Assembly: GCA_947447955.1 (NCBI GenBank) | Contig: CANFLS010000001.1 | Location: 1-64,000 of the forward strand | Length of the DNA stretch: 64,000 nt | Direction: 5' to 3' | Source of the DNA: Flavobacteriales bacterium | GTDB lineage: Bacteria; Bacteroidota; Bacteroidia; NS11-12g; UBA955 | In this document: piece after piece, positions 1 through 64,000 of the stretch | Layout of the letters: every line of letters starts with the position of its first letter | How positions within the stretch are numbered: position 1 is the first letter of the stretch | Position numbers and translations under genes: made by a program | The notes under the pieces: model-generated | Databases searched by the model: none | The model's input: only the letters and a program-made list of their open reading frames with translations | Told to the model about the DNA's origin: nothing

Positions 1-1060
1 CGTTGCTACAAAGCTATTTCCTCTTAAACACTGCTTATAACTATTTAAAGATATTACCCTTGTTGCCTGTGGATATACCCTAATCCAAGTGCTTACCGTA
101 TCTATACAACTATTGTTTGAGGTTGTTGTGAGTACTACTTTGTATAACCCTGCTGCTGTATATGTTCTACTGCCGTTTGTTGCCGTTGTTGCTGCTGAGC
201 CATCTCCGTAGTTCCAATTATACGTAATTGTTCCTGTTGCTATACTGCTTGTATTGGTAAACGTATACGCATTGCCCGTTAAACACTGGTTCCTAGTGTT
301 TACTGTAAAGCCTGGTGTTGCTTGAGGTGTTACAATTAATGTCTTGCTTATTGTATCTGTACAACCATTGGCAGATGTTATTGTTAAAATTACTTTATAC
401 GTACCGGCCGCAGAGTATGAATGACTTGGATTCTTCGCTGTATCTGATACCTGTGTTGTGCCATCTCCCCAATTCCAACTCCATTTTAACGGAGCACCAG
501 GCGCAACAATTGAACTTGTGTTGGTTGCTACAAAGCTATTACCGCGTAAACACTGCTTATAATTATTTAATGCAATTACTCTAGTAGATTGAGGGTATAC
601 GCGCACCCATGTGCTTACAGTATCAGTACATGCATAATTTGATGTCGTGGTTAATACTACTTTGTAAACTCCTGCTGCTGTGTATGTTCTACTTCCGTTT
701 GCAGCTGTTGTGGCTGTTGATGCGTCTCCATAATTCCAACTGTAGGTTAATGAGCCTGATGATATCGAACTCGTATTTGTAAATACATAAGCATTGCCCG
801 TTATACACTGATTTCTGGTATTTACAGTAAAACCTGGGGTAGCCTGGGGATACACAACTACATTTTTGCTTAATGTATCCTTGCAACCATTATTTGTTGT
901 TGTTATTAATCTAACCGAATAAGTTCCTAAATTAGAAAACGACTTTGTGGCCGGACTACCATTCGTAGAAGAACCATCAGAATAGGTCCAATTATAAGCG
1001 GTAAATGAACCAGTTGCAACAGTAGATGTACTTGTGAATACAAATGAATTATTTCTTAAA
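1..1060 (-). repeat. 522-bp tandem repeat encoding paired PKD domains
   Basis: Two alternating PKD domain types, each about 87 residues, form a unit of 522 bp. The segment cactgcttat recurs at 29 and 551, and attgcccgtt at 271 and 793, both exactly 522 bp apart. One type carries KQCLRGNSFVATNTSS, the other NQCLTGNAYTFTNTSS. The array continues past the left edge, so copy number is unknown. Confidence 0.85.
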
Positions 1061-4059
1061 CATTGATCAGAATCATTTGTAGTAAATTTAATAGTTACAT
1101 CTGGGAAAATACTCACATTTACAGAAAAAGTATCTGTGCATCCCGATGAATCAACAACCGCCAAATAATAAGTACCTACATTCGATTTTGTTGCCTTTGT
1201 AATTACTGGTTTGGCAGCACTCGAAGAAAACCTATTCGGACCATACCATGAATAACCCGATATTTTTTTTGCTGTCGTAGAGAATTTCAATGAGTCACCC
1301 CTGCAGAATGGTGATTTTACAACTATATTACCCGAAATACCAGTTGACACTCGAATTGAAGATGTATCCCAACAACCAGAAGAATTCCAAAATTTGACAT
1401 AATACCGCCCCACATGTTTTTTCAAAGCAGCTTTAATTGCTGGATCATAAATACTACTTGTAAATGAACTTGGGCCTGTCCAATTATATTTAACACCATT
1501 TGTAACTGTGACGCTCAATTTAATTGAATCACCCAAACAAACCCTACGAACTGTATCTATAGAAAAAGCAACTTTCTGAAGAGTCACTTTAGTTTTAACT
1601 GTATCAGAACAACCCAAAGAATCAAAGGCTATTAATTGATATGTTCCAGTATCTGCATATTTTGATGGTGCTCTATAGGCATTTTGAATATTCGAAGTAT
1701 AATTCCCAGGACCAGTCCAATAATATCTTATTTTCTTGAGGGATGTATTATTGGCAGAATCCTTTACGTAGAACTTAATAGTGTCCTTTAAACATGCTGG
1801 GGAATTAGTTGTAACTTTTAAAAATTTCTTACATTGAAAAAACTTTACTAAAAAACCATCATAAACTGAGTTAAAATTAGTTTGATATGCACTGGGAGTT
1901 GAAATATAATTACATACAGTTGATACACAATTGGGTGATTTGGTATAACTACCTAAAAATAAATCATTGTTAGCACCAATTGCTACACCCAACATATCAT
2001 CAGGAGCCAAAGCACCCCCCTCATTTTGTTTTCCTCCATAATAGGTTCCAAATATTCTTTTACCCGAAGGATGAAATTTCTCTAAATATGCATCAAAACC
2101 ACCTGTAACATAATTTTGAAATGTATTCCAAGTTCTAATTGCAAATGAATCTATTGGATTTGAAGGATCATTATCAGTTTCTGTAATTCCTGCGCAATAT
2201 ATATAACCAAATGTATCAATTGTTAAATCCCAACCATAATCCTTACCGCTTCCGCCAATATATGTTACCCAAATTGAATCACCTGTAGTTTTATACTTTG
2301 CTAAATAAGCATCTGTTGCACCACCCTGATTTATTTGATGTCCTTTATTTGTAGAAATATTTTTAGTTGATTCAGTAGTACCAAAACAATAAATATTGCT
2401 ACCAGTATCCGTTTCAATACTATTAAACAAATCTTGATCTACATCACCACTGTATCTCGACCAAATTAATGCTCCAACATTGGAAAATTGGCCAACAAAA
2501 CCATCGGAACTTCCGCCTCTAAAATCCTTTTTACCAGAAATTGAAACATTTGCATAAATTTTATCCTTACTTGTCGATAACGAATTAGTACTTGATTCTG
2601 TATAACCACAATAATTTAGCTTATTCTGTTTTTTATCATAGGATACACCCATAACAACATCCTTACTCGTTCCTCCAAAAAAACTTCCCCATAAAAAAAA
2701 ACCAGTTGAATCAAATTTACCCAACCATCCTTCGTCATCATTTGTGGTTCTTGACGGTTTCCAAACACCTGAAGATACAATACTAGCATTATTACTTCCT
2801 GTACTTCCACCGAAATAAATATTATAATTCTGATCTATGTCTACACCATAAATATAATCATTTTGTGTGCCACCAAAATATGTACTCCATTTTAATTTAC
2901 CAGTATCACTAAATTTAGCAATAAAACCATCATTATTTCCTGCATTAGAACTTTGTTTACATCCTGTACTTACAGGGAAATTAGTTGACAAAGTCCAACC
3001 AACCACAACTATTGATTTACGATTGTCAATAACAAGTTTGGTAATAGACTCATTATTATTTCCACCGTAATATGTTGTCCAACAGCGTTTACCAGCCCTA
3101 GTAAACTTAGACAACATAACATCACTATTATTTGCACCTGCAATTCCAGTAGCATGAGTTGACTGATATGCTCCAGTAGTTGCAATTGAGGATGTAGAAA
3201 AAGTCTCTCCTCCAAAATAAATATTTCCGGATTTATCTGTTGCTATTGAATGAATCCTATCGTCGAGAATTCCACCATAATAAGTACCCCATGCCCTATT
3301 TGGAACTGGGACCGGATCCAAAACAATTGGAAATTCAACATTTTCCGATTTTAATTCAAAGCCAAAAATATCATTACCAAAATATTTCCATTCAATCTTA
3401 ATCTTTTTCATGAATCGATTCGACCATGAAAACGGAATAGTTTCTTTTATTATACCCTCAGATGTTTCAATAAATAATGTATCATGAAAAATATAATGTT
3501 TGTTTGCCCCTTTTATTTCAAACCTGATTTTATCAAAAGCAGACTGATTTTGAATTATAAAATTATATTTAAAAAACTCATTTTTCGATTTATTACCTGA
3601 CTCAAAATCAATGTCTACACCAGGCCAAATATCTAAATAACTGACACCCTTGTAACTTTGAGCGTTGAGTTCACTTTTACTTGTAATGTATCTATATAAA
3701 CCTCTTGTTTCTAACGAATTAACCTTTTTTATTAAATGTCCATCATAAATAAAATTAAAATCAATTCGATGGAAATGACTTTTTGTCTTAATAATTTCTG
3801 TCGAATTCTGGGATTCATTTAATTTTTGATCCTTGATTAATTCATAAGAAAAACCATTATTGCGCAACTGAACTTGAAAGTCATTTTTACGAGCTAAATA
3901 CTTAACATCTGAATTGGGTTTATTATTCTGATCTAATATTTGACCAACATTTTCAACAAATGAAATTTCCTCTGAAAACTGAGCAAATAAATTATTAGTT
4001 GCAACCAAAAAGATGATTCCAATCAATAAATTTTTAATGCAGATTCTCAAGTTAATCAA
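1..4059 (-). CDS. Giant secreted SBBP/PKD-repeat protein, C-terminus beyond window
   Basis: An uninterrupted minus-strand frame of about 1,353 codons runs off the left edge, so the stop and C-terminus are not seen. No ATG is available at the 5' end; a TTG at 4059 follows an in-frame TAA and leads into a hydrophobic signal peptide ending near NNLFAQ (a second TTG lies at 4050). Order: an N-terminal domain of the kind that precedes SBBP repeats (FVENVGQI, about 4000-3300); a beta-propeller of SBBP repeats with recurring W-x-TYYGG and TDxxGNIYxxG motifs (about 3300-1860); Ig-like domains (about 1860-1110); then PKD domains (about 1110-1) with the YNWNYGDGS signature. Proteins of this architecture are T9SS cargo and usually end in a gliding-motility type (CHU_C) sorting domain, which would lie outside the window. 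The role is probably an adhesin or surface protein; the substrate is unknown. Confidence 0.85.
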   Translation of the reverse strand, partial: MINLRICIKNLLIGIIFLVATNNLFAQFSEEISFVENVGQILDQNNKPNSDVKYLARKNDFQVQLRNNGFSYELIKDQKLNESQNSTEIIKTKSHFHRIDFNFIYDGHLIKKVNSLETRGLYRYITSKSELNAQSYKGVSYLDIWPGVDIDFESGNKSKNEFFKYNFIIQNQSAFDKIRFEIKGANKHYIFHDTLFIETSEGIIKETIPFSWSNRFMKKIKIEWKYFGNDIFGFELKSENVEFPIVLDPVPVPNRAWGTYYGGILDDRIHSIATDKSGNIYFGGETFSTSSIATTGAYQSTHATGIAGANNSDVMLSKFTRAGKRCWTTYYGGNNNESITKLVIDNRKSIVVVGWTLSTNFPVSTGCKQSSNAGNNDGFIAKFSDTGKLKWSTYFGGTQNDYIYGVDIDQNYNIYFGGSTGSNNASIVSSGVWKPSRTTNDDEGWLGKFDSTGFFLWGSFFGGTSKDVVMGVSYDKKQNKLNYCGYTESSTNSLSTSKDKIYANVSISGKKDFRGGSSDGFVGQFSNVGALIWSRYSGDVDQDLFNSIETDTGSNIYCFGTTESTKNISTNKGHQINQGGATDAYLAKYKTTGDSIWVTYIGGSGKDYGWDLTIDTFGYIYCAGITETDNDPSNPIDSFAIRTWNTFQNYVTGGFDAYLEKFHPSGKRIFGTYYGGKQNEGGALAPDDMLGVAIGANNDLFLGSYTKSPNCVSTVCNYISTPSAYQTNFNSVYDGFLVKFFQCKKFLKVTTNSPACLKDTIKFYVKDSANNTSLKKIRYYWTGPGNYTSNIQNAYRAPSKYADTGTYQLIAFDSLGCSDTVKTKVTLQKVAFSIDTVRRVCLGDSIKLSVTVTNGVKYNWTGPSSFTSSIYDPAIKAALKKHVGRYYVKFWNSSGCWDTSSIRVSTGISGNIVVKSPFCRGDSLKFSTTAKKISGYSWYGPNRFSSSAAKPVITKATKSNVGTYYLAVVDSSGCTDTFSVNVSIFPDVTIKFTTNDSDQCLRNNSFVFTSTSTVATGSFTAYNWTYSDGSSTNGSPATKSFSNLGTYSVRLITTTNNGCKDTLSKNVVVYPQATPGFTVNTRNQCITGNAYVFTNTSSISSGSLTYSWNYGDASTATTAANGSRTYTAAGVYKVVLTTTSNYACTDTVSTWVRVYPQSTRVIALNNYKQCLRGNSFVATNTSSIVAPGAPLKWSWNWGDGTTQVSDTAKNPSHSYSAAGTYKVILTITSANGCTDTISKTLIVTPQATPGFTVNTRNQCLTGNAYTFTNTSSIATGTITYNWNYGDGSAATTATNGSRTYTAAGLYKVVLTTTSNNSCIDTVSTWIRVYPQATRVISLNSYKQCLRGNSFVAT

Positions 4060-4190
4060 AGCTTTTTATAGATTTTGTCTAAAATCACGCAATTTCGCAA
4101 TTTTAAGATGTCAAATATAGTAGAATTAACTCTATAATTCAAGTTGTTCACACATTGTGCACAAATTAAACAGTTATAAACAACAATATA

Positions 4191-5366
4191 TTAATACTTT
4201 AATCTAATATTATCAAATTTTATCATTTCAAAAAAGATCATTAACCAAACAACTATACAAGGAAAAACTTTCAATTGGGCAGTATCAACAATCCAAATTC
4301 GCAAATATTTAGGATATAGGTCTGAAGGACCCAATTCTGTAAAGAAGAACAATAGAAACAAAGCAATGAAATGAAAGATTGACAATTTATCTTTCAATGC
4401 TAAATAAGCCATTATTGCTCCAACAGCAATGATATAAGTGGCAGACTCTGCCATGTGATTAAATATTACTACCCAAATCATCCAAGAGAAACCATAAATT
4501 ATTCTATTTTTCCTTAAATAATCACTTTGGAAAAACAACGGAATGAGCTGTATAATTAATCCTATTAATAATATGATATTTTTACCAATATTCAAGTTAA
4601 ACCAAGTATTTAACCAAGCCATTACAGAATACTTTACAAATGTATTTCCATCATTTTTTAACAAATCAAAATAATTGAAATATTGCTGACGCAATGTATC
4701 AAATGATGTGACAATTAATGGCAGTCCAAACAAAATCAGCAACACAACAAAAGCTTGTAAAATTGCCTTTTTTAATTGATTTGGGTATAACAGAAAAACA
4801 GCAAATAAAGCTATCCCAAATATTTTAATGAATCCTGTAATACAAATAAAAACAACCGCTTTTAATGTGTTCTCTCGCTGAATTGCAGCCAAGCTTAATA
4901 ACATCAATCCCAATATCAAGCCATTGCTTTGGCTATTGAGAACGGAGGTAAGCATTTCTGGAATTAAAAGCAAAAGCCATATAGGTTTGGTTTTTTTATT
5001 CAAACCCAAAAGTTGAGAAAAGCCCAAAATTGGCAAAGCAACATTTAACAAATTCCAGATGAACAAACCAAGAGCATTGGGCAATAACGTAAACAATCCA
5101 AAAAACAAGGCAAATGAAGGCGTATACTTGAATAAATCGTACTGTTCGTTAGAATATGTTGAATATAAATTTAATTGGCTTAATAAGTGAAAAAATGAGT
5201 TTTTAAAAATTATATAATTATTGTATTGGGTAACGCCACAATGAACACCATCTATGGTTGAAGTTGGTAAAAAATAATTTCTTAATGTAGCATAAATCAC
5301 AACAAGTAAAAATAACAAAGGCAAAAACCACTGTTGATTTTGAAAGAAGAAATTTTTTATTTTCAT
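4191..5366 (-). CDS. GT87-like integral membrane glycosyltransferase
   Basis: The protein has 391 residues and is almost entirely hydrophobic, with roughly ten predicted membrane segments. After the first segment comes a soluble loop, then FKYTPSFALFFGLFTLLPN followed by a Trp-containing helix, resembling GT87 (DUF2029) mannosyltransferases, where a Tyr-x-Pro motif precedes a small-residue membrane helix. Members transfer sugars from polyprenyl-phosphate donors on the outer face of the inner membrane. The ATG at 5366 lies six bases downstream of a strong terminator, so the gene is not expected to be read from the upstream surface operon and no promoter box is obvious. Substrate cannot be told; another GT-C fold enzyme is possible. 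Confidence 0.6.
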   Translation of the reverse strand: MKIKNFFFQNQQWFLPLLFLLVVIYATLRNYFLPTSTIDGVHCGVTQYNNYIIFKNSFFHLLSQLNLYSTYSNEQYDLFKYTPSFALFFGLFTLLPNALGLFIWNLLNVALPILGFSQLLGLNKKTKPIWLLLLIPEMLTSVLNSQSNGLILGLMLLSLAAIQRENTLKAVVFICITGFIKIFGIALFAVFLLYPNQLKKAILQAFVVLLILFGLPLIVTSFDTLRQQYFNYFDLLKNDGNTFVKYSVMAWLNTWFNLNIGKNIILLIGLIIQLIPLFFQSDYLRKNRIIYGFSWMIWVVIFNHMAESATYIIAVGAIMAYLALKDKLSIFHFIALFLLFFFTELGPSDLYPKYLRIWIVDTAQLKVFPCIVVWLMIFFEMIKFDNIRLKY

Positions 5367-5372
5367 AGATAC

Positions 5373-5397
5373 AAAAAAGGGGCTTGCGCCCCTTTTT
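5373..5397 (-). terminator. Rho-independent terminator of the adhesin operon
   Basis: A-tract, GGGGC stem, TTGC loop, GCCCC stem and T-tract. It lies 16 bases after the stop of the OmpA-family gene and works in either orientation by symmetry. Its distal end is only six bases from the start codon of the next gene. Confidence 0.85.
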
Positions 5398-5413
5398 ATT
5401 ATTTAAATAGAAT

Positions 5414-8400
5414 TTATTTTACTCGTCTTCCGTTTTGGAAGGTTACCACAAACGCATCAGGATAACCTAATCCACGAATTTTCGTTTTTTGTCTTTGTGC
5501 TTCATCTTCTGTTGCAAATCCGGAACCGGTTGCATACTTGTAATATCCACCATCTCTGTATTCAAATGCATTTGATATACCTTTATCTTCTAAAGATTGC
5601 AAACTCACTCTATTCTTAGACATTAAGAACTGTACACGATATTCAACTTTAGAAGATCCAGAAACCTTAGTGCTCGGTTCGTTGTAATCAACTACAACAG
5701 GTTCATCATTTAAGATTGGATCCGCTTTTTTAACTTTCACAGAAGGTTTAGAAGCAGGACTTTCGTATTTTGATTTTTGCTTATTGTTACTCAAACAAAC
5801 AGGTGCTTCGATTTTATCAAGAATACCATCTTCGTCACTATCGGTATCAATGTAATCTGGCTTACCATCATTATCAGAATCTTTCTTACCTTCAACATTA
5901 TCCGGAATGTCATCGTTGTCAGAATCTAAATCAATAAAGTTAGGCTTCCCATCACGATCAGTATCTTTATTTCCTTCTTCTCTATCTGTTATTCCATCAT
6001 TATCTGAATCTAAGTCTAAGAAGTTAGGAGTTCCGTCATTATCAAAATCATTGTCTTTTTCAACTCTATCTAAAATTCCATCATCATCAGAATCTAAGTC
6101 AACAAAATTGCCTTTGTTGTCACCATCTTCATCTTCAGCACCTTCAGATTCATCTGGAATTCCATCATTATCTGAATCTAAATCAACTAAGTTAATTTTG
6201 CCATCTTTATCAAAATCAACAGATTTTTCAATTGCATCAGGAATACCATCATTATCAGAATCTTTGTCAATAAAGTTTGGCAAATTATCATGGTCTGGAT
6301 CACCTTTTCCTTCAGCAGCATCAGGAATACCATCATTATCAGAATCTTTATCTAAATAATCAGGAATACCATCACCATCTGCATCGCCGCATTTAATTGG
6401 CCCAGTTGATAAATCTTCTGTAACTTCAACTTGCTTTGGTTTTTTTGTTTTGGTTTTAGTTTTTACTTCTGTATTTGCAGCAATATCATTGGTAATCATT
6501 GCAGAATCAACAGCAGGAATAATTGGATCCTCTTCAACTTGAATTTGACCACATGGAATAATACCACTAACCAAATATTCAGTTCTTCTATTTACTTTGT
6601 GCTCCTCATCTCTGCAGTTTACACCATTTTTACAACGATTTTTAATTTTTGTTTCACCATATCCCTCAAAACTCATGCGCTTCTTAGAAATACCTCTTGA
6701 AACTAAATAATCATAAACTGCTTTGGCACGATTCTTAGACAACTCTAAATTTAATGCATCACTACCTTTAGAATCTGTGTGTGAACCGAGTGCAATTTTC
6801 AAACCACTGTTATCTTTCAACACAATAGCCACACGGTCTAATTCTTTTTCACTATCATCATTTAATGCAAATAGATTAGATCCGTAATAAATTGGTTTCA
6901 CATCAAAAAGAGTTCCCAAATCATCACCCATTTTATATTTTTCAACTATTAAGGTCACTAACTTTTGACCTTTATTCGTTAAAGAATATTTTTCTGCAAC
7001 GGCATATCTATAACCACAAGGATGAGAAGCAACTTGAACTTTTACATCTTTTGAAATTCCTTCATAAGTATAATTTCCTTCAGCATCAGTTACAGCCTGT
7101 ATAGCCTTTTCGTTGTCATTCAAATTATCCAAAGCTACAGTAGCATTTGCCACAGGCAGTTTTGTATCCTTATCTATTACTTTTACAACAACATCATTTG
7201 AAGTAGGCGTTGCATTTGAATCTTTTTCTTGAGTCCATTTAAAGTAATATAAATTATCATTGTATCCAGTTGCCAAAGAACCATTTGAAGATCTATTAGA
7301 AGACATGGTACCCCAGTTTTCATGGAAGCTAGCTGCGAAATCATCTAAATTAGAGTTTACTGGTTTACCAAGATTGATTGCAGAACCTGAACTATTATCA
7401 ACTGTAAATACATCTAATCCGCCAAAGCCCAAATGTCCCTCAGAAGAAAAGTACAAATCTCCAGAATCAGAAAATCTTGGAAAATTATCTCTTAAAGCGG
7501 TATTGATTTTAGGACCTAAATTTTTAATTTCACCAAGTTTTAATCCATTTTGATCATTTTGCAAAATAGGAGCTTCATACAAATCTGATTTACCATAACC
7601 ACCTGGCATGTCAGATACAAAAACAACTTTAGATCCATCTGGCGAAATTATTAAATCAGCCACAGAGAAATCTAAATTATTTAATGGAAAAGCTGTTTCT
7701 TTCCATTTTTTAGTGAAAATATTTTGTTGAATTGCAAAAATTTGCAATACCTTTTCCTTTTTGGTATTGGCCGTTTTTGCATTTCTTGTAATATAAATCA
7801 TTCTATTTTTAGCGTCATAAAAACTTACATGTTGATTTAACGCTTTTGCATTGCTGGAGAGTTCCTCTGGCTGAGAAATACTACTATCAGAAAATTTCGC
7901 CTTAAAAACATTGTAATAAGGTTGCTCAAACCAAGCAGACAATACTTTTCTCAATCCTTTTTCAGTGTGAGATGTGTAATAACAATTTCCATTGTTATCT
8001 GAAACAACACCGTATTCTCCTAAAGCAGAAGCATTAGGAAATGGTTTGATTGTATACTTTGAGTTAAAATCATAATCAGCCCAATAGTCACTTCGCTTTT
8101 CTTTATTTTCAGCGTAAAAATCGGCAGTTAAATCATCAAAAAGTGGTTTATCTTGAAACTCAGGTGTTGATTTCACTAATAAAATTAAACTATCTGATAA
8201 CCCATATAATTCCATTTTACGTGCCACCAAAGCATAATTCAGTTTATCAACTGCATCGGCTTGAGAAGGATATTTATCTAACAACTCAGCATAGGCATCG
8301 AATGCCTTATCCGTTAGCTCAGATTGAGCAAAAGAGAAAGCCAAAGCCCGTTGAGCCAAATAATCATTCTTCTTCGATGTTGTTTTATTGCTATTCTCTT

Positions 8401-8530
8401 TAATTATTTGATGATAACGCTGTTGATCTAATTTTTTAACTTCTTTTTGTTGTGCGTTAGCAACAGAAAAAGAAATTAAAACAACAAGTATTAAAACAAA
8501 TCTTTTTAGATTTTTATTTATTATTTTCAT
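5414..8530 (-). CDS. PorE-like OmpA-family anchor with TSP3 repeats and SPOR domain
   Basis: The protein has 1,038 residues with a signal peptide ending at VANA/QQ (about residue 26). Domain order: TPR-like helices (about 55-130), PD40/WD40-type beta-propeller (about 160-435, [12 protein letters not shown]), carboxypeptidase-regulatory-like beta domain (about 445-530), OmpA C-terminal peptidoglycan-binding domain (about 545-655, [19 protein letters not shown] and NRRTE), about ten thrombospondin type-3 repeats with DxDxDGxxD calcium loops (about 715-905), and a SPOR domain (about 962-1035). TPR, propeller, regulatory domain and OmpA in this order match PorE, the T9SS protein that attaches to peptidoglycan; the TSP3 block and terminal SPOR domain are extra. 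It is the last gene of the adhesin cassette, 20 bp after the PorP/SprF gene. Its likely role is anchoring the adhesin or its secretion complex to the cell wall. Confidence 0.85.
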
Positions 8531-8549
8531 GAATCTTATTTTTAAATTA

Positions 8550-9500
8550 TTAGAAATATCTAGGAACCCTTACTCTGTTATTGGCAACATATGGAATCAT
8601 GTATTGCAATCCAAATTCATGTGAACCTTGTATATAGGTATTTAATGGTTTTAATTTACTGTCATATGAATAAACCAAAGTAAATGAAGGACTTACAGCA
8701 GCAGTTGCCATAATTCCAATATCACCTTCCGTTCTGTAAAAAGCACCAATTGAATAATTGTCTTTGTAAATAGCATGTAAGTTTAAATCAACTTGAACTG
8801 GAATTCCAGATCCAACTTTTACTTGGGTGGTTGGTTTCAACTTAATATCATCATTTACATCAATTACATAGCCTGCAGAGAAATTAAATTGTGTTTTGGC
8901 CGCATATTCAATGTTTATATTGTTTACAGTATTTTGAGGGACAAAAACCATTCTCGGTGCAGACAATCCAACAAAGAACTTCTCAGAATATAAGTAAGCA
9001 CCAAAACCTATCATTGGAGCGTTAAAATTATAATCGTTGTTTTTAAACGCATTGTCGTTTCCAACATTCTGAAGTTTAGACAAACTAAAGTTATAATTAT
9101 ACAAACCACCTCTTAAACCAACGGCCAATCTTAAATCTTTAGTAATTTTCTTATTGTAAGCAATTGACGCAGCAATTTGCGTTTCTGAAATTGGACTCGC
9201 AACTGCAAATTTACCAATAGTACCAGTTTGAATGTTTATTCCCCCAGCAAAATCACCAATTAATGGAGCATGAACACCAAGATTATAATAAGTTGGTGCA
9301 CCAGGAAAATCAACCCATTGCTTTCTAACTAAAGAATTTGCAACTAATGTACGTTTTGAACCGGCGTATGCAGGATTCAATGCAAATGAATTATAATCAT
9401 AATGCGAATACATTTGTTCTTGTTGTGCATTTAGTTTATTGTTCGAAAACAATAACATACAAAGGCTTAACAAGAAAGTATATTTTATCATTTTTTTCAT
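8550..9500 (-). CDS. PorP/SprF family type IX secretion membrane protein
   Basis: The protein has 316 residues, with a signal peptide ending near KLNA/QQ. It carries the family signature after it: [19 protein letters not shown] followed by [11 protein letters not shown] and beta-strand-rich sequence typical of an outer-membrane barrel. In Flavobacterium johnsoniae, SprF-like proteins encoded directly downstream of type-B-CTD adhesins are needed for secretion or surface attachment of that adhesin. Here it sits 15 bp downstream of a giant type-B-CTD protein and 20 bp upstream of the PorE-like gene, so it is probably the dedicated partner of that adhesin. Confidence 0.9.
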
Positions 9501-9514
9501 TATCGTTTTAATTA

Positions 9515-17143: not shown

Positions 17144-19963
17144 ATGCCAAAAGATAACTCTATAAAACACGTTCTCATAATTGGCAGTGGTCCAATTATT
17201 ATTGGCCAAGCCTGTGAATTTGATTATGCCGGCTCACAAGCGGCCCGAAGCCTAAGAGAAGAAGGCATAACTGTCTCACTAATTAACAGCAATCCTGCAA
17301 CCATTATGACTGATAAAATAAACGCAGACCACGTTTATTTGTTGCCATTAACGGTTCAAAGCATTGAACAAATTCTTCAGGAACAAAATATTGATGCTGT
17401 ACTTCCTACTATGGGAGGGCAAACAGCATTAAATCTTGCAAAGGAAGCAGAGGAAATTGGCCTTTGGGAGAAATACAATTGCCGCATTATTGGGGTAAAT
17501 ATTGCAGCTATTGACAACATGGAAGATCGCGAGAAATTCCGTAAGTTAATGGTTGAATTGGGTGTTGGAGTAGCTCCTAGCCAAGTTGCCAATAGTTATT
17601 TAGAAGGAAAAGAAATTGCACAAAGAATTGGTTTCCCTTTGGTAATTAGACCAAGTTACACCTTAGGTGGAACTGGTGGAAGTTTCGTTCATAAAAAAGA
17701 AGAATTCGATCGTGCCTTACAAAGAGGATTAGAAGCGAGTCCTGTTCACGAAGTTTTGGTTGAAAAAGCAGTTCTTGGATGGAAAGAATACGAATTAGAG
17801 TTATTGCGTGATTCAAAAGACGACATTGCAATTATTTGTACCATTGAGAATTTTGACCCAATGGGAATTCATACTGGCGATAGCATAACAGTAGCACCAG
17901 CAATGACATTGAGCGATACAACTTTCCAAAAAATGCGCGACATGTCATTCAAAATGATGCGTTCAATGGGTGTATTTGCTGGAGGTTGCAACGTTCAATT
18001 CTCTGTAAATCCTGAAAACGAAGATATCATCGCAATCGAAATCAATCCTAGGGTAAGTAGAAGTTCTGCCTTGGCTTCAAAAGCAACAGGTTACCCTATT
18101 GCAAAAATTGCTGCCAAATTAGCAATAGGTTATTACTTAGACGAATTAAAAAATCCAGTTACAAAAACAACAAGTGCCTTTTTTGAACCTGCAATTGACT
18201 ATGTAATTGTAAAAATTCCTCGTTGGAACTTCGACAAATTCCATGGATCAGACAAAACGCTTGGATTGCAAATGAAGAGTGTAGGTGAGGTTATGGCAAT
18301 TGGTCGTAGCTTTCAAGAAGCACTCCAAAAAGCATGTCAAAGTTTAGAAATTGGCCGTCACGGTTTGGGTGCAGATGGAAAAGGAAGTAGAAATTTAGAA
18401 GAACTCATTGATGGATTAGAACACGCAAGTTGGAATAGAATTTTCCAAATTAAAGATGCGCTATCATTGGGAGTTCCTATTTCATCTGTTCAAAAAATCA
18501 CAAGAATTGACAGGTGGTTTCTTGAGCAAATAGCTGATTTGGTAAAAACAGATACAGAAATTAGAAGGTTTAACCTTGACAATATCCCTCAATTGATTCT
18601 AAAATCGGCTAAGGAAAAAGGTTATTCAGACGAACAAATTGCTTGGTTAATGGGTGGCAACACTACGGCTGATGAAGTATATGAAAAACGCAAAGCTTTA
18701 GGAATCAAAAGAGTATACAAAATGGTAGATACTTGTAGCGCGGAATTCCCGAGTCCTACAAACTATTTTTACTCAACATTTGAAGCTGAAAACGAAAGTG
18801 TATTTTCCGACAAAAAGAAAGTTTTTGTTTTGGGAAGTGGACCAAATAGAATTGGTCAAGGCATTGAATTTGATTATAGTTGCGTACATGGAATTTTGGC
18901 AGCCAGAGAATCTGGTTACGAAGCAATCATGATTAACTGTAATCCTGAAACAGTGAGTACGGATTTCGATATGGCCGACAAACTATACTTTGAACCTGTT
19001 TATTGGGAGCATTTGTGGGAACTCATTGAAAACGAGAAACCAGAAGGTGTGGTTGTTCAATTAGGTGGCCAAACAGCCTTAAAATTGGCAGAAAAACTAC
19101 ACGAAAGAGGAATCAAAATAATTGGTACCTCATACGACAGCATGGATATTGCCGAAGATAGAGGTCGTTTTAGTGATTTATTGGCTGAATTAAGCATCCC
19201 ATATCCAAAATATGGCGTTGCATTAGACGCTGAAGAAGCCATTGTAATTGCTAATAAAGTTGGATATCCTGTACTTGTTAGACCTAGTTATGTTTTAGGC
19301 GGACAGGGAATGGTTATTGTAATCAATGATGAAGATTTAGAAAAGGCAGTTGTTAAACTTTTAGGTGATTTACCAGGAAACAGGGTTTTAATTGACCATT
19401 TCTTAGATAGGGCAGAAGAAGCGGAGTCAGATTGTATTTGCGATGGTGAAAATGTTCATATCATTGGAATGATGGAACACATTGAACCTGCAGGAATTCA
19501 TAGTGGTGACAGCAGCGCGGTTTTACCTCCGTTCAATTTGAGCGAAAATGTGCTAAACCAAATGACAGAGTACACCGAAAAAATTGCAAAATCTTTGAAC
19601 GTAGTGGGTTTATTAAACATTCAATTTGCCATCAAAGAAGAAAAGGTATATGTGATTGAAGCAAATCCTAGGGCTTCTAGAACGGTTCCATTCATTTGCA
19701 AGGCTTACGACGTTCCATATGTAAACATGGCAATGAAAGTAATGTTGGGTGTAAACAAAGTAACCGATTTCAAAATATCGGAAAGACCAGCGGGTTGGGC
19801 AATTAAACAACCGGTATTTAGCTTTGATAAATTCCCTAATGTAAATAGAGAATTAGGCCCTGAAATGAAGAGTACTGGAGAATCCATATTGTTCATTAAG
19901 GACTTAAAAGATCCTCAATTTAGAGAGCTCTACAAGCAAAAAAGCATGTATTTGTCATATTAA
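17144..19963 (+). CDS. carB: Carbamoyl-phosphate synthase large subunit, lacking MGS domain
   Basis: CarB makes carbamoyl phosphate from bicarbonate, ammonia (from CarA) and two ATP, for pyrimidine and arginine synthesis. The protein is 939 residues from the ATG chosen here (MPKDNSIKHVLIIGSGP). Both ATP-grasp halves are present: the first has GSGPIIIGQACEFDYAG and RPSYTLGGTGGS, the second has GSGPNRIGQGIEFDYSC and RPSYVLGGQGM. The protein ends right after the second synthetase half, whereas E. coli CarB (1,073 residues) has an additional C-terminal MGS-like regulatory domain binding UMP and ornithine. That shortening is common in this phylum. A TTG six codons upstream is in frame but lies in the -7 box. 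carA is not in the window. A terminator follows directly. Confidence 0.95.
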   Translation: MPKDNSIKHVLIIGSGPIIIGQACEFDYAGSQAARSLREEGITVSLINSNPATIMTDKINADHVYLLPLTVQSIEQILQEQNIDAVLPTMGGQTALNLAKEAEEIGLWEKYNCRIIGVNIAAIDNMEDREKFRKLMVELGVGVAPSQVANSYLEGKEIAQRIGFPLVIRPSYTLGGTGGSFVHKKEEFDRALQRGLEASPVHEVLVEKAVLGWKEYELELLRDSKDDIAIICTIENFDPMGIHTGDSITVAPAMTLSDTTFQKMRDMSFKMMRSMGVFAGGCNVQFSVNPENEDIIAIEINPRVSRSSALASKATGYPIAKIAAKLAIGYYLDELKNPVTKTTSAFFEPAIDYVIVKIPRWNFDKFHGSDKTLGLQMKSVGEVMAIGRSFQEALQKACQSLEIGRHGLGADGKGSRNLEELIDGLEHASWNRIFQIKDALSLGVPISSVQKITRIDRWFLEQIADLVKTDTEIRRFNLDNIPQLILKSAKEKGYSDEQIAWLMGGNTTADEVYEKRKALGIKRVYKMVDTCSAEFPSPTNYFYSTFEAENESVFSDKKKVFVLGSGPNRIGQGIEFDYSCVHGILAARESGYEAIMINCNPETVSTDFDMADKLYFEPVYWEHLWELIENEKPEGVVVQLGGQTALKLAEKLHERGIKIIGTSYDSMDIAEDRGRFSDLLAELSIPYPKYGVALDAEEAIVIANKVGYPVLVRPSYVLGGQGMVIVINDEDLEKAVVKLLGDLPGNRVLIDHFLDRAEEAESDCICDGENVHIIGMMEHIEPAGIHSGDSSAVLPPFNLSENVLNQMTEYTEKIAKSLNVVGLLNIQFAIKEEKVYVIEANPRASRTVPFICKAYDVPYVNMAMKVMLGVNKVTDFKISERPAGWAIKQPVFSFDKFPNVNRELGPEMKSTGESILFIKDLKDPQFRELYKQKSMYLSY

Positions 19964-19996
19964 AAAAATAGCCCTGTTTACAGGGCTATTTTTTTT
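19964..19996 (+). terminator. Terminator of carB
   Basis: Perfect inverted repeat AAAAATAGCCCTG / CAGGGCTATTTTT with TTTA loop and an eight-T tract, starting directly after the stop codon. Confidence 0.95.
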
Positions 19997-20071
19997 GTAT
20001 ACCCTTTTATTATTGATCCATTGTAACTTTTTCATACTATTTCCGTTATACCAATAACTAATGTTATATAT

Positions 20072-20425
20072 ATGAAAAAATTAATGATTTTAATTGCGTT
20101 AGTTGGTTTAACTGGAATGGTTAACGCGCAAACAGAGAAAAAGAAAGATGGTTTAACTACAGAACAAAAAGCAGATAAAATGACTGCTAAAATGAAAAAA
20201 TCATTGAATTTAACCAATGAACAAGAATTAAAAGTAAAAGAAGCAAATCTCAATTTTGTTAGAGAAAGAGAAAATATGCAATTAGAGGTTCAACAAAAAA
20301 GCAAACAAATGAGGGAATCTCACAAAGCAAATCTTCAATCTATTTTAACACCAGAACAATTCAAAAAAGTTTCTGAAAAAATGGAAAAGAGAGAAAAGAA
20401 GAGGAAACACAAAATGAAAGAATAA
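20072..20425 (+). CDS. Small periplasmic LTxxQ/DUF4890-like helical protein
   Basis: The product has 117 residues, with a signal peptide ending at VNA/QT (about 20). The mature part is very Lys/Glu-rich and helical, with LNLTNEQELKVKEANLNFVRE and LTPEQFKKVSEKMEKREKK. The LTxxQ and LTPEQF patterns are those of the Spy/CpxP-like LTxxQ group and the related small Bacteroidota DUF4890 proteins. Spy/CpxP act as periplasmic chaperones or stress sensors, but function here is inferred only from this resemblance. It stands alone between two terminators. Confidence 0.55.
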   Translation: MKKLMILIALVGLTGMVNAQTEKKKDGLTTEQKADKMTAKMKKSLNLTNEQELKVKEANLNFVRERENMQLEVQQKSKQMRESHKANLQSILTPEQFKKVSEKMEKREKKRKHKMKE

Positions 20426-20459
20426 CAAAAAAGGCGCCAATGGCGCCTTTTTTGTTATT
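20421..20459. terminator. Bidirectional terminator with 18-bp perfect stem
   Basis: AATAACAAAAAAGGCGCC and its exact complement flank an AAT loop. The stem includes the stop codon of the plus-strand gene and serves the convergent minus-strand gene ending at 20472 as well. Confidence 0.95.
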
Positions 20460-20471
20460 CATCTTTTCCAA

Positions 20472-21941
20472 TTATGATTGTGGTGGAGCACTTGGTGGTG
20501 TATTTCCACCAGCATTATTGCCACCTTCATTTTTCCTAGGACCCTTGTTTTTATTATAAGGTTTCTTGAATTTATTATTAGGATTCCTATTCGGTTGATT
20601 AGGATTTTGAGGATTTACATTTGGTTTAGGCGTATTAACAACAGCACCTTCAGCATTCGGCGCAGCATTGTTACTTACCGGACGATTGTTATTTGGTTTG
20701 TTATTGTTAAATCCAGGCCTGTTATTATTTGGTCGATTTTGAGGTGAATTGCCCCCTTCCCTCTTGTTGTTGTTATTTCTGTTGCGATTATTGTTGTTTC
20801 TAGGACCTTTTAAATCCAACTTCTTTAATCCTTCAAATTCATTATCCTTCAATAATTCAGCATTATCAATAAAGCCATTAGCCTTTTCATCAGCAATTAT
20901 TTTGTCTAAAATTTCATTTGCTGGAGCCAAATCGGTTAATGTAGCACTTTGAATCCCATTTTTGTTAGACTCCATGCACTCATTTACCAAGGCAACTGGC
21001 AATGGAACCCAAGTAGGATTATCATCGTAAGAGAACCAAATAAGCTGTTTTAGGATATCTGTTTTCTTTGCATAAGCTACACCGGTAACAGTATCAATTT
21101 TAACAATCTTGGCTTTTGGAAAAGCTTCAGTTGCTTCTAAATACATATCTAATTCGAAATTTAAACAACATTTCAAACGACCACACTGACCGGCCAATTT
21201 TTCCATATTAATACTTAAATTCTGAGAACGAGCAGCACCTGTATTTACTTGCTTATAGTCGGTTAACCAACTAGAGCAACATAATTCTCTACCACAAACA
21301 CCAATACCCCCCAAACGTGAAGCTTCTTCACGATAACTGATATGGCGCATTTCAATTTTTACTTTAAACTCATCGGCGTAACGCTTGATAAGTTCTCTAA
21401 AATCTACACGAGTTTCCGCGGTGTAGAAGAATATTACTTTTCTGCCATCTCCTTGAAATTCGATATCAGAAATTTTCATTGCCAAGTTCAATTCAAAAGA
21501 AATTGTGCGTGCTTTTTCAAGCGTTGCATTTTCTTTTGCCTTAGCAAGTTCATATTTCTCCATTTCTTTTTCATTCGCTACACGAAGAATTGGAGCTATT
21601 TCTTCTGAATCTTCACGAACACGATATTTCTTTAACTGCAAACGAACAATTTCGCCTGTTGCAGATACAGTTCCAATATCGTAGCCCAAGCTACCTTCAC
21701 AAACAACGTAATCGCCGGTGAATAAATCTAAATTATGAGTGTTCCTGTAGAACTCTTTGCGACTGCCTTTGAATCTAACTTCAACAATATCAAATGGTTT
21801 ATAACCATCTGGAAGGTCCATGTCTTTAAACCAGTCATAGACGTTTAATGCATTACAGCCGCTTGTTCCACAAGTTCCGTTGCTCTGACACCCCGAGGGT
21901 GCGCAACCGCCACTTTTAGTACCACATGATGAACAAGACAT
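20472..21941 (-). CDS. PSP1/RicT (YaaT)-family protein
   Basis: The protein has 489 residues. The central PSP1 domain (about 40-335) carries the paired-Cys motifs GVCGRELCCSSWL and GQCGRLKCCLNFE, which match those of RicT/YaaT, a partner of the B. subtilis RicAFT Fe-S complex affecting RNA processing and cell fate. The N-terminus has an extra Cys cluster (seven Cys in the first 30 residues, starting MSCSSC) and the C-terminal 120 residues are Asn/Pro/Gly/Lys-rich and disordered. No RicA or RicF homologue is visible nearby. Its role in this phylum is not established. It may be co-transcribed with the gtrA-like gene 76 bp upstream. Confidence 0.8.
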   Translation of the reverse strand: MSCSSCGTKSGGCAPSGCQSNGTCGTSGCNALNVYDWFKDMDLPDGYKPFDIVEVRFKGSRKEFYRNTHNLDLFTGDYVVCEGSLGYDIGTVSATGEIVRLQLKKYRVREDSEEIAPILRVANEKEMEKYELAKAKENATLEKARTISFELNLAMKISDIEFQGDGRKVIFFYTAETRVDFRELIKRYADEFKVKIEMRHISYREEASRLGGIGVCGRELCCSSWLTDYKQVNTGAARSQNLSINMEKLAGQCGRLKCCLNFELDMYLEATEAFPKAKIVKIDTVTGVAYAKKTDILKQLIWFSYDDNPTWVPLPVALVNECMESNKNGIQSATLTDLAPANEILDKIIADEKANGFIDNAELLKDNEFEGLKKLDLKGPRNNNNRNRNNNNKREGGNSPQNRPNNNRPGFNNNKPNNNRPVSNNAAPNAEGAVVNTPKPNVNPQNPNQPNRNPNNKFKKPYNKNKGPRKNEGGNNAGGNTPPSAPPQS

Positions 21942-22017
21942 ATATATATTTTAAAACTGCCAAAGCAGTTGTTTTACAATGTTACAAATTTAAGGCTAGA
22001 AAAGAGAGAAAATGCTA

Positions 22018-22473
22018 TTATTTATCTTTTTCTGTAAACACCCAAAGCTTCTGTCCTAAAAAGTTAATCACCATACCCATTAAGGTAGCCCCTAAAACTG
22101 CGGCAATTTTATCAACTTTAAAACTTAACAAATGCTTTACATCATGCGAAGGGAATATTAAATTCATCGAGAATTCTGCATTCGGAAGATAATGCAAGAG
22201 TAATTCGTTGGTTCCAACATTCGTAATACCACTTACTGCATATAAAGCCAAATATTTTACCAATCTTCCTTTGTCATTATCTTTTTGACCCCAAGTCCAA
22301 TATTTATTGAGTTGATAATTCACATAAGTTGCAACCAAAATTCCTATACTTTTGGCAATGGGAGTTGGTAAAAACTGACTTAAAAAATAATATACAGAAA
22401 TATCAATGACAAAAGACAATCCACCTACTATACCAAACTTGGTTAATGCGATATATGTTTTACTAGTAATCAA
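22018..22473 (-). CDS. GtrA-family membrane protein
   Basis: The protein has 151 residues and four predicted membrane segments. FGIVGGLSFVIDISVYYFL near the start and a final segment ending LGQKLWVF are the GtrA pattern (the family is FxxxGxxxxxxD at the N-terminus and a terminal KxxVF). GtrA proteins are thought to flip polyprenyl-phosphate-linked sugars for surface glycosylation. It lies 5 bp after the LD-carboxypeptidase gene, so both are envelope-related and co-transcribed. Confidence 0.8.
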   Translation of the reverse strand: MITSKTYIALTKFGIVGGLSFVIDISVYYFLSQFLPTPIAKSIGILVATYVNYQLNKYWTWGQKDNDKGRLVKYLALYAVSGITNVGTNELLLHYLPNAEFSMNLIFPSHDVKHLLSFKVDKIAAVLGATLMGMVINFLGQKLWVFTEKDK

Positions 22474-22478
22474 AATAA

Positions 22479-23375
22479 TTAAATTTGAGAAAATGTATTG
22501 CCTTCAAAGGTACAATACAATCCTAACTTCATTGCTATATTTTCCTTATCATGCCCTGAAGGAAAATCAAAAATTATTGGAAATCCCTCATTCCCAAGGT
22601 GCTCCAAAATAATTTCTTTTGCATTCTTTCCAAATGGAATGGCATTGTCATTCATTTCAATCATTGAACCTACCACCAACGCTTTGAGTCCCTCAAAAAC
22701 ACCACCCATTTTCATTGAACAAATCATCCTATCTATATGATACAAATACTCATCTAAATCTTCTACAAAAAGCACTTTACCAAGATTGTTCATTTTTGAA
22801 ATGCCAGCATGGGCAAAAATTAACGATAAATTACCGCCTATTAGTTGTCCTTCAAAATTTGATTTATTTAAGATTTCATTATCTCTCAAGCCAATGTTTA
22901 TAGTATTTCCTGTTAATGCATTAAATAAATATCTTTGGTTGGTTTCATTGAACTCATTCTGTAAATTGAATTGCATCACCATTGGAGCATGAATGGAAGC
23001 GAGGCCTTGATTTTGCAATGTCAAATGAAGTGTTGTAATATCTGAAAATCCAATCCACCATTTGGGTTTTTTGGCAAAATCAAATTTTTGAATGTGCTCT
23101 AGTAATTGGGTGCATCCATAACCACCTCTGGCACAGAAAACAGCTTTGATATCATCATTTTTTAATGCCCACTCAATATCTGAAACTCTTTCATCAATGG
23201 TACCAGAAAACTGATGATATTTTCCAAATAAATTCGGCGCTGTAACAACGTTCCAACCATTTGTATTGGCCCATAATTGAAAAGCTTTTATTTCTGATAC
23301 TTCAATAAATCTTGCGGGAGCAATGATTGCTATGGTATCTCCTTTTATTAGATATGAGGGAACAACCATATTCAT
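22479..23375 (-). CDS. LD-carboxypeptidase (peptidase family S66)
   Basis: The enzyme cleaves the terminal D-Ala from tetrapeptides of peptidoglycan during recycling. The protein has 298 residues, near the family norm. Seen: GDTIAIIAPA at the N-terminus, ARGGYGCTQLL, IGFSDITTLH with the nucleophile Ser, EDLDEYLYHIDRM, and a C-terminal FPSGHD with the catalytic His. No signal peptide, which fits a cytoplasmic recycling enzyme. The ATG overlaps the stop of the upstream gene (TAATG), implying translational coupling. Confidence 0.9.
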   Translation of the reverse strand: MNMVVPSYLIKGDTIAIIAPARFIEVSEIKAFQLWANTNGWNVVTAPNLFGKYHQFSGTIDERVSDIEWALKNDDIKAVFCARGGYGCTQLLEHIQKFDFAKKPKWWIGFSDITTLHLTLQNQGLASIHAPMVMQFNLQNEFNETNQRYLFNALTGNTINIGLRDNEILNKSNFEGQLIGGNLSLIFAHAGISKMNNLGKVLFVEDLDEYLYHIDRMICSMKMGGVFEGLKALVVGSMIEMNDNAIPFGKNAKEIILEHLGNEGFPIIFDFPSGHDKENIAMKLGLYCTFEGNTFSQI

Positions 23376-24001
23376 TATTTAACAGGAATGAGCAAATTTA
23401 CTTGGGTAATTGCTGTTGTCATTTCGCTATTTCGCGCATCTGACGGGTATTCGAATATTGGAAAAGTAATTTTATTTCCATTCGATAGTAATTTAGATGT
23501 AACAGCGTTCCAAATTTGAGCACCTTTACCCAATTCAACATTGGCCGTGACCTTATGAAATTTACCACCGGCAATATTTCGATATAAAAACTCAGATGAC
23601 ATCACTGCTTTGTTAATAGGAATTCCAATAAATATATCCATCTCATGGTCATTCGTAGGGATCTCATCGTAGATACTCAAAATTGATCCTGTAATTATCA
23701 ATTTATTCTGAGCAATATAATTCATTAATGGAGCAGCTGTTTGCGCAATCAATTTAGCCAAATCTTCATATTTTGCTTTATAGCGTTTTCCTAATACTTG
23801 CATATTGGGCTTTTCGGTTTGTTTTAAAACAAAATTAGAATCGGACAAAACCAATCCTTCGGTTTTTAAAACTTTGGTGGTGTCTGTTGCATTCAATTTG
23901 GTTTCAGAACTGGCAGTTTTTTGATAAAAAAACCATCCAAAAAAGATTAACAGGGCTATTAAACCCAATACAATTAAAAAAACATTTGAAAATCGTTTCA
24001 T
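23375..24001 (-). CDS. Membrane-anchored GyrI-like (AraC effector-binding-type) protein
   Basis: The protein has 208 residues: one N-terminal membrane helix (about 5-26) followed by a periplasmic or anchored domain. The second half has FIGIPI, a helix with GAQIWNAVTSKLL, a PIFEYPSD segment and a final TQVNLLIPVK strand, the pattern of GyrI-like small-molecule-binding domains. The ligand is unknown. It heads the minus-strand group and is divergent from purS by 51 bp. Confidence 0.6.
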   Translation of the reverse strand: MKRFSNVFLIVLGLIALLIFFGWFFYQKTASSETKLNATDTTKVLKTEGLVLSDSNFVLKQTEKPNMQVLGKRYKAKYEDLAKLIAQTAAPLMNYIAQNKLIITGSILSIYDEIPTNDHEMDIFIGIPINKAVMSSEFLYRNIAGGKFHKVTANVELGKGAQIWNAVTSKLLSNGNKITFPIFEYPSDARNSEMTTAITQVNLLIPVK

Positions 24002-24020
24002 AAATTTTCGCTAAATTACA

Positions 24021-24048
24021 TTGAAACGGCGAATTTTAGGTATTTTTG
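24021..24048 (+). promoter_or_regulatory. Promoter of purS: TTG-N17-TATTTTTG
   Basis: TTG at 24021-24023 and perfect -7 box at 24041-24048 are spaced 17 bp. The box ends 4 nt before the GTG start codon, so transcription should begin one base before it: a nearly leaderless mRNA. Confidence 0.75.
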
Positions 24049-24052
24049 CATT

Positions 24053-24304
24053 GTGAAATTCTTAGCAGAAATCGAAATTCTTCCAAAAAAAGGTCTTTTA
24101 GACCCTCAAGGTAAAGCGGTAACACACAGTATGCCATCAATTGGATTAAACAATGTAAACGAAGTTTGTGTTGGAAAATTCATTACAATGGAAATTGAAG
24201 CTGCAAACGAAGGCGAAGCAACTGCAACTGCAGAAACTGCTAGCAAAAAATTATTGGCTAACCTAATTATGGAAAGCTTTAATATCCGAGTAAAAGCAAT
24301 ATGA
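24053..24304 (+). CDS. purS: Phosphoribosylformylglycinamidine synthase subunit PurS
   Basis: PurS is the small bridging subunit of the PurS-PurQ-PurL complex of purine synthesis. The protein has 83 residues, the usual PurS length. It has PKKGLLDPQGKAV, a central VGKFITMEIE strand and KKLLANLIMESFNI near the end. GTG start directly after the -7 box. It overlaps the next gene by four bases (ATGA). purL and purQ are not in the window. Confidence 0.88.
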   Translation: MKFLAEIEILPKKGLLDPQGKAVTHSMPSIGLNNVNEVCVGKFITMEIEAANEGEATATAETASKKLLANLIMESFNIRVKAI

Positions 24305-24609
24305 TTGTTTACAACGTAACTTGTAATGTAGAAAACCCTATGGCCAATGAATGGCTTGAATGGATGAAAACTGTTCACATTCCAGAGGTAATGGCTACAG
24401 GTTGCTTTGTTGAAAATAAAATATTGAAATTGCATAATCCCGAAACCGACGATGAAGGTATCAATTATGCCATTCAGTATACTTGCAATAGCATTGAAAC
24501 CTTAGAACGCTATAGAAGTGAATTTGGTCCTGGATTACAAGCCAAAACACTCGAAAAATATGGCAATAAGGTTCTGGCATATCGCTCAGTTCTCGAAATT
24601 ATAGAATAA
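24301..24609 (+). CDS. DUF4286 family protein
   Basis: The protein has 102 residues and is cytoplasmic. It starts MIVYNVTCNVENPMANEWLEW and has the HIPEVMATGCF segment that marks the small Bacteroidota DUF4286 proteins. Function unknown; ferredoxin-like alpha-beta folds are plausible from the pattern. It overlaps purS by four bases and lies 2 bp before mnmH, so the three are translated as a unit. Confidence 0.75.
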   Translation: MIVYNVTCNVENPMANEWLEWMKTVHIPEVMATGCFVENKILKLHNPETDDEGINYAIQYTCNSIETLERYRSEFGPGLQAKTLEKYGNKVLAYRSVLEIIE

Positions 24610-24611
24610 CA

Positions 24612-25631
24612 ATGTCAGTCAAACCCATTCAAATTGAAAATGCACTCAGCAATAAGTCAAATTTTCAATGGGTTGATGTTCGCAGCGAATCTGAATTTCA
24701 AAAGGCTCATTTTCCAGGAGCAATAAACATTCCATTACTTTCTAATGAGCACCGTATTCTTGTTGGTACTTGCTATAAACAGCAAGGCAGAGAAGAAGCT
24801 GTTGCACTTGGTTTAGAATTGGTTGGTTCTAAAATGCAATCGCTTTTTAGACAATACCGCGAAATTGAAAATTTAGGCAAACCCATTCTTTTTTACTGTT
24901 GGAGAGGCGGGCTTCGCAGCCAAATCAGTTCCACCATTTACGGTTGGGGTGGATTTCATCCTACTATTTTGGTTGGGGGATATAAGTCCTTTAGAACATG
25001 GGCACACAAACAATTCGAAAGACAACTGTCTGTTAAAATATTAGGTGGAAAAACCGGTAGTGGAAAAACAGAAATTTTATATTTATTAAAAGAAAAAGGC
25101 ATCCAAATTATTGATTTGGAAGGACTGGCTTCACACAAGGGAAGTGCATTTGGAGGATTGGGTTTGCCACCACAACCATCAACTGAAATGTTCGAAAACA
25201 ATTTGGCGCTGCAATTAAGTGAGATCAATGAAAACCAACCTGTAATCATTGAAAATGAGAGCAGATTAATTGGACAATGTTGTTTGCCTTTAAAACTTTG
25301 GTTACAAATGCAAAATGCACCAATAATTGAAATAAATGTTGACAGTTTTACCCGTGTAAATCGATTGATTCATGAATATGCCCATTTCAATACCGTTCAT
25401 TTAGAAGAAAAAACACGCATTTTACAAAAAAAACTAGGTGGACAACATGCTCAAGAAGCTATACAATTTTTACACGAAGGAAACTTTGCAAAATGGATTG
25501 AAAAGTTATTGGTGTATTACGATAAAACCTACCAATATTCGGTTGAAAAAAATATAGATAGATCTACCTACGTTGATTTTCAATGGGCAGACAAAAATAA
25601 TTGCATAAATACAATCATATCAAAAATATAA
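24612..25631 (+). CDS. mnmH: tRNA 2-selenouridine synthase MnmH
   Basis: The enzyme converts 2-thiouridine at wobble position 34 of some tRNAs to 2-selenouridine via a geranylated intermediate. The protein has 339 residues. An N-terminal rhodanese domain has the catalytic Cys96 in FYCWRGGLRS, and a C-terminal P-loop domain has GGKTGSGKT at 145-153. Selenophosphate synthase (selD) is not in the window, so whether selenation or only geranylation occurs cannot be judged. Confidence 0.92.
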   Translation: MSVKPIQIENALSNKSNFQWVDVRSESEFQKAHFPGAINIPLLSNEHRILVGTCYKQQGREEAVALGLELVGSKMQSLFRQYREIENLGKPILFYCWRGGLRSQISSTIYGWGGFHPTILVGGYKSFRTWAHKQFERQLSVKILGGKTGSGKTEILYLLKEKGIQIIDLEGLASHKGSAFGGLGLPPQPSTEMFENNLALQLSEINENQPVIIENESRLIGQCCLPLKLWLQMQNAPIIEINVDSFTRVNRLIHEYAHFNTVHLEEKTRILQKKLGGQHAQEAIQFLHEGNFAKWIEKLLVYYDKTYQYSVEKNIDRSTYVDFQWADKNNCINTIISKI

Positions 25632-25634
25632 CTC

Positions 25635-26324
25635 ATGGATTTAAAAAATAAAATTGCCGTAATTACGGGTGCAAACAAAGGAATTGGATTGTGTTGCGTT
25701 GAGCAACTTTTGGCTGAAGGCGCAATTGTCTATGGCATTTGCAGAAGTGGATGTACAACCCAACATGAAAATTATCATTGTTTGATAGCTGATGTTCAAC
25801 ACTTTGATCAATTATCGACTGCTTTTAACACCATTTTATCGAAACATGAAAAAGTTGATATCCTTATCAACAACGCAGGTCTAGGTTATTTTGGGTTTTG
25901 CGAAGAATTGTCTTTAGACCAATGGCATACCATGTTTAATACGAATGTGAATGGGCTTTTCTATGCAACCAAATTGGCGCTTCCCTCAATGAAAAAACAA
26001 GGTTTGGGACATATTATCAATATTTCTTCAATTGCTGGACTTGAAGGATATCCTCAGGTTTCAGGATATAACGCTACAAAATTTGCAGTGAGGGGATTCA
26101 GCGATGCACTATATAAAGAAGTGAGAGATTTTGGTGTGAAGGTTACTTGTGTTTACCCGGGTTCTGTAAAAACGGATTTCTTTAGACATTCAGAAAACAT
26201 CAAAGCACATGACAACATGTTGATGCCTGAAGATGTTGCAAGTCAAATTGTATATGCATTAAAATCTCCTAACAATTTCCACCACGTGAACATAGAAATA
26301 AGACCATTAAAACCACGAGGTTAA
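25635..26324 (+). CDS. Short-chain dehydrogenase/reductase
   Basis: The protein has 229 residues with the classical SDR set: TGANKGIGLC cofactor loop, NNAG, a Ser in INISSIAG and the catalytic YNATK. It is probably NADP-dependent, but the residues after beta-2 (YGICRSG) only weakly support this. Substrate unknown. It lies 3 bp after mnmH at the end of the purS operon. Confidence 0.85.
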   Translation: MDLKNKIAVITGANKGIGLCCVEQLLAEGAIVYGICRSGCTTQHENYHCLIADVQHFDQLSTAFNTILSKHEKVDILINNAGLGYFGFCEELSLDQWHTMFNTNVNGLFYATKLALPSMKKQGLGHIINISSIAGLEGYPQVSGYNATKFAVRGFSDALYKEVRDFGVKVTCVYPGSVKTDFFRHSENIKAHDNMLMPEDVASQIVYALKSPNNFHHVNIEIRPLKPRG

Positions 26325-26339
26325 ACATTATATAAATAA

Positions 26340-27362
<1,023 letters not shown>

Positions 27363-27382
27363 TACCTAAAATACATATTAAC

Positions 27383-27412
27383 AAAAAAGGCGATCTAACG
27401 ATCGCCTTTTTT
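27383..27412. terminator. Bidirectional terminator after gapA
   Basis: Perfect stem AAAAAAGGCGATC / GATCGCCTTTTTT with TAAC loop, between two convergent genes. Confidence 0.95.
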
Positions 27413-27429
27413 ATTTGGTAAATTCACTG

Positions 27430-28818
27430 TTATTGATTCATTGTTACTCCAACGTTTCCAGATAAACTTACCCTTACCAATATTTCTTTTTCTCTTGGTG
27501 AAATATCTGTAATGTTCAGTTTTTTCAAATTGCCTTTCAATGTAATTCCACCGTCGAGCTTCTTATTCAAAGATTCATTGATGCCCTTCTCAGCCGCATT
27601 TAAACTAGAAGTAATATCCACTACCATGGCTTCCTCCATTTTTTTACGAATGGTTTCATTTAACAACCATTTTGCAGACTTTAATAATAAATTCTGTGTA
27701 GATAAATCATATTGAACATTCTTCACGCTCACTGTTTTCTTTTCAGAATCGAATGCTGGATTTCCCAATAAATACAACGTACCTGATTTGCTTCCTATAA
27801 ATGCCACTTCAACACCCAACTTATCTTTTGCTGCGAAAAGTCGAATATTCTGAATAATAATAAAATCTTTACCAACCACAAACTTCTGTGTTTTCAAATA
27901 ACCCATTATTTGCTTCGACAAGGTATCGTAATTCATGCTAACGTCTGTGAATACTTGAAATCCATCTGAAGCCTTGTAAGGGGCTAAATTAGGCAAAGGA
28001 ACCAAAGGTGTTGTCCACTTTGTAGATTGAATCGCTGGGGTAGCTTTCAAACCTATAGAAAAACTCAATTTACTCTTGTTAAATGCCAAATCGCTCAACG
28101 ACAATTCCTTCGGTTGAATTTTCAAAAAACCAACATTAGGTACATAAATATCTTTTTGTAATTGATCAAATACTGGCTTAATAAAAGGCTTCAAGTCAAC
28201 TTTTGAAATTTCTTTATCTACCATTTTAGAAAGCTCACCAAAATAAGGTTTTACCCTATTTAACAATAGGTTCGTAACATCAAATCCGAAAATTACTTTG
28301 ATTGGATCAATTGGTTTAAGTTCTTGTATGGTAGTAACTGACTGAATTTTGTATGTTGGCAATAACTTAAACTTGCTTTCAATGGCAATTCTTGCTCGTT
28401 TCATTGGCTCATCCATTCCAATTTGAAATCCAACTGGTGGAGTAGCACATTGGTCCATGATACACAAAGGACAATATTCGCCTTTGGCTCCATATTGCAA
28501 ATCCAACGCCAATGATATTTGACCAATTCCACGTCCCTCGATAATAAAAGGAGATCTATTTAATTTATACTCATATCTCAAGCCTTGACAAGGTTTATCT
28601 TGTCCAGAAAAAGCTTTGTCTACTTTGTCATCTGCCATTTTGAAAAAAGGCATCAAGTCAATTTCCAAAGGAATATTCACTTGCGACACAACCACAGGCA
28701 AAGGTTTCACTTCAACCACCGCATTCATATCCATTGGCGGCTGTGGCTTAATGATTCCACACGACGAAACAACCGAAACAACTCCAGCTAAAAATATATA
28801 AAATTTATGCATTTTCAT
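27430..28818 (-). CDS. DUF4403 family lipoprotein
   Basis: The protein has 462 residues with a lipoprotein signal peptide: hydrophobic core then VVSSCGII (Cys about 20). The rest is a repeated beta/helix pattern with LPNLAPYKASDGFQVFTDV and a C-terminal IRKKMEEAMVVDITSSLNAA, resembling DUF4403 proteins, which may have a lipid-binding tubular (BPI/SMP-like) fold. Function unknown. The ATG overlaps the stop of the upstream T9SS cargo gene (TAATG); a perfect CAAAAATA box (minus-strand TATTTTTG) at 28826-28833 may add an internal promoter, though it lies in coding sequence. Confidence 0.75.
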   Translation of the reverse strand: MKMHKFYIFLAGVVSVVSSCGIIKPQPPMDMNAVVEVKPLPVVVSQVNIPLEIDLMPFFKMADDKVDKAFSGQDKPCQGLRYEYKLNRSPFIIEGRGIGQISLALDLQYGAKGEYCPLCIMDQCATPPVGFQIGMDEPMKRARIAIESKFKLLPTYKIQSVTTIQELKPIDPIKVIFGFDVTNLLLNRVKPYFGELSKMVDKEISKVDLKPFIKPVFDQLQKDIYVPNVGFLKIQPKELSLSDLAFNKSKLSFSIGLKATPAIQSTKWTTPLVPLPNLAPYKASDGFQVFTDVSMNYDTLSKQIMGYLKTQKFVVGKDFIIIQNIRLFAAKDKLGVEVAFIGSKSGTLYLLGNPAFDSEKKTVSVKNVQYDLSTQNLLLKSAKWLLNETIRKKMEEAMVVDITSSLNAAEKGINESLNKKLDGGITLKGNLKKLNITDISPREKEILVRVSLSGNVGVTMNQ

Positions 28819-31800
28819 TATTCTACAAAAATAGGATAACTAAGTAAACCTTTGTTTGTCATTACCTTTAAAAAGTAAACAGCAGAACTAAGATTCTTAG
28901 GTAATTCACATTCTAAAGTGCAATTATTTAATTGACCATCAATAATTTTACAATCTATTTTTCTTCCCAAATTATCATAAAGAATAAAGTTCAAAATTGC
29001 ACTTGTCGAAATTATCGTAAATCTATTTTTAACAGGGTTAGGAGAAATAGTTAAAAGTTCGTTTCTAATTTCATTCAAACTATTCAATTCAACCGCAAAT
29101 ACGCAGTTAAAAGTATCATTAATAGCAATTGAATCAACCCTACTCGACAGGTAGGTTGTTACATATTGAACGCCAACATCCATTAATTCTACTCTCTTTT
29201 TAAAGGTAATCCAAGAACTGTCTTTAGGAACAATAGAAGTAAATTGAACAGTATCACGATACCACACTTTTTGAGGGAATCCATTGGAAATCGTATAGAT
29301 AATATTTCCAGCCGAATTCACAGAATCTTGCCCAATATTTCTAAGCAAAACCCTTGGATACATACCTTGTTTGGTTTGATATATTTTATTTGCTTGTGGC
29401 GAATCAACATAGTCAATCATGATGTCTTTGTCTATACCAACTTCAAAAATATTGATTAACGTATCATTCAAAACATTGTTATCTTGTGGATGGAAGGTAA
29501 CCAAATAGACTTCGTAAAAACCAATTTGATTCAATTTTAAACCAATATTTACAAAACGACCTTTCGCTTGTCGTGGTGAAAAAGTATCTATAAAAATTGT
29601 AGAAGCATAAACAACTTTGTTTTTGTTTTTAATCAACAATTTCGATTGCACACCAACCAAACTATCGCGGCCTTGATTTTTAATCGCAACTTCTAATTTA
29701 TTCAATGTTTGACCAAAATAGTATTTGGCCTTTAATCCAATTATTTCCATTGGCAAAGCATCTTTTCCAATATCTGCCATAAACGTTCTTTCAATGGTAT
29801 CGTTCTTAACGTTCATATCGCCATTGTAATTGGTTCTGATTCTTATTTTGTATTTGCCCACAAACATTGGGTTAAATTTCTTGAAAAACGAAATAGATGT
29901 TTGGGCAGCGGTATCTAAATTTACATTTGAAATTGCATAATAAACTTGCTTTCCAGCATATTCAATTTCACAAACAACCGGACAATTATTTCCAGATTTG
30001 ATAAACCCATTGTTCTTAACTGTTGCACCAATTGTATATCCTCCAGTACCCATGCTCATTGTGTCAACAACCAAAATTTTGGTTGGCAAATAATCATTGG
30101 GCAAACCAATATTAAAAGTAGAAATCAATGTATCATTTTTAGGATAGATGTCAAACTTACCCCTAGAAGTAATGAAAACTTTATAAATGCCCTTTTTAAA
30201 GCATTTGAGGGACTTTGGCATCGCAATAGCCAAAACAGTGTAACCATCGATATCGGTTTTCACACTGTCGAAATAAACCACTTTATTTGTTGGGTCAAAT
30301 ACAGTTATTATAACTGGAATTTTAAATAACGACAAAATACCTTGGTTGTAAGCCTGAAATTTAATTGGAATCGAAACCCCTTGGTCATAATAACCGTTTG
30401 CCAATGGCGATTTCAATGAATCTAAACCAAAGTCAGTTTTCTTGTAAACAATTAACCATCTACGCTGAGTATCATTATACCGATACTTATCGGTTGCCAT
30501 TTCAGTAATAATTAACAATTCTAATTTGCCTGTATCAGTACATTTATAAGTTGGCCAATACATTATTTTTGACTGAAACTTCGGCAATGCAACCGTATTG
30601 ATTTTATTATAAATTACATTTTTACCTTTCAAAATAATGCATCGGGTATTGAAAGTGGGGGTATTGTCATATCCCATATTCATAATCGTTGCCAAAGGTT
30701 GCAATGTATCTTTAAGATATTCATAGGTAGTAAAATCAGCCACCGGTTCATGCATGGTTTTTACCATTACATCTTGTTTTAACCCCACATAAAATCTCCT
30801 TATTGCAGTGTCATTGTCCTTAATTTGATCATTCACAAGCCTAGAAATGATGAACAACCTGTATTCACCAAGTTCGGTAGGATAAAAGGTTTTAGGAAAA
30901 GTATATTTTCTCTTGATATTTGGTGAGATGGTATCTCTTAACACCTTTCTATAAAGTCTAGAATTGGGACCCCAAATTTCACAGATAATGTTAATACTAT
31001 CTTTGGGCTTATAAGAGCCAATATTGCCAACGGTTCCAATTGGCGCCATTGTGTCTGCAACATATCTGTTGAAAGAATCCTTAGGGTAATCGGCCGAAAT
31101 CGCCGCAATGTCATAATCAGCTTGTAATCTCGGTTCAATAATAAATTTATAAGGCGCTCCAGGATTGAAATCTATCCAGTTTGTGTCGCCCAAAGGCTCA
31201 GCAAAGAAGAAAGTCTGAGGCCTAATTGGATCTTCATATTGAAATCCAAAACCAATATTGTTTTTATCTAATTGTCTAACTCCTACAAAAAAGGATCCTT
31301 TTACCTTAACTGGATTCTTCAAATCTAGAATGTAGGTTCCATTTACAGTTTTCAAAGAATCACTCTGATAAATTAACTTTCCTGGACGGGCTTTGATGCT
31401 ATCGTAACTCCAAATTCCAATTTTAAATAATAAGCCAGTACTTGAAAACATCACTGAAACTTGATTGATGGCTTTTGATGTATTGCTTTGAAATCTTGCT
31501 ACAAAATCTCCTTGAGTTCCACTAAAACCAATTCCGCCTGGGGCAGGACTTTGGGTTATATCTCTATAGCTATAGGTATTTTCGTTACCCAATCGGATAG
31601 AAGATTCCAAATTATTTGATGTATTTAGATCAACACATGAAACATAAATTGTATCGGTTCCTTTTTTAATTGGGTTCAATGAAGGAACATTGAAAAACCT
31701 TTGTTCACCCCTAGGCAAATCAATGGTGAAACTATCTTTTTGCTTGTTATTTCCTATTGAATATGTATAGCATTTAAATCCTTTAAGATCATTTTTACCT

Positions 31801-32534
31801 ACATTTTTAAGCAAAACTTTTACGCTATCGGGATTACCCAAAGGCAATGGAATTTTTCCCAAAGTATAAACTCCTTTCACATCACAATCTTTTGCAATTC
31901 TTGGATAATTAAAAATAATTGTGGGATGGTATTCTGTGCTAAAATTCAAACTATCAGCCAAGGTAGCACCAGATGTAAATTTTACTTGGTTTGGCGCATA
32001 ACCGGAAACGGATGAACTACTTTCAAAATAAAAATTATATGCTCCTTTCAAAGTATCCTTCTGGTTGAATTCTACCATTAAAACCAAATTTTCGCCTTTT
32101 GAGCTGTCATAACGGAACTTTTTAGAAAATGGCAATTTATAAAACGCCTCAACTGTACCAATGTGTTGCTTCGGATTTTGATTATAAATTTGTTGGGCAT
32201 TTGCAATTTCTGACAAAAAAGAGACTTTATTCTTACCAAAATCAGACCGAGAAGTGGTTGTAATCCACATTTTTAACCTGCTAGAAGTGTCAAATGCGGG
32301 TCCGTCTGTTCTAAAAAACTCCAATGATTCGATTGTATCACCATGCATTAAATTACCCAATTCCGATTTTGGAAAAATATAAGCAAATCGGCTGTAATAA
32401 TAACGGTTAACCGCCGATGTGCGCATGGGTCCCGCATAATTTCCAAGGTAGCTTCCGGTACCAATTTGAACAATTTGCCCGTTCAAATTGAACATGAAAA
32501 ATATAAAAAATAACCAAAAGAAACATTTCCGCAT
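28818..32534 (-). CDS. Large T9SS-secreted protein with CARDB-like repeats
   Basis: The protein has 1,238 residues with a signal peptide ending at NLNG/QIV. The body is made of repeated Ig/CARDB-like beta modules of about 110 residues (recurring GLxxDxxP, NxGxD, NDTxxxxFxVG patterns). The C-terminal about 80 residues are a type-A T9SS sorting domain: ISPNPVKNRF, LYDNLGRKI, LSSAVYFLKV. The protein is expected to be cleaved and anchored or released at the surface; its ligand is unknown. The -7 box ends 4 nt before the ATG. Confidence 0.85.
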   Translation of the reverse strand: MRKCFFWLFFIFFMFNLNGQIVQIGTGSYLGNYAGPMRTSAVNRYYYSRFAYIFPKSELGNLMHGDTIESLEFFRTDGPAFDTSSRLKMWITTTSRSDFGKNKVSFLSEIANAQQIYNQNPKQHIGTVEAFYKLPFSKKFRYDSSKGENLVLMVEFNQKDTLKGAYNFYFESSSSVSGYAPNQVKFTSGATLADSLNFSTEYHPTIIFNYPRIAKDCDVKGVYTLGKIPLPLGNPDSVKVLLKNVGKNDLKGFKCYTYSIGNNKQKDSFTIDLPRGEQRFFNVPSLNPIKKGTDTIYVSCVDLNTSNNLESSIRLGNENTYSYRDITQSPAPGGIGFSGTQGDFVARFQSNTSKAINQVSVMFSSTGLLFKIGIWSYDSIKARPGKLIYQSDSLKTVNGTYILDLKNPVKVKGSFFVGVRQLDKNNIGFGFQYEDPIRPQTFFFAEPLGDTNWIDFNPGAPYKFIIEPRLQADYDIAAISADYPKDSFNRYVADTMAPIGTVGNIGSYKPKDSINIICEIWGPNSRLYRKVLRDTISPNIKRKYTFPKTFYPTELGEYRLFIISRLVNDQIKDNDTAIRRFYVGLKQDVMVKTMHEPVADFTTYEYLKDTLQPLATIMNMGYDNTPTFNTRCIILKGKNVIYNKINTVALPKFQSKIMYWPTYKCTDTGKLELLIITEMATDKYRYNDTQRRWLIVYKKTDFGLDSLKSPLANGYYDQGVSIPIKFQAYNQGILSLFKIPVIITVFDPTNKVVYFDSVKTDIDGYTVLAIAMPKSLKCFKKGIYKVFITSRGKFDIYPKNDTLISTFNIGLPNDYLPTKILVVDTMSMGTGGYTIGATVKNNGFIKSGNNCPVVCEIEYAGKQVYYAISNVNLDTAAQTSISFFKKFNPMFVGKYKIRIRTNYNGDMNVKNDTIERTFMADIGKDALPMEIIGLKAKYYFGQTLNKLEVAIKNQGRDSLVGVQSKLLIKNKNKVVYASTIFIDTFSPRQAKGRFVNIGLKLNQIGFYEVYLVTFHPQDNNVLNDTLINIFEVGIDKDIMIDYVDSPQANKIYQTKQGMYPRVLLRNIGQDSVNSAGNIIYTISNGFPQKVWYRDTVQFTSIVPKDSSWITFKKRVELMDVGVQYVTTYLSSRVDSIAINDTFNCVFAVELNSLNEIRNELLTISPNPVKNRFTIISTSAILNFILYDNLGRKIDCKIIDGQLNNCTLECELPKNLSSAVYFLKVMTNKGLLSYPIFVE

Positions 32535-32538
32535 AATA

Positions 32539-32546
32539 CAAATGTA
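32539..32546 (-). promoter_or_regulatory. -7 promoter box (TACATTTG) of the T9SS cargo gene
   Basis: Perfect TAnnTTTG on the minus strand, ending exactly 4 nt before the ATG at 32534, predicting a nearly leaderless transcript. Confidence 0.7.
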
Positions 32547-32577
32547 ACCAATACAAAAATGATTTCCGTTATTTGCA

Positions 32578-33387
32578 GTGAAAGTGAAAAAATCAGAAAT
32601 TATAGAACAAATTTTTCAGAAGAAAAGCTACTTGTGTACTGGCTTAGATTCTGAAATTGGAAAACTCCCTATTTCCCTCGAAAAAAATGGAAAAGGATTG
32701 CTTGAATTCAATAAAAACATAGTTGAAGCTACCAAAGAGTTTAGCGTTGCCTACAAAATAAATACCGCATTTTATGAGCAATACGGGAGCCAAGGTTGGC
32801 AGTGGATGGAAGAAACACTGAGCTATTTGCCTCAGAACACTTTCAATATTGCAGATGCAAAACGCGGCGACATTGGCAACACGAGCAGCATGTACGCAAA
32901 AGCTTTCTTTGAAACCATGAATTTCGACGCTATAACCGTTGCTCCTTATATGGGAGAAGATAGTTTACGTCCCTTTTTAGAATTCAAAGACAAATATGTG
33001 ATTTGTTTGGCCTTAACCAGCAATGCAGGTCATGCAGATTTTCAACTGCAACAAACGGGCGAATTAAAGCTTTACGAAAGGGTTATCAATTCCGTTTGCA
33101 AATGGGGAAATCCAGATAATTTGATGTTTGTTGTGGGAGCTACCAGAGCAAATTTGGTAGGTGAAATTAGAACCATGGTTCCAGACCACTTCCTTTTGGT
33201 TCCAGGTGTTGGAGCACAAGGTGGATCATTAAGCGAAATCACTAAAGCTGCGGCAAACAAGGAAGTCGGTTTGCTAGTAAATAGTTCACGCGGAATTATT
33301 TATGCAAGCAATGAAGAAGATTACGCAGAAAGAGCAGGAGTTGAAGCTAAAAAATTAGCTTTAGAAATGAGCGCTTTGATTCAGTAA
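32578..33387 (+). CDS. pyrF: Orotidine 5'-phosphate decarboxylase (subfamily 2)
   Basis: This enzyme is the last step of UMP synthesis. The protein has 269 residues, the length of the larger pyrF subfamily. The catalytic Lys-Asp array is in IADAKRGDIGNTSSMYAKA; LLVPGVGAQGG and LLVNSSRGIIYA bind phosphate. GTG start, since no ATG is available between the divergent promoter region and the first conserved residues. Its 3' end overlaps the convergent coaE by 27 bases. Confidence 0.93.
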   Translation: MKVKKSEIIEQIFQKKSYLCTGLDSEIGKLPISLEKNGKGLLEFNKNIVEATKEFSVAYKINTAFYEQYGSQGWQWMEETLSYLPQNTFNIADAKRGDIGNTSSMYAKAFFETMNFDAITVAPYMGEDSLRPFLEFKDKYVICLALTSNAGHADFQLQQTGELKLYERVINSVCKWGNPDNLMFVVGATRANLVGEIRTMVPDHFLLVPGVGAQGGSLSEITKAAANKEVGLLVNSSRGIIYASNEEDYAERAGVEAKKLALEMSALIQ

Positions 33388-33954
33388 ATCTTGATGTATT
33401 TTCATCACTTGCTCTACAATTGATTCATCTCCATTGTTGTGAATGATGTAATTGCATTTTTTTCTCAATTCTTCTTGAGGGATTTGAGACTCAATAATAT
33501 TTTTTATGGTTTCAATGGGCAAATTATCGCGGTGAGCAACACGTCTTATCCGAGTTATTTCATCTGCCAAAACACCAATTACAATATCTACTGTTTTATC
33601 GGCACCACTTTCAAATAAGATGGCCGCTTCTTTTAAAACATAAGGTGAATTCTGGGCCTTTACCCAATTTTCAAATTGCTTAAATACCTTGGGATGGACG
33701 ATTGAATTTAATACGTGCCTGGATTTTTCTTGAGCAATGATATCTCTTATCGCCGGCTTATTCAATTCATTATCTGACAAATATATAGATTCGCCAAAAT
33801 TTTCAATTAATTCAGATTTTAAGTCAAAATCTGTAAAATACAATTGCTTCGCTTCGAAGTCTGCATTATAAATGGGTATTCCTAGTTCTGCAAAGACTTG
33901 ACAAACTGTTGATTTGCCACTGCCTATGCCACCAGTAATACCCACTTTCAGCAT
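33361..33954 (-). CDS. coaE: Dephospho-CoA kinase
   Basis: The enzyme phosphorylates dephospho-CoA, the last step of CoA synthesis. The protein has 197 residues; the P-loop GGIGSGKST starts at residue 8, and AAILFESGADK plus RVAHRD match the lid and adenine-binding parts. It is the last gene of the nusB-DUF1573-yajC-coaE group, 9 bp after yajC. Confidence 0.93.
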   Translation of the reverse strand: MLKVGITGGIGSGKSTVCQVFAELGIPIYNADFEAKQLYFTDFDLKSELIENFGESIYLSDNELNKPAIRDIIAQEKSRHVLNSIVHPKVFKQFENWVKAQNSPYVLKEAAILFESGADKTVDIVIGVLADEITRIRRVAHRDNLPIETIKNIIESQIPQEELRKKCNYIIHNNGDESIVEQVMKIHQDLLNQSAHF

Positions 33955-33963
33955 AAAAAATGA

Positions 33964-34281
33964 TTAATCTTTTGCAACTGGATAAGCAGCTTGGGTCATC
34001 TCCATGCTCACACCAGTTTTGTCAATTTTCATTTTACCTTCTTCAATGTCAATGATATAATGCTTTTCTGTTTCTACAGAAATTTTACCATAAACACCTC
34101 CGGTTGTAACAATGCTATCACCCTTTTTCAAAGACTCAACAAAAGCTTTCGCTTTCTTTTGACGGCGCATTTGAGGCCAAACCATGAAAAAGAACATCAC
34201 GCCCATGATTAACATTAAAACCACTGGGTTCATGCCACCTGGTGCGGCAGCTGCTTGTAAAATTATATTAGTTGTTTGCAT
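33964..34281 (-). CDS. yajC: Preprotein translocase subunit YajC
   Basis: The protein has 105 residues with one membrane helix (about 18-36, VVLMLIMGVMFFFMVWPQMRR) followed by a small cytoplasmic domain containing GDSIVTTGGVYGKI, the family signature. YajC associates with SecDF-YidC. It lies 3 bp after the DUF1573 lipoprotein gene. Confidence 0.93.
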   Translation of the reverse strand: MQTTNIILQAAAAPGGMNPVVLMLIMGVMFFFMVWPQMRRQKKAKAFVESLKKGDSIVTTGGVYGKISVETEKHYIIDIEEGKMKIDKTGVSMEMTQAAYPVAKD

Positions 34282-34284
34282 ATA

Positions 34285-34782
34285 TTAGTGACTATGATTG
34301 TTATTTGGTTGAGCCTCCTCAGTTGGAGCAGCATAGATATTGGCAACAAATTTCAATACTACAAGATCATTGATACAATCATCAAAGTAAACCGAAATGC
34401 TCTTTTCAACCAACGGATTTTCTGGTCCACCTTTTCCTGAGCTATTGAACGTGGCTTTGATTTTACCCGTGCCTCCAGGTTGAATTATTTCTTTGGAGTA
34501 TTCAGGAGTTGTACAACCGCATGATGCTTCCACTTTTGCAATTGAAATTGGCGCTTTACCCACATTTGTAAAAGTATAGGTGTGTTCTACAACTTCACCA
34601 TCAGTAATTTTACCAAAATTGACTACAGTGTCTTTAAATATGGCTTCACCCTTAGGACCCTGCGGTTTATTTTCACGATTGCTTTTTTCAATGTCTTCAG
34701 CATCCATTTCCTTAGACGTAGGACCACAAGCCATAACAGAGGCTGCAATCACAAGAATAAAATAAAACTTCCTTATTGTCAT
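34285..34782 (-). CDS. DUF1573 lipoprotein
   Basis: The protein has 165 residues with a lipoprotein signal (SVMACGPT, Cys about 19). The mature domain is Ig-like: FGKITDGEVVEHTYTFTNVG, IAKVEASCGCTTPEYS and GGTGKIKATFNS, the DUF1573 signature with its paired Cys. Function unknown, often found next to yajC in this phylum. It has its own -7 box in the 13-bp gap after nusB. Confidence 0.88.
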   Translation of the reverse strand: MTIRKFYFILVIAASVMACGPTSKEMDAEDIEKSNRENKPQGPKGEAIFKDTVVNFGKITDGEVVEHTYTFTNVGKAPISIAKVEASCGCTTPEYSKEIIQPGGTGKIKATFNSSGKGGPENPLVEKSISVYFDDCINDLVVLKFVANIYAAPTEEAQPNNNHSH

Positions 34783-34786
34783 ATTA

Positions 34787-34794
34787 CAAATGTA
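34787..34794 (-). promoter_or_regulatory. -7 promoter box (TACATTTG) of the DUF1573-yajC-coaE group
   Basis: Perfect TAnnTTTG on the minus strand within the 13-bp gap between nusB and the DUF1573 gene, ending 4 nt before the ATG. Confidence 0.7.
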
Positions 34795-34795
34795 T

Positions 34796-35734
34796 TTATT
34801 TTTCTCTCAATCCTCTACCAGTTTTTTGAATCTGGCCAGTTTTTTCTAATTGTATGCGTAATTTATCTAAAATACCGTTTACAAACTTGGAACTATTTGG
34901 CGTACTGTAATTTTTAGTAATTTCTAAATATTCGTTAATTGTAACTTTCACAGGGATTTCTGAGAAATAAAGAAATTCGGAAAGCGTTAATTTTATAATT
35001 AACAAATCAATTACTGCAATTCGTGAAGGATCCCAATTATCGGTAACTTCAGATACCATTGCTTCGAATTTTTCAGAATTGCGGATGGTATATTTCAGCA
35101 TATTTAATCCAAAAATCAAATCTTCATCGTTTAACGGTATAGAATCAGAAATAGCCAAATCTGATGTTTGCTTTGATACCATTATCGTTTTGTTTATCTC
35201 ACGCAACGTCATTGAAGCATCATCAGGCCAAGTGTGATTAATGTCTTCTAAAATCTCATTAAAATGCTCGTGTGAGTCAATAAATGAAAAGAATAGATTA
35301 TCTAAAAATTCCTTTTGTAACTGAAAATCCGGCTCTTCAAAAATTGAATAATCATTAACAAAATCCCATGTTAACATATTTTGAAACCAAGTTTCAAAAT
35401 GAATCACCATTTCATCCCAAGAAAATTTTATTTTTTCTTCAGTTAATAATACTTCTTGATGTATTTTTTGGATTAATGGGGTGTTATTTAAGATGCTATA
35501 AAGTTGAATTTTTTTAGCATCTGGATAGAACAAAGTACGTTCAAGCGCTAATTTTTCATTTAAAAATTGCTGAAGTTGATAAGGGAAATCGAGAAGAAAT
35601 AAATAAAATGCATGACTTTGGTGAATGCTCCCCTTTAAATTTTCAATAAATTGATACTCATCGTCAATATTGCTTTGCTTCCACGAATACAACGTTTGTA
35701 ACGTTTTTATTCTCACTAATCTTCTTGAAATCAT
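34796..35734 (-). CDS. nusB: Transcription antitermination factor NusB
   Basis: NusB binds boxA RNA with NusE in rRNA antitermination. The protein has 312 residues, about twice E. coli NusB (139) but usual for Bacteroidota, which carry a long insertion between the N-terminal RRLVRIKTLQTLYSW helix and the conserved C-terminal half (WDPSRIAVIDLLIIKLTLSE, KVTINEYLEITKNYSTPNS). The C-terminal 12 residues are basic. Confidence 0.9.
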   Translation of the reverse strand: MISRRLVRIKTLQTLYSWKQSNIDDEYQFIENLKGSIHQSHAFYLFLLDFPYQLQQFLNEKLALERTLFYPDAKKIQLYSILNNTPLIQKIHQEVLLTEEKIKFSWDEMVIHFETWFQNMLTWDFVNDYSIFEEPDFQLQKEFLDNLFFSFIDSHEHFNEILEDINHTWPDDASMTLREINKTIMVSKQTSDLAISDSIPLNDEDLIFGLNMLKYTIRNSEKFEAMVSEVTDNWDPSRIAVIDLLIIKLTLSEFLYFSEIPVKVTINEYLEITKNYSTPNSSKFVNGILDKLRIQLEKTGQIQKTGRGLREK

Positions 35735-35751
35735 CAGAACGTAATTTTGTG

Positions 35752-35759
35752 CAAAGATA
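35752..35759 (-). promoter_or_regulatory. -7 promoter box of nusB (TATCTTTG)
   Basis: Perfect TAnnTTTG on the minus strand, 17 nt before the nusB ATG. Confidence 0.7.
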
Positions 35760-35843
35760 GTTATTTTTAATCATTAACGCTTAAAAACGATTATAAACGT
35801 TTAATACACGACTAAGGTAAAAATGATTTGCTAAAGTTGTAAT

Positions 35844-36188
35844 ATGAACTTATCAAATATTCCGGAGCTAAACAATATAGCTTTAAACATTAGCTTAATG
35901 GCGTTAAATCAAAATAAAAACGACATCCATTCGAACTATAATTTGGGTGCTAATATTTTGAAAACAGCCATTGAAGTGAATTCACATTTACATCAAACCC
36001 ACAGTGAAAACAAACATGATCTTTCACAAGACATACTAAAAGCATTTGTAAAATGTAACCGATTAATGGCTTATATCATTCAAGCATTTCACAGAAGTGA
36101 AATTACCAAGGAAGAATACTTACACTTCGAAATTCAACTGAAAGACTTGATGTCGAGATTAGAAATTGCAATAGAGAGAATAAGTTAA
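35844..36188 (+). CDS. Small helical protein of unknown function
   Basis: The product has 114 residues, all alpha-helical in pattern, without signal peptide or membrane helix. It loosely recalls the 'four helix bundle' (S23-like) family but I do not recognise a definite motif. A TAAAGTTG box (one mismatch) at 35832-35839 ends 4 nt before the ATG. Its last four bases overlap the end of the convergent metalloprotease gene. Confidence 0.6.
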   Translation: MNLSNIPELNNIALNISLMALNQNKNDIHSNYNLGANILKTAIEVNSHLHQTHSENKHDLSQDILKAFVKCNRLMAYIIQAFHRSEITKEEYLHFEIQLKDLMSRLEIAIERIS

Positions 36189-37558
36189 TCTACCCTGTCA
36201 ATCACAACTTTCTTATTGCGAACAACTTTACCCTCGGGGTTTCTCAATACTACAATGTAAGTTGCAGGGGGAAATCTCATGGTTGAAAGTTCCGTAAAAT
36301 TCTTAACGATGGTTTGATTTTCCAATACTGGTTGACCAATCATGTTATAAATTTCAACACTCAAATTATCGAGTAAATCTTGATTGCGCAATTCAATAAC
36401 CAGTTTGCTTTGAGCAGCAACTGGATAAATGAGCACTTCGTTGTAAACGAGTGTATCATAAATGCGGGACTTAACAATAATTTCAGTTTTAATTGGTAAA
36501 TCTTTTCTGAAATCAGTGATTGCATTTCTCATTGTAATTGCCTGGTGTTTGGTAAACAGATTCTGACACTCGTGTGTACTGTAATCCATGTAATTTTCAA
36601 CCATATCAGGCATGTCATTTGTTGGCTCAATACAAGAATTCAAATTTTTATTACAATCAAAATTTGAACCTATTCCTTGCAATGGCGTGTCATCAATATA
36701 ATCGTCAACATTGCATTTATTGAACGAATATTGATCATCGGCCCAAATATGGCGAAGACCAAAAAAATGACCTACCTCATGTACCGCAACCCTACCTTTA
36801 TTTGCGGAAGCCAATAAAGTTGTATTGGCCAATGGATTGTTTCTACCTACAACTTTGTAATGTAAAACAACACCTTGATCTGGTCCTCCAACCCATGATG
36901 TACTTCCCCAACTTGGATGACCATAAGGCGGGTAAGCAAAACCTAATAAACCATCTTGATTTTTAAATGTCAAATCACAAACCCAAATATTCAAATATTT
37001 CAACGGATTCCAATTGTCGTCGCCATTGGTATTTGAATACTTCATATTATTGTTGATACCTCCATTGGTACCCCAAGATGCAACAGAAGTTGGCTTTCTC
37101 ACGATTCCGGTTGTGGCTTTTCCAGTCGGATCAATTTTTGCCAATTCAAATTGAATTCTTACATCACCCGCTCTTGGCTTAAAAATAGCCCTCGTATTTA
37201 CTGAATCTGCATTATTTCTGCGAAAGTCACGGTTCAAAACTTCAATCTGATTCTGAAGCAAACTATCGTGAATATTTTCTGCAGCTACATTATACAAAAC
37301 GTGAAAAACAACAGGAATTGTATAAATCGTATCGTAATAGTAAATGGTATCTGTAATTTTTACTCTTCTTGGCTCAATTGAAACTTTAGGATGTACAGTT
37401 TTCAAGTAATCAATATCCATTTGCTTTTTGAATCCAGGATATTGATTTTCTAATTGATCCATTAATTCGCGTTGACCGCATGGTTCAGTTCCATTTACTT
37501 GCGAAAAAGCAACTATTGAAACAAAAAACGAAAAAGTAAAAAGTAATAATTTGCGCAT
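36185..37558 (-). CDS. Secreted M43 (cytophagalysin/pappalysin-like) zinc metalloprotease with T9SS domain
   Basis: The protein has 457 residues; signal peptide ends at VAFS/QVNG (about 19). The zinc site HEVGHFFGLRH is at 260-270 and the Met-turn YMDYS at 323-327, as in M43 peptidases. Residues about 375-457 form a type-A T9SS sorting domain (YPVAAQSKLVIEL, IYNMIGQPVL, PPATYIVVLRN). It is expected to be a surface or released protease degrading external protein. No promoter box is obvious upstream. Confidence 0.9.
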   Translation of the reverse strand: MRKLLLFTFSFFVSIVAFSQVNGTEPCGQRELMDQLENQYPGFKKQMDIDYLKTVHPKVSIEPRRVKITDTIYYYDTIYTIPVVFHVLYNVAAENIHDSLLQNQIEVLNRDFRRNNADSVNTRAIFKPRAGDVRIQFELAKIDPTGKATTGIVRKPTSVASWGTNGGINNNMKYSNTNGDDNWNPLKYLNIWVCDLTFKNQDGLLGFAYPPYGHPSWGSTSWVGGPDQGVVLHYKVVGRNNPLANTTLLASANKGRVAVHEVGHFFGLRHIWADDQYSFNKCNVDDYIDDTPLQGIGSNFDCNKNLNSCIEPTNDMPDMVENYMDYSTHECQNLFTKHQAITMRNAITDFRKDLPIKTEIIVKSRIYDTLVYNEVLIYPVAAQSKLVIELRNQDLLDNLSVEIYNMIGQPVLENQTIVKNFTELSTMRFPPATYIVVLRNPEGKVVRNKKVVIDRVD

Positions 37559-37656
37559 AAATTATGAAGTTGCAATTAACAACCCATTTATGATAGTTTG
37601 ATAAGATTTTGTTTTTTATATATGAATATGATTATTTTTTGACAAATCTTATACAA

Positions 37657-37887
37657 TTAATTCTGATTGTCACGCCATTCGTAAACCCACTGAGATTGTA
37701 TCATTTCTAAATGTCCTTCGTTGCTTTCCTCTCTTTTTCCAACAAATTCAGGGATTTCCAAAATCCATTCTAATAATTCAGTAAAACGAATTCTATAAAT
37801 TTGTTTTTCGCCAAATTCATCGCCAAATCGTTCGTACAATTTCATGGCAATATCTTCATAATCGTTCCAGTGTATAGGTAATTCCAT
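37657..37887 (-). CDS. iscX: Fe-S cluster assembly protein IscX
   Basis: The product has 76 residues from the ATG at 37887; the reading frame could begin two codons earlier at a TTG. PIHWNDYEDIAMKLYERFGDE, then RIRFTELLEWILEIPEF and a terminal QSQWVYEWRDN are the family pattern. IscX binds IscS and iron and modulates cluster assembly. It follows the [2Fe-2S] ferredoxin gene on the same strand, as in isc operons, but iscS, iscU and hscAB are not here. Confidence 0.88.
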   Translation of the reverse strand: MELPIHWNDYEDIAMKLYERFGDEFGEKQIYRIRFTELLEWILEIPEFVGKREESNEGHLEMIQSQWVYEWRDNQN

Positions 37888-37894
37888 AATCAAT

Positions 37895-37907
37895 GTTTAG
37901 GGTTTAG
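37895..37907 (+). repeat. GTTTAGGGTTTAG 13-mer, dispersed intergenic repeat
   Basis: The same 13-mer occurs in reverse complement twice upstream of rpoN (60302-60314 and 60328-60340). All copies are intergenic. Confidence 0.6.
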
Positions 37908-37927
37908 GGTTTATTGTATGAATTGGT

Positions 37928-38257
37928 TTAGTGTCCAATGATACCAGATTGGTCAGGAATAACTACAACCATATCGCCTTCTTTAGAAAGTTTGCACTGA
38001 CAAGCCAAGCGACTATTAAACTTAGGGTCGCGTGCTCTGTCTACATATTCCTCTTCTCTATCGCTCATTTCCGGAAATAATTCTTCACCGGTTTCTACGT
38101 ATACATGACAAGTACTACATCCACAAACTCCGCCACAATTGTGATTTAACGGAATGTTATTGTCTAATGCTACGTCTAATATTGACTCACCTTGAAATAT
38201 CTCATGCGTTTCAGGTTGTTTGCCTTTTTCTTCAAACTTAAATGTAATTGTTGCCAT
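37928..38257 (-). CDS. fdx: Adrenodoxin-type [2Fe-2S] ferredoxin
   Basis: The product is 109 residues from the ATG at 38257. An in-frame ATG 24 codons upstream is rejected because a perfect -7 box lies between the two and the extra residues have no conserved match. The cluster ligands follow the C-x5-C-x2-C-xn-C order in NCGGVCGCSTC and RLACQC. The ferredoxin of the ISC system supplies electrons for cluster assembly; adjacency to iscX supports this. Confidence 0.9.
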   Translation of the reverse strand: MATITFKFEEKGKQPETHEIFQGESILDVALDNNIPLNHNCGGVCGCSTCHVYVETGEELFPEMSDREEEYVDRARDPKFNSRLACQCKLSKEGDMVVVIPDQSGIIGH

Positions 38258-38267
38258 AATTATTTCA

Positions 38268-38275
38268 CAAAGATA
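38268..38275 (-). promoter_or_regulatory. -7 promoter box of fdx-iscX (TATCTTTG)
   Basis: Perfect TAnnTTTG on the minus strand, ending 10 nt before the ATG at 38257; it decides the ferredoxin start. Confidence 0.72.
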
Positions 38276-38357
38276 ACAATCAAATTGTAGAATTGTTGGT
38301 GTCTTTTTGACACTTACTGCGATTTTCAATTTGTTAGTAATATCAAAGTTTTAGACT

Positions 38358-38365
38358 TATTTTTG
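38358..38365 (+). promoter_or_regulatory. -7 promoter box of the acyl-CoA dehydrogenase gene (TATTTTTG)
   Basis: Perfect TAnnTTTG, 14 nt before the ATG. A TTTG at 38330 may be the -33 element, though 24 bp away. Confidence 0.68.
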
Positions 38366-38379
38366 CGGTAACAAAAATT

Positions 38380-39519
38380 ATGCATTTCGAACTATCTGAA
38401 GAACATTTGGCAGTACAACAAGCTGCAAGAGATTTTGCTCAAACTGAGTTATTACCAGGAGTTATTGAAAGAGATACCAAACAAGAATTTCCTGCCGAAC
38501 AAATCAAAAAAATGGGTGAACTTGGCTTCATGGGAATGATGGTAAGTCCTCAATACGGTGGTGGCGGAATGGATGCCATAAGCTATGTTTTGGCAATGGA
38601 AGAAATTTCTAAAATTGATGCATCTGCATCAGTTTGTATGAGTGTTAACAATAGCTTGGTTTGTTGGGGAATTGAAGAATACGGAAACGAAGAACAAAAA
38701 CAAAAATACTTGGTGCCGTTGGCAACAGGACAAGCAATTGGTGCATTTTTATTAAGTGAACCAGAAGCGGGTTCAGATGCCACAAGCCAAAGAACTACCG
38801 CAATAGATATGGGTGATCACTACATATTGAACGGTACAAAAAACTGGATTACAAACGGAAATAGCGCATCATACTATTTGGTAATTGCACAAACCGATAT
38901 CGAGAAAAAACACAAAGGTATCAACGCTTTTATCGTTGAAAAATCTTGGGAAGGCGTTGTTGTAGGTAAAAAAGAAGACAAATTGGGAATTCGCGGAAGT
39001 GATACACACAGTATCATGTTCCAAGATGTAAAAGTTCCAAAAGAAAATAGAATTGGTGAAGATGGTTTTGGTTTTACTTTCGCTATGAAAGTATTGAGCG
39101 GTGGCCGTATTGGTATTGCAGCTCAAGCTTTAGGTATTGCAAGTGGCGCTTACGAGCTTTCATTGAAATATTCGAAAGAACGCAAAGCGTTTGGAAAAGA
39201 AATCATGCACCACCAAGCAATCGCATTCAAATTGGCAGATATGGCTACTGAAATTGAAGCAGCCCGTTTATTATGTTTGAAATCAGCTTGGTTAAAAGAT
39301 CAACATTTAAATTATGATAGAGCAAGTTCAATGGCAAAATTGTTTGCTTCTGAAGTTGCTATGAAAACTACTGTAGAAGCAGTTCAAATTCATGGTGGAT
39401 ATGGATATGTGAAAGAGTATCATGTAGAAAGATTAATGAGAGATGCAAAAATCACTCAAATCTACGAAGGTACTAGTGAAGTGCAGCGAGTAGTAATTTC
39501 TCGCGACGTTTTACGTTAA
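38380..39519 (+). CDS. Acyl-CoA dehydrogenase (short/medium-chain type)
   Basis: The flavoenzyme introduces the alpha-beta double bond in acyl-CoA during beta-oxidation. The protein has 379 residues. FAD and substrate loops FLLSEPEAGSDA and KNWITNG, and RKAFGKEI are present; the catalytic Glu363 is in IYEGTSE, the position used by short- and medium-chain enzymes. It resembles butyryl-CoA dehydrogenases, but chain length specificity cannot be read. Monocistronic between its promoter and a terminator. Confidence 0.92.
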   Translation: MHFELSEEHLAVQQAARDFAQTELLPGVIERDTKQEFPAEQIKKMGELGFMGMMVSPQYGGGGMDAISYVLAMEEISKIDASASVCMSVNNSLVCWGIEEYGNEEQKQKYLVPLATGQAIGAFLLSEPEAGSDATSQRTTAIDMGDHYILNGTKNWITNGNSASYYLVIAQTDIEKKHKGINAFIVEKSWEGVVVGKKEDKLGIRGSDTHSIMFQDVKVPKENRIGEDGFGFTFAMKVLSGGRIGIAAQALGIASGAYELSLKYSKERKAFGKEIMHHQAIAFKLADMATEIEAARLLCLKSAWLKDQHLNYDRASSMAKLFASEVAMKTTVEAVQIHGGYGYVKEYHVERLMRDAKITQIYEGTSEVQRVVISRDVLR

Positions 39520-39538
39520 TCTATTAAGTGTATTTATC

Positions 39539-39566
39539 AAAAAAGACGCCCTTGGGCGTCTTTTTT
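39539..39566. terminator. Bidirectional terminator
   Basis: AAAAAAGACGCCC / GGGCGTCTTTTTT stem with a TT loop and a long T-tract, between the convergent dehydrogenase and fcl genes. Confidence 0.95.
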
Positions 39567-39610
39567 TTTGCAAATTGTGCAAGTAATATAAATAAAATCT
39601 TTTACAAAAA

Positions 39611-40540
39611 TTATAATTTTCTATTCAAAAAATCCTGATACGCCAAAGCAATACCCTCTTCTAAATCAGTTTTTGGTGTCCAACCAGTAGCAAACAACCT
39701 AGAAGAATCCATCAACTTTCTTGGTGTGCCATTCGGCTTCGATGTGTCAAACTCCAAATGTCCCTCAAAACCAATAATTTTCTTAATTAATAAAGCCAAA
39801 TCTTTGATGGTAATTTCATTGCCATATCCAACGTTCACGAATTCCTTTTCATTGTAATTCAACATCAAATACACCAATGCATTTGCCAAATCATCGGCAT
39901 ATAAAAACTCCCTAAACGGCGAGCCATCTCCCCAAACCGTAACAGAATCACTTCCATTCTCTTTGGCTTCGTGAAACTTACGAATCAATGCAGGCAATAC
40001 ATGAGAATTATCTGGGTGATAATTGTCATTTGGACCGTACATATTTGTTGGCATAGCCGATATGAATTTGCTTCCATACTGGTCCCAATATGCTTCGCAC
40101 ATCTTGATTCCCGTAATTTTGGCAATTGCATAAGGTTCGTTGGTAGGTTCCAATAATCCAGATAGCAAATAATCCTCTTTTAAGGGCTGTGGAGCCAATT
40201 TCGGATAAATACAACTCGACCCTAGGAACAAAAGCTTTTTAACCCCATAAACATGCGCAAAATGGATTAAATTATTTTGAATGCTCAGGTTATCGTACAA
40301 AAATTCCGCACGATACGTATTGTTGGCTAAAATTCCACCAACTTTTGCTGCACTAATAAATACATATTCTGGCTTTTCACTTTGATAGAAAGCTTCAACC
40401 TGAGCTTGATTTCTCAAGTCTAACTCGGCAGAGGTTCTCGTTACAATGTTATTAAAACCAAGTTTATTTAGTTCTCTAACAATGGCACTTCCCACCATTC
40501 CCCTATGGCCGGCAACGTATATTTTAGCGGATTTCTCCAT
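39611..40540 (-). CDS. fcl: GDP-L-fucose synthase
   Basis: The enzyme epimerises and reduces GDP-4-keto-6-deoxy-mannose to GDP-L-fucose. The protein has 309 residues: [14 protein letters not shown] Rossmann loop, [10 protein letters not shown] with catalytic Ser, and the Tyr-x3-Lys pair in PYAIAKITG. It lies 2 bp after gmd, so the two steps are co-transcribed, providing fucose for surface glycans. Confidence 0.95.
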
Positions 40541-40542
40541 GC

Positions 40543-41679
40543 TTATTCGAAATAATTTTTGGCTTCAAAACCGCCATCACGCAAATAATTCTCTTTTTGC
40601 ATCAAACGGATATCAGATTGCATCATATCATCAACCAAAGCCGGCAAATCATATTTCGGAGTCCAACCCAATTTTGTTCTTGCCTTCGTTGCATCTCCAA
40701 TCAATAAATCAACCTCAGTTGGGCGAAAATATTTAGGATCAACAAAAATAAGTTCTTCACCAATGCTTAACTTACAAGATGCGCCAACCATTTTTTCAAA
40801 CAATTCATGATCAACAGATTCAACTGAACCAATTTCATCAACACCTTCACCATCGAATTTTAATTTCACACCCAAATAACCAAAAGCCATTCGCACAAAT
40901 TCACGAATTTCTGTGGTAGTTCCAGTTGCAATAACAAAATCTTCCGCTTTCTCCTGTTGTAAAATTAACCACATTGCCTCGATATAATCTTTGGCATGTC
41001 CCCAATCACGTTTAGAATTCAAATTTCCCAAATGTAATTTATCTTGTAATCCCAATGCAATTCTAGCTGCAGCACGCGTAATTTTTCTAGTTACAAAAGT
41101 CTCGCCACGAATAGGACTTTCGTGGTTAAACAAAATTCCTGAACAAGCAAACATGTCATAAGCTTCTCTATAATTCACTGTTATCCAAAATCCATACATT
41201 TTTGCCACAGCATATGGCGAACGCGGATAAAATGGAGTTGTTTCTTTCTGAGGGACTTCTTGCACCAAACCATAAAGTTCCGAAGTTGAAGCCTGGTAAA
41301 TTCTGGTTTTCTTAGTTAAACCCAAAATACGAATTGCTTCTAACAAACGCAAAGTACCCATTGCATCACAGTTTGCAGTATATTCTGGAGTTTCAAAACT
41401 CACATGAACGTGACTCATTGCACCCAAATTGTAAATTTCATCAGGTTGAACCTCTTGAATGATACGAATTAAATTGGTGCTATCTGTCAAATCACCATAA
41501 TGAAGTTTCATTCTGGCTCCGTCAATATGCGGATCTTGGTAAATATGTTCAATACGTTCCGTATTAAAAAGTGAACTACGACGCTTGATTCCATGCACCA
41601 TATAGCCCTTTTTTAATAAAAATTCGGCCAAATACGCTCCATCTTGACCTGTGATACCCGTGATTAATGCAACTTTCAT
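40543..41679 (-). CDS. gmd: GDP-mannose 4,6-dehydratase
   Basis: The enzyme converts GDP-D-mannose to GDP-4-keto-6-deoxy-D-mannose. From the ATG at 41679 the protein has 378 residues and starts [19 protein letters not shown]. The frame is open 15 codons further upstream, but that would overlap the -7 box and the divergent gene, so the short start is chosen. [20 protein letters not shown] and [10 protein letters not shown] are conserved. Confidence 0.95.
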
Positions 41680-41688
41680 TATTTTGCA

Positions 41689-41696
41689 CAAAAATA
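41689..41696 (-). promoter_or_regulatory. -7 promoter box of gmd-fcl (TATTTTTG)
   Basis: Perfect TAnnTTTG on the minus strand, ending 9 nt before the ATG at 41679. It fixes the gmd start and the upper limit of the divergent gene. Confidence 0.72.
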
Positions 41697-41707
41697 AAAC
41701 CTTTTTT

Positions 41708-43099
41708 ATGATTTTGGTATTCACTCACAAAGTTTCACATGCACTTCAATATGTTTTGGAAGAAATATTTTCAAGGCATTTTCACGTGAAATTCGAAATC
41801 ACCAACAATCAAGAACACTATCAATCTGCCACAAACACTTTAAAAATAAAGTATACACCGCTAAATGACTCAGAATTAGAAGGTTTGTGGATTCCAAATT
41901 CAGAATTTCTAAACAGAAATTTAAATGAAATAAATGATGTAAATTTATTTTCAAAAATTAACTGGATACCTATGAAAAAAGTTGAAATCATCGATTCAAC
42001 TTTCATTGAATTGCTCAATTTGCTGAATTTATCAAATGAAAATTTCAAATTGCACGAAAATTATTCACTTAGGCCGGTATATTTTCCAATGAAATCAGAA
42101 ATGGGATTTGATGTATTTTCACATGTTTTTGTGTTATTGTCGAACATTGAAGAAATTATCCTTTCAAAAGATTCGGAAAACTTGGACAAGTACAAAAGAA
42201 TCAAATCAAATAAACTTTCATTCGTGAAAAACCAAATGCATCTTTTGCCAATGGTGGAAATAGCAATTGAAAGACTCAAAGATTTTTTAAAACTTGAAGA
42301 TATAGAAAAAAGAGAATTTCAAATTATTCCAACTGCCGACATTGATCAATGTTTTAGATTTAAGGGAAAACCAATTTATAAAATTTTAGGGGGTGCCATT
42401 AAAAACCCAAAAACAATTGTATCGAGATTTTTGTCACTTTTTTCAAAAACAGATTCGTTTACCCCAAGCGAAACGGTTCAATCCATTTTATCACAAAATC
42501 CCAATTCCAAAATATTTTGGCTTTGCAATCGCAAACAAAGTAAATTAAACAAACAGGCAAAAAGAAGCAACGTCGAATTTCAAAATGAAATTCTCCAAAG
42601 TGTGAAATACTCCGAAATTGGCATTCACCCTTCTTACCAGTTCAGTAAGGAAATAGAAATTTACAGTGAAGAAAAGAATTGGTTAGCAAATATTTCTCAG
42701 CACAAAATATCAAATAGCCGACAACATTATATCCATTTAACCCTTCCAAAAACCTATCAAATTTTAGAACAAATGAATATTGAAAATGATTGGAGTATGG
42801 GATTTAATGACAACATTGGCTATAGAACCGGAACCAGTTTACCCTACTATTGGTTCGACATTTCTACAAACGAAAAAACAAATTTAATCATCAATCCTTT
42901 TGTTCTCATGGATGTGAGTTTTAAAAACTATTTAAAAATAAATTCATTTCAAGCCAATCAATTAGGAACATTATTTAAACAATCTATTAAACAATACAAA
43001 GGAAATTTTTGTTTCATTTTTCACAACGAATCAGCATCTGAAACCGACGGTTGGGAAGGATGGAAAAACACAATTATATCATGGGCATCACCTATTTAG
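41708..43099 (+). CDS. Polysaccharide-deacetylase-like protein with N-terminal DUF7033-like domain
   Basis: The protein has 463 residues from the ATG at 41708, chosen over an upstream ATG that would overlap gmd. The N-terminal about 130 residues ([21 protein letters not shown]) are of a Bacteroidota-specific type found before deacetylase domains. The rest has [52 protein letters not shown] and a C-terminal FHNES, matching the carbohydrate-esterase-4 layout with Asp/His metal residues in divergent form. Substrate unknown; surface-polysaccharide processing is plausible. It overlaps the next gene by 19 bases. Confidence 0.7.
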
Positions 43100-44010
43100 A
43101 ACGCTGGCAAATTGACACCCAAAAATGGGATCAATGTATTTTGTCAAGCACACATTCACTGAGCTATGCATTGTCGGGTTATCTCGACGGAGTTTGCGAT
43201 CCCATCACAGACTATTCAAATATTGAATTTGAAAACGAAAACGATTCTGAACTTTATGGACAATGGGGTGCTTTGATATTGAATGATTACGAAGCTGTTT
43301 TCCCACTACCATGGAGAAAGAAATATAGAATTCATTATGTTTTTCAACCCAGCTTTTGTCAGCAACTCGGACTTTTCGGAAATCCGGGGATTTTAACGAG
43401 CGAAGATTTTCTAAGGGCAATTCCAAGAAAATTTCTTAAAATTCACTTACAAATTCATCCTTTCTTTGGTCAACCCAAAAATGCCAAGGAGAAAACCAAT
43501 TTCATTTTAAAATGTCCACATTTACCTAAGGATTGCTTCAATAAAGATGCGCTGAAAAACATCAAGCGCACCGAAGAAGCTGAGGTTTATTACAAAAAAC
43601 CTTACAAAATAGTTGACATCCTCAAAATTTACGACGACGCTTGGGCGAGTTTAAATTCAATGGTTTGGTTTAACGACTACGAAGGATTTGAAGCCGCTTG
43701 TTTGAATTTGGAAAAACAAGACCTGATTTATCCCATTTTGGCTAAATCAAATGATGGAACCAATCTTGGAGGAGCTATCTTTCTAATTTCACCGAAAAGG
43801 ATTCACTATGTCTGCGCTGGCCCAACGGAAGCTGGCAAGGAAATTGGAATCATGCACGGCATTATCAACCATGTTGCGATACAATTTCCGAACCACGAAA
43901 TTGATTTTGAAGGATCTTCCATACCCTCAGTTGCGCAATTCTACAAAAAATTTGGCCCTGTTAATGAGCCATTTTACATAATTCAACGAACTTTGTTCTC
44001 TAATTTATGA
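43081..44010 (+). CDS. FemAB/GNAT-like acyltransferase of unknown substrate
   Basis: The protein has 309 residues from ATG 43081; this start overlaps the preceding gene by 19 bases, and an ATG 10 codons upstream is possible. Cytoplasmic. The late segment DFEGSSIPSVAQFYKKFGP resembles the GNAT-like fold of FemAB and related acyltransferases (Ser-Ile-Pro, then aromatic helix). Adjacent deacetylase-like gene suggests a shared glycan role (inference). It ends in an ATGA overlap with menA. Confidence 0.55.
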   Translation: MGITYLERWQIDTQKWDQCILSSTHSLSYALSGYLDGVCDPITDYSNIEFENENDSELYGQWGALILNDYEAVFPLPWRKKYRIHYVFQPSFCQQLGLFGNPGILTSEDFLRAIPRKFLKIHLQIHPFFGQPKNAKEKTNFILKCPHLPKDCFNKDALKNIKRTEEAEVYYKKPYKIVDILKIYDDAWASLNSMVWFNDYEGFEAACLNLEKQDLIYPILAKSNDGTNLGGAIFLISPKRIHYVCAGPTEAGKEIGIMHGIINHVAIQFPNHEIDFEGSSIPSVAQFYKKFGPVNEPFYIIQRTLFSNL

Positions 44011-44981
44011 TCAAACCTTGGATTCAATCAGCCCGATTGCGCACTTTGCCATTGGCAATTGCAGGAATATTATTGGGTTCGGCAATTTCAAAATTGCATG
44101 GACACGCAAATTGGCAAATTTCAACCTTGGCTTTAATTACCGCCATTTTGCTTCAGATTCTCTCAAATTTTGCCAATGATTATGGCGATTTCAAAAAAGG
44201 GACAGATAGCCTTGCTGGCAGAACAGACCGTATGTTAACAACAGGCAGTATTTCTGAGACAGCCATGAAAAATGCACTTTTTATTTTGTCAGGCATCGTT
44301 TTTCTATTCGGTTTGTACATGATCTATTTATCATTCCAATTCAAACTAATCAATCAAAACAACATATACTTTTTCATTGGATTGGGAATTCTCTCAATCA
44401 TCAGTGCAATAACCTACACCATTGGCAAAAAGGCCTATGCGTATTTGGGCTTAGGCGATATTTTCGTTTTTGTATTTTTTGGTTTGGCTCCAGTGCTGGG
44501 GATTTCAAAATTGTTGGGATGTGAATTAAACCTAAACTTTGGCTTAGCCGCAATTGGTATGGGAATGTTAAGCATGGCGGTTCTCAACACCAATAACTAC
44601 AGAGATATTGAATCAGATAAATTGAGCAACAAAATCACAATTGCCGTTAGATTGGGAAGAAAATGGACCCTATTTTATCACAGAATTTTACTGATTTTGG
44701 GATTTTCTACCATCTTTTTTTCAATGCTAAATTACCTCAATGAAGTATTTAAATTAAGCGAGTCAAATACTTCACTGGAAATGTTTATGGTTTTCGGAAT
44801 ATTTTCACCCGCTGCCATTTTATTGAGTTCACATTTTACAGATTTGCGTCGTTTGGAACCAGGTGATAGAGAAAAGATCAATCCGCAATTGAAAAAACTA
44901 TCGCTTACCATTCTTTTGCTCATCATGATTTACAGTTCTTTTGTTTGGTATTTGTTAAATATCATTGGTTTACCAAAATAA
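44007..44981 (+). CDS. menA: 1,4-dihydroxy-2-naphthoate polyprenyltransferase
   Basis: The membrane enzyme joins a polyprenyl chain to dihydroxynaphthoate in menaquinone synthesis. The protein has 324 residues and about eight membrane helices. The Asp motifs are NFANDYGDFKKGTDS with GRTDRMLTTG, and NNYRDIESDK with NKITIAVRLGRKW, as in MenA. It lies 4 bp before menC, supporting the assignment. A second, unrelated-type UbiA protein is at 16153-17082. Confidence 0.93.
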   Translation: MIKPWIQSARLRTLPLAIAGILLGSAISKLHGHANWQISTLALITAILLQILSNFANDYGDFKKGTDSLAGRTDRMLTTGSISETAMKNALFILSGIVFLFGLYMIYLSFQFKLINQNNIYFFIGLGILSIISAITYTIGKKAYAYLGLGDIFVFVFFGLAPVLGISKLLGCELNLNFGLAAIGMGMLSMAVLNTNNYRDIESDKLSNKITIAVRLGRKWTLFYHRILLILGFSTIFFSMLNYLNEVFKLSESNTSLEMFMVFGIFSPAAILLSSHFTDLRRLEPGDREKINPQLKKLSLTILLLIMIYSSFVWYLLNIIGLPK

Positions 44982-44985
44982 CAAT

Positions 44986-46005
44986 ATGTATATTTCAATT
45001 GAAAAACATATTCTCGAATTTATAAAACCTGCAAAAACCAGTAGAGGCGAATACGCCGAAAAACCCGCTTATCTGTTGTGGATCAAAGATGGAAATACTT
45101 CCGTTTGTGGAGAAGCTTCTCCCCTACACGACTTAAGCATTGATGGCAAAATAGATTTACTCGAAATTGTCAAACCCTTTGAAAATCAAAAATTAACACC
45201 TCAATATTTATTAGAAATCCTTGACTCTTGGAAAGCTTATCCATCATTGAGATTCGCTTTATTCTGTTGCTTAGAAAAACTCAAAATTCAAAGTGAAACC
45301 AAAAATATTTGGGTTGATAACACTTTTTCATCTGGGCAAGAAGGAATCAAAATCAATGGTTTGGTTTGGATGAACGACATTGATTCCATGTACAAAGAAG
45401 CTATTGAGAAAATACATGCAGGATTTACCTGTATCAAAATCAAGGTGGGTGCGCTCGATTTTGACGCAGAATGCAGGTTAATTGAAAAAATTCGAAAGCA
45501 ATTCAATGCATTTAAAATTGAACTCAGATTGGATGCAAACGGAGGTTTTTCAACCGATGACGCACTTTTTCAACTAAAAGAACTTTCTCGATTTGAAATC
45601 CACTCGTTGGAACAACCCATAAAAGCCTACCAACCTGAAATCATAGGAGAAATTTGTGCCAAAAGCAAAATAGACATTGCGCTAGACGAAGAACTTATTG
45701 GTGTAAATATTAATAATGCGGCATCATTGCTTTCAGTGATTTCTCCAAAATATATCATTTTAAAACCTACACTTTTGGGAGGGTTTGATATTTGCGATCA
45801 ATGGATTACAGAAGCTTTTAAACAAAATATAGGTTGGTGGAGCACTTCCGCATTAGAAGGAAATATTGGATTGTCTGATATTGCCCAATGGGTTTCAACG
45901 TATAAATTATCCATGCCGCAAGGTCTTGGCACAGGATCTTTGTTTGTCAAAAATTTCCCTCCAAAAACAAAAACAATCAAAGAACATTTATTTTATATCT
46001 CGTAA
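44986..46005 (+). CDS. menC: o-Succinylbenzoate synthase
   Basis: The enolase-superfamily enzyme dehydrates SHCHC in menaquinone synthesis. The protein has 339 residues from the ATG at 44986, chosen because it follows the menA stop by 4 bp (an ATG seven codons upstream lies inside menA). Seen: the IKIKVG catalytic Lys, LRLDANGGFS and LEQP metal ligands, the DEEL Asp/Glu and the KPTLLGG Lys. Confidence 0.9.
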   Translation: MYISIEKHILEFIKPAKTSRGEYAEKPAYLLWIKDGNTSVCGEASPLHDLSIDGKIDLLEIVKPFENQKLTPQYLLEILDSWKAYPSLRFALFCCLEKLKIQSETKNIWVDNTFSSGQEGIKINGLVWMNDIDSMYKEAIEKIHAGFTCIKIKVGALDFDAECRLIEKIRKQFNAFKIELRLDANGGFSTDDALFQLKELSRFEIHSLEQPIKAYQPEIIGEICAKSKIDIALDEELIGVNINNAASLLSVISPKYIILKPTLLGGFDICDQWITEAFKQNIGWWSTSALEGNIGLSDIAQWVSTYKLSMPQGLGTGSLFVKNFPPKTKTIKEHLFYIS

Positions 46006-46024
46006 TTACACTTAACAGAACATT

Positions 46025-47440
46025 GTGAATCAAGATTTTATATCCCTCATTAACAAAACACTTCCAGAATCGGAAGTGAAGCTTCTACTTGATTCTATGC
46101 TTGAACCGGTTGGTACTTCCATTCGAATTAACAGAAATAAGATTCAAAATATTCACGTAGAACACAGTAAAATTCCTCATTGTTCAGATGGATTTTTGTT
46201 AAAAGAAAGGCCATTGTTTACGGCCGATCCTGCGTTGCACGCGGGTGCATATTATGTGCAAGAATCTAACAGTATGTGGGTTGGAGAATTGGTAAAACAT
46301 TTGAATAACAAAAACGCTGCGGGTTCTGTTGTATTGGATTTGTGCGGGGCTCCCGGTGGAAAAAGCACCCATATTTCTTCGGTTTTACGCCAAGGTGATT
46401 TGTTAATTGCCAACGAAGTTATTCAGAGCAGGAATGCCATTTTGTACGAAAATTTGTGCAAATGGGGGAACTCAAATGCAGTAGTTACAAGGGCCGACGC
46501 CAAACAGTTTGGTCTATTGAATGAAGTTTTCGACATCATTGTTTGCGATGCACCATGTTCTGGAGAAGGAATGTTTCGCAAAGATGAAACGGCAATCAGA
46601 GAATGGTCCATGCAAAATGTTCAACTCTGTGCCGAACGTCAGCAACGCATTGTTCACGATATTTGGAAATCGCTAAAACCCAATGGGTATTTGATTTACA
46701 GCACTTGCACATTCAATCGTTCAGAAAATGAAGACAATGTGAATCGCTTTTGTAAAGAACTCAATGCCAAAACAATTCCGGTTGTTTTGGAGGGACATGA
46801 AAACCTTTATTGCCTCGAAGAAAACATGTATAGGTGCATGCCCCATAGAACTTTAGGCGAAGGTTTCTTTTTTGCAGTAATTCAAAAAAACGGCGATAAC
46901 TTTGAAAGCGACCAATCAGATGTGATTGAAAATCAATCAAAAAAAGACTTCGCACAGTACAAAAAGAACCAAGCGAGCAAGTCTGGAAATAAGCAAAAGA
47001 ACAAAAAAGAAATTTTAACATTGCCTTTTGAAGCAAATGATTGGGATGCATTTTCTGGAGCTGAAGGCACTTACGCATTGAAAACAGGAGCTTGGTTTGA
47101 AAACAATCCCACTTTATTGAACACCATACCATCTATTGTGCATCCTGGAGTGGCAATAGGTAAAATTTTCAATGGAGATTGGAAGGTTGAGCCTGCTTTT
47201 GATTTGGGCTGTGGCGAACTGAATCTATATCCCACACTAGAATTGGATATAGAACAAGCGTTCAAATATTACCGCAGAGAGTTTTTAAACGTGATTTCCG
47301 ACAATAAAGGCACAGTAGGCTTACGTTGGAACAACCTGCACCTTGGAACAGCAAACAGCGTCAAAAATGGCCTCAATAATTTATGGCCGGTTGGTTGGAG
47401 AATTCGCAGCGAAATGCAACCAAAAAGTATCGTTTTCTAA
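46025..47440 (+). CDS. RsmF/RsmB-type rRNA (cytosine-C5) methyltransferase
   Basis: The protein has 471 residues. SAM motif LDLCGAPGGKSTH, the motif IV catalytic Cys in CDAPCSGEGMFRKD and the second Cys in YSTCTFNRSENED define the NOL1/NOP2/Sun family; the C-terminal part with GVAIGKIFNGDWKVEP resembles RsmF. GTG start at 46025. The target cytosine is uncertain; a tRNA role is less likely. Confidence 0.88.
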   Translation: MNQDFISLINKTLPESEVKLLLDSMLEPVGTSIRINRNKIQNIHVEHSKIPHCSDGFLLKERPLFTADPALHAGAYYVQESNSMWVGELVKHLNNKNAAGSVVLDLCGAPGGKSTHISSVLRQGDLLIANEVIQSRNAILYENLCKWGNSNAVVTRADAKQFGLLNEVFDIIVCDAPCSGEGMFRKDETAIREWSMQNVQLCAERQQRIVHDIWKSLKPNGYLIYSTCTFNRSENEDNVNRFCKELNAKTIPVVLEGHENLYCLEENMYRCMPHRTLGEGFFFAVIQKNGDNFESDQSDVIENQSKKDFAQYKKNQASKSGNKQKNKKEILTLPFEANDWDAFSGAEGTYALKTGAWFENNPTLLNTIPSIVHPGVAIGKIFNGDWKVEPAFDLGCGELNLYPTLELDIEQAFKYYRREFLNVISDNKGTVGLRWNNLHLGTANSVKNGLNNLWPVGWRIRSEMQPKSIVF

Positions 47441-47490
47441 AAACTGTACAAATCAACACCCATCTACACTTTATGTTCAAAACATAAACC

Positions 47491-47519
47491 TTTGTCAGCT
47501 TAGTTCGAAGGTAAATTTG
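47491..47519 (+). promoter_or_regulatory. Promoter of the M16 operon: TTTG-N17-TAAATTTG
   Basis: TTTG at 47491-47494 and a perfect -7 box at 47512-47519 with 17-bp spacing. The box ends 4 nt before the GTG start. Confidence 0.85.
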
Positions 47520-47523
47520 TATT

Positions 47524-48786
47524 GTGATAGTATATAATCGCTTTACATTAAAAAACGGATTGCGCGTAGTTCATCAATTCGATCCTACCGAAAGCAATGT
47601 TGTATTGAATACCCTGTACAATGTTGGCGCCAGAGATGAAGATTCAAACAGAACTGGTTTTGCCCATCTCTTTGAGCACTTGATGTTTGGAGGAAGTGAA
47701 AACGTTCCATCTTTTGATGAAGCCATAGAAAATGCTGGAGGTCAAAACAACGCTTTTACCACCAACGAAATCACCAATTATTACATCAATGTTCCCTTAG
47801 AAAACATTGAAACCGCTTTTTGGTTAGAAAGCGATAGAATGTTGGCTTTGAATATCAATGAAAAATCACTTTCTGTTCAGCAAGGTGTTGTTATTGAAGA
47901 ATTTAAACAACGTTGTTACAATGCTCCTTTCGGACAACTTTGGCACCATATTAGAAATCTGCTGTATACAAACAGTCCTTACCGTTGGCCAACAATTGGA
48001 CAAGAAATTTTACACGTGGAAACTGCAAACTTGCAGGATGTACAATCGTTTTACAACAAACATTATATCCCTCAAAATGCCATTGTTTCAATAGTTGGAA
48101 ATTTATCACTTGATGAAACAAAAACACTTTGTGAAAAATGGTTTGAAAACATAGAAAAACCAGGTGAAACCAATAAAAACACCTACGTAAAAGACATCCC
48201 TCAAACGGAAAGAAAATTTTTAGAAACCACAGATCTATCACCAAATCCTGCAGTTTTCTTGGTTTGGAGAGGTCCATCGTACAAAGAGATGGGAAGTTTG
48301 GAATTGGATATTTTCTCTGACATGCTCGGTGGTTCTGAAGTTTCAGATTTGCAACAAGTTCTTGTAAAAGAAAAACAAATTTGCAACGCCGCTGAATGTT
48401 TTTATATCAGGGGAATTGATGAGGGTATTTTTATTCTTTACGGAATTCTCAACGAAGGTCAAACTCACGAAACAGTTGAATTAGAATTATTTAACACAAT
48501 GAAAACTTTTATTTCAAAAGGAAACAATAACGAAAAAACGTTTGAAGGAATCAAGAATAAGGCTTACACCAACATACTTTTCGAACAAATCAACCCTATG
48601 AACCGGGCTCAAAAATTGGCATATTTCGAGAATCTCGGAAATGTTGAGGGAATAAATAAAGAAGCAGAATTGGTTAAAAACCTAAATTTAACCGATGTAC
48701 TCCAACAAGCTGCTACCACGTTTGAGCAAAATAATATGTCTGTAATTTACTATTCACCAATGTCATGTCATGAACCAAGCATTTAG
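47524..48786 (+). CDS. M16 zinc peptidase (catalytic subunit)
   Basis: The protein has 420 residues, a typical single-unit M16B length. The inverted zinc motif HLFEH followed about 75 residues later by VVIEEFKQR supplies the His, His and Glu ligands. No signal peptide, so cytoplasmic, or periplasmic by another route. GTG start follows the -7 box by 4 nt. The following gene encodes a non-catalytic M16 protein, an arrangement seen in heterodimeric processing proteases. Confidence 0.9.
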   Translation: MIVYNRFTLKNGLRVVHQFDPTESNVVLNTLYNVGARDEDSNRTGFAHLFEHLMFGGSENVPSFDEAIENAGGQNNAFTTNEITNYYINVPLENIETAFWLESDRMLALNINEKSLSVQQGVVIEEFKQRCYNAPFGQLWHHIRNLLYTNSPYRWPTIGQEILHVETANLQDVQSFYNKHYIPQNAIVSIVGNLSLDETKTLCEKWFENIEKPGETNKNTYVKDIPQTERKFLETTDLSPNPAVFLVWRGPSYKEMGSLELDIFSDMLGGSEVSDLQQVLVKEKQICNAAECFYIRGIDEGIFILYGILNEGQTHETVELELFNTMKTFISKGNNNEKTFEGIKNKAYTNILFEQINPMNRAQKLAYFENLGNVEGINKEAELVKNLNLTDVLQQAATTFEQNNMSVIYYSPMSCHEPSI

Positions 48787-50059
48787 AAAAAACCCACCCA
48801 ATACCCGCACAATAAAAAGTTTTCCGGTTCCTGAAATTCAAGAACAGACAAGTGAAAAACAAAGGTTATTCGTTTCTCACACCGAAAATTTAGGAGTAGT
48901 AAAAATGATGCTGTGGTTTCCACATGGAAAGTCTAAACAAAAATCTTCGTTCATAGCAGATGCTGCATATAGTTTGATACTATCTGGTGGCGATGGAAAA
49001 AGCGAAAAAGAAATCATAGACTACCTCGACCATTTGGGAGCGAGTATCAATATAGATTGTGAAATTTTTGGCGCTACTGCTACCATTCGTTGCGCCAAAG
49101 AATGTGCAGTTTCTGTGTTAGAATGGGTTGTCAATCATATGATTAAGGCAGAATATCCAGACCGTGAATTTGAAAATTACAAGCTCATCAAAAAAGCATC
49201 TATCGAAAGAAAAATGCAAACCCCTCAGTATTGGGCAGGTCGATTGGCATCAGAAAATTATTACGGCGCAAACCATTTACTTGGAAAACACGGACATCTC
49301 GAAGAGATTGAAACACTAACCAAATCAGATATTCTCGCTTACCGCGATCAGTTTATTCACCCCGGAAATTGCATGTTACTTGTAGCTGGTGATTGCAACA
49401 GTGAATTACACAACGAACTTAAATCATTACATAACAAATATTTCCAATCAAAATTTCAAATCACTATTGATGAGGAGGAAATAAATAACGACAGAAATTA
49501 CCCAGAAATTATTTATCATGATTTGCCCAATAGTTCTCAAGTTAGTTTGCAACTGATTAAGCATGTAGCACAATTGCATGAAACTGAATTACATAAATTC
49601 ACCTTGTTGAATATGATTTTGGGGGGATATTTTGGCAGCCGATTGATGCAAGAAATCAGGGAAGAAAAGGGACTAACCTATGGAATTGGTTCATACTTCA
49701 GACCGGCAATGCAAGGAAGAACTTGGATTATCAGTGGCGAAATGAACAGCGCTAATGCACAATTGGCATTGGATTGCACCTTAGAAATTATGGAAAAACT
49801 AAGAACCGAATTGGTTTCGGAAGAAGAATTAGAAAAAGCCAAACGCTACTACAGCGGGCAGTTCAGATCAGGCTTTGATGGACCATTCTCCATTGCAGCA
49901 AAGGTTCAACAAAAAATACTCCGCAACTACAGCGATCAATTCTTCACCGATACCCTAGAACACATTTGGAACATCACACCAGAACAAATTAAAACTGCTG
50001 CACAAAATTATTTAGATCCAAAATCGTTTATTAAGGTGATGGCAGGTAAAATTCAATAA
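48770..50059 (+). CDS. M16 peptidase-like protein lacking the zinc motif
   Basis: The protein has 429 residues, overlapping the active M16 gene by 17 bases. It has the M16 domain layout (ILSGGDGKSEKEIIDYLDHLG, then EEKGLTYGIGSYF and GFDGPFSI) but where HxxEH should be it reads AAYSLILSGG, with neither His nor Glu. It is probably the non-catalytic partner of the preceding peptidase. Confidence 0.88.
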   Translation: MNQAFRKNPPNTRTIKSFPVPEIQEQTSEKQRLFVSHTENLGVVKMMLWFPHGKSKQKSSFIADAAYSLILSGGDGKSEKEIIDYLDHLGASINIDCEIFGATATIRCAKECAVSVLEWVVNHMIKAEYPDREFENYKLIKKASIERKMQTPQYWAGRLASENYYGANHLLGKHGHLEEIETLTKSDILAYRDQFIHPGNCMLLVAGDCNSELHNELKSLHNKYFQSKFQITIDEEEINNDRNYPEIIYHDLPNSSQVSLQLIKHVAQLHETELHKFTLLNMILGGYFGSRLMQEIREEKGLTYGIGSYFRPAMQGRTWIISGEMNSANAQLALDCTLEIMEKLRTELVSEEELEKAKRYYSGQFRSGFDGPFSIAAKVQQKILRNYSDQFFTDTLEHIWNITPEQIKTAAQNYLDPKSFIKVMAGKIQ

Positions 50060-51808
50060 ATGAATACCTTAAAGAAAAATATCATTGTATTTTGTTTATC
50101 AATTTCATTGAGTTTTTCTTTATTGGCGCTAACCAATCCTGTTATCCTTCAAAGGGCTTGCCTCGACAAGGTTACGGGAGTTGTTACGCTTTACATAAAA
50201 CCAAGTTCAGACCCTTGTAATTCATTTAAATTTTACCGCATTTTTGGTCGCGATGATTCCTTCAATTTGTTTCAACAATTAGGTCAAACAAGCACACTTA
50301 ACACAAATACAATAAATGTATCGTTGCCAAACAAGAAAAAATGGCAATTGTATATTTCGTCGTTTTATTCTTGCAACGGAATTGACACTTTGAATTCAAA
50401 TAAAATTTGGATTGATGACGTTGCACCGTCGGCAATTGAGCCAGATAGTGTTTCTGTAAATATGCTCACTCAGTTGATTTTTGGGGGATGGACAACACCA
50501 AGTGATGCAGACATTATGGGTTACAGTTTATTCAAAGTTGATCCAGTAAGTGGAAGCAATTCTGTAATCGATGAGAAAAATGTTTTAACCTACACCTTTG
50601 TTACAACTACTTTTAATTCAACAACATCGGGAAACAAATTGGCCATAGCCGCTTTTGATAGCTGCCGAAACGGAGGTATCATCAGTGCTTATCATTCACC
50701 TATATTATTATCGGTTTCAACCCCAACAAATTACAGATGCCAAAAGAAAATCAACCTAAATTGGACACCTTACGTAGGATGGAATACAGATTCCAACTAT
50801 TTATTCATCTTTGACTTAACCTTGAATAAATGCATTCAATGTGTCCGCTTATCTGGATCAACAATCAATTATACCTATAGTTTACCTTATCTGAATACAA
50901 CATTTGCATTTATGGTTCGTTCAAAAAGAACAGGGAAAAACATTACATCTTCATCGAATATAGTAAGTAGCTATGTGCCTGATTTCCCTAAGCCAATTAC
51001 AAAAACCACCCTATCACAAGTAAGTGTTGAATTTCCCTCTCAGATACAAGCCATAGGAAATTGGGAAACTGGCGACAGTGCCACGTTATATGTTCGACAA
51101 CAAGGAGCAGGCATTTGGTCTAACATTATTTCTTACAATAAGGCACTCAACTCATTTACATACAACGATATAACCCATAATTCAGACTATACAATAGCCG
51201 AATTTTTATTGGTACGCTACAATTCATGTGGCAATGCCGCCGACAGTAGCGCTTTGCATAACAACATCCTTCTCACAGAAGGCGCAAACAAGAAAATCAA
51301 TTGGAATACATATAACGGTTGGACGAAAGAAGGCATTCCATACACTTACAATATTGAAAAATGGAACGGTTCTACATGGAATACCATTGGCAATACAACT
51401 GCTCAAACATTTCCCTTAAACGGCACTGGCTATGGAGTTACAAAATATAGGGTAACAGCAAAACCAAACAATCCATCGAAAACAGAATGGAGTCATTCCA
51501 ATGAAATCCAGGTAGATTTGGGGTACGATTCAAGCGCATACGACACCACATTAATTCCATCGGGATTCACTCCAGATGGAATCAATCCCATTTTCAAAAT
51601 GTCCAATCCCGCCATCTCTCCAGGCGAAGCCATCATGCAGATCTATAATCGCTGGGGTGAACTCATTTTCAAAGGAGATGCACTCACTGGATGGGATGGC
51701 AAATCGCAAGACCAACCTGTTCAAGAGGGATTATACATCTACATCATAGAAGCAAAATACAGAAATAAACGTGAAGTTTCACGTGGAACAATCAATTTAA
51801 TCCGATAA
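50060..51808 (+). CDS. Secreted protein with Fn3-like domains and type-B T9SS domain
   Basis: The protein has 582 residues; signal peptide ending about SLLALT. Several fibronectin-like beta modules (about 30-490) and a C-terminal type-B sorting domain (about 497-582: LIPSGFTPDGINPIF, IYNRWGELIFKG, WDGK, VQEGLYIYIIEA). Function unknown. Unlike the adhesin at 9515-14203 it has no PorP/SprF gene beside it. It starts directly after the M16 stop. A parS-like palindrome lies within the codons EVSRGT at its 3' end. Confidence 0.85.
   Translation: MNTLKKNIIVFCLSISLSFSLLALTNPVILQRACLDKVTGVVTLYIKPSSDPCNSFKFYRIFGRDDSFNLFQQLGQTSTLNTNTINVSLPNKKKWQLYISSFYSCNGIDTLNSNKIWIDDVAPSAIEPDSVSVNMLTQLIFGGWTTPSDADIMGYSLFKVDPVSGSNSVIDEKNVLTYTFVTTTFNSTTSGNKLAIAAFDSCRNGGIISAYHSPILLSVSTPTNYRCQKKINLNWTPYVGWNTDSNYLFIFDLTLNKCIQCVRLSGSTINYTYSLPYLNTTFAFMVRSKRTGKNITSSSNIVSSYVPDFPKPITKTTLSQVSVEFPSQIQAIGNWETGDSATLYVRQQGAGIWSNIISYNKALNSFTYNDITHNSDYTIAEFLLVRYNSCGNAADSSALHNNILLTEGANKKINWNTYNGWTKEGIPYTYNIEKWNGSTWNTIGNTTAQTFPLNGTGYGVTKYRVTAKPNNPSKTEWSHSNEIQVDLGYDSSAYDTTLIPSGFTPDGINPIFKMSNPAISPGEAIMQIYNRWGELIFKGDALTGWDGKSQDQPVQEGLYIYIIEAKYRNKREVSRGTINLIR
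51776..51789. promoter_or_regulatory. Probable parS site (GTTTCACGTGGAAC)
   Basis: 13 of 14 positions match the GTTTCACGTGAAAC core of the ParB-binding site. Inside the 3' end of a coding sequence. Confidence 0.75.
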
Positions 51809-51812
51809 TTCA

Positions 51813-52250
51813 ATGCCAGAAAACATACAATTTTTAGGGAAAAGCAAATTCTTAAACGGCAAAAACCGAAAAGATATTCGACAATTATTGAACGAAACAG
51901 CAAATAATGAGGGGTACGATATCGAAAATATCACCTATATATTTATGTCCGACGATGAATTGCTCGAGATAAATCAGCAACATTTACAGCATGACGATTA
52001 TACCGACATCATTACTTTTGATTTATCCGACATAGAAGCATCTGTAGATGGAGAGATATATGTATCCATTGACCGCATCAAAGAAAATGCAATCAAATAT
52101 AATTGCAGCAACGAACAAGAAATCATCAGGGTATTATCGCATGGCCTATTGCATCTGCTCGGATATAAAGACAAATCCGAAGTAGATATTCAGAAAATGA
52201 GAGAGAAAGAAGCCGAATGTTTGACCAGATATACCCTTATTTCACAATAA
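51813..52250 (+). CDS. ybeY: Endoribonuclease YbeY (16S rRNA maturation)
   Basis: The protein has 145 residues. The zinc motif is HGLLHLLGYKD: the first two His are present, while the third ligand (His in the usual HGxLHLxGYDH) reads Asp after Lys, as in many Bacteroidota. DYTDIITFDLSD and GEIYVSIDRIKENA are family segments. Lies 4 bp after the type-B cargo gene. Confidence 0.9.
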   Translation: MPENIQFLGKSKFLNGKNRKDIRQLLNETANNEGYDIENITYIFMSDDELLEINQQHLQHDDYTDIITFDLSDIEASVDGEIYVSIDRIKENAIKYNCSNEQEIIRVLSHGLLHLLGYKDKSEVDIQKMREKEAECLTRYTLISQ

Positions 52251-52295
52251 ACAAATGTGCATTTTTAGAACTTTTTTATCAGGCCTCTACCCCTT

Positions 52296-52303
52296 TAACT
52301 TTG
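52296..52303 (+). promoter_or_regulatory. -7 promoter box of mnmG (TAACTTTG)
   Basis: Perfect TAnnTTTG, 30 nt before the mnmG ATG. The parS palindrome lies between this box and the start codon, so ParB binding could affect expression (inference). Confidence 0.65.
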
Positions 52304-52316
52304 TAAAAACAATACC

Positions 52317-52330
52317 GTTTCACGTGAAAC
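52317..52330. promoter_or_regulatory. parS site (GTTTCACGTGAAAC)
   Basis: Perfect 14-bp palindrome identical to the ParB/Spo0J-binding core; with flanks it matches 15 of the 16 bases of the B. subtilis consensus. It lies in the mnmG leader, 3 bp before the ATG. Confidence 0.85.
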
Positions 52331-52333
52331 AAT

Positions 52334-54193
52334 ATGAAAAATAATCTATACGACGTCATAGTAGTAGGTGCCGGACATGCCGGATGTGAAGCAGCAAACG
52401 CAGCCGCATCTATGGGAAGTAAGGTTCTCCTTATTACCATGAATATGGAAACCATAGCAAAAATGAGCTGCAATCCCGCTATGGGAGGCGTAGCGAAAGG
52501 ACAAATTATCCGCGAAATTGATGCACTCGGAGGAATGTCGGGTATCATAACAGACAAAACAATGATCCAATTCCGCATGCTCAACCGCAGCAAAGGCATT
52601 GCCATGTGGAGCCCAAGGGCACAAAGTGACAGAATGCGCTTCTCAGAAGAATGGAGATTGGCCTTAGAAAGAAACTTAAATGTAGATTTCTTCCAAGATT
52701 CGGTTACTGAGATTACAACAGAAAACAATAAAGTAACCGGAGTAAAATGTGGAATGGGAATGACATTCCAATCCAAAACAGTTGTGCTAACAGCAGGAAC
52801 ATTTTTAAATGGAATCATTCATATAGGCAGAAAACAGTTTGGCGGTGGTAGAATGGCAGAGAAAAGTTCAACCGGAATAACAGCCCAATTAGAATCATTG
52901 GGACTCGTTTCTGGCAGAATGAAAACAGGTACTCCTCCAAGGGTAGATGGCAGATCGTTAGATTACAGCAAGATGGAAGAACAAGCTGGCGACGAAAATC
53001 CCTCAAAATTCTCTTACACCAATCAAACGCAATCGCTTGAACATCAACGTAGTTGTCACATAACCTATACAAACGAAAACGTACACAATATTCTTAGAGA
53101 AGGTTTCGAAGACAGCCCAATGTACAATGGAAGCATACAAGGATTGGGACCAAGATATTGTCCGAGTATAGAAGACAAAATAAATAGATTTGCAGAAAGA
53201 GAGCGACATCAAATATTTGTAGAACCAGAAGGTTGGAATACCATTGAAATATATGTAAACGGATTCAGTACATCCCTACCCGATGAAATACAAGTAAGGG
53301 CAATGAGAGAAATACCTGGATTCGAAAATGTAAAAATATTTAGACCCGGCTATGCAATTGAATACGACTTTTTCCAACCAACACAATTAAAAGATACACT
53401 TGAAACAAAAGCGATACATAATTTATTTTTTGCAGGACAAATAAATGGTACTACCGGATATGAAGAAGCAGCAGCCCAGGGTTTGATGGCAGGTATCAAC
53501 GCACATGCACATGCACAAGAAAAAGAAACCTTAGTACTTGGTAGAAACGAAGCATATATAGGAGTACTCATTGACGACCTTATAAATAAGGGAACAGAAG
53601 AACCATATAGAATGTTCACTTCAAGAGCAGAATACCGAATCTCTTTACGACAAGACAATGCAGATTTAAGGCTGACGCCAATAGGACATAAAATTGGTTT
53701 GGCTTCAAACGGAAGAATGGAGAGATTAGAAGTTGTAAATAGAGAAGCAAACGAAATAACAGAAATACTTCAAAAGGAAAGCATCGGATTGGAAGATGGC
53801 AAAATATATCTCCCACAGCTTACATCAGAAATAAACGAAAAAACTAAAGCCCGTAAAATATTATTGCGACCTGAAATAAATTTATCAGATATACAAAAAA
53901 TACCGCAATTCAATATCATACAATCTTTTGACACTGAAGCAATTCAAAGAGCAGAAATTAATATTAAGTATTCAACGTATATAGAAAGAGAGCAAGAACA
54001 AGCAGATAAACTCATTCGGTTAGAAAATATTAAAATACCGGAAAACTTCGATTATTCTAAATTACAATCAATGAGTATGGAAGCTCGAGAAAAACTAAAG
54101 AAAATACAACCAAGCACAATTGCTCAAGCAAAACGCATTAGTGGTGTTTCTCCTTCTGATATTTCTGTACTTTTAATTCATTTTGGAAGATGA
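52334..54193 (+). CDS. mnmG: tRNA uridine-5-carboxymethylaminomethyl modification enzyme MnmG
   Basis: With MnmE it places a carboxymethylaminomethyl group at U34 of several tRNAs. The protein has 619 residues (E. coli 629). The FAD loop VVGAGHAGCEAANAAA is near the N-terminus; SCNPAMGGVAKG, TGTPPRVDG and LFFAGQINGTTGYEEAAAQG are signature blocks. The C-terminal helical domain is complete. MnmE is not in the window. Often sited close to oriC and parAB in bacteria; here it has parS in its leader. Stop overlaps the next ATG (ATGA). Confidence 0.95.
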   Translation: MKNNLYDVIVVGAGHAGCEAANAAASMGSKVLLITMNMETIAKMSCNPAMGGVAKGQIIREIDALGGMSGIITDKTMIQFRMLNRSKGIAMWSPRAQSDRMRFSEEWRLALERNLNVDFFQDSVTEITTENNKVTGVKCGMGMTFQSKTVVLTAGTFLNGIIHIGRKQFGGGRMAEKSSTGITAQLESLGLVSGRMKTGTPPRVDGRSLDYSKMEEQAGDENPSKFSYTNQTQSLEHQRSCHITYTNENVHNILREGFEDSPMYNGSIQGLGPRYCPSIEDKINRFAERERHQIFVEPEGWNTIEIYVNGFSTSLPDEIQVRAMREIPGFENVKIFRPGYAIEYDFFQPTQLKDTLETKAIHNLFFAGQINGTTGYEEAAAQGLMAGINAHAHAQEKETLVLGRNEAYIGVLIDDLINKGTEEPYRMFTSRAEYRISLRQDNADLRLTPIGHKIGLASNGRMERLEVVNREANEITEILQKESIGLEDGKIYLPQLTSEINEKTKARKILLRPEINLSDIQKIPQFNIIQSFDTEAIQRAEINIKYSTYIEREQEQADKLIRLENIKIPENFDYSKLQSMSMEAREKLKKIQPSTIAQAKRISGVSPSDISVLLIHFGR

Positions 54194-55608
54194 TCAAGTC
54201 TATTAGTCCAATATTATTTATTGCCCTTCTTTTTACAAGATGTGCAAATCCTGTTGGTCCAACCGGAGGAGACAAGGATGAAAAATCTCCTGTGATAACA
54301 AAAGTAAAAATTGAATCAAAAAAACAAGAAAAAAACATAAGTATCATTTTTGACGAAAATATTAATACCAAGGGAGAAATATCAATTAGTCCTTACACCC
54401 ACAAACAAAATATATCCCTCAATAAATATAGAAACACATTAAATTTTACTGTACCACAAAATACCAATTCCATTAGTCTAAATGATGTAATTACAGATGT
54501 AAATGAAAATAACGCAGGAAAATATCCTTTTATCATTTTAGGTACAGATAGTTTAAATTATATCATTAAATACGAAAGTCCTAATCCTACAAAAGAGAAA
54601 ATTAAAGGTTATTTTAAAGTAGATAGTTTTTACTATCCCGGTGACAATAGCCAAAAGGGAATCATCAAGTTTGGAGGATTAAAAAACATAGATAATCAGA
54701 TCACTTTGTTCAATGATATCAATAATAATAATCAATACGATAACGAAGAAGGTTATTATATCCAACAAATAAAATCGAATCAATTATATAAAGATTCAGT
54801 TAAAGATACCACTTCAATAATCTTATATCCCCCATTGAAAAGGGAGATAAAAAGAGGTTTAAGTAAACAAGATTCAGTTGCTCTATATATAGGTATACCA
54901 AAATCAATTATTGATACAATATTTACCCAAGAAAAAATATATATCGTGAATCACATTGATACCACAGTAATCAATATTCAAGATACATCCGACATTGAAA
55001 AACTATTTCAAGGATCCAATCTCAACTTTAAAATAAATCAAAGTAAAATTGATTTACCAATAACTGGAGATATAAAATACAAAATTGCAATCATCGAAAA
55101 GGATACTCTAATCCAAAAACAGAAAACCATTGGATATATTCTAAATAAACGAAGACACAGTAAATATCATTTCTATACCAAAGAAGAGATACAACAATAT
55201 AAATCATACAATAAATTACAATATCCAAGTATATACAGTAATCCAAGCGAAAGAATCATAGAAATATCCATTCAAAAATATATCAATTCTAAAAAAGACA
55301 CCTTTTATAAGAATATAAAATATAAAATTGGACAGTTAAATATCAAATTAAAAGATAAAAATACAGGCAACTTAAAGATTAAACTAATCAATAGTAATAA
55401 TTACGTTCAAGTATTCAGTATACACGAGGACATTAATATCCTTTTAGACCAAGATACCTACCATTATTATATATGGGAAGACAGCAACAACAACAACGAA
55501 ATGGATATATACAATGAAAATGATGCATTATATGCAGAAAAAGTAAAGGTATATAATAAGGAAACTGCTGTAAATGGTAAATTAGAGAACACAATCACTG
55601 TGGAATAA
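54190..55608 (+). CDS. Ig-like (SbsA/Big_5-type) lipoprotein
   Basis: The protein has 472 residues with a lipoprotein signal: FIALLFTRCANPVGPTGG, with Cys about 18 and the CxNP-x-GPTGG motif that marks a common Bacteroidota lipoprotein family. An Ig-like domain (about 35-115) follows and then a long Asn/Lys/Ile-rich beta region. Composition is strikingly A-rich compared with neighbours. Function unknown. It is translationally coupled to mnmG. Confidence 0.78.
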   Translation: MIKSISPILFIALLFTRCANPVGPTGGDKDEKSPVITKVKIESKKQEKNISIIFDENINTKGEISISPYTHKQNISLNKYRNTLNFTVPQNTNSISLNDVITDVNENNAGKYPFIILGTDSLNYIIKYESPNPTKEKIKGYFKVDSFYYPGDNSQKGIIKFGGLKNIDNQITLFNDINNNNQYDNEEGYYIQQIKSNQLYKDSVKDTTSIILYPPLKREIKRGLSKQDSVALYIGIPKSIIDTIFTQEKIYIVNHIDTTVINIQDTSDIEKLFQGSNLNFKINQSKIDLPITGDIKYKIAIIEKDTLIQKQKTIGYILNKRRHSKYHFYTKEEIQQYKSYNKLQYPSIYSNPSERIIEISIQKYINSKKDTFYKNIKYKIGQLNIKLKDKNTGNLKIKLINSNNYVQVFSIHEDINILLDQDTYHYYIWEDSNNNNEMDIYNENDALYAEKVKVYNKETAVNGKLENTITVE

Positions 55609-55997
55609 CAGTGAAATACTTAAATTAAGTTTAGGATAATATTAATTTAACTTAGATAATACCAAAACGGAAAAACACCAAATTCAATCGTGTGAATTTA
55701 ATCAATCCTATAGACCACATTGTCTATAGTCAATGTAAAAAAGTATCACTAATAAACAGCTATAAAAAATTGAGAAAAATATAAAAATAAAATCATAAAA
55801 TATTATATAATAATCATTTAAAAAGTAAAAAACACACTAAAAAAATCAACACAAAAGAATTATCCCGATATCCACACAGCTATAATATATAATACATAAT
55901 ACTCTTTAAATGAAAGGTATTAATTAATACTTTGGGCTGGGGAAAACCAATAATAGAAAAATTTACAATCATCAAAAGTGAATATTAGATTTGTACC
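55609..55997. other. 389-bp very AT-rich gap with palindromes (possible origin region)
   Basis: No gene is seen. The gap contains an 8-bp inverted repeat (CTATAGAC-N6-GTCTATAG, 55708-55729), a 14-bp palindrome (GTATTAATTAATAC, 55917-55930) and one near-match to the DnaA box TTATCCACA (ATATCCACA, 55868-55876), plus long A/T runs. The pheS promoter is at its right end. It could be part of a replication origin, but a single near-box is weak evidence. Confidence 0.4.
55986..55993 (+). promoter_or_regulatory. -7 promoter box of pheS (TAGATTTG)
   Basis: Perfect TAnnTTTG ending 4 nt before the ATG; a TTTA at 55962 may be the -33 element. Confidence 0.75.
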
Positions 55998-57008
55998 ATG
56001 ATTCAGAATATTGAAACAATAACCCAAGAAGTAAATGATTTTATAATCGAAAATGCAGAGGCATTGGAATTGTATCGTTTGAAATTCTTAAGTCGTAAGG
56101 GAAGTATTTCTGAATTGTTCGAAGTGTTTAAAGAATTGCCTGGGATTGAAAAACGCGACATTGGCAAACCTTTGAATATTTTAAAAAGTTTGGCTGAAGA
56201 AAAATTCAACTCTCACAAAGAGCAATTTGAAAATACTGCGGTTGATCTTTCGGCAATGGTTGACACTACCCTTCCCGTTTATCAAAATGAGTTGGGAAGT
56301 TTTCATCCATTAAAAATTGTAGAAAATGAATTGGTAGATATTTTCAATTCTTTGGGATTCGATTTAAGCGAAGGTCCAGAAATTGAAGACGACCACCATA
56401 ATTTTGGAGCATTGAATTTTGCAGAAGATCATCCTGCGAGAGATATGCAAGATACTTTCTTCATTGGAGAAAATGTTTTGAGAACGCATACCAGCAGTGT
56501 TCAAATTAGAGAAATGGAAAGACACGAACCTCCATTTCGTTTGATTATGCCAGGTAGGGTTTATAGAAACGAAGCTGTGAGTTCAAGAAGCAATTGTTTT
56601 TTCCATCAAATTGAAGGATTGTATGTAGACAAAGGCGTAACCTTTGCCGACTTAAAACAGACCTTGTACTATTTTGTACAACAATTTTTTGGTGAGGGAA
56701 CCAAAATAAGATTTAGATCAAGTTATTTCCCATTTACAGAACCAAGTGCCGAAATGGATATTTGGGCTGGTACTGAAACTGAAGAAAATAAAAGACTTAC
56801 AAAAGGCACTGGATGGCTTGAAGTTTTAGGTTGTGGTATGGTTCACCCAAATGTACTTAAAGCGTGTAATATCGATCCTGAAGTATATACAGGCTTCGCT
56901 TTTGGTATGGGTATGGATAGAATTACCATGTTGAAATACGGAATAAACGATATTCGAGATCTGTTTGTGAATGATACGAGGATGTTATCGCAGTTTAAGG
57001 GGGTGTAA
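55998..57008 (+). CDS. pheS: Phenylalanyl-tRNA synthetase alpha subunit
   Basis: The protein has 336 residues: an N-terminal coiled coil (about 1-90) and class II catalytic core. Motif 2 is in RVYRNEAVSSRSNCFFHQIEG, and motif 3 is GFAFGMGMDRITMLKYG. HPLKIVENELVDIF and FDLSEGPEIEDDHHNF are typical. It pairs with PheT, not in the window. Confidence 0.95.
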   Translation: MIQNIETITQEVNDFIIENAEALELYRLKFLSRKGSISELFEVFKELPGIEKRDIGKPLNILKSLAEEKFNSHKEQFENTAVDLSAMVDTTLPVYQNELGSFHPLKIVENELVDIFNSLGFDLSEGPEIEDDHHNFGALNFAEDHPARDMQDTFFIGENVLRTHTSSVQIREMERHEPPFRLIMPGRVYRNEAVSSRSNCFFHQIEGLYVDKGVTFADLKQTLYYFVQQFFGEGTKIRFRSSYFPFTEPSAEMDIWAGTETEENKRLTKGTGWLEVLGCGMVHPNVLKACNIDPEVYTGFAFGMGMDRITMLKYGINDIRDLFVNDTRMLSQFKGV

Positions 57009-57175
57009 TTAGAAGGTTTATAAAGGGTGTAATACTAAGGTTTATAAGAGTTTATGAGCGTTTATAAACGTTTAGATTTAGTTTGGATTAAAATTAGTGT
57101 TATGCATACCAATAGACGTTTTTAATAATAAGAGACATTTTTTAAATTTATTACCAATAAAAGATTTTAACTGAC
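57009..57175. other. 167-bp gap with GTTTATAA repeats
   Basis: The segment 57015-57070 repeats gtttataa four times and holds the palindrome CGTTTATAAACG (57059-57070). No promoter box was found for the downstream gene. Confidence 0.5.
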
Positions 57176-57940
57176 ATGATATATTTTGCAAGTGATTTTC
57201 ATTTAGGGATGCCTCAAGGGGAGGTTTCTAAATTGAGAGAAAAAAAGATTTGTGATTGGTTAGAATCAATTTCATCTGATGCGAGTGAAATTTATTTGCT
57301 GGGCGATTTATTCGATTTTTGGTTTGAATACAAAACTGTAGTTCCACGTGGTTATGTCCGCTTTTTAGGAAAATTAGCAGAACTCACAGATAAGGGAATT
57401 AAAATTTTTGTTTGCGTTGGAAATCACGATTTGTGGATGCGTGAATATTTAGAAGAAGAGTGTGGTGTTAAAATTTTTAGAGATCCTTTAATTAAAAAAT
57501 TCGGCACTAAGAATTTTTATATCCATCATGGCGATGGATTGGGTCCTGGTGATAACGGTTACAAATTTCTCAAAAAGATTTTCCTCTCTCCCATCAATCA
57601 ATTTTTATTTGCAAAGTTGCATCCGAATTTTGGTTTTAAGTTGGCAACTGCTTTTAGTAAAAAAAGCAGATTGGCTCAACCAGAGGCTGAAAGTAGCTAT
57701 CAGGGCGACAATAATGAGTACCTAACACAGCATTGCTTAGAAATATTAAAATCTCAGGCCGTTGATTTTTTTATTTTTGGCCATAGACATTTGAAAATCA
57801 ATGTAGAATTAGAAAATTCTAATCCACTCACTCAAAACGATTCTCATGAAAAATCACGGTATATGAACCTCGGAGAGTGGTTTTCGGGTGGAGGGTATGC
57901 AAAATTTGACGGAGACCAATTATTTTTTTACGATTTGTAA
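57176..57940 (+). CDS. lpxH: UDP-2,3-diacylglucosamine diphosphatase (LpxH-like)
   Basis: The metallophosphoesterase produces lipid X in lipid A synthesis. The protein has 254 residues. Metal motifs in order: SDFHLG (Asp7, His9), LLGDLFDFWFEY, VGNHDLW, HHGDGLGPGD and FGHRHLK. The GDLFDFW block and overall length match LpxH rather than LpxI. Some Bacteroidota have more than one such phosphoesterase, so an alternative substrate is possible. Confidence 0.85.
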   Translation: MIYFASDFHLGMPQGEVSKLREKKICDWLESISSDASEIYLLGDLFDFWFEYKTVVPRGYVRFLGKLAELTDKGIKIFVCVGNHDLWMREYLEEECGVKIFRDPLIKKFGTKNFYIHHGDGLGPGDNGYKFLKKIFLSPINQFLFAKLHPNFGFKLATAFSKKSRLAQPEAESSYQGDNNEYLTQHCLEILKSQAVDFFIFGHRHLKINVELENSNPLTQNDSHEKSRYMNLGEWFSGGGYAKFDGDQLFFYDL

Positions 57941-57996
57941 AAGTTTCACGTTTTTTATTTTGAGGGATAAAAAACTTCTTGAAAAATTCTTCATAA

Positions 57997-58027
57997 AAAA
58001 AGGTCTGTTCATTGAACAGACCTTTTT
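57997..58027. terminator. Bidirectional terminator
   Basis: AAAAAGGTCTGTTC / GAACAGACCTTTTT with ATT loop, between two convergent genes. Confidence 0.95.
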
Positions 58028-58049
58028 GAATATTTTTAAATTTCTAAAA

Positions 58050-58607
58050 TTACATTAATTTCAAATCATTAAATGCACCTTCAGTGATTTTGTAATCAGG
58101 CAAACCTTGTCCTGATGGAGCAAGCATTGTGATTGTATAAACACCAGATAACAAATGATTCGCTTCGTCTACTTTGGTCAAAGTTACAGAGTAAGTACAA
58201 GTGTAGCCCATTACAATAGATAACAAAGTATTGTTATCGCTTTTTGGGAAATACAAAGCACCATCAGCTGCTTGTAAACTGAAAGTACCAGAATAAGTAC
58301 CTGTTTTTGCTGGAGTCAACACCAATTGCATAACTACTCTAGAAGTGTCATTGCCTGTAATTTTAAGACCTTGAACGCTTAACTCGCCATTTACAATTGC
58401 AGCAGCAGTACCATAACTAGTATCAGATGGAGTAATGTACATTTTGCTAGCTGATTCACTTTGCCAAGCGGTACCGTTTACTTTACATGTTAAAACGCCT
58501 TTAGTAGAAGTTGTGTTGGTAGTTGCAACAGGGTCTTTTGTACAGCTTGCAACGAATAATGTACCGGCTACTGCGGTCATTAATAAAATATTTTTGATTG
58601 TTTTCAT
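58050..58607 (-). CDS. DUF6252-like lipoprotein
   Basis: The protein has 185 residues from the ATG at 58607; the frame extends 11 codons further, but the -7 box lies there and the residues do not form a signal. Lipoprotein signal LFVASCTKD (Cys about 22). The mature part opens with LTCKVNGTAWQSES, the pattern of the small beta-barrel-like DUF6252 group. Function unknown. Confidence 0.7.
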   Translation of the reverse strand: MKTIKNILLMTAVAGTLFVASCTKDPVATTNTTSTKGVLTCKVNGTAWQSESASKMYITPSDTSYGTAAAIVNGELSVQGLKITGNDTSRVVMQLVLTPAKTGTYSGTFSLQAADGALYFPKSDNNTLLSIVMGYTCTYSVTLTKVDEANHLLSGVYTITMLAPSGQGLPDYKITEGAFNDLKLM

Positions 58608-58620
58608 GGTTTCTTTTTTA

Positions 58621-58628
58621 CAAATATA
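58621..58628 (-). promoter_or_regulatory. -7 promoter box (TATATTTG) of the DUF6252 gene
   Basis: Perfect TAnnTTTG on the minus strand, 13 nt before the ATG at 58607; it decides the start. Confidence 0.7.
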
Positions 58629-58909
58629 CATTATTGACAATAAACTTACATTACTAAAAATGGTACGTAAAATTTGGTATATATGATTGATTTGTAATTG
58701 TTTAAAATTTTTTAAAACATAAAATGTCCCTCAAAAACAAGAAAGAAAAATGGATTCATCGACAAATGCGATAAAAAACCGATGAAATAGGGGGTTTAAG
58801 AAAAATATTTTGGGGGATAGATACGTCTATGTTGTATGGAAAGTGTTTAAGCAGTTGTATTGAACGAATTGGTACAATTGTTGAAATATAAAATGAAAGG
58901 AGAACCGTT

Positions 58910-59014
58910 ATGAAAAACAAGGCAAAACAAATCGCACAAGAAAAACAGGCACCAGTTTCAAAGCCAAACAGAAAAAGTGGCAACGGTTTTATTCAGAAAG
59001 CAGCAGGAATTTAG
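58910..59014 (+). CDS. Possible 34-residue basic peptide with a Shine-Dalgarno sequence
   Basis: ATG at 58910 preceded by AAAGGAG with 7-nt spacing, which is unusual here. The peptide is Lys/Gln/Ala-rich and starts MKNKAKQIAQEKQ. A six-residue ORF (58893-58913, MKGEPL) ends in the ATG of the peptide (TGA/ATG overlap), like a leader. A TACAATTG box (one mismatch) lies at 58873-58880. The coding region ends 1 bp before the end of the convergent prfA. No homologue is recognised. The rest of the 400-bp gap (58608-58909) holds nothing clear. Confidence 0.4.
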   Translation: MKNKAKQIAQEKQAPVSKPNRKSGNGFIQKAAGI

Positions 59015-59015
59015 G

Positions 59016-60089
59016 TTAATTTTGATTTTCTGCTTTTAATCTTTCTGCGTTTTCTGCAACCATTAAGGCTTGCATAATTTCGTCGATATCGCCGTTCATA
59101 ATTGCGGGTAAATTATACAATGTTAACCCAATACGATGATCGGTAACCCTACCTTGGGGATAGTTATATGTCCTCACTTTTGCACTTCTGTCGCCCGTTG
59201 AAACAAGGGTTTTTCTGCGTGAAGAAATGGCCTCGAGGTGTTTATTTAATTCAATTTCGTAAAGCTTATTTCTAAGCATTTTCATTGCTTTTTCTCTGTT
59301 ACCTAACTGATTTCTTTCGGTTTGACAGATCACCACCATTCCAGATGGAATGTGGGTTAGCATTACTTTCGTTTCAACTTTGTTTACATTTTGACCACCG
59401 GCACCACCGCTTCGAGAAGTTTCCATTTTAACGTCGGCATCGCGTAGTTGGAAGTCAACTTCTTCCGCTTCTGGCATTACCACAACCGTGGCAGCCGAGG
59501 TATGAATACGCCCTTGGCTTTCGGTAGCTGGAACACGTTGAACGCGGTGAACACCACTTTCGTATTTGAGTGCACCATAGGCACCTGGCTCAGTTACTTC
59601 CATTACAATTTTGGAGTAACCTCCCATAGAACCTTCCATTTCTTCAGCGATTTCGGTTTTCCAACCTTTTTTATCGCAATATCTTTGGTACATTCTATAA
59701 AGGTCGCCGGCAAAGATCGAAGCTTCGTCGCCACCGGTTCCAGAGCGGATTTCGATGACACAATTTTTAGCATCTTCGGGATCTTTAGGCAGCATTTGGA
59801 AGCGAATTTTTTCTTCGAGCGGTCCTATTTTCTCTTCCAAAGATTCCAATTCTTCCTTGGCCATATCGCGCATTTCTTTGTCTTTCTCATTTTTGAGAAT
59901 GTCGCGGGCTTCGGCAATTCCTTCAGTAATTCTTTTATATTCGAAATACGATTCTACAATTTCTTCCAAGTCTTTGTATTCCTTATTCAACTTGGTAAAC
60001 CGTTTCATATCAGAAGAAACCTCAGGGCTGCTGAGTAGCAATTCGATTTCTTTGTAATGTGCGTGAACCGCTTCGAGTTTTGAAAGCAT
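59016..60089 (-). CDS. prfA: Peptide chain release factor 1
   Basis: RF1 recognises UAA and UAG. The protein has 357 residues. The specificity tripeptide PAT is at 187-189 in [10 protein letters not shown], not the SPF of RF2, and the catalytic GGQ at 231-233 in [14 protein letters not shown]. The -7 box ends 5 nt before the ATG. Confidence 0.95.
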
Positions 60090-60094
60090 TGGGG

Positions 60095-60102
60095 CAAAAT
60101 TA
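60095..60102 (-). promoter_or_regulatory. -7 promoter box of prfA (TAATTTTG)
   Basis: Perfect TAnnTTTG on the minus strand, ending 5 nt before the ATG at 60089. Confidence 0.7.
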
Positions 60103-60112
60103 AGGGTTTTTT

Positions 60113-60340
60113 TTGGGATTAGACAGATTAGACGGGTTATCCCGATAGCTATCGGGAAGATTAGACGGATATTTTGGCACTTTGTGCGTTTAGGGGCTGC
60201 GCCGTTTAGTGTTTAGAAGTGTAAACGCGTTTAGGAGACCTGCCGGTCGTTTAGCAAGGGTTTCTAATTTCGATAGTTATTCTAAACGCATGGTAATGCA
60301 TCTAAACCCTAAACGAGCAGAGCTCTTCTAAACCCTAAAC
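60113..60340. repeat. Intergenic repeat cluster: GATTAGACGG, TCCCGATAGCTATCGGGA and GTTTAG/CTAAAC motifs
   Basis: Copies of gattagac(a/g)g flank an 18-bp perfect palindrome TCCCGATAGCTATCGGGA (60140-60157). From 60188 come five GTTTAG motifs, then five CTAAAC motifs (to 60340), so the halves can pair. The motif CTAAACCCTAAAC occurs twice, and once reversed at 37895. The gattagac units recur at 61858-61905. Confidence 0.8.
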
Positions 60341-60356
60341 ACATGATAATTTTTCG

Positions 60357-60364
60357 TATCTTTG
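60357..60364 (+). promoter_or_regulatory. -7 promoter box of rpoN (TATCTTTG)
   Basis: Perfect TAnnTTTG. The in-frame TTG four codons upstream of the chosen ATG is part of this box, so ATG 60374 is the start, giving a leader of about 6 nt. Confidence 0.78.
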
Positions 60365-60373
60365 AAATGTAAT

Positions 60374-61843
60374 ATGGCGTTAAGTCAATCTCAAATACTC
60401 TCGCAACAGCAACGGTTGTCGCCTCAGCAGATACAGTTTATAAAACTGCTGCAGATGAGTACGTTGGATTTCGAGGAAAAACTTGATGAGGAATTACTCG
60501 ATAATCCAGCGCTCGAAAAAAGCGATACCGAAATGGATTATTCAGACAATACAGCCGACCTAACCGAAAGAAAATCTGATGATTGGGATTCTGAATATCA
60601 AAGCGATATCGACGTAGAAGAAATCATGAGAGCCAGTGGAAATGATGATGAATATTCAACATTTACCATGGGTGAAGACTACTCAAACGAAGACCAAAAA
60701 GAAATGCCAATGGCATCGCAATCGTCGTTTCAGGAGTTTTTATTGGAGCAGGCTAGGGCAACGTTTTTTGATGAGCTAGACTTCATGCTAGCCTTCCACT
60801 TAATCAATTCGATTGAGGAAGATGGCTATTTGCGCAGAGAGTTAAGGAGCATAGTAAACGACTTGGCTTTCAACGAAAACATTCAAACTACCGAGGATAA
60901 ACTTGAGCGAATTTTGATCAAAATTCAGAACTTTGATCCTCCAGGAATTGGCGCAAGAGACCTTCAGGAGTGCTTGTTATTGCAATTATATAAAAAGGAT
61001 TATGGTGATAATCTATCCATTACGTTGGCAGAAAAAATTATTTCTGAGCAAATGGAGGCATTCAGTAAAAAACATTACGAAAAGATTACCAAGTCCCTCA
61101 AAATCACAGACGAGCAACTTCGTGGTGCCATCAGTGAAATTATTAGGTTGAATCCGAAACCCGGTGAGTCGAACAGTGGCAGTGTGAAAACGCAGTATAT
61201 TGTTCCAGATTTTACCGTGGTGGCCGACGATGGAATTTTGACAGTTACCCTAAATTCCCGTAATGCCCCCGAATTAAAGTTGAGTGCAGCCTATTCCGAT
61301 ACTCTAAAAACGTACGAAGAAGCAAATGTGAAAGATCAGCAATTGAAAGATGCTGTTCAGTATATCAAACAAAAATTGGATGGCGCTCGATGGTTTATCG
61401 ACAGCGTGAAACAACGTCACCACACCCTTTTGAGTACCATGGAAGCGATTGTGAAACGCCAAAGTGAATTCTTTTTAGAGGGAGATGACACCTACTTGAA
61501 GCCTATGATATTGAAGGACATAGCCACCGAAGTGGGATTGGATATTAGTACCATTTCTAGGGTTGCCAATTCAAAATATGTGGAAACTGATTTTGGTATT
61601 TTTCCGTTGAAACACTTCTTTTCGGAGGGACTTTCTAACGAAGACGGAGAAGAAATTAGCAACAGGGAAATTAAAAAGATATTGGAAAATGCCATCAATG
61701 CCGAAAACAAAGCCAAACCGCTTACCGATGAAGCTTTGATGGAATTGCTGAAGGAAAAAGGGTATATCATTGCGAGGAGAACTGTGGCGAAGTATAGAGA
61801 GCAATTGAATATTCCGGTGGCAAGATTAAGAAAATTACTTTAA
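60374..61843 (+). CDS. rpoN: RNA polymerase sigma-54 factor
   Basis: The protein has 489 residues. Region I begins MALSQSQILSQQQRLSPQQIQFIKLLQMS, rich in Gln and Leu as usual; region II is acidic; the core-binding domain has LNPKPGE and the C-terminal RpoN box ARRTVAKYRE is at 467-476. It directs transcription from -12/-24 promoters with activator ATPases. A 19-bp inverted repeat covers its stop codon. Confidence 0.95.
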   Translation: MALSQSQILSQQQRLSPQQIQFIKLLQMSTLDFEEKLDEELLDNPALEKSDTEMDYSDNTADLTERKSDDWDSEYQSDIDVEEIMRASGNDDEYSTFTMGEDYSNEDQKEMPMASQSSFQEFLLEQARATFFDELDFMLAFHLINSIEEDGYLRRELRSIVNDLAFNENIQTTEDKLERILIKIQNFDPPGIGARDLQECLLLQLYKKDYGDNLSITLAEKIISEQMEAFSKKHYEKITKSLKITDEQLRGAISEIIRLNPKPGESNSGSVKTQYIVPDFTVVADDGILTVTLNSRNAPELKLSAAYSDTLKTYEEANVKDQQLKDAVQYIKQKLDGARWFIDSVKQRHHTLLSTMEAIVKRQSEFFLEGDDTYLKPMILKDIATEVGLDISTISRVANSKYVETDFGIFPLKHFFSEGLSNEDGEEISNREIKKILENAINAENKAKPLTDEALMELLKEKGYIIARRTVAKYREQLNIPVARLRKLL

Positions 61844-61859
61844 TTTTCTTAATCTTGCC
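61819..61859. repeat. 19-bp perfect inverted repeat spanning the rpoN stop
   Basis: Arms 61819-61837 and 61841-61859 with a CTT loop. The left arm encodes the last residues of RpoN. There is no T-tract, so it is not a classical terminator, but it would protect or fold the mRNA 3' end. Confidence 0.85.
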
Positions 61860-61905
61860 GGATTAGACGGATTAGACGGGTTAGACAGATTAGACGGATT
61901 GGGTT
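61858..61905 (+). repeat. Tandem GATTAGACGG units
   Basis: Four imperfect copies of gattagac(a/g)g, the same motif as upstream of rpoN at 60117-60168. Confidence 0.8.
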
Positions 61906-61940
61906 TATAGGATTAAAATAAAGGGTTAAAAAAAAAGAAC

Positions 61941-62303
61941 ATGGGATTAAGACAAGATAAGTTTGCAAAACAGATTCAGCGAGATTTGGCTGATTTAATG
62001 ACATTACACCGAAACGAGTGGTTGGGTGGAACCTTTGTTACCATGTCGAATGTGTTGGTGAGTCCAGATTTGAGCTACGTGAAGGTATATTTAAGTTTGT
62101 TTAACATTGTAAACAGGAAAGATGTGTTGAAGCATTTGAATACAGTGGTTGACAAAGAAATACGCCATGAAATAGCGAAAAAGATTAAAAATAACGTGAA
62201 GAAGATTCCAGAAATTCGTTTCTACGAAGACGATACTTTGGATTATGTGAGCAAAATGGACGAATTGTTTACCAAAATCAATAACGAAAACAAAGATTCT
62301 TGA
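61941..62303 (+). CDS. rbfA: Ribosome-binding factor A
   Basis: RbfA aids 30S subunit maturation. The protein has 120 residues, starting MGLRQDKFAKQIQRDLADLM; VTMSNVLVSPDLSYVKVYLS and IPEIRFYEDDTLDY are the family blocks. Its stop overlaps the TTG start of the next gene. Confidence 0.93.
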   Translation: MGLRQDKFAKQIQRDLADLMTLHRNEWLGGTFVTMSNVLVSPDLSYVKVYLSLFNIVNRKDVLKHLNTVVDKEIRHEIAKKIKNNVKKIPEIRFYEDDTLDYVSKMDELFTKINNENKDS

Positions 62304-63520
62304 AGTTAATTTGGCTAATAGCGCGTAAATATTTTTTCTCTCGAAAAAATCCCTCTGCCATCAATATCATTACGGGAATTTCGATGGCCGGTTACGCTGT
62401 TGGCGCTTTGGCCCTCATTATTTTATTGTCGGCCCTCAATGGGTTTGAGTCCACTATTTTTGGGGGATACACCCACGGCGATGCAGACCTAAAAGTGGTT
62501 GCAACCAAAGGCAAGGTCTTTACCATTGGAAAAGATACCCTAGAAAAACTGTCGAAAATTAAGGGCGTTACGTCGTATTTCAAATGCCTCGAAGACAAGG
62601 CCATTGTTAAATACAATGACCAACAAACTGTTGCATTGGTTCGTGGGGTAGATGAGGGAATCCTAAAAACCTTAAACGTAGATAGTTTGATTATTGACGG
62701 ACGTAAGATTTTATTTGATCCTAAAAGCGAACGCAATTTGGCTTGGTTGTCGGAAGGGTTGATTTATAAGCTCAACATTGCCCAAGAAAACGCCGAAATT
62801 GAATTGATGGAGCCCGACAGAACATCGTCTGGGGTTTCTCAAACCGTTCTCAACCAGGAGCAGGTAAATGTGTCGGCAATGATACATTTGGGTGAAGATC
62901 ACAATGATGCAACACTCTATGTTCCATTGTCGGTGGCAGAAAGTTTGTTTTCGCGCGATGGCGAAATGAGTTCCCTCGAAATCAATATTAACGCTGCCCA
63001 ATTTGATCGCTGTAATGCTGAAATTCAAGCATTGCTGGGACCTAAATTCTCCTTTCTCAACAGAAAGGAGCAGCACAAAACCATGTATAAAATGTTCAAC
63101 ACCGAAAAATGGGTGTCGTTTGCGTTACTAGCCTTCATTTTGCTGCTTATTTCCTTCAATTTGTTTGGGGCAATACGCATGATGATGATTGACAAATCGT
63201 CGGATTTGGCCATGCTCAACGCCCTCGGAATGCGCTTGAACCACATTCACAGGGTGTTTTTATTTGAGGGATTTTTGGTGGCCGTAATAGGCAGTATTTT
63301 AGGTATTGGAATGGGAGTGGGGTTGGTGTTGTTGCAACAGAAATATGGCTTCGTAACTACGCAATCTACTTTTGCAATGGCTTATCCGGTGAAATTGGCT
63401 ATGGGGGACATTTTCTTGGTAATGGCATTGAATACATTTTTGGCTTTGTTTACATCGTTTTTGGCCAAGCAGAGCGTGGTATTGGGCAATCGATTTTTAA
63501 ATCCCTCAAAAATAAGTTAA
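62300..63520 (+). CDS. LolC/E-type ABC transporter permease (FtsX-like)
   Basis: The protein has 406 residues with one N-terminal membrane helix, a large periplasmic domain (about 50-265) and three C-terminal helices, the MacB/FtsX layout used by LolC/E. ARKYFFSRKNPSAINIITGISM is the LolCE-type N-terminus. TTG start overlaps the rbfA stop. A lipoprotein-export role fits the many lipoproteins here, but the ATPase (lolD) is outside the window. Confidence 0.82.
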   Translation: MKLIWLIARKYFFSRKNPSAINIITGISMAGYAVGALALIILLSALNGFESTIFGGYTHGDADLKVVATKGKVFTIGKDTLEKLSKIKGVTSYFKCLEDKAIVKYNDQQTVALVRGVDEGILKTLNVDSLIIDGRKILFDPKSERNLAWLSEGLIYKLNIAQENAEIELMEPDRTSSGVSQTVLNQEQVNVSAMIHLGEDHNDATLYVPLSVAESLFSRDGEMSSLEININAAQFDRCNAEIQALLGPKFSFLNRKEQHKTMYKMFNTEKWVSFALLAFILLLISFNLFGAIRMMMIDKSSDLAMLNALGMRLNHIHRVFLFEGFLVAVIGSILGIGMGVGLVLLQQKYGFVTTQSTFAMAYPVKLAMGDIFLVMALNTFLALFTSFLAKQSVVLGNRFLNPSKIS

Positions 63521-63521
63521 G

Positions 63522-64000: not shown

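Follow-up and report, generated by a model that had tools for sequence, protein, structure and literature searches.

Two probable parS sites beside mnmG near a predicted replication origin of a Flavobacteriales chromosome

Two palindromes on either side of ybeY, one of them in the leader of mnmG, are, with a probability of about 0.95, the chromosome's parS sites and part of an ordinary ParABS system. They lie in a window of 64,000 nucleotides (the whole stretch of DNA analysed here) and we refer to them as parS1 and parS2. The sites themselves are ordinary; very probably being real parS, they draw interest through their deep anchoring to mnmG, the distance of parAB from them and the missing SMC.

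Results

Two near-perfect palindromes flank ybeY

The features of the window to which the text refers are the following.

41779-41792, no strand: weak candidate TTTTCACGTGAAAT, a palindrome with 2 mismatches, at chance level
50060-51808, + strand: gene of a CHU_C / type IX secretion system (T9SS) type B sorting-domain protein, which contains parS2
51369-51382, no strand: apparent decayed ancestral parS2, GTTCTACATGGAAT, in GSTWNT codons, aligned with G006 and G017
51776-51789, no strand: parS2, GTTTCACGTGGAAC, 1 mismatch to GTTTCACGTGAAAC, at the 3′ end of the type IX secretion gene
51813-52250, + strand: ybeY (TIGR00043, 1.5e-25), which separates parS1 and parS2
52296-52303, + strand: TAACTTTG, a TAnnTTTG-like -7 box read from the sequence, upstream of parS1
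52317-52330, no strand: parS1, GTTTCACGTGAAAC, a perfect palindrome in the mnmG leader, ending 3 bp before the ATG
52334-54193, + strand: mnmG (gidA; TIGR00136, 838 bits)
54190-55608, + strand: predicted lipoprotein gene, no family match
55609-55997, no strand: candidate oriC, an AT-rich intergenic block with one DnaA-box-like ATATCCACA and the GC-skew minimum inside
55998-57008, + strand: pheS, at the far edge of the candidate oriC
from 57341: weak candidate GTTCCACGTGGTTA, a half-site at chance level

The first-pass annotation had reported a perfect palindrome and a copy that differs at one position, and had held that such a pair is not expected by chance. Both strings lie where it placed them, with starts 541 bp apart, and with 0 and 1 mismatch they match the palindromic consensus (14-16 bp) of chromosomal parS. 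A scan of the genome's own assembly (2,808,179 bases in 70 contigs, 94% complete) returned parS1 and parS2 as the only matches to GTTTCACGTGAAAC at ≤1 mismatch, which excludes an even density of the motif around the genome. Under a dinucleotide model, chance would yield 0.028 exact GTTYCACGTGRAAC sites per 2.81 Mb and about 1.5e-7 pairs of such sites within 541 bp, so the pair is indeed unexpected. Two weaker candidates from the same annotation, at 41780-41791 and 57341-57351, are real strings, but as parS they are indistinguishable from chance, since this genome holds 11 sites with two mismatches to GTTTCACGTGAAAC.

The two sites differ in their setting. As the annotation had proposed, parS1 stands between a -7 box and the mnmG start codon: it begins 13 bp after the element at 52296-52303, which we take to be a -7 box from the Bacteroidota promoter consensus, and the ATG is at 52334. 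A candidate RNA hairpin in the mnmG leader was rejected, being no stronger than those of shuffled sequences (z 0.31). parS2 is not intergenic; it occupies part of the last 33 bp of the 50060-51808 gene, in the codons V-S-R-G-T, just before ybeY. The order of the neighbourhood is M16-peptidase-like genes, the T9SS type B (CHU_C) gene, ybeY, mnmG, the predicted lipoprotein gene, an AT-rich gap and pheS. The lipoprotein-like gene at 54190-55608, although without a family match, is kept between mnmG and the candidate origin/pheS in the relatives inspected. Farther along the same contig (G000:C1, about 88000-116000) there is a stretch with a GC content of 0.24-0.34, a very strong positive GC skew and ORFs nearly all on one strand; this low-GC stretch is possibly an island.

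The sites lie close to a predicted origin

Clustering of parS near the GC-skew minimum, anticipated by the first-pass annotation, is seen both on the genome's own contig and in the relative G039, with the origin placed by GC skew only. Over the whole 241 kb contig the cumulative skew reaches its minimum at 55,904, inside the AT-rich gap before pheS (GC about 0.21); this point is 3.6 kb from where mnmG starts and ~4 kb from the parS sites. The genome of G039 is a single 2.41 Mb contig, for which skew was taken from 46 stretches of 20 kb; it changes sign at the same locus, with a local minimum at 2,107,904, 3.7 kb from the mnmG start, and parS at 2,103,356 and 2,104,182. Of 22 genomes, 19 have an AT-rich block at +3.2 to +3.6 kb relative to mnmG. 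A local skew minimum at +3.6 to +3.9 kb was found in only 8 of 22 when 20 kb windows were used, a count that is expected noise for windows this short, but not proof.

Support from DnaA boxes at the candidate oriC is only suggestive: the window contains no canonical box (TTWTNCACA) near it, only ATATCCACA at +3.53 kb. In this genome dnaA is located elsewhere, not at the predicted origin. Additional parS or parS-like sites adjoin the AT-rich candidate origin in several relatives, at +3228 in G017 and about +3.3 kb from mnmG in G002, G019 and G001.

The leader site is conserved within and beyond the phylum

The exact pattern occurs in 41 of 57 genomes (this one and its relatives), mostly once or twice per genome, and the reversed pattern in 1. 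All 71 exact sites on contigs that carry mnmG are ≤4 kb from that gene; 68 of them fall within 1.5 kb upstream, and 33 of those in the leader. In most relatives parS stands 0-27 bp before mnmG, and in G002, G028, G030, G036 and G038, which have no exact copy there, a site with one mismatch occupies the same place. Where ybeY reaches mnmG, in G002 and G044, the leader site encodes the end of YbeY. Both parS copies of a genome can share an unusual centre: GTTTCACATGAAAC is present twice in G002 and GTTTCACGGGAAAC twice in G028, where the second copy is inside mnmG. These identical variant pairs look like concerted change of the pair, and the ParB recognition helices of G002 and G028 have no telling difference to account for GTTTCACATGAAAC and GTTTCACGGGAAAC.

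At the level of the phylum, 93 of 392 genomes, spread over 19 families and 49 of 179 genera, match a strict pattern made up of parS, a gap of 0-30 bp, a start codon and the MnmG motif, and the reversed control pattern matches in 0; the 93 are a lower bound, and many phylum genomes are without a strict leader match. Named genomes supply at least 118 parS-mnmG loci, including Bartonella, Rhizobium, Shinella, Desulfuromonadales, Chlorobiaceae and KSB1. Among the matches listed (80 titled loci, with only those that have sufficient downstream DNA counted), parA/parB lie downstream of mnmG in 12/12 alpha/beta-proteobacterial loci versus 0/21 Bacteroidota loci. The link between parS and mnmG thus exceeds the phylum, and only some groups have parAB next to it. 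Alphaproteobacteria, Chlorobi and Bacteroidota repeatedly show another parS where mnmG ends, about 1.9 kb past the leader site; mnmG is then flanked by parS.

The second site probably turns over within a coding gene

In relatives the second copy lies about 0.5-0.95 kb upstream, within the coding gene. In 20 genomes from two families this upstream site falls within the CHU_C gene, always in the same frame, at the motif [S/F]-T-W-N with the codons ACG-TGG-AAC. Relatives carry GTTCCACGTGGAAC or GTTTCACGTGGAAC at the position that matches 51369-51382; the clade of the present genome reads TCT-ACA-TGG-AAT there, its amino acids unchanged and its parS lost by synonymous changes. The replacement site at 51776, 407 bp downstream of this relic, is shared by only two close relatives, G007 and G009. 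The simplest reading of these alignments would be turnover, with selection favouring a second parS close to the first; the leader site is then apparently the old, fixed one, and the second is apparently kept within about 1 kb of it, its exact place turning over.

One ParB with a parS-type recognition helix, and no SMC match

The genome encodes one ParB, of 294 aa, with N-terminal, HTH and C-terminal dimerisation domains, so the absence of parB is excluded. It adjoins ParA; the two genes form a single operon (G000 contig C19, locus L014) with parA at 2684-1887 and parB at 1890-1006, overlapping. ParB is present in 43/43 good-quality genomes of the relatives set. Aligned by eye to Caulobacter ParB in the numbering of PMC7383237, the recognition region VGKDRTTVNNYLRLLRLP...SMGHAR keeps R173 and G201, the pair that is constant in ParB and altered in Noc (PMC7383237). 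The Caulobacter HTH residues Q162, G170, K171, R173, N178, G201 and R204 are all retained, and the position of S172, which contacts DNA in Caulobacter ParB, is D in this protein. A ParB with recognition residues of the parS type is therefore found in the same genome as the sites.

Proximity of parAB to parS and oriC is usual, though not obligatory. The operon is not close to them in this group: it is on a separate contig from the sites in the present genome, about 1.05 Mb away (circular) in G039 and 1.26 Mb away along the contig in G023. In G039 parAB (G039:C1:747363-748217) is close to the skew maximum, that is, near the predicted terminus.

A main role of parS in other species is the loading of SMC, and SMC-ScpAB is a partner in many species, not in all. 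Searches with TIGR02168 (E≤1e-20) and PF06470 found SMC in 0 of 14 genomes (this one and 13 relatives), the models being positive in 11/14 and 10/14 control genomes, with the hinge model missing Caulobacter. Because SMC was not found in these 14 genomes, its loading at parS is unlikely and probably absent here. One SMC-like match, on contig C50, is a low-complexity coiled coil and not SMC. The control Bacteroides ihuae is likewise without a match to TIGR02168 or PF06470.

Discussion

Other origins of the palindromes have to be weighed against parS. Chance is an extremely improbable one: CACGTG cores do occur elsewhere in an AT-rich genome such as this (6 in the 64-kb window), but the expectation is only 0.028 exact sites per genome, and two families as well as the wider phylum share the placement, a conservation that refutes it. 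The leader palindrome might instead act mainly as an operator or 5′-UTR hairpin for mnmG, used by ParB or another protein, with segregation secondary or absent. Its place after the -7-like box and before the ATG suits such a function, as does its retention 0-27 bp from the start in most relatives and in the 93 of 392 phylum genomes. However, no mnmG operator is expected 0.5-0.95 kb upstream in a coding gene, where the second copy lies, and the leader site of G002 and G044 is not free leader but the end of the YbeY reading frame. The sequence, moreover, is the ParB consensus, and the two sites are the only ones in the genome. We therefore consider an operator or hairpin unlikely as the main function.

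It could also be argued that the leader site alone is a genuine parS, and that the second has been conserved as a by-product of the protein motif [S/F]TWN, given that the same codons hold it in 20 genomes. The choice of codons speaks against this: ACG, which makes up 11.6% of Thr codons, is found there together with AAC, as compared with 3 of 23 other T-W-N motifs in the fetched ORFs, although this comparison, from a small, related sample with sites picked by sequence, is supporting and not independent proof. In addition, the clade of the present genome keeps the motif, loses the site and gains one 407 bp away in other codons, and G020 has three sites in the CHU_C gene. These points make a by-product of the motif very unlikely.

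With both palindromes taken as parS, we infer that ParB, encoded elsewhere on the chromosome, would bind each of them as a dimer through its HTH domain. ParB-CTP would load at parS and slide over the neighbouring ybeY-mnmG DNA, and ParA would carry the origin region, coated with ParB, toward the daughter cells. With the predicted oriC about 4 kb away, the sites would be the first to be copied and segregated. ParB might possibly affect mnmG, as also raised by the first-pass annotation; the geometry is consistent with this. A more speculative scenario, which we regard as a long shot, is that a very old leader parS, locked in position, is common to Bacteroidota, Chlorobi and Proteobacteria; in Bacteroidota parAB would have left the origin and SMC would be missing, and parS would have stayed because ParB loading in the leader also tunes mnmG, and with it tRNA modification, with origin copy number.

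A parS marks a chromosome's origin and segregation centre. The order parS, mnmG, lipoprotein gene, AT-rich gap, pheS offers a simple landmark for the Bacteroidota oriC, even in fragmented assemblies. A parS locked to the mnmG start, with parAB distant and SMC undetected, is a clean setting in which to ask what holds a centromere in place, and turnover of the site in a coding gene would directly record the selection for a second parS. We found no description of parS in Bacteroidota in the open-access literature searched, which excluded Livny et al. 2007, reportedly the main parS survey.

Among known systems, the sites resemble the parS of Bacillus subtilis Spo0J, Caulobacter and Pseudomonas in their consensus GTTYCACGTGRAAC, in being few and near oriC, and in going with a ParB of the R173/G201 type. 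In P. aeruginosa, ParB binds perfect palindromes best and pairs with a single mismatch slightly less (PMC4368675). Unlike in the Bacillus subtilis, Caulobacter and Pseudomonas systems, parAB is distant from the sites and SMC was not found (in this genome and 13 relatives). The Noc-binding sites (NBS, ATTTCCCGGGAAAT) are a similar palindrome bound by a ParB paralogue. However, NBS have A1 and C6 bases, whereas the sites here begin with G and are centred on CACGTG, and the sole ParB has R173/G201 in contrast to the Q173/R201 of Noc, so a Noc/NBS system does not fit. In arrangement the sites resemble the alphaproteobacterial mnmG-(rsmG)-parA-parB origin region (Bartonella, Rhizobium, Shinella), which carries parS in the leader of mnmG and frequently another where the gene ends, about 1.9 kb downstream. 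The difference lies in the surrounding genes: among the matches listed, parA/parB follow about 2.5-3.4 kb downstream in the 12/12 proteobacterial loci as against 0/21 in Bacteroidota, and ybeY upstream is a Bacteroidota trait (40 of 41).
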